Origin: Candidatus Nealsoniibacteriota bacterium
GTDB lineage: Bacteria; Patescibacteriota; Minisyncoccia; Minisyncoccales; GWA2-38-27
Direction: 5' to 3'
DNA length: 10,769 nt
NCBI GenBank assembly: GCA_003559065.1
Contig: PWMZ01000014.1
Location: 1-10,769 of the forward strand
This document shows positions 1-10,769 of the stretch, piece by piece; positions within the stretch are counted from its first letter, which is position 1, and the number at the start of each line of letters is the position of its first letter. A program made the translations under genes and the position numbers. The notes under the pieces were generated by a model. That model ran no database searches. It had not been told where the DNA came from and worked only from the letters and a program-made list of their open reading frames with translations.

Positions 1-615
1 GAAATTCCAAAAGGTAATGGGGAATATCTTATTACTCATCTTTCTATTGCTGATTTTATGTTTGATAATAACTTCAAAGTAGACGAGAAAATTGCTTTTA
101 AAAGAAGTTTGTTTGAAGACTTTAAAATGGTAATCACTGGCCACTTTCATAAATATCAAAATAAAGGAAATGTTTATTATATAGGTTCTCCCGTTCAAAT
201 TGATAGAAAAGAAATAGGACAAATAAAAGGTTTTGGAGTATTAGATACCGCTACTGAAAGTCTTGAGTTTATTGAATATGATTTGGCTCCAAAGTATTTA
301 GAAATATCAGAAAAAGATATCGAGCAAATAGATAAAATAGATTTGACAAATTGTCATGTGATTGTTAGAATAAATAGTAAAATAAAAGATTTCGCAAAAC
401 TTAGGTATATTCTTTATGAAAAAGGCGCAATTAATATAATACCTATTTTTGAAACTTCTACTGAAGTAAATGAACCTACTTTACAAATTGAGGAGATTTC
501 AAATATTGGAGATATTATAGAGGATATTATAAAAGATGAAAATGTTAAGCCAGAACATTTGAATACAGAAGAGTTAATAAAAGTTTTTGATAAAATAAGG
601 ACAACTGCAAAATAA
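1..615 (+). CDS. 47: gp47/SbcD-like Mre11-family nuclease subunit, C-terminal part (5' end outside window)
   Basis: The reading frame is open from base 1, so the gene begins left of the window; 204 codons are visible. It looks like the nuclease subunit of the gp46/gp47 (SbcCD, Mre11-Rad50) complex, which trims double-strand ends for recombination and recombination-dependent replication. Seen: a histidine in the context LITHLS (37-51), matching the late phosphoesterase motif that contributes a metal ligand, then GHFH at 139-150, the classic final Mre11/SbcD metal-binding motif, followed by YYIGSPVQID, the usual strand after it. The remaining ~140 residues are the capping and ATPase-contacting region, which diverges in this family. 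The N-terminal motifs (DxH, GNxD, GNH) lie outside the window and cannot be checked. The ATPase partner is encoded downstream at 1280, in the same 47-then-46 order as T4. A host SbcD is less likely given the phage neighbours. Confidence 0.9.
   Translation, partial: EIPKGNGEYLITHLSIADFMFDNNFKVDEKIAFKRSLFEDFKMVITGHFHKYQNKGNVYYIGSPVQIDRKEIGQIKGFGVLDTATESLEFIEYDLAPKYLEISEKDIEQIDKIDLTNCHVIVRINSKIKDFAKLRYILYEKGAINIIPIFETSTEVNEPTLQIEEISNIGDIIEDIIKDENVKPEHLNTEELIKVFDKIRTTAK
343..371 (+). promoter_or_regulatory. Candidate sigma70 promoter inside the gp47-like gene
   Basis: TTGACA at 343-348, a 17-base spacer, then TAGAAT at 366-371 (one mismatch to TATAAT). The -35 box overlaps the inverted repeat TGACAA-A-TTGTCA (344-356). 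It lies inside coding sequence, so coincidence is possible. If real, transcription would start near 378 and serve the small-gene cluster and the gp46-like gene. Confidence 0.35.
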
Positions 616-616
616 T

Positions 617-775
617 ATGCTATTTATAGAAACAAATGGTAGAGTTGATACATTAATAAAAATGTTTGCTTTCTATCCAGAAAAATCCATTCGTTATGTA
701 GTTCGAAGAGGCGGGAAAATCAAGGCAAGGTTTTTAATAATGCAAGATGGAAGTACACCTGTTAAAACTTTATGA
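617..775 (+). CDS. Small protein of unknown function, 52 aa
   Basis: A 52-residue frame starting one base after the stop of the gp47-like gene. The protein begins MLFIETNGRVDTLIKMF and is basic in its middle (RYVVRRGGKIKARF). I do not recognise it. Support for a real gene is positional: it fills the gap exactly, starts against the upstream stop, and its TGA overlaps the next ATG (ATGA at 772-775), the pattern of translationally coupled phage genes. The nearest Shine-Dalgarno-like run is AAGGA at 597-601, too far away to be convincing, so translation probably depends on coupling to the upstream gene. T4 also has small unassigned genes between 47 and 46, but I see no basis for equating this one with any of them. 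Confidence 0.6.
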   Translation: MLFIETNGRVDTLIKMFAFYPEKSIRYVVRRGGKIKARFLIMQDGSTPVKTL

Positions 776-957
776 TAGGAAAAAATCTTTTAATAAATAA
801 GAGCTTTAGAAGTTTTACTTTTTCAGAAAAAGTTTCTATAGAAGAAAGAATAGAATTTCTTATAGATATTTTTAGGTATTTTGAACCGCAGTATGAAGTA
901 ATACTAATAAGAAGAAAAAGAAGTGCAAGAAAAATCATAAGGAAAATACCTTTATGA
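772..957 (+). CDS. Small basic protein of unknown function, 61 aa
   Basis: A 61-residue protein starting MIGKNLLINKSF, with a predicted amphipathic helix around IEERIEFLIDIFRYF and a very basic tail (RRKRSARKIIRK), which could suggest nucleic-acid contact, but that is only inference. I recognise no family. It overlaps its neighbours at both ends by ATGA junctions (772-775 and 954-957), so it is translated as part of a coupled series. The junctions support this strand; an opposite-strand frame over the same bases is a shadow. Confidence 0.6.
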   Translation: MIGKNLLINKSFRSFTFSEKVSIEERIEFLIDIFRYFEPQYEVILIRRKRSARKIIRKIPL

Positions 958-1127
958 GGATATTTAAAAGAAAAGAGCAGTGGCATGAAAGAGCGCAAAG
1001 GATTGCTAATAATGTTCTAAACGATAGTATAGGAACAAAAAGAGCATATAAACTATCTCATTTGTTTTTTAGCGAGAATCCAAAAAGATGGGTAGTAAAT
1101 GAAAAAAGACTTTTTGGAAAATATTAA
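954..1127 (+). CDS. Small basic protein of unknown function, 57 aa
   Basis: A 57-residue frame read as MRIFKRKEQWHERAQRIANN... and ending RWVVNEKRLFGKY. The start at 954 overlaps the previous stop (ATGA) and has a good AAGGAA ribosome-binding site at 939-944. The protein is rich in Arg/Lys with scattered aromatics; no known motif is visible. The 3' end overlaps the next gene by 29 bases in another frame. It is a member of the four-gene cluster between the gp47-like and gp46-like genes. Confidence 0.6.
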   Translation: MRIFKRKEQWHERAQRIANNVLNDSIGTKRAYKLSHLFFSENPKRWVVNEKRLFGKY

Positions 1128-1269
1128 ACAACTTATAGAAATGTATTATTATACTGATAATGAAAATCTTAGGTTTCTTGCTTGGATTAGAGCAAAACCA
1201 AACGATACTGCAAAAACAGATAACTTTTTTCAATTTCAATTCGAAGTTTCAAAGGTAGAAAAAAAATAG
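1099..1269 (+). CDS. Small protein of unknown function, 56 aa
   Basis: A 56-residue frame starting MKKDFLENIKQLIEMYYY and ending FQFEVSKVEKK. It begins inside the preceding gene (29-base overlap, different frame) and ends 10 bases before the gp46-like start. The ribosome-binding site is weak (AGATGGG nearby), so coupling to the upstream gene is likely. It has an aromatic-rich N-terminal helix and no recognisable domain. The alternative is that this stretch is non-coding spacer, but the tight fit between flanking genes favours a real small gene. Confidence 0.5.
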   Translation: MKKDFLENIKQLIEMYYYTDNENLRFLAWIRAKPNDTAKTDNFFQFQFEVSKVEKK

Positions 1270-1279
1270 AAGGAATGAA

Positions 1280-3454
1280 ATGAAACCGATTTCAATAACA
1301 TTAAAGAACTATAAAAGATATGGCGATACAGAAACAACTCTTGATTTGTCTGATAATAAAGTAAGAGTTATTTCTGGTAAAATGGGTGTGGGCAAAACAT
1401 CTTTTGTTGATGCTATTATCTGGGTTCTTTTTAACAAATCATTAACTTCCGTTGATGGTGTTGTAAATAGATTAACAAAGAAAAACTGTAAGGTAGAGTT
1501 TAACTTTATTGTAAATACAGATGAATATTCTGTAATACGATATCGTAAACATGATGAATATAAAAACAATGTTCTTCTCTTCAAGAATGGCAAAAACATT
1601 ACTGGTGCAGATACAAAGAAAACTCAGGAAGTCATAGAAGATATAGTTGGTATTTCTTATAGAGCCATGATTTCTTCTGTTATATTTTCAAGTGAAATAT
1701 ATATTTCTTTTCTTCGCTCAAAGGGATACGCAGAAAGACTTAAAATACTTGAAAATATTCTTAACTTAGGTATAGTAAACAAATGGCTGGATAGCACAAA
1801 GAAGTTAATGAAGCCTATCACAGAAAAAGTTGAAGAGTATGAAAGTAAAATAGATAAGATTGATTATGGTGTAGAGACAATAGAAAATAATATATCTGAT
1901 TATAAAGAAAAATCTAAAATAAAACTTCTTGAGTTTAAGAAAAGAAAGACTTTCTTAGAAGAGACTGTTGAAAGTCTTAATAAAGAAATAGAGGATTTAG
2001 ATAAAATAGATGTAAATACCGAAATAGAGAAAATAAAACAGTTTAACTCTATTAAGGAAAACAATGATTATTTAAACTCTAAAATAAAAGAAGAGGAAAA
2101 TAATCTTTATAATCTCAATGAAATTTTAGAAGAAATAACTACTCTTCGAAATAAGCAAGAAGTTATTGCTCGTGTTGATATTGACAAAGAAATCAGAAAC
2201 CAAAAAGAATACAATGATTTATTAGAAAAGAAAAAAGAAATAGAAAGACAGATAAAAGACTTAATGATTCAAAAAGTTGATGTTTCTGTTTTTGAAAGAG
2301 AAATAAATAAAGCAGAAAAGAACATTGAATCTTTAAGAAAAGATATATCTTCTATAGAACATGAGGCCTCTTGTCCTCTTTGTGGACAAGGAATAACACA
2401 GGAAAAGTCAAAAGAACTCGTATGTCTCAAAACAGAAGAGCTAAACAAGAATGTAAAATCTTTATCAGAAAACGAAGATAAACTCGAACAAGCAAATAAG
2501 AGTAATCTAGACTTAGAAGAAAAAATAAAGAACTTATATACTTACATTCCTGAACTGGAGGAAAAGTCTTTTCAGAGAAGCTTGAAGGAGTTAGAAGAGT
2601 TAAAAGAACAAAAAACCACAATAGGTTCTAAGGTAATAGAAAAAGAAAAAGAGTTTTCTCAAAAAGAAGAATGGAATGGTAAAACTCAGAGTAGATTAAA
2701 TAATCTAAAGCTTGAGTTAAGAGAAGAAGGAGAACAGCCATTTCATGACTTGGATTTCTTAAATGATTTAAGTGAAGAGATAACCGATAAGAAAGAACAA
2801 GTAAAAGAATATGAAAATGAACTGAAAAATATTTCAGAGAATGCAAAAAACGCATATGATAAGGAATATGTAGAAGAGCTACAGGAAAAGATTAAGAAGC
2901 TTAAAACTAGTAAGTCAAAGACAGAGACTTTCTTAAATAAGAAAAATGAGGAACTAGAATATTATAAGTTTTTTGCAAGTATGTTTGCAAACAAAGAAGG
3001 TGGAATAAAAAAAGAAGTTATTGGAAGAATGATATCTGCTTTCAATAAGAAGGTAAACTTTTACATTCCTTATTTTATGCCAGATGATAGAAGTAGTATT
3101 ACAGTTGAGTTTGATCAGAATCTAAAAGAAACAATTATGGATGGTGATGATGAAATTGAATACGAAAGCTTTTCATCTGGTGAAAAAACAGTGTTGGAAA
3201 TATCCGTAGCGTTTTCTTTGTTTATGTTAGCTAAAGAGTTCTTTTCAAGCTCTATAAGTTTTATTGTGTTTGATGAAATACTTGATGGAAATTTAGACGA
3301 TGAAGCAAGTGCAAAGGTTGCAAAAGTTGTGAATGATTTGGGGGAAAGCAACTCTGTTATGTTAATATCACATAGAAAAGATTTAAAAGAAAGTTTTGAT
3401 ACTCATATAGTTATTGAAAGAGATAAGCAGGGTTTTAGTTGTATAAAGCCCTGA
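1280..3454 (+). CDS. 46: gp46/SbcC/Rad50-like ATPase subunit of recombination endonuclease
   Basis: A 724-residue SMC-like ATPase, partner of the gp47-like nuclease. It binds DNA ends and uses ATP to control nuclease access during end resection and recombination-dependent replication. Motifs in order: N-terminal strand with Walker A GKMGVGKT (residues 33-40); Q-loop region near residues 120-150; long Glu/Lys-rich coiled coil (about 170-610) interrupted near its middle by the zinc hook CPLCG (C365, C368), which dimerises two molecules through one zinc; signature FSSGEKT (631-637); Walker B IVFDE (662-666); H-loop SHR (697-699). All ATPase motifs are intact. It is longer than T4 gp46 (560 aa) and shorter than bacterial SbcC (over 1000 aa), so only the coiled-coil length differs. 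The start at 1280 has AAGGA at 1270-1274. Its last 20 bases overlap the end of the opposite-strand gene. Confidence 0.94.
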   Translation: MKPISITLKNYKRYGDTETTLDLSDNKVRVISGKMGVGKTSFVDAIIWVLFNKSLTSVDGVVNRLTKKNCKVEFNFIVNTDEYSVIRYRKHDEYKNNVLLFKNGKNITGADTKKTQEVIEDIVGISYRAMISSVIFSSEIYISFLRSKGYAERLKILENILNLGIVNKWLDSTKKLMKPITEKVEEYESKIDKIDYGVETIENNISDYKEKSKIKLLEFKKRKTFLEETVESLNKEIEDLDKIDVNTEIEKIKQFNSIKENNDYLNSKIKEEENNLYNLNEILEEITTLRNKQEVIARVDIDKEIRNQKEYNDLLEKKKEIERQIKDLMIQKVDVSVFEREINKAEKNIESLRKDISSIEHEASCPLCGQGITQEKSKELVCLKTEELNKNVKSLSENEDKLEQANKSNLDLEEKIKNLYTYIPELEEKSFQRSLKELEELKEQKTTIGSKVIEKEKEFSQKEEWNGKTQSRLNNLKLELREEGEQPFHDLDFLNDLSEEITDKKEQVKEYENELKNISENAKNAYDKEYVEELQEKIKKLKTSKSKTETFLNKKNEELEYYKFFASMFANKEGGIKKEVIGRMISAFNKKVNFYIPYFMPDDRSSITVEFDQNLKETIMDGDDEIEYESFSSGEKTVLEISVAFSLFMLAKEFFSSSISFIVFDEILDGNLDDEASAKVAKVVNDLGESNSVMLISHRKDLKESFDTHIVIERDKQGFSCIKP

Positions 3455-4952
3455 GAACTCTTTTAACTGCTTCGTTTTGTTCTTTTGTTTCAAGTCCCAA
3501 GTCATCTTTGGTTTTTTCTTCTTCTTGTTCGGCTTTTTGAAGCATGTCTACTGCTTTCTTTTTTTCTTGTGCGGAACCTTTCATTAATTTCATATATTCT
3601 TCAGCACCAGATTTTCCTAATGGACCTTTGGCAATCTTCAACGCTTCTTTTGTTTTTCTTGGGTCTTCTTTTTCTTCTTCTCTAGTTGCTGGGTTATCAG
3701 CTAGTTCATTAAGTTTCTTGCCATAGTATCTAAGAATACGATTTTCTTGTTGGGTTTGTCTTTTTAGTTTCTCAAGTCTTTCTTGTTCTTTACCTTGCTT
3801 GGATTCAGAATCTTTTTTGTTTTTGGCTTCTATTCCTTCTTGACGAATTTTTTCCGCTTCTTCTGCTTTTCCTTGTTGTAGTAATGAAAGATACTCGTTT
3901 CTTTTACCTGAACCTAAATATTTTTCGATTGCATCTGCCGCCATTTTTTCTTTTACTTTTGACGAGGCTGAAGATGCTGCTTCTCCTGCTTTGGCAGCTC
4001 CGCTCTTCACCATTTCTGAGCCTTTAGCTGCTGCGCTTTTTAGAGCATCTCCAGTAACCTTTGCAGCTCTGCTTCCAGTGACTGCTCCAACGCCTTTCCC
4101 AATGGCCTTTCCTGCATCTCTTAGTCTCATTCCTGTTCTTTCTAGCCTTCCTGGCATATTACTTCTTTTGAATTTTGAGACTACATCTCCTACTTCTCTT
4201 CTTGCGTCGCTGGCCATTTTCTTAGCTGCTGTTGAAGATTTCATTGCAGAACTTCTAGTTGGATGAACATCATATTGTCTTTGTTTGTTCATTATTTTAG
4301 ATTTATAGCTACTAAGAAGTTTGTCTATTTTGCTTTTTGCGTTATCATATCTTGCTTGTTGTTCTTTAGTAGGGTTTTCAATACCTGAAAATTCTTGTTC
4401 TATTTCTTGAATCTTGCTTTCTTGATATTTTTCAAAATCACTTGCTACAGTTTTTGGAGGAGGAAAATCTTTAGTGTTTACCAAATCTTCACCTCTTTTT
4501 GAGGATGCTTCTTGTGACTTTTCTTTTTTTGGAGATTCTGGTTGTTCTTCATCATCTTCATCATCGTCTTTTTCTGGAGGAAAGCTTGGCGCTTCTGATG
4601 GCTCTTTAGGAGATTCAGAGTCCTTTTCTGCTTCTGGAGTTCCTTCTGCCTCAGGTTCTTCTTCAGGGGTTTCTCCTGACTTTACTTGCTCTACTTCTTT
4701 TTGCGAAGGGGATTTTTTCTCTAAAGTTTTTGCGGCTTTTCTTGTATCGCTTATTACTTTTTTAAGTTCTTTGTCAAAAGCCTCTGGTTCTTTTAGGTTT
4801 ATTCCAAATTCTTCAGCTTTAGATTTATCTCTACTGTTAGCTAGAATCCAAACAGAAACAAGTAGGTCTCTTTGTTTTTCTGTGTCTAGAAATTGGGTAA
4901 GCCCTCTGATGGACTTACCGTCTTTGTCTTTTCTGTCTTTATATTCAGACAT
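3435..4952 (-). CDS. Highly charged low-complexity protein of unknown function, 505 aa
   Basis: This is the only long gene on the minus strand, less AT-rich than its neighbours. Regions from the N terminus: a compact-looking segment (1-80) with the hydrophobic stretch LLVSVWILA; an acidic, proline-rich linker (about 90-150) containing EKDDDEDDEE (127-136); a Gln/Glu-rich coiled-coil-like part (170-225); a basic Arg/Lys part (230-280); an Ala/Gly/Lys region (280-345) resembling amphipathic-helix repeats; and a charged helical C terminus to 505. There is no signal peptide, membrane segment or catalytic motif. I do not recognise the family. Orientation opposite to the replication genes suggests a different expression class, perhaps a late structural, scaffold-like or internal head protein (inference only). 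The ATG at 4952 has only a weak upstream GGA. The frame is open upstream for another 18 codons to a TAA (5007-5009) and beyond it to an ATG with a good ribosome site, so the true N terminus is uncertain. Confidence 0.8.
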   Translation of the reverse strand: MSEYKDRKDKDGKSIRGLTQFLDTEKQRDLLVSVWILANSRDKSKAEEFGINLKEPEAFDKELKKVISDTRKAAKTLEKKSPSQKEVEQVKSGETPEEEPEAEGTPEAEKDSESPKEPSEAPSFPPEKDDDEDDEEQPESPKKEKSQEASSKRGEDLVNTKDFPPPKTVASDFEKYQESKIQEIEQEFSGIENPTKEQQARYDNAKSKIDKLLSSYKSKIMNKQRQYDVHPTRSSAMKSSTAAKKMASDARREVGDVVSKFKRSNMPGRLERTGMRLRDAGKAIGKGVGAVTGSRAAKVTGDALKSAAAKGSEMVKSGAAKAGEAASSASSKVKEKMAADAIEKYLGSGKRNEYLSLLQQGKAEEAEKIRQEGIEAKNKKDSESKQGKEQERLEKLKRQTQQENRILRYYGKKLNELADNPATREEEKEDPRKTKEALKIAKGPLGKSGAEEYMKLMKGSAQEKKKAVDMLQKAEQEEEKTKDDLGLETKEQNEAVKRVLRALYN

Positions 4953-5006
4953 TCCATTGAGTTGTTCAATAAAATCTCTAGCGTTTTCATTTTGTCGAAG
5001 TATGGT

Positions 5007-5117
5007 TTAAGCTTCGCTCTCTTGTGCTTTTATTTGAGTGTATTTATCTTTATAATAGTTAATCTCAGCTTCATTTAATTGCTCAGAGTTTTTTATAATC
5101 TCTTGCTTTGTATTCAT
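5007..5117 (-). CDS. 36-aa upstream reading frame, probable separated N terminus of the 505-aa protein
   Basis: Read on the minus strand, GGAGAAAAAATAA precedes an ATG at 5117-5115: a good ribosome-binding site. The frame encodes 36 residues, starting MNTKQEIIKNSEQLNEAEI and ending AQESEA, then TAA (5009-5007). This is the same frame as the 505-aa gene: after the TAA it continues TILRQNENARDFIEQLNG into its ATG at 4952, with no other stop. Either this is a short upstream gene whose translation allows re-initiation 18 codons later, or a nonsense mutation has cut the first 36 residues from a 560-codon gene. A small inverted repeat, CGAAG / CTTCG (4996-5000 and 5012-5016), brackets the stop. No other stop-free frame bridges the two parts. 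Confidence 0.55.
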   Translation of the reverse strand: MNTKQEIIKNSEQLNEAEINYYKDKYTQIKAQESEA

Positions 5118-5163
5118 TTATTTTTTCTCCAAAAGCGTGTTGTTCTTATCTTTACAGCAGTCA

Positions 5164-5192
5164 TTGACAAAAAAAATAATAAGGTTTATAAT
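5164..5192 (+). promoter_or_regulatory. Perfect consensus sigma70 promoter for the polymerase N-terminal gene
   Basis: TTGACA (5164-5169), 17-base spacer (5170-5186, AT-rich with an A-tract), TATAAT (5187-5192). The predicted transcription start is near 5199, just ahead of the ribosome site AAGGAG (5201-5206), so the leader would be very short. It lies in the divergent intergenic region. On the opposite strand the same bases read TATAAACC (5190-5183), a weak resemblance to the T4 late element TATAAATA that could serve the minus-strand gene, though this is speculative. Confidence 0.85.
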
Positions 5193-5200
5193 ATTAACAA

Positions 5201-5206
5201 AAGGAG
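5201..5206 (+). promoter_or_regulatory. Ribosome-binding site that fixes a TTG start
   Basis: AAGGAG, six bases before TTG at 5213. There is no ATG at the right place. The residues right after this TTG (SFVQLHIHS) match the first strand and HxH motif of DnaE PHP domains, so the TTG start is well supported. Confidence 0.8.
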
Positions 5207-5212
5207 AATAAT

Positions 5213-6487
5213 TTGAGCTTTGTACAATTACATATTCACTCACACGTTGGTAGCTCTTTAGATGGAATAGCTTCATCAGAAGACTATGCACAAAAAGCAA
5301 AGTCATTAGGACACCCAGCACTAGCAATAACTGAACACGGTAAAATGTCTAGTATATATGAACATTATACTGCTTGTAAAAAACATGGAATAAAACCAAT
5401 CTTTGGCGTAGAGGCGTATGTTGCTGATGAACTCATTACTCTTGACGCAAAAGGTAAAAGAGAAAGAACAAAAGCATATCATATAAATCTTTATGCAAAA
5501 AATAAAATAGGCTATTCTAATCTATTAAAACTTAATTATTTATCTATGTCAAATGATGAACACTTTTATTATTTTAATCGAATTCTTTTAGAAGAAATAT
5601 ATGAACATAAAGAAGGGTTAATGATTACTTCTGGTTGTGCAAACTCTCCCATTAATTTTAGAATACGAGAAGGAAAACTAGACGAAGCAAAGAAAATATT
5701 CGATAAAATATATGAAGAGTTTGGAAACGATTTTTATGGAGAAATACAACTAAATGAGTTTTCAAAAGAAAATTCTGAAGATGGAATGCAGGAAATAATC
5801 AATTCTTATATTCTGAAATGGAGTAAAGAAAAAGGAATGGATGTAATAGTGGCAGGGGATGTTCATTATTTAAATCCAGGAGAAGGAAACATTCAAACTC
5901 TTTCTATTGCTATACGAAATAAGCAAACAATTAATAATATGAGTTTCGAGATTGAAAGCAAGAACTTGTATTATCACGATATAAAGGATTATGTAAAATT
6001 CAATGAAGAGTTTGGATATAATTATTCAGAAAGTGAAATAATTCAATGGGCAGAAAATACTGTTAAGTTTGCAGATAAAATAGAAGAGGATATCATAACA
6101 GAAAGAAATAGAGTTTATCTTCCGAAAGTTACAGAAGATGATGATAGAGAGATTGTTAAAATTGCTACAAGAAATTTAACAAAAAAGTTTGGAAAAGAAA
6201 ACTTCAATGAAATACCAGAAGAATACTCTAAGAGGCTTAAGTATGAATTAGAAATAATTATACGAAAAGGTTTTTCGAGCTATATGTTAGTTCTAGAAGA
6301 TGTATTTAATTTCGTTAAAAGAGAAGGATTATATTATGGTGTTGCAAGAGGTTCGGCGGGTGGTAGCTTAGTAGCTTATGCGCTTGGAATAACTTCTTTA
6401 GATCCAATTCGTTTTGGATTATTGTTTGAGAGATTTCTTTCAGAACAAAGAACTCCTGATTATGTATATAACTATTTTGGAGAATAG
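5213..6487 (+). CDS. dnaE: DNA polymerase III alpha (family C), N-terminal fragment: PHP domain and first part of palm
   Basis: A 424-residue protein corresponding to the first third of a DnaE replicase. PHP domain (about 1-270): HIH (7-9), D17, TEHG (40-43), GVEAYV (65-70), H90, SGC (140-142) and GDVH (215-218). By analogy with PHP enzymes that keep their metal site, the expected ligands H7, H9, D17, H42, E67, H90, C142, D216 and H218 all seem present, so a proofreading-type nuclease activity is possible. The palm begins around 300, with the conserved block RGSAGGSLVAYALGI (379-393) and LLFERFL (403-409). A normal DnaE continues within about ten residues to PDIDIDF, the catalytic aspartates. 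Here the frame reads EQRTPD, then an unrelated YVYNYFGE and TAG-TAA. The fragment therefore cannot polymerise alone. The missing aspartates are encoded at 9312-10181. It is driven by a consensus promoter at 5164 and starts at TTG. Confidence 0.92.
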   Translation: MSFVQLHIHSHVGSSLDGIASSEDYAQKAKSLGHPALAITEHGKMSSIYEHYTACKKHGIKPIFGVEAYVADELITLDAKGKRERTKAYHINLYAKNKIGYSNLLKLNYLSMSNDEHFYYFNRILLEEIYEHKEGLMITSGCANSPINFRIREGKLDEAKKIFDKIYEEFGNDFYGEIQLNEFSKENSEDGMQEIINSYILKWSKEKGMDVIVAGDVHYLNPGEGNIQTLSIAIRNKQTINNMSFEIESKNLYYHDIKDYVKFNEEFGYNYSESEIIQWAENTVKFADKIEEDIITERNRVYLPKVTEDDDREIVKIATRNLTKKFGKENFNEIPEEYSKRLKYELEIIIRKGFSSYMLVLEDVFNFVKREGLYYGVARGSAGGSLVAYALGITSLDPIRFGLLFERFLSEQRTPDYVYNYFGE

Positions 6488-6500
6488 TAAAGCTATAGAT

Positions 6501-8243
6501 ATGAATATAAAAATAACCGAAGAGATTAAAAAAAACTATAAAATAAAAACGCTAAAATCTTTTGTAAATACATATGTGAAAAGAAAAGATGTAAAAAAAA
6601 TATCAGAAGAAATGGGATTTGAAAATTTATCTGAATTTCTATATTTTATAGTAAATGATTTAAATGAAAAGCCATCCTGCAAAGAATGTGGGAAAGAAGT
6701 TTCTTTTGATAAAATTTCAACAGGTTATAGAGAATTTTGTTCTGTAAAATGCGCTAGAAATAACGAAAAAACAAAAGAAAAAACAAAACAAACTAATTTA
6801 GAAAAATATGGGGTAGAAACCCCCCTTCAAAATGAAGAGGTAAAACAAAAAATAAAAAAAACAAATTTAGAAAGATATGGGGTTGAAAATCCTTCACAAA
6901 ATGAAGAGGTAAAAGAAAAAAAGAAACAAGCTACTGATTATATCTTAATATCTAAAAAATATAAAAAAACTAACTTAGAAAGGTATGGAGTGGAATATTA
7001 CTTTCAAAGTAAGGAGTTTAAAGAAAATAATAATTATTCTATTACAGAAGAAGTAAAAGAAAAAATAAAACAAACTAATTTAGAAAGATATGGGGTTGAA
7101 TGTTCTTTACAAAATGAAGAAGTAAAACAAAAAATAAAAAAAACAAATTTAGAAAGATATGGGGTAGAAAATCCTTCACAAAACAAAGAAGTAAGAGAAA
7201 AAGTAAGAAACACTACTTTGAAAAACTTTGGGGTTGAATGTGGTTTCTTGACGGAAGAGTCAATAAAAAAAAGAAAAAAAGAAGATTATAATTCTATAGT
7301 AAACAATAGAAAAGAATATGTAGTTCCACTTTTTGAAGAGAGCGAATATAAGGGAAGCGGTTATGAAAATGAATATTTTTGGAAGTGTGTGAAGTGTGGA
7401 AATGTTTTTAAAAGTCATGTTTTTTCTAGTAGGATTCCTAGGTGTTTTAAGTGTTATCCCACTATTATAACAACATCTTCTTCTGAAAAAGAAATGATTG
7501 ATTTTATAAAAGGTTTGGGGTTTGCGGTTAGAAAGAAAAGATATAAAAAATTTGAAATTGATGCTTTAATAGAAGAAAAAAATATTGGTTTTGAAATGAA
7601 TGGTTTATATTGGCATAGTGAAATAGGAGGGAAGAAAGATAGAAATTATCATATAAATAAAACCTTATTTTTTAATGAATTAGGTTATAAGATTTTTCAT
7701 ATTTTTGAAAATGAGTGGTTATATAAAAAAGATATAGTTAAATCTATTATAAAAAATAAATTAGGAATAATAGATGATAAAATATTTGCTAGAAAATGCA
7801 AATTAAAAAAAGTTTCAAGTAAAGATTTAAAAAAATTCTACGATAAAAATCATATACAAGGACATATAAAATCTTCCGTTAATTTAGCTTTATTTTATAA
7901 TAATGAAATAGTATGTGCTTTAAGTATTTCTAAATCTAGGTTTGAAAAAAATGCTTTTGAAATAATAAGATTTGCTAATAAACTAAATACTTCTGTGGTT
8001 GGTGGTTTTTCTAAATTGTTAAAATATTATCTTAATAATTTTAGCTTTGATAGATTAATAACATATTCAGATAAAAGGTTTTTTGATGGAAGTATATATT
8101 TAAGAAATGGTTTTGTTTTTGATAAATTTACAAAACCTAATTATTTTTATATGTATAAATACAAAGATACGACGAACAGAATGAAGTTTCAAAAACACAA
8201 ACTAAAAAAAACCTTGGATGTTTTTAATGAAAATTTAACTTAA
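6501..8243 (+). CDS. Hef-like homing endonuclease (PDDEXK/Vsr-like fold), last ~25 residues cut off by a TAA
   Basis: A 580-residue free-standing homing endonuclease of the Hef type found in T4-like phages. It would cut an allele lacking the insertion so that its own gene is copied in by repair. Seen in order: N-terminal helical part; zinc-binding set C60/C63 and C80/C84; six 23-residue TNLERYGVE repeats (about 98-248); a second zinc ribbon C296/C299/C315/C318; nuclease core with D354 (FEIDALI) and E365 in FEMNGLYWH, matching the ExN variant of PDDEXK sites; a C-terminal domain with NHIQGH and SVVGGFSKL, common in Hef proteins. ATG 6501 was chosen because 6462 or 6414 would run inside the polymerase fragment; GGAG at 6479-6482 is rather far from 6501, so 6462 remains possible. 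The frame ends NENLT-TAA, but the following bases continue in frame with a typical Hef tail. It is probably inserted into, or has broken, the polymerase gene. Confidence 0.88.
   Translation: MNIKITEEIKKNYKIKTLKSFVNTYVKRKDVKKISEEMGFENLSEFLYFIVNDLNEKPSCKECGKEVSFDKISTGYREFCSVKCARNNEKTKEKTKQTNLEKYGVETPLQNEEVKQKIKKTNLERYGVENPSQNEEVKEKKKQATDYILISKKYKKTNLERYGVEYYFQSKEFKENNNYSITEEVKEKIKQTNLERYGVECSLQNEEVKQKIKKTNLERYGVENPSQNKEVREKVRNTTLKNFGVECGFLTEESIKKRKKEDYNSIVNNRKEYVVPLFEESEYKGSGYENEYFWKCVKCGNVFKSHVFSSRIPRCFKCYPTIITTSSSEKEMIDFIKGLGFAVRKKRYKKFEIDALIEEKNIGFEMNGLYWHSEIGGKKDRNYHINKTLFFNELGYKIFHIFENEWLYKKDIVKSIIKNKLGIIDDKIFARKCKLKKVSSKDLKKFYDKNHIQGHIKSSVNLALFYNNEIVCALSISKSRFEKNAFEIIRFANKLNTSVVGGFSKLLKYYLNNFSFDRLITYSDKRFFDGSIYLRNGFVFDKFTKPNYFYMYKYKDTTNRMKFQKHKLKKTLDVFNENLT
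6786..7245 (+). repeat. Six coding repeats (TNLERYGVE, period 69 bases) within the homing endonuclease
   Basis: The codons for TNLE-(K/R)-YGVE recur starting at 6792, 6861, 6969, 7074, 7143 and 7212; the last copy is degenerate (TTLKNFGVE). Spacing is 69 bases for three intervals, 108 and 105 for the others. Copies 1-2 and 4-5 are the same distance apart (282 bases) and almost identical in DNA, so a block of about 280 bases appears to have been duplicated recently. In protein terms these are small DNA-binding repeat modules typical of Hef proteins. Confidence 0.85.
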
Positions 8244-8318
8244 TGGCAGAATATGCAGATAAATGGTTATGATAGAATTTGGGATTGCGGTAATTCTAGA
8301 TTTATCTTTAAAAAATAA
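8244..8318 (+). pseudogene. Detached in-frame C-terminal tail of the Hef-like endonuclease
   Basis: Directly after the TAA at 8241-8243 the same frame reads WQNMQINGYDRIWDCGN, then SRFIFKK and TAA (8316-8318). The NGYDRIWDCG block is, from memory of the family, how Hef proteins normally end (…NLTEWQNMQLNGYDRIWDCG…). A GAA to TAA change (one base) would explain the stop. The gene is therefore probably truncated by 25 residues, unless the stop is read through. Bases 8319-8334 hold only the ribosome site of the next gene. Confidence 0.75.
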
Positions 8319-8334
8319 TAAAAGGAATTGAATA

Positions 8335-8784
8335 ATGGAATACGATAGCGCGGCAGACACATTAAGACATATTAAAAGAGTAAATACATTACTTATAAAA
8401 TTTTCAAAGGAATTGATGGATAGAGCTATTTGCCACGATAATAGCAAATTGAACTCACCAGAAAAAGAACTGTTTGATATTTACACTCCTAAGTTAAAAG
8501 ATTGCACTTATGGAAGTGATGAGTATAAAGAGTATTTGAAAGAGCTTCAAGTAGCTTTAGAGCATCATTATAAAGAGAACTCTCACCATCCAGAATTCTA
8601 CAATAACGGTGTAAATGGAATGGATTTGTTTGATTTGGTTGAAATGTTTTTAGATTGGAAGGCTGCATCCGAAAGACATGCCGATGGGGATATTTTCAAG
8701 TCTATCGATATAAATAAAGAAAGGTTTCAGCTTAGCGAACAGTTAGTTGATATTTTAAAAAATACAGCTAGGATATATTTATGA
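8335..8784 (+). CDS. DUF5662-like protein, 149 aa
   Basis: A 149-residue mostly helical protein with the pattern I associate with the DUF5662 family of phage and bacterial proteins: H12 in the first helix, HDNSK (34-38), YGS-EY (59-64), HH (77-78), HHPE (84-87), MDLFDLVEMFLDW (96-108), R114 and a C-terminal SEQL..ILKNT. The conserved His/Asp residues resemble an HD-type metal site and suggest a hydrolase fold, but no activity is established, so I assign none. ATG 8335 has AAAGGA at 8320-8325. Its stop overlaps the next start (ATGA at 8781-8784). It sits between the two polymerase fragments, so it may have arrived with the homing endonuclease or been moved there with its neighbours. Confidence 0.75.
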   Translation: MEYDSAADTLRHIKRVNTLLIKFSKELMDRAICHDNSKLNSPEKELFDIYTPKLKDCTYGSDEYKEYLKELQVALEHHYKENSHHPEFYNNGVNGMDLFDLVEMFLDWKAASERHADGDIFKSIDINKERFQLSEQLVDILKNTARIYL

Positions 8785-9008
8785 ATTTTATATCAGTAGG
8801 AAAAGAAGAAGACTCTTTACTAATAAATATTGAAGCTATAGTTGCAGTAACTTCGGTATACGGCGATGATGCTTGGAGAAGGTATGCTATTGTTTTAAAC
8901 AATGGAGAAAAGTTTGAGTTTTATGAAGGAAGAAGTGCGGATTCTAAATACATGCCGAGAAAAGTGTTTCTGCAAAAGCTGAGAAAATTCGCAAACATTA
9001 ATGGTTGA
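8781..9008 (+). CDS. Small protein of unknown function, 75 aa
   Basis: A 75-residue protein, MNFISVGKEEDSLLINIEAI..., with alternating strands and a turn at LNNGEKFEFYEG. It looks like a small all-beta fold with a helical, basic C terminus (MPRKVFLQKLRKFAN). Short proteins of the type 'INIEAIVAV…V.LNNGE' are common in phages, but I cannot name a family. It is coupled to the preceding gene by an ATGA overlap. Its last codons overlap the -35 box of the promoter at 9005. Confidence 0.65.
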   Translation: MNFISVGKEEDSLLINIEAIVAVTSVYGDDAWRRYAIVLNNGEKFEFYEGRSADSKYMPRKVFLQKLRKFANING

Positions 9009-9033
9009 CAAATATATTTAAAGAAGGTATAAT
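9005..9033 (+). promoter_or_regulatory. Perfect consensus sigma70 promoter overlapping a gene start
   Basis: TTGACA (9005-9010), 17-base spacer, TATAAT (9028-9033). The -35 box contains the TGA stop (9006-9008) of the preceding gene, and the -10 box ends two bases before the ATG at 9036. A start near 9040 would put the ATG upstream of the transcript, so this promoter would serve the polymerase fragment at 9312 and the genes after it, leaving about 270 leader bases. The gene at 9036 would then need read-through from upstream, or leaderless initiation. Confidence 0.8.
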
Positions 9034-9035
9034 AA

Positions 9036-9305
9036 ATGAGAGCATGGAACAGACGAGGAAGGTATATCACGGTTGAGTTAGAAACTGAAATTGACTTAGC
9101 TGATTATATAGATGATATAGTTGATTTATATAATAACGATAAAGAGTTTAAAAGTGATTTTGATGCATCTATTCCAGATGAGCCAGATGAAACAATAGAA
9201 AGTTTTATTCGCAGAGCAAAAGAAATCAGAAAAGATTCTTTGCTTTGGGAAAGAGTAAAGTATGAATTGACAGAAATAATTAAAGATGATTATATTGTGG
9301 TGTAG
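9036..9305 (+). CDS. Small acidic protein of unknown function, 89 aa
   Basis: An 89-residue acidic protein: MRAWNRRGRYITVELETEI, then helices rich in Asp/Glu (ADYIDDIVDLY, PDEPDETIESF) and a C-terminal ELTEIIKDDYIVV. No family recognised. AGAAGG at 9022-9027 is a reasonable ribosome site but lies inside the spacer of the promoter at 9005-9033. Its TAG stop (9303-9305) is followed, two codons later in the same frame, by the ATG of the second polymerase fragment, so the two proteins are separated only by a single stop. I see nothing polymerase-like in this protein. Confidence 0.65.
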   Translation: MRAWNRRGRYITVELETEIDLADYIDDIVDLYNNDKEFKSDFDASIPDEPDETIESFIRRAKEIRKDSLLWERVKYELTEIIKDDYIVV

Positions 9306-9311
9306 GGGATT

Positions 9312-10181
9312 ATGAATTTTAAAGAAATAAAAAGTTTGTGCGATGAAAAGATTAAGGAATATCCAGATTATGTCGAAAGGTATAAAAAGGAAATAACCGC
9401 TCTAAAACGATTTCATAATAACGACAGAAATATTTATGAAGAGTTTGAACAAAACAAAGATAGAATAGACAATCGATATGTTCTTCCTTTTCTGCTTGGT
9501 TTTACAAAAACTGTAGACTTATCAAAAGATTTAGATATGATACAAGTAAAGCCTGGCGCATCAGGTGGAATTGATATAGATACAGATCTTTCTCCAGAAG
9601 CAAAAGAAAAAGTAACTGAATATTTAAGAAATAAGTTTGGAGAGGATAGGGTTATTTCTGTCGGAACTTATACAAAGATGGGTGTAGCTTCTGCCGCAAA
9701 AGATTTAATGAGAATATATGAAGTTCCTTTTAAAGAAAGTAACTCTCTTACAGGTGAGTTAAACTCTCAAGAAACTTGGGATGAAAATCTAGAGAGAATT
9801 AAATTCTCAAGATCTGATTTATACTCTATTTATGAAAAGTATAAAGACATTTTAGATTTAGTTCCTTACTTTGTTAATAAGGTGCGCCAAGGAGGCAAAC
9901 ATGCCGGGGGCGTGGCAGTATTAGACAGGCCTGTGTATGAACTTATTCCAGTTGATAAAGTAAGCGGCAATTTAGTAACTGCTTTTCCTGAAAGTGGGCA
10001 GGTTCAAACACTTGATGAAGTTGGTATAGTAAAATTTGACATACTGGGTATTTCTATATTAGATGTTGTTGCGAATACTATAAATAGTATAAATGAAAAA
10101 ATGTATATGATTGAAGATGATGATGGATTGACGAAAATAGTTCCACAGAGTTATATTGACGAAAAAATAAAGGAGATTTAA
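9312..10181 (+). CDS. dnaE: DNA polymerase III alpha (family C), central fragment with the palm catalytic residues
   Basis: A 289-residue protein that supplies what the fragment at 5213 lacks. Residues 1-80 are an unrecognised helical lead-in. GIDIDTD (86-92) corresponds to the DnaE PDIDIDF motif with the two catalytic aspartates (D88, D90). EDRVISVGTYTKMGVASAAKD (111-131) matches the following 'V..I.TFGT..AK..VRD' block, GKHAGGVAVL (195-204) the 'HAAGVVI' block, and KFDILGIS (241-248) the 'KFDFLGL' block with the third carboxylate (D243). The frame stops about 40 residues later, before the fingers (GVFQLES block), the beta-clamp-binding and OB domains of a normal DnaE of over 1000 residues. 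Those must lie elsewhere or be absent. The ATG at 9312 has AGGGGA at 9304-9309, unusually close. It is probably transcribed from 9005-9033. Assembly in trans with the N-terminal fragment is the simplest functional model, but it is inference. Confidence 0.88.
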   Translation: MNFKEIKSLCDEKIKEYPDYVERYKKEITALKRFHNNDRNIYEEFEQNKDRIDNRYVLPFLLGFTKTVDLSKDLDMIQVKPGASGGIDIDTDLSPEAKEKVTEYLRNKFGEDRVISVGTYTKMGVASAAKDLMRIYEVPFKESNSLTGELNSQETWDENLERIKFSRSDLYSIYEKYKDILDLVPYFVNKVRQGGKHAGGVAVLDRPVYELIPVDKVSGNLVTAFPESGQVQTLDEVGIVKFDILGISILDVVANTINSINEKMYMIEDDDGLTKIVPQSYIDEKIKEI

Positions 10182-10382
10182 ATGAGCATAAGTAATGAAC
10201 AAGTTGATAGGCTTATAAAACAAAAGTTTATAAGTTTAGAAGAGGCAATAAATGCAACGGAAAAAGAATTATTAAAATCAGATGATTTTGACAAAGCTAA
10301 AGCAGCTTTTCAGTTTGGAAGAGTTCAACAGATTTATGTAGAACTAAGATTTTATGTAGATAATAAGGGACTTCTGAAATAA
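10182..10382 (+). CDS. Small protein of unknown function, 66 aa
   Basis: A 66-residue helical protein starting MSISNEQVDRLIKQKF and ending FYVDNKGLLK; charged, without recognisable motif. Its ATG follows the polymerase-fragment TAA with no gap and in the same frame (TAA-ATG), with AAGGAG at 10170-10174 as ribosome site inside the upstream gene. Co-translation with the polymerase fragment is likely, which could mean a functional link, but nothing in the sequence identifies one. It does not resemble DnaE fingers. Confidence 0.7.
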   Translation: MSISNEQVDRLIKQKFISLEEAINATEKELLKSDDFDKAKAAFQFGRVQQIYVELRFYVDNKGLLK

Positions 10383-10383
10383 T

Positions 10384-10769
10384 ATGGATATAGATAAGGA
10401 TAAACTTATAGAGCTGTATGCTGAAGGAGATATGAATACTTTTTTTAAAGAAGCTGAAAGAATATCTTCCTTTTTAATAATGCATCAGTTTAAAATATAT
10501 GATAGAGATAGAGTTGAAGATATGACACAAGAGTGTTTAGAAAACTTATGGAAAAAAATAGTTCAGGGAAAAGTAGATGGCAGCAAGAACTTATTCGCTT
10601 TTATTTGGAGAAATAGTTCTTTTAGAATATTAGAGATTTTAAGAAAAGAAAACAACAGAAACAAAAAAGCACAGTTTTATGAATACGATGAAGTAGAAAA
10701 AGGTTTTTCAGATTATGTAATGCAAGGTTCTAGAATAAGTGCTATGTATTCTTCTCCGTTAGTAAGAGA
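10384..10769 (+). CDS. 55: gp55-like late-transcription sigma factor, N-terminal part (3' end outside window)
   Basis: 128 codons are visible, starting one base after the previous stop. The arrangement matches a sigma70 region 2-like helix set: RDRVEDMTQECLENLWKK (41-58), then KNLFAFIWRNSSFRILEILR (69-88), ENNRNKKAQFYEY (89-101). The order and spacing resemble T4 gp55 (…EMIADGIEASIKGL…, NPHAYITQACFNAFVQ…, then a basic stretch and KKYSYF). Such proteins replace the host sigma factor and, with the sliding clamp as co-activator in T4, direct host RNA polymerase to late promoters. No -35-binding region 4 is expected in this family; the C terminus is outside the window. The alternative is another small sigma-like regulator; the T4-type context favours gp55. 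Confidence 0.72.
   Translation, partial: MDIDKDKLIELYAEGDMNTFFKEAERISSFLIMHQFKIYDRDRVEDMTQECLENLWKKIVQGKVDGSKNLFAFIWRNSSFRILEILRKENNRNKKAQFYEYDEVEKGFSDYVMQGSRISAMYSSPLVR

Follow-up and report, generated by a model that had tools for sequence, protein, structure and literature searches.

The family C DNA polymerase (DnaE) encoded in the window, which is an entire contig of 10,769 bases, is cut inside the palm, and its active site is shared out between two genes. The two pieces match complementary parts of Pfam family PF07733, positions 5–99 and 103–260, in keeping with the central claim of the original prediction. Their junction coincides with the site of the PDxDxD motif of DnaE, at the catalytic DxD. 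On balance we lean toward the view that the polymerase of a phage or other mobile replicon was fractured in its palm by a homing element, and that the halves reassemble without splicing, helped by an extension that we call the pseudo-palm. Three bacterial genomes have comparable breaks, and these suggest that the gene is cut by a selfish element with DNA-cutting activity and that a spare copy of a part of the enzyme helps the halves to cooperate.

Division of the Palm between Two Genes

Open reading frames (ORFs) for the N-terminal and C-terminal pieces were confirmed at 5213–6487 and 9312–10181, respectively. The features of the locus are as follows.

5213–6460, + strand: native part of the N-terminal piece, with the PHP domain (PF02811) and the NTP-binding (GS-loop) half of the DnaE palm (PF07733 positions 5–99), to RTPD
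6338–6394, + strand: GS motif of the N-terminal piece, GVARGSAGGSLVAYALGIT, residues 376–394
6461–6487, + strand: non-DnaE tail of the N-terminal piece, the eight residues YVYNYFGE and a stop, placed by the ends of the homologue and PF07733 matches
6501–8243, + strand: homing endonuclease, Hef-like (Vsr/MTES_1575 type) and carrying DUF7487 repeats, with its likely start at the ATG at 6501 (phrog_3339, homing endonuclease, 5.8e-115)
8244–8315, + strand (site 8241–8315): in-frame rest of the conserved C-terminal tail of the endonuclease, past an in-frame TAA (compare the tail of CP81 hef-9)
8335–8784, + strand: DUF5662 protein (PF18907, 4.1e-38)
8781–9008, + strand: ORF of 75 residues, no family match in Pfam or PHROG
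9036–9305, + strand: ORF of 89 residues, no convincing family match in Pfam or PHROG
9312–9569, + strand: N-terminal extension of the C-terminal piece, 86 residues, a relative of the pseudo-palm found on split DnaE in Patescibacteria
9570–10181, + strand: Mg-binding half of the palm in the C-terminal piece, with D88, D90, and D243; ends before the fingers

The N-terminal piece starts at a TTG with aaaaggag upstream. As in family C polymerases, a PHP domain (4.9e-35) is followed by a Pol III α palm with its GS loop, the nucleotide-binding element of Pol III α. The piece closes with RTPD and the eight-residue tail; its PF07733 match (2e-30) stops at residue 414, and phage matches end at query residue 413–416 in 35 of 40 records among the matches listed. 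In 60 related genomes the best five matches, self excepted, are bacterial DnaE frames of 1062–1079 residues with 37–39% identity; the piece also matches phrog_405, a DNA polymerase family of 1190 positions, at 4e-113.

The C-terminal piece (PF07733, 7.9e-26) carries IDIDTD at residues 87–92 and KFDILG from residue 241, so that D88 and D90 provide the DxD of a family C polymerase and D243 the third palm carboxylate, just as had been proposed. D88, D90, D92, G238, and K241 are invariant in an alignment of 42 rows, and D243 is nearly so; with the GS loop of the N-terminal piece, this agrees with the earlier statement that both pieces are motif-conserved. The palm part was clearly recognized in a fold search of two models. 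The N-terminal piece had been said to end at TPD, before the catalytic motif. The break is indeed at the DxD, but because this piece ends in PD, the aspartate equivalent to D88 is present in both pieces. Since the C-terminal piece stops shortly after the third carboxylate, everything from the fingers onward is missing from it. Close relatives of either piece were not found in IMG/VR, nor were those of the C-terminal piece in GTDB contigs.

Genes between the Halves

Between the halves lie the Hef-like endonuclease and, after it, three small genes. The endonuclease matches PF24308, and PF18741 under its curated cutoff; it is 43–45% identical to Campylobacter phage genes, and most of the 20 records listed carry a homing or Hef-like annotation. 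With its in-frame TAA before the conserved tail, it may be decaying. As in genes fractured in the manner of Aeh1 nrdA, an endonuclease separates halves that have their own starts; here three more genes are found there too.

The locus could also be a single DnaE gene that contains an intron (or intein) of about 3.1 kb with an endonuclease inside, and splicing of RTPD to IDTD would indeed yield the canonical PDIDTD. We consider this very improbable. A scan of the window with Rfam to E 10 gave three matches (E 1.1 to 3.4), none of them to an intron model, and an intron was rejected as the main reading on this ground. No Pfam intein family was recognized in either piece, in agreement with the original prediction, and only eight residues follow RTPD in the N-terminal piece. 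Moreover, the 86 codons before IDID are open and have their relatives in extensions on proteins with a start of their own, the mean pLDDT is at least 86 in six of their first seven 10-residue blocks, and three unrelated genes would lie within the intron.

Recurrence in Bacterial Genomes and a Viral Contig

PF07733 matched 231 of the 247 genomes of the order, seven of them more than once. Palm splits account for three of the seven: the window and two genomes whose matching loci identify them as the public Patescibacteria MAGs KR13_S3.mb.134 (G200) and KR11_0.1_MetaG.mb.14 (G128). The other four were rejected as palm splits. Breaks sit at contig edges in G001 and G008 and, judging from coordinates, probably in G173; G182 has by eye an intein inside the GS loop, where the insert in GPGRGS runs across two overlapping frames (L065, 3–722 and 641–3517). 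By coordinates, G158, G121, G085, G212, G232, and G233 have one partial match each and might conceal further splits.

A three-row profile of the extension (A1), run against 383 genomes of the class at E 1e-3, gave 20 matches, three strong and 17 weak. Two of the strong ones, the window and G128, had contributed rows to the profile; the third is a new genome, G305, which has the full split layout. Among the weak ones, 15 of 17 lie in open frames of more than 1000 residues, as intact DnaE would; because A1 ends with the first PDxDxD residues, part of their scores comes from that motif, and further tests of the extension relationship leave it out. A two-row profile (A2) found nothing at E 1e-6 in 379 genomes of the phylum and missed the window itself; a five-row profile (A8) matched three of the 247 genomes of the order, all three already in the profile. 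Outside bacterial genomes, a viral contig from IMG/VR (L166) has a palm-split DnaE. Two frame breaks in its C half (4227–4673) reflect sequencing error or decay.

The bacterial splits share a common anatomy. The N halves of G200, G128, and G305 (in frames of 409, 415, and 410 residues) end with FERFL and a tail of 16–17 residues: SISEKYFVTNEDFGIL, AIQEKFYITKKDFGIHD, and SVKETYFLNKEDFGIHD. The C halves begin with an extension of 85–86 residues followed by PDIDLDF, and no intein was recognized in their first approximately 196 residues. At each of the two junctions the neighboring genes overlap. LAGLIDADG families are matched by the G200 and G305 endonucleases, to which the G128 enzyme is 53–55% identical. 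Identities between the genomes are 59–70% for the N half, 47–56% for the tail, 53–55% for the endonuclease, 48–58% for the extension, and 68–71% for the metal half. In the tree G128 groups with members of its family, whereas G200 and G305 are placed with other Patescibacteria; thus the split probably has more than one origin or was acquired repeatedly. In G200 and G305 the C halves continue through the rest of DnaE, and each looks to hold a separate, ordinary intein as well; that of G128 runs off its contig, and the fingers are on another. By eye, intein-like inserts of G200, G305, and G137 (L064, L082, and L043) occupy the same VFQLE/C site just past the palm, near where the C-terminal piece of the window ends.

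A Possible Spare Palm Half as Adaptor

A feature not mentioned in the original prediction is that the 86 residues at the head of the C-terminal piece resemble the extension on split Patescibacteria DnaE. By sequence comparison, the latter extension seems to be the palm half in a second, diverged copy. A tblastn search of phages with the window extension alone returned three records at E 8, which is chance level, and profile scans of IMG/VR with the extension gave no confirmed case. Such scans miss distant cases, since L166, later found with another query, is in IMG/VR. The pseudo-palm may be a new element of gene fracture, judging from the open-licence literature on split DnaE, fractured genes, split inteins, and endonuclease-split polymerases.

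We infer the following path. A homing element would insert at the conserved FERFL...PDxDxD site. A short tail would be added to the upstream half. The downstream half would acquire a separate start together with an 86-residue extension, derived from a palm segment like that just upstream, minus the GRGS loop. The separately translated halves would then reassemble noncovalently into an active enzyme, the N-terminal piece providing the nucleotide-binding loop and the C-terminal piece the aspartates, while the extension would hold the place of the palm half, maintain the fold of the metal half, and offer a surface for docking; it may dock, chaperone, or compete with the genuine palm half. The endonuclease is Hef-like in the window and of the LAGLIDADG type in Patescibacteria.

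A broader proposal is put forward tentatively. Bacteria and phages may use the same adaptor family (the window, G128, G200, G305, and L166), with differing endonucleases or none. The adaptor might be a degenerate copy of the neighboring palm half brought by a selfish endonuclease gene, which would thus have a third way, beside introns and inteins, of residing in the active site of an essential polymerase. With the adaptor, the cut enzyme could fold and two chains could together restore the active site; some bacteria might then replicate their chromosome with a two-chain DnaE. If so, a replicative polymerase tolerates a break that separates the nucleotide-binding loop from the catalytic aspartates, and a homing element can carry its own repair part at the protein level. 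Two-chain polymerases in general could rely on such an adaptor, whose role is directly testable with G200 and G305, where the halves are whole. Caution is also in order with reduced genomes, where a DnaE in pieces may be scored as missing or pseudogenized.

Missing Fingers and Identity of the Replicon

The window (contig C21) belongs to a bin (G000) of 71 contigs and 466 kb that is 78% complete. The window lacks the fingers, clamp-binding, and OB parts, as had been noted, and the enzyme is probably in three or more pieces; since the protein stops again before the fingers, a third piece should be encoded elsewhere. The search for the remaining DnaE parts, which the original prediction had proposed, turned up no fingers or OB piece in the window or the bin, with PF17657 and with a seven-row C-terminal profile that had no positive control. 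The host DnaE was likewise not found in the bin. Because the bin is incomplete and the host DnaE is missing too, the absence of a fingers piece is weak evidence. Apart from the two pieces, the bin has no PF07733 match but one below the cutoff on contig C41, where the ORF looks unrelated.

The lack of a third piece might mean that the polymerase is decaying: a recent insertion would have broken the gene, leaving fragments still open, while the phage uses another polymerase. The in-frame stop in the endonuclease and the very long branch of the N-terminal piece (3.07 changes per column) fit such a history. We nevertheless judge it unlikely. Catalytic residues are retained on both sides of the break, the C-terminal piece is independently initiated and headed by a relative of the extension on other split DnaE, and an ORF of 289 codons is by our estimate unlikely to be open by chance at about 30% GC. 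Furthermore, two near-complete bacterial genomes have no PF07733 matches other than split halves in the same layout.

We infer that the contig comes from a phage or a comparable replicon and was placed in the bacterial bin along with host contigs. Its tetranucleotide usage correlates at 0.31–0.55 with that of seven other usable stretches of the bin, five of which correlate at 0.74–0.91 among themselves (C2 and C60 also stand apart). In a tree of N halves (53 rows, 47 different, built without L004, L007, L020, and L021), the N-terminal piece lies outside a clade of 20 Patescibacteria rows with support of 98/92; its exact place is unsure because its long branch joins another long branch. SbcD/SbcC-like genes adjoin the DnaE pieces. 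On the − strand, 3435–4952 is an ORF of 505 residues with many charged residues and no PHROG match.

Relation to Other Split Polymerases

The N-terminal piece also matches phrog_11127, a family of 171 positions that may be of the minimal jumbo-phage type, up to position 170 (7.7e-5). Iyer et al. (2021; PMC7824862) describe a jumbo-phage Pol III α split into NTP-binding and Mg-binding proteins, and in group 2.2, as in the window, the palm is broken between these halves. The palm breakpoint itself is therefore not new, and the suggestion that it was unprecedented has to be given up, all the more as two phages described below are broken at the same place. It might be asked whether the window encodes an accessory polymerase of this kind, which would need no fingers and would work alongside a polymerase of family B: the division is the same, the C-terminal piece stops right after the palm, and SbcC/SbcD-like genes are its neighbors. 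This seems improbable, since the minimal version, which accompanies a family B polymerase, has by its description (PMC7824862) no other Pol III domains, whereas the N-terminal piece has a PHP domain and its strong phrog_405 match. The C halves of G200 and G305, which run on through the rest of DnaE, differ from it as well.

Fracture by a homing element, the reading we prefer, has parallels of its own. According to a 2025 preprint (PMC12363816), endonuclease sequences often interrupt the DNA polymerase genes of Jug phages. Homing-endonuclease fracture with noncovalent reassembly is described in PMC2988022 for gene 43 of phage 25 and for nrdA of Aeh1, and the original comparison with these genes was apt. 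As in Aeh1 nrdA (mobE) and T4 gene 60 (mobA) according to PMC2988022, a freestanding homing endonuclease lies between separately translated, splicing-free halves of an essential enzyme. The present cases differ in that the enzyme is DnaE and the cut passes through the palm, in that the neighboring palm segment seems to recur, in diverged form, on the downstream half, and in that two endonuclease families are involved and three cases are in bacterial genomes. Crona et al. in 2011 reportedly dealt with the tails of nrdA.

Cyanobacterial DnaE is encoded by two genes with a split intein, and fractured genes are known with split inteins and with endonuclease genes between the halves. The window shares the two genes of the cyanobacterial case, but no intein was recognized in its two pieces. 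Same-site breaks, which the original prediction had proposed to look for in phages, occur in Cellulophaga phage phiST (L020, 4359–5936/5929–7959) and Bacteroides phage BS-TP1 (L021, 2848–4578/5818–7524), where the C-half ORF starts shortly before PDxDxD. Their N halves have other tails, intein-like by eye, and no pseudo-palm was seen on their C halves. The BS-TP1 tail matches PF14890 at 8.3e-4, under the curated cutoff, and the phiST tail has no intein match. A Dda-like helicase gene lies between the BS-TP1 halves. Elsewhere in DnaE, the break is between PHP and palm in phage vB_BpsS-140 (L022, 5830–6927/6885–9443) and beyond the palm in phage MMB025 (L023, 4681–6891/8108–9046), with an endonuclease gene between the MMB025 halves.
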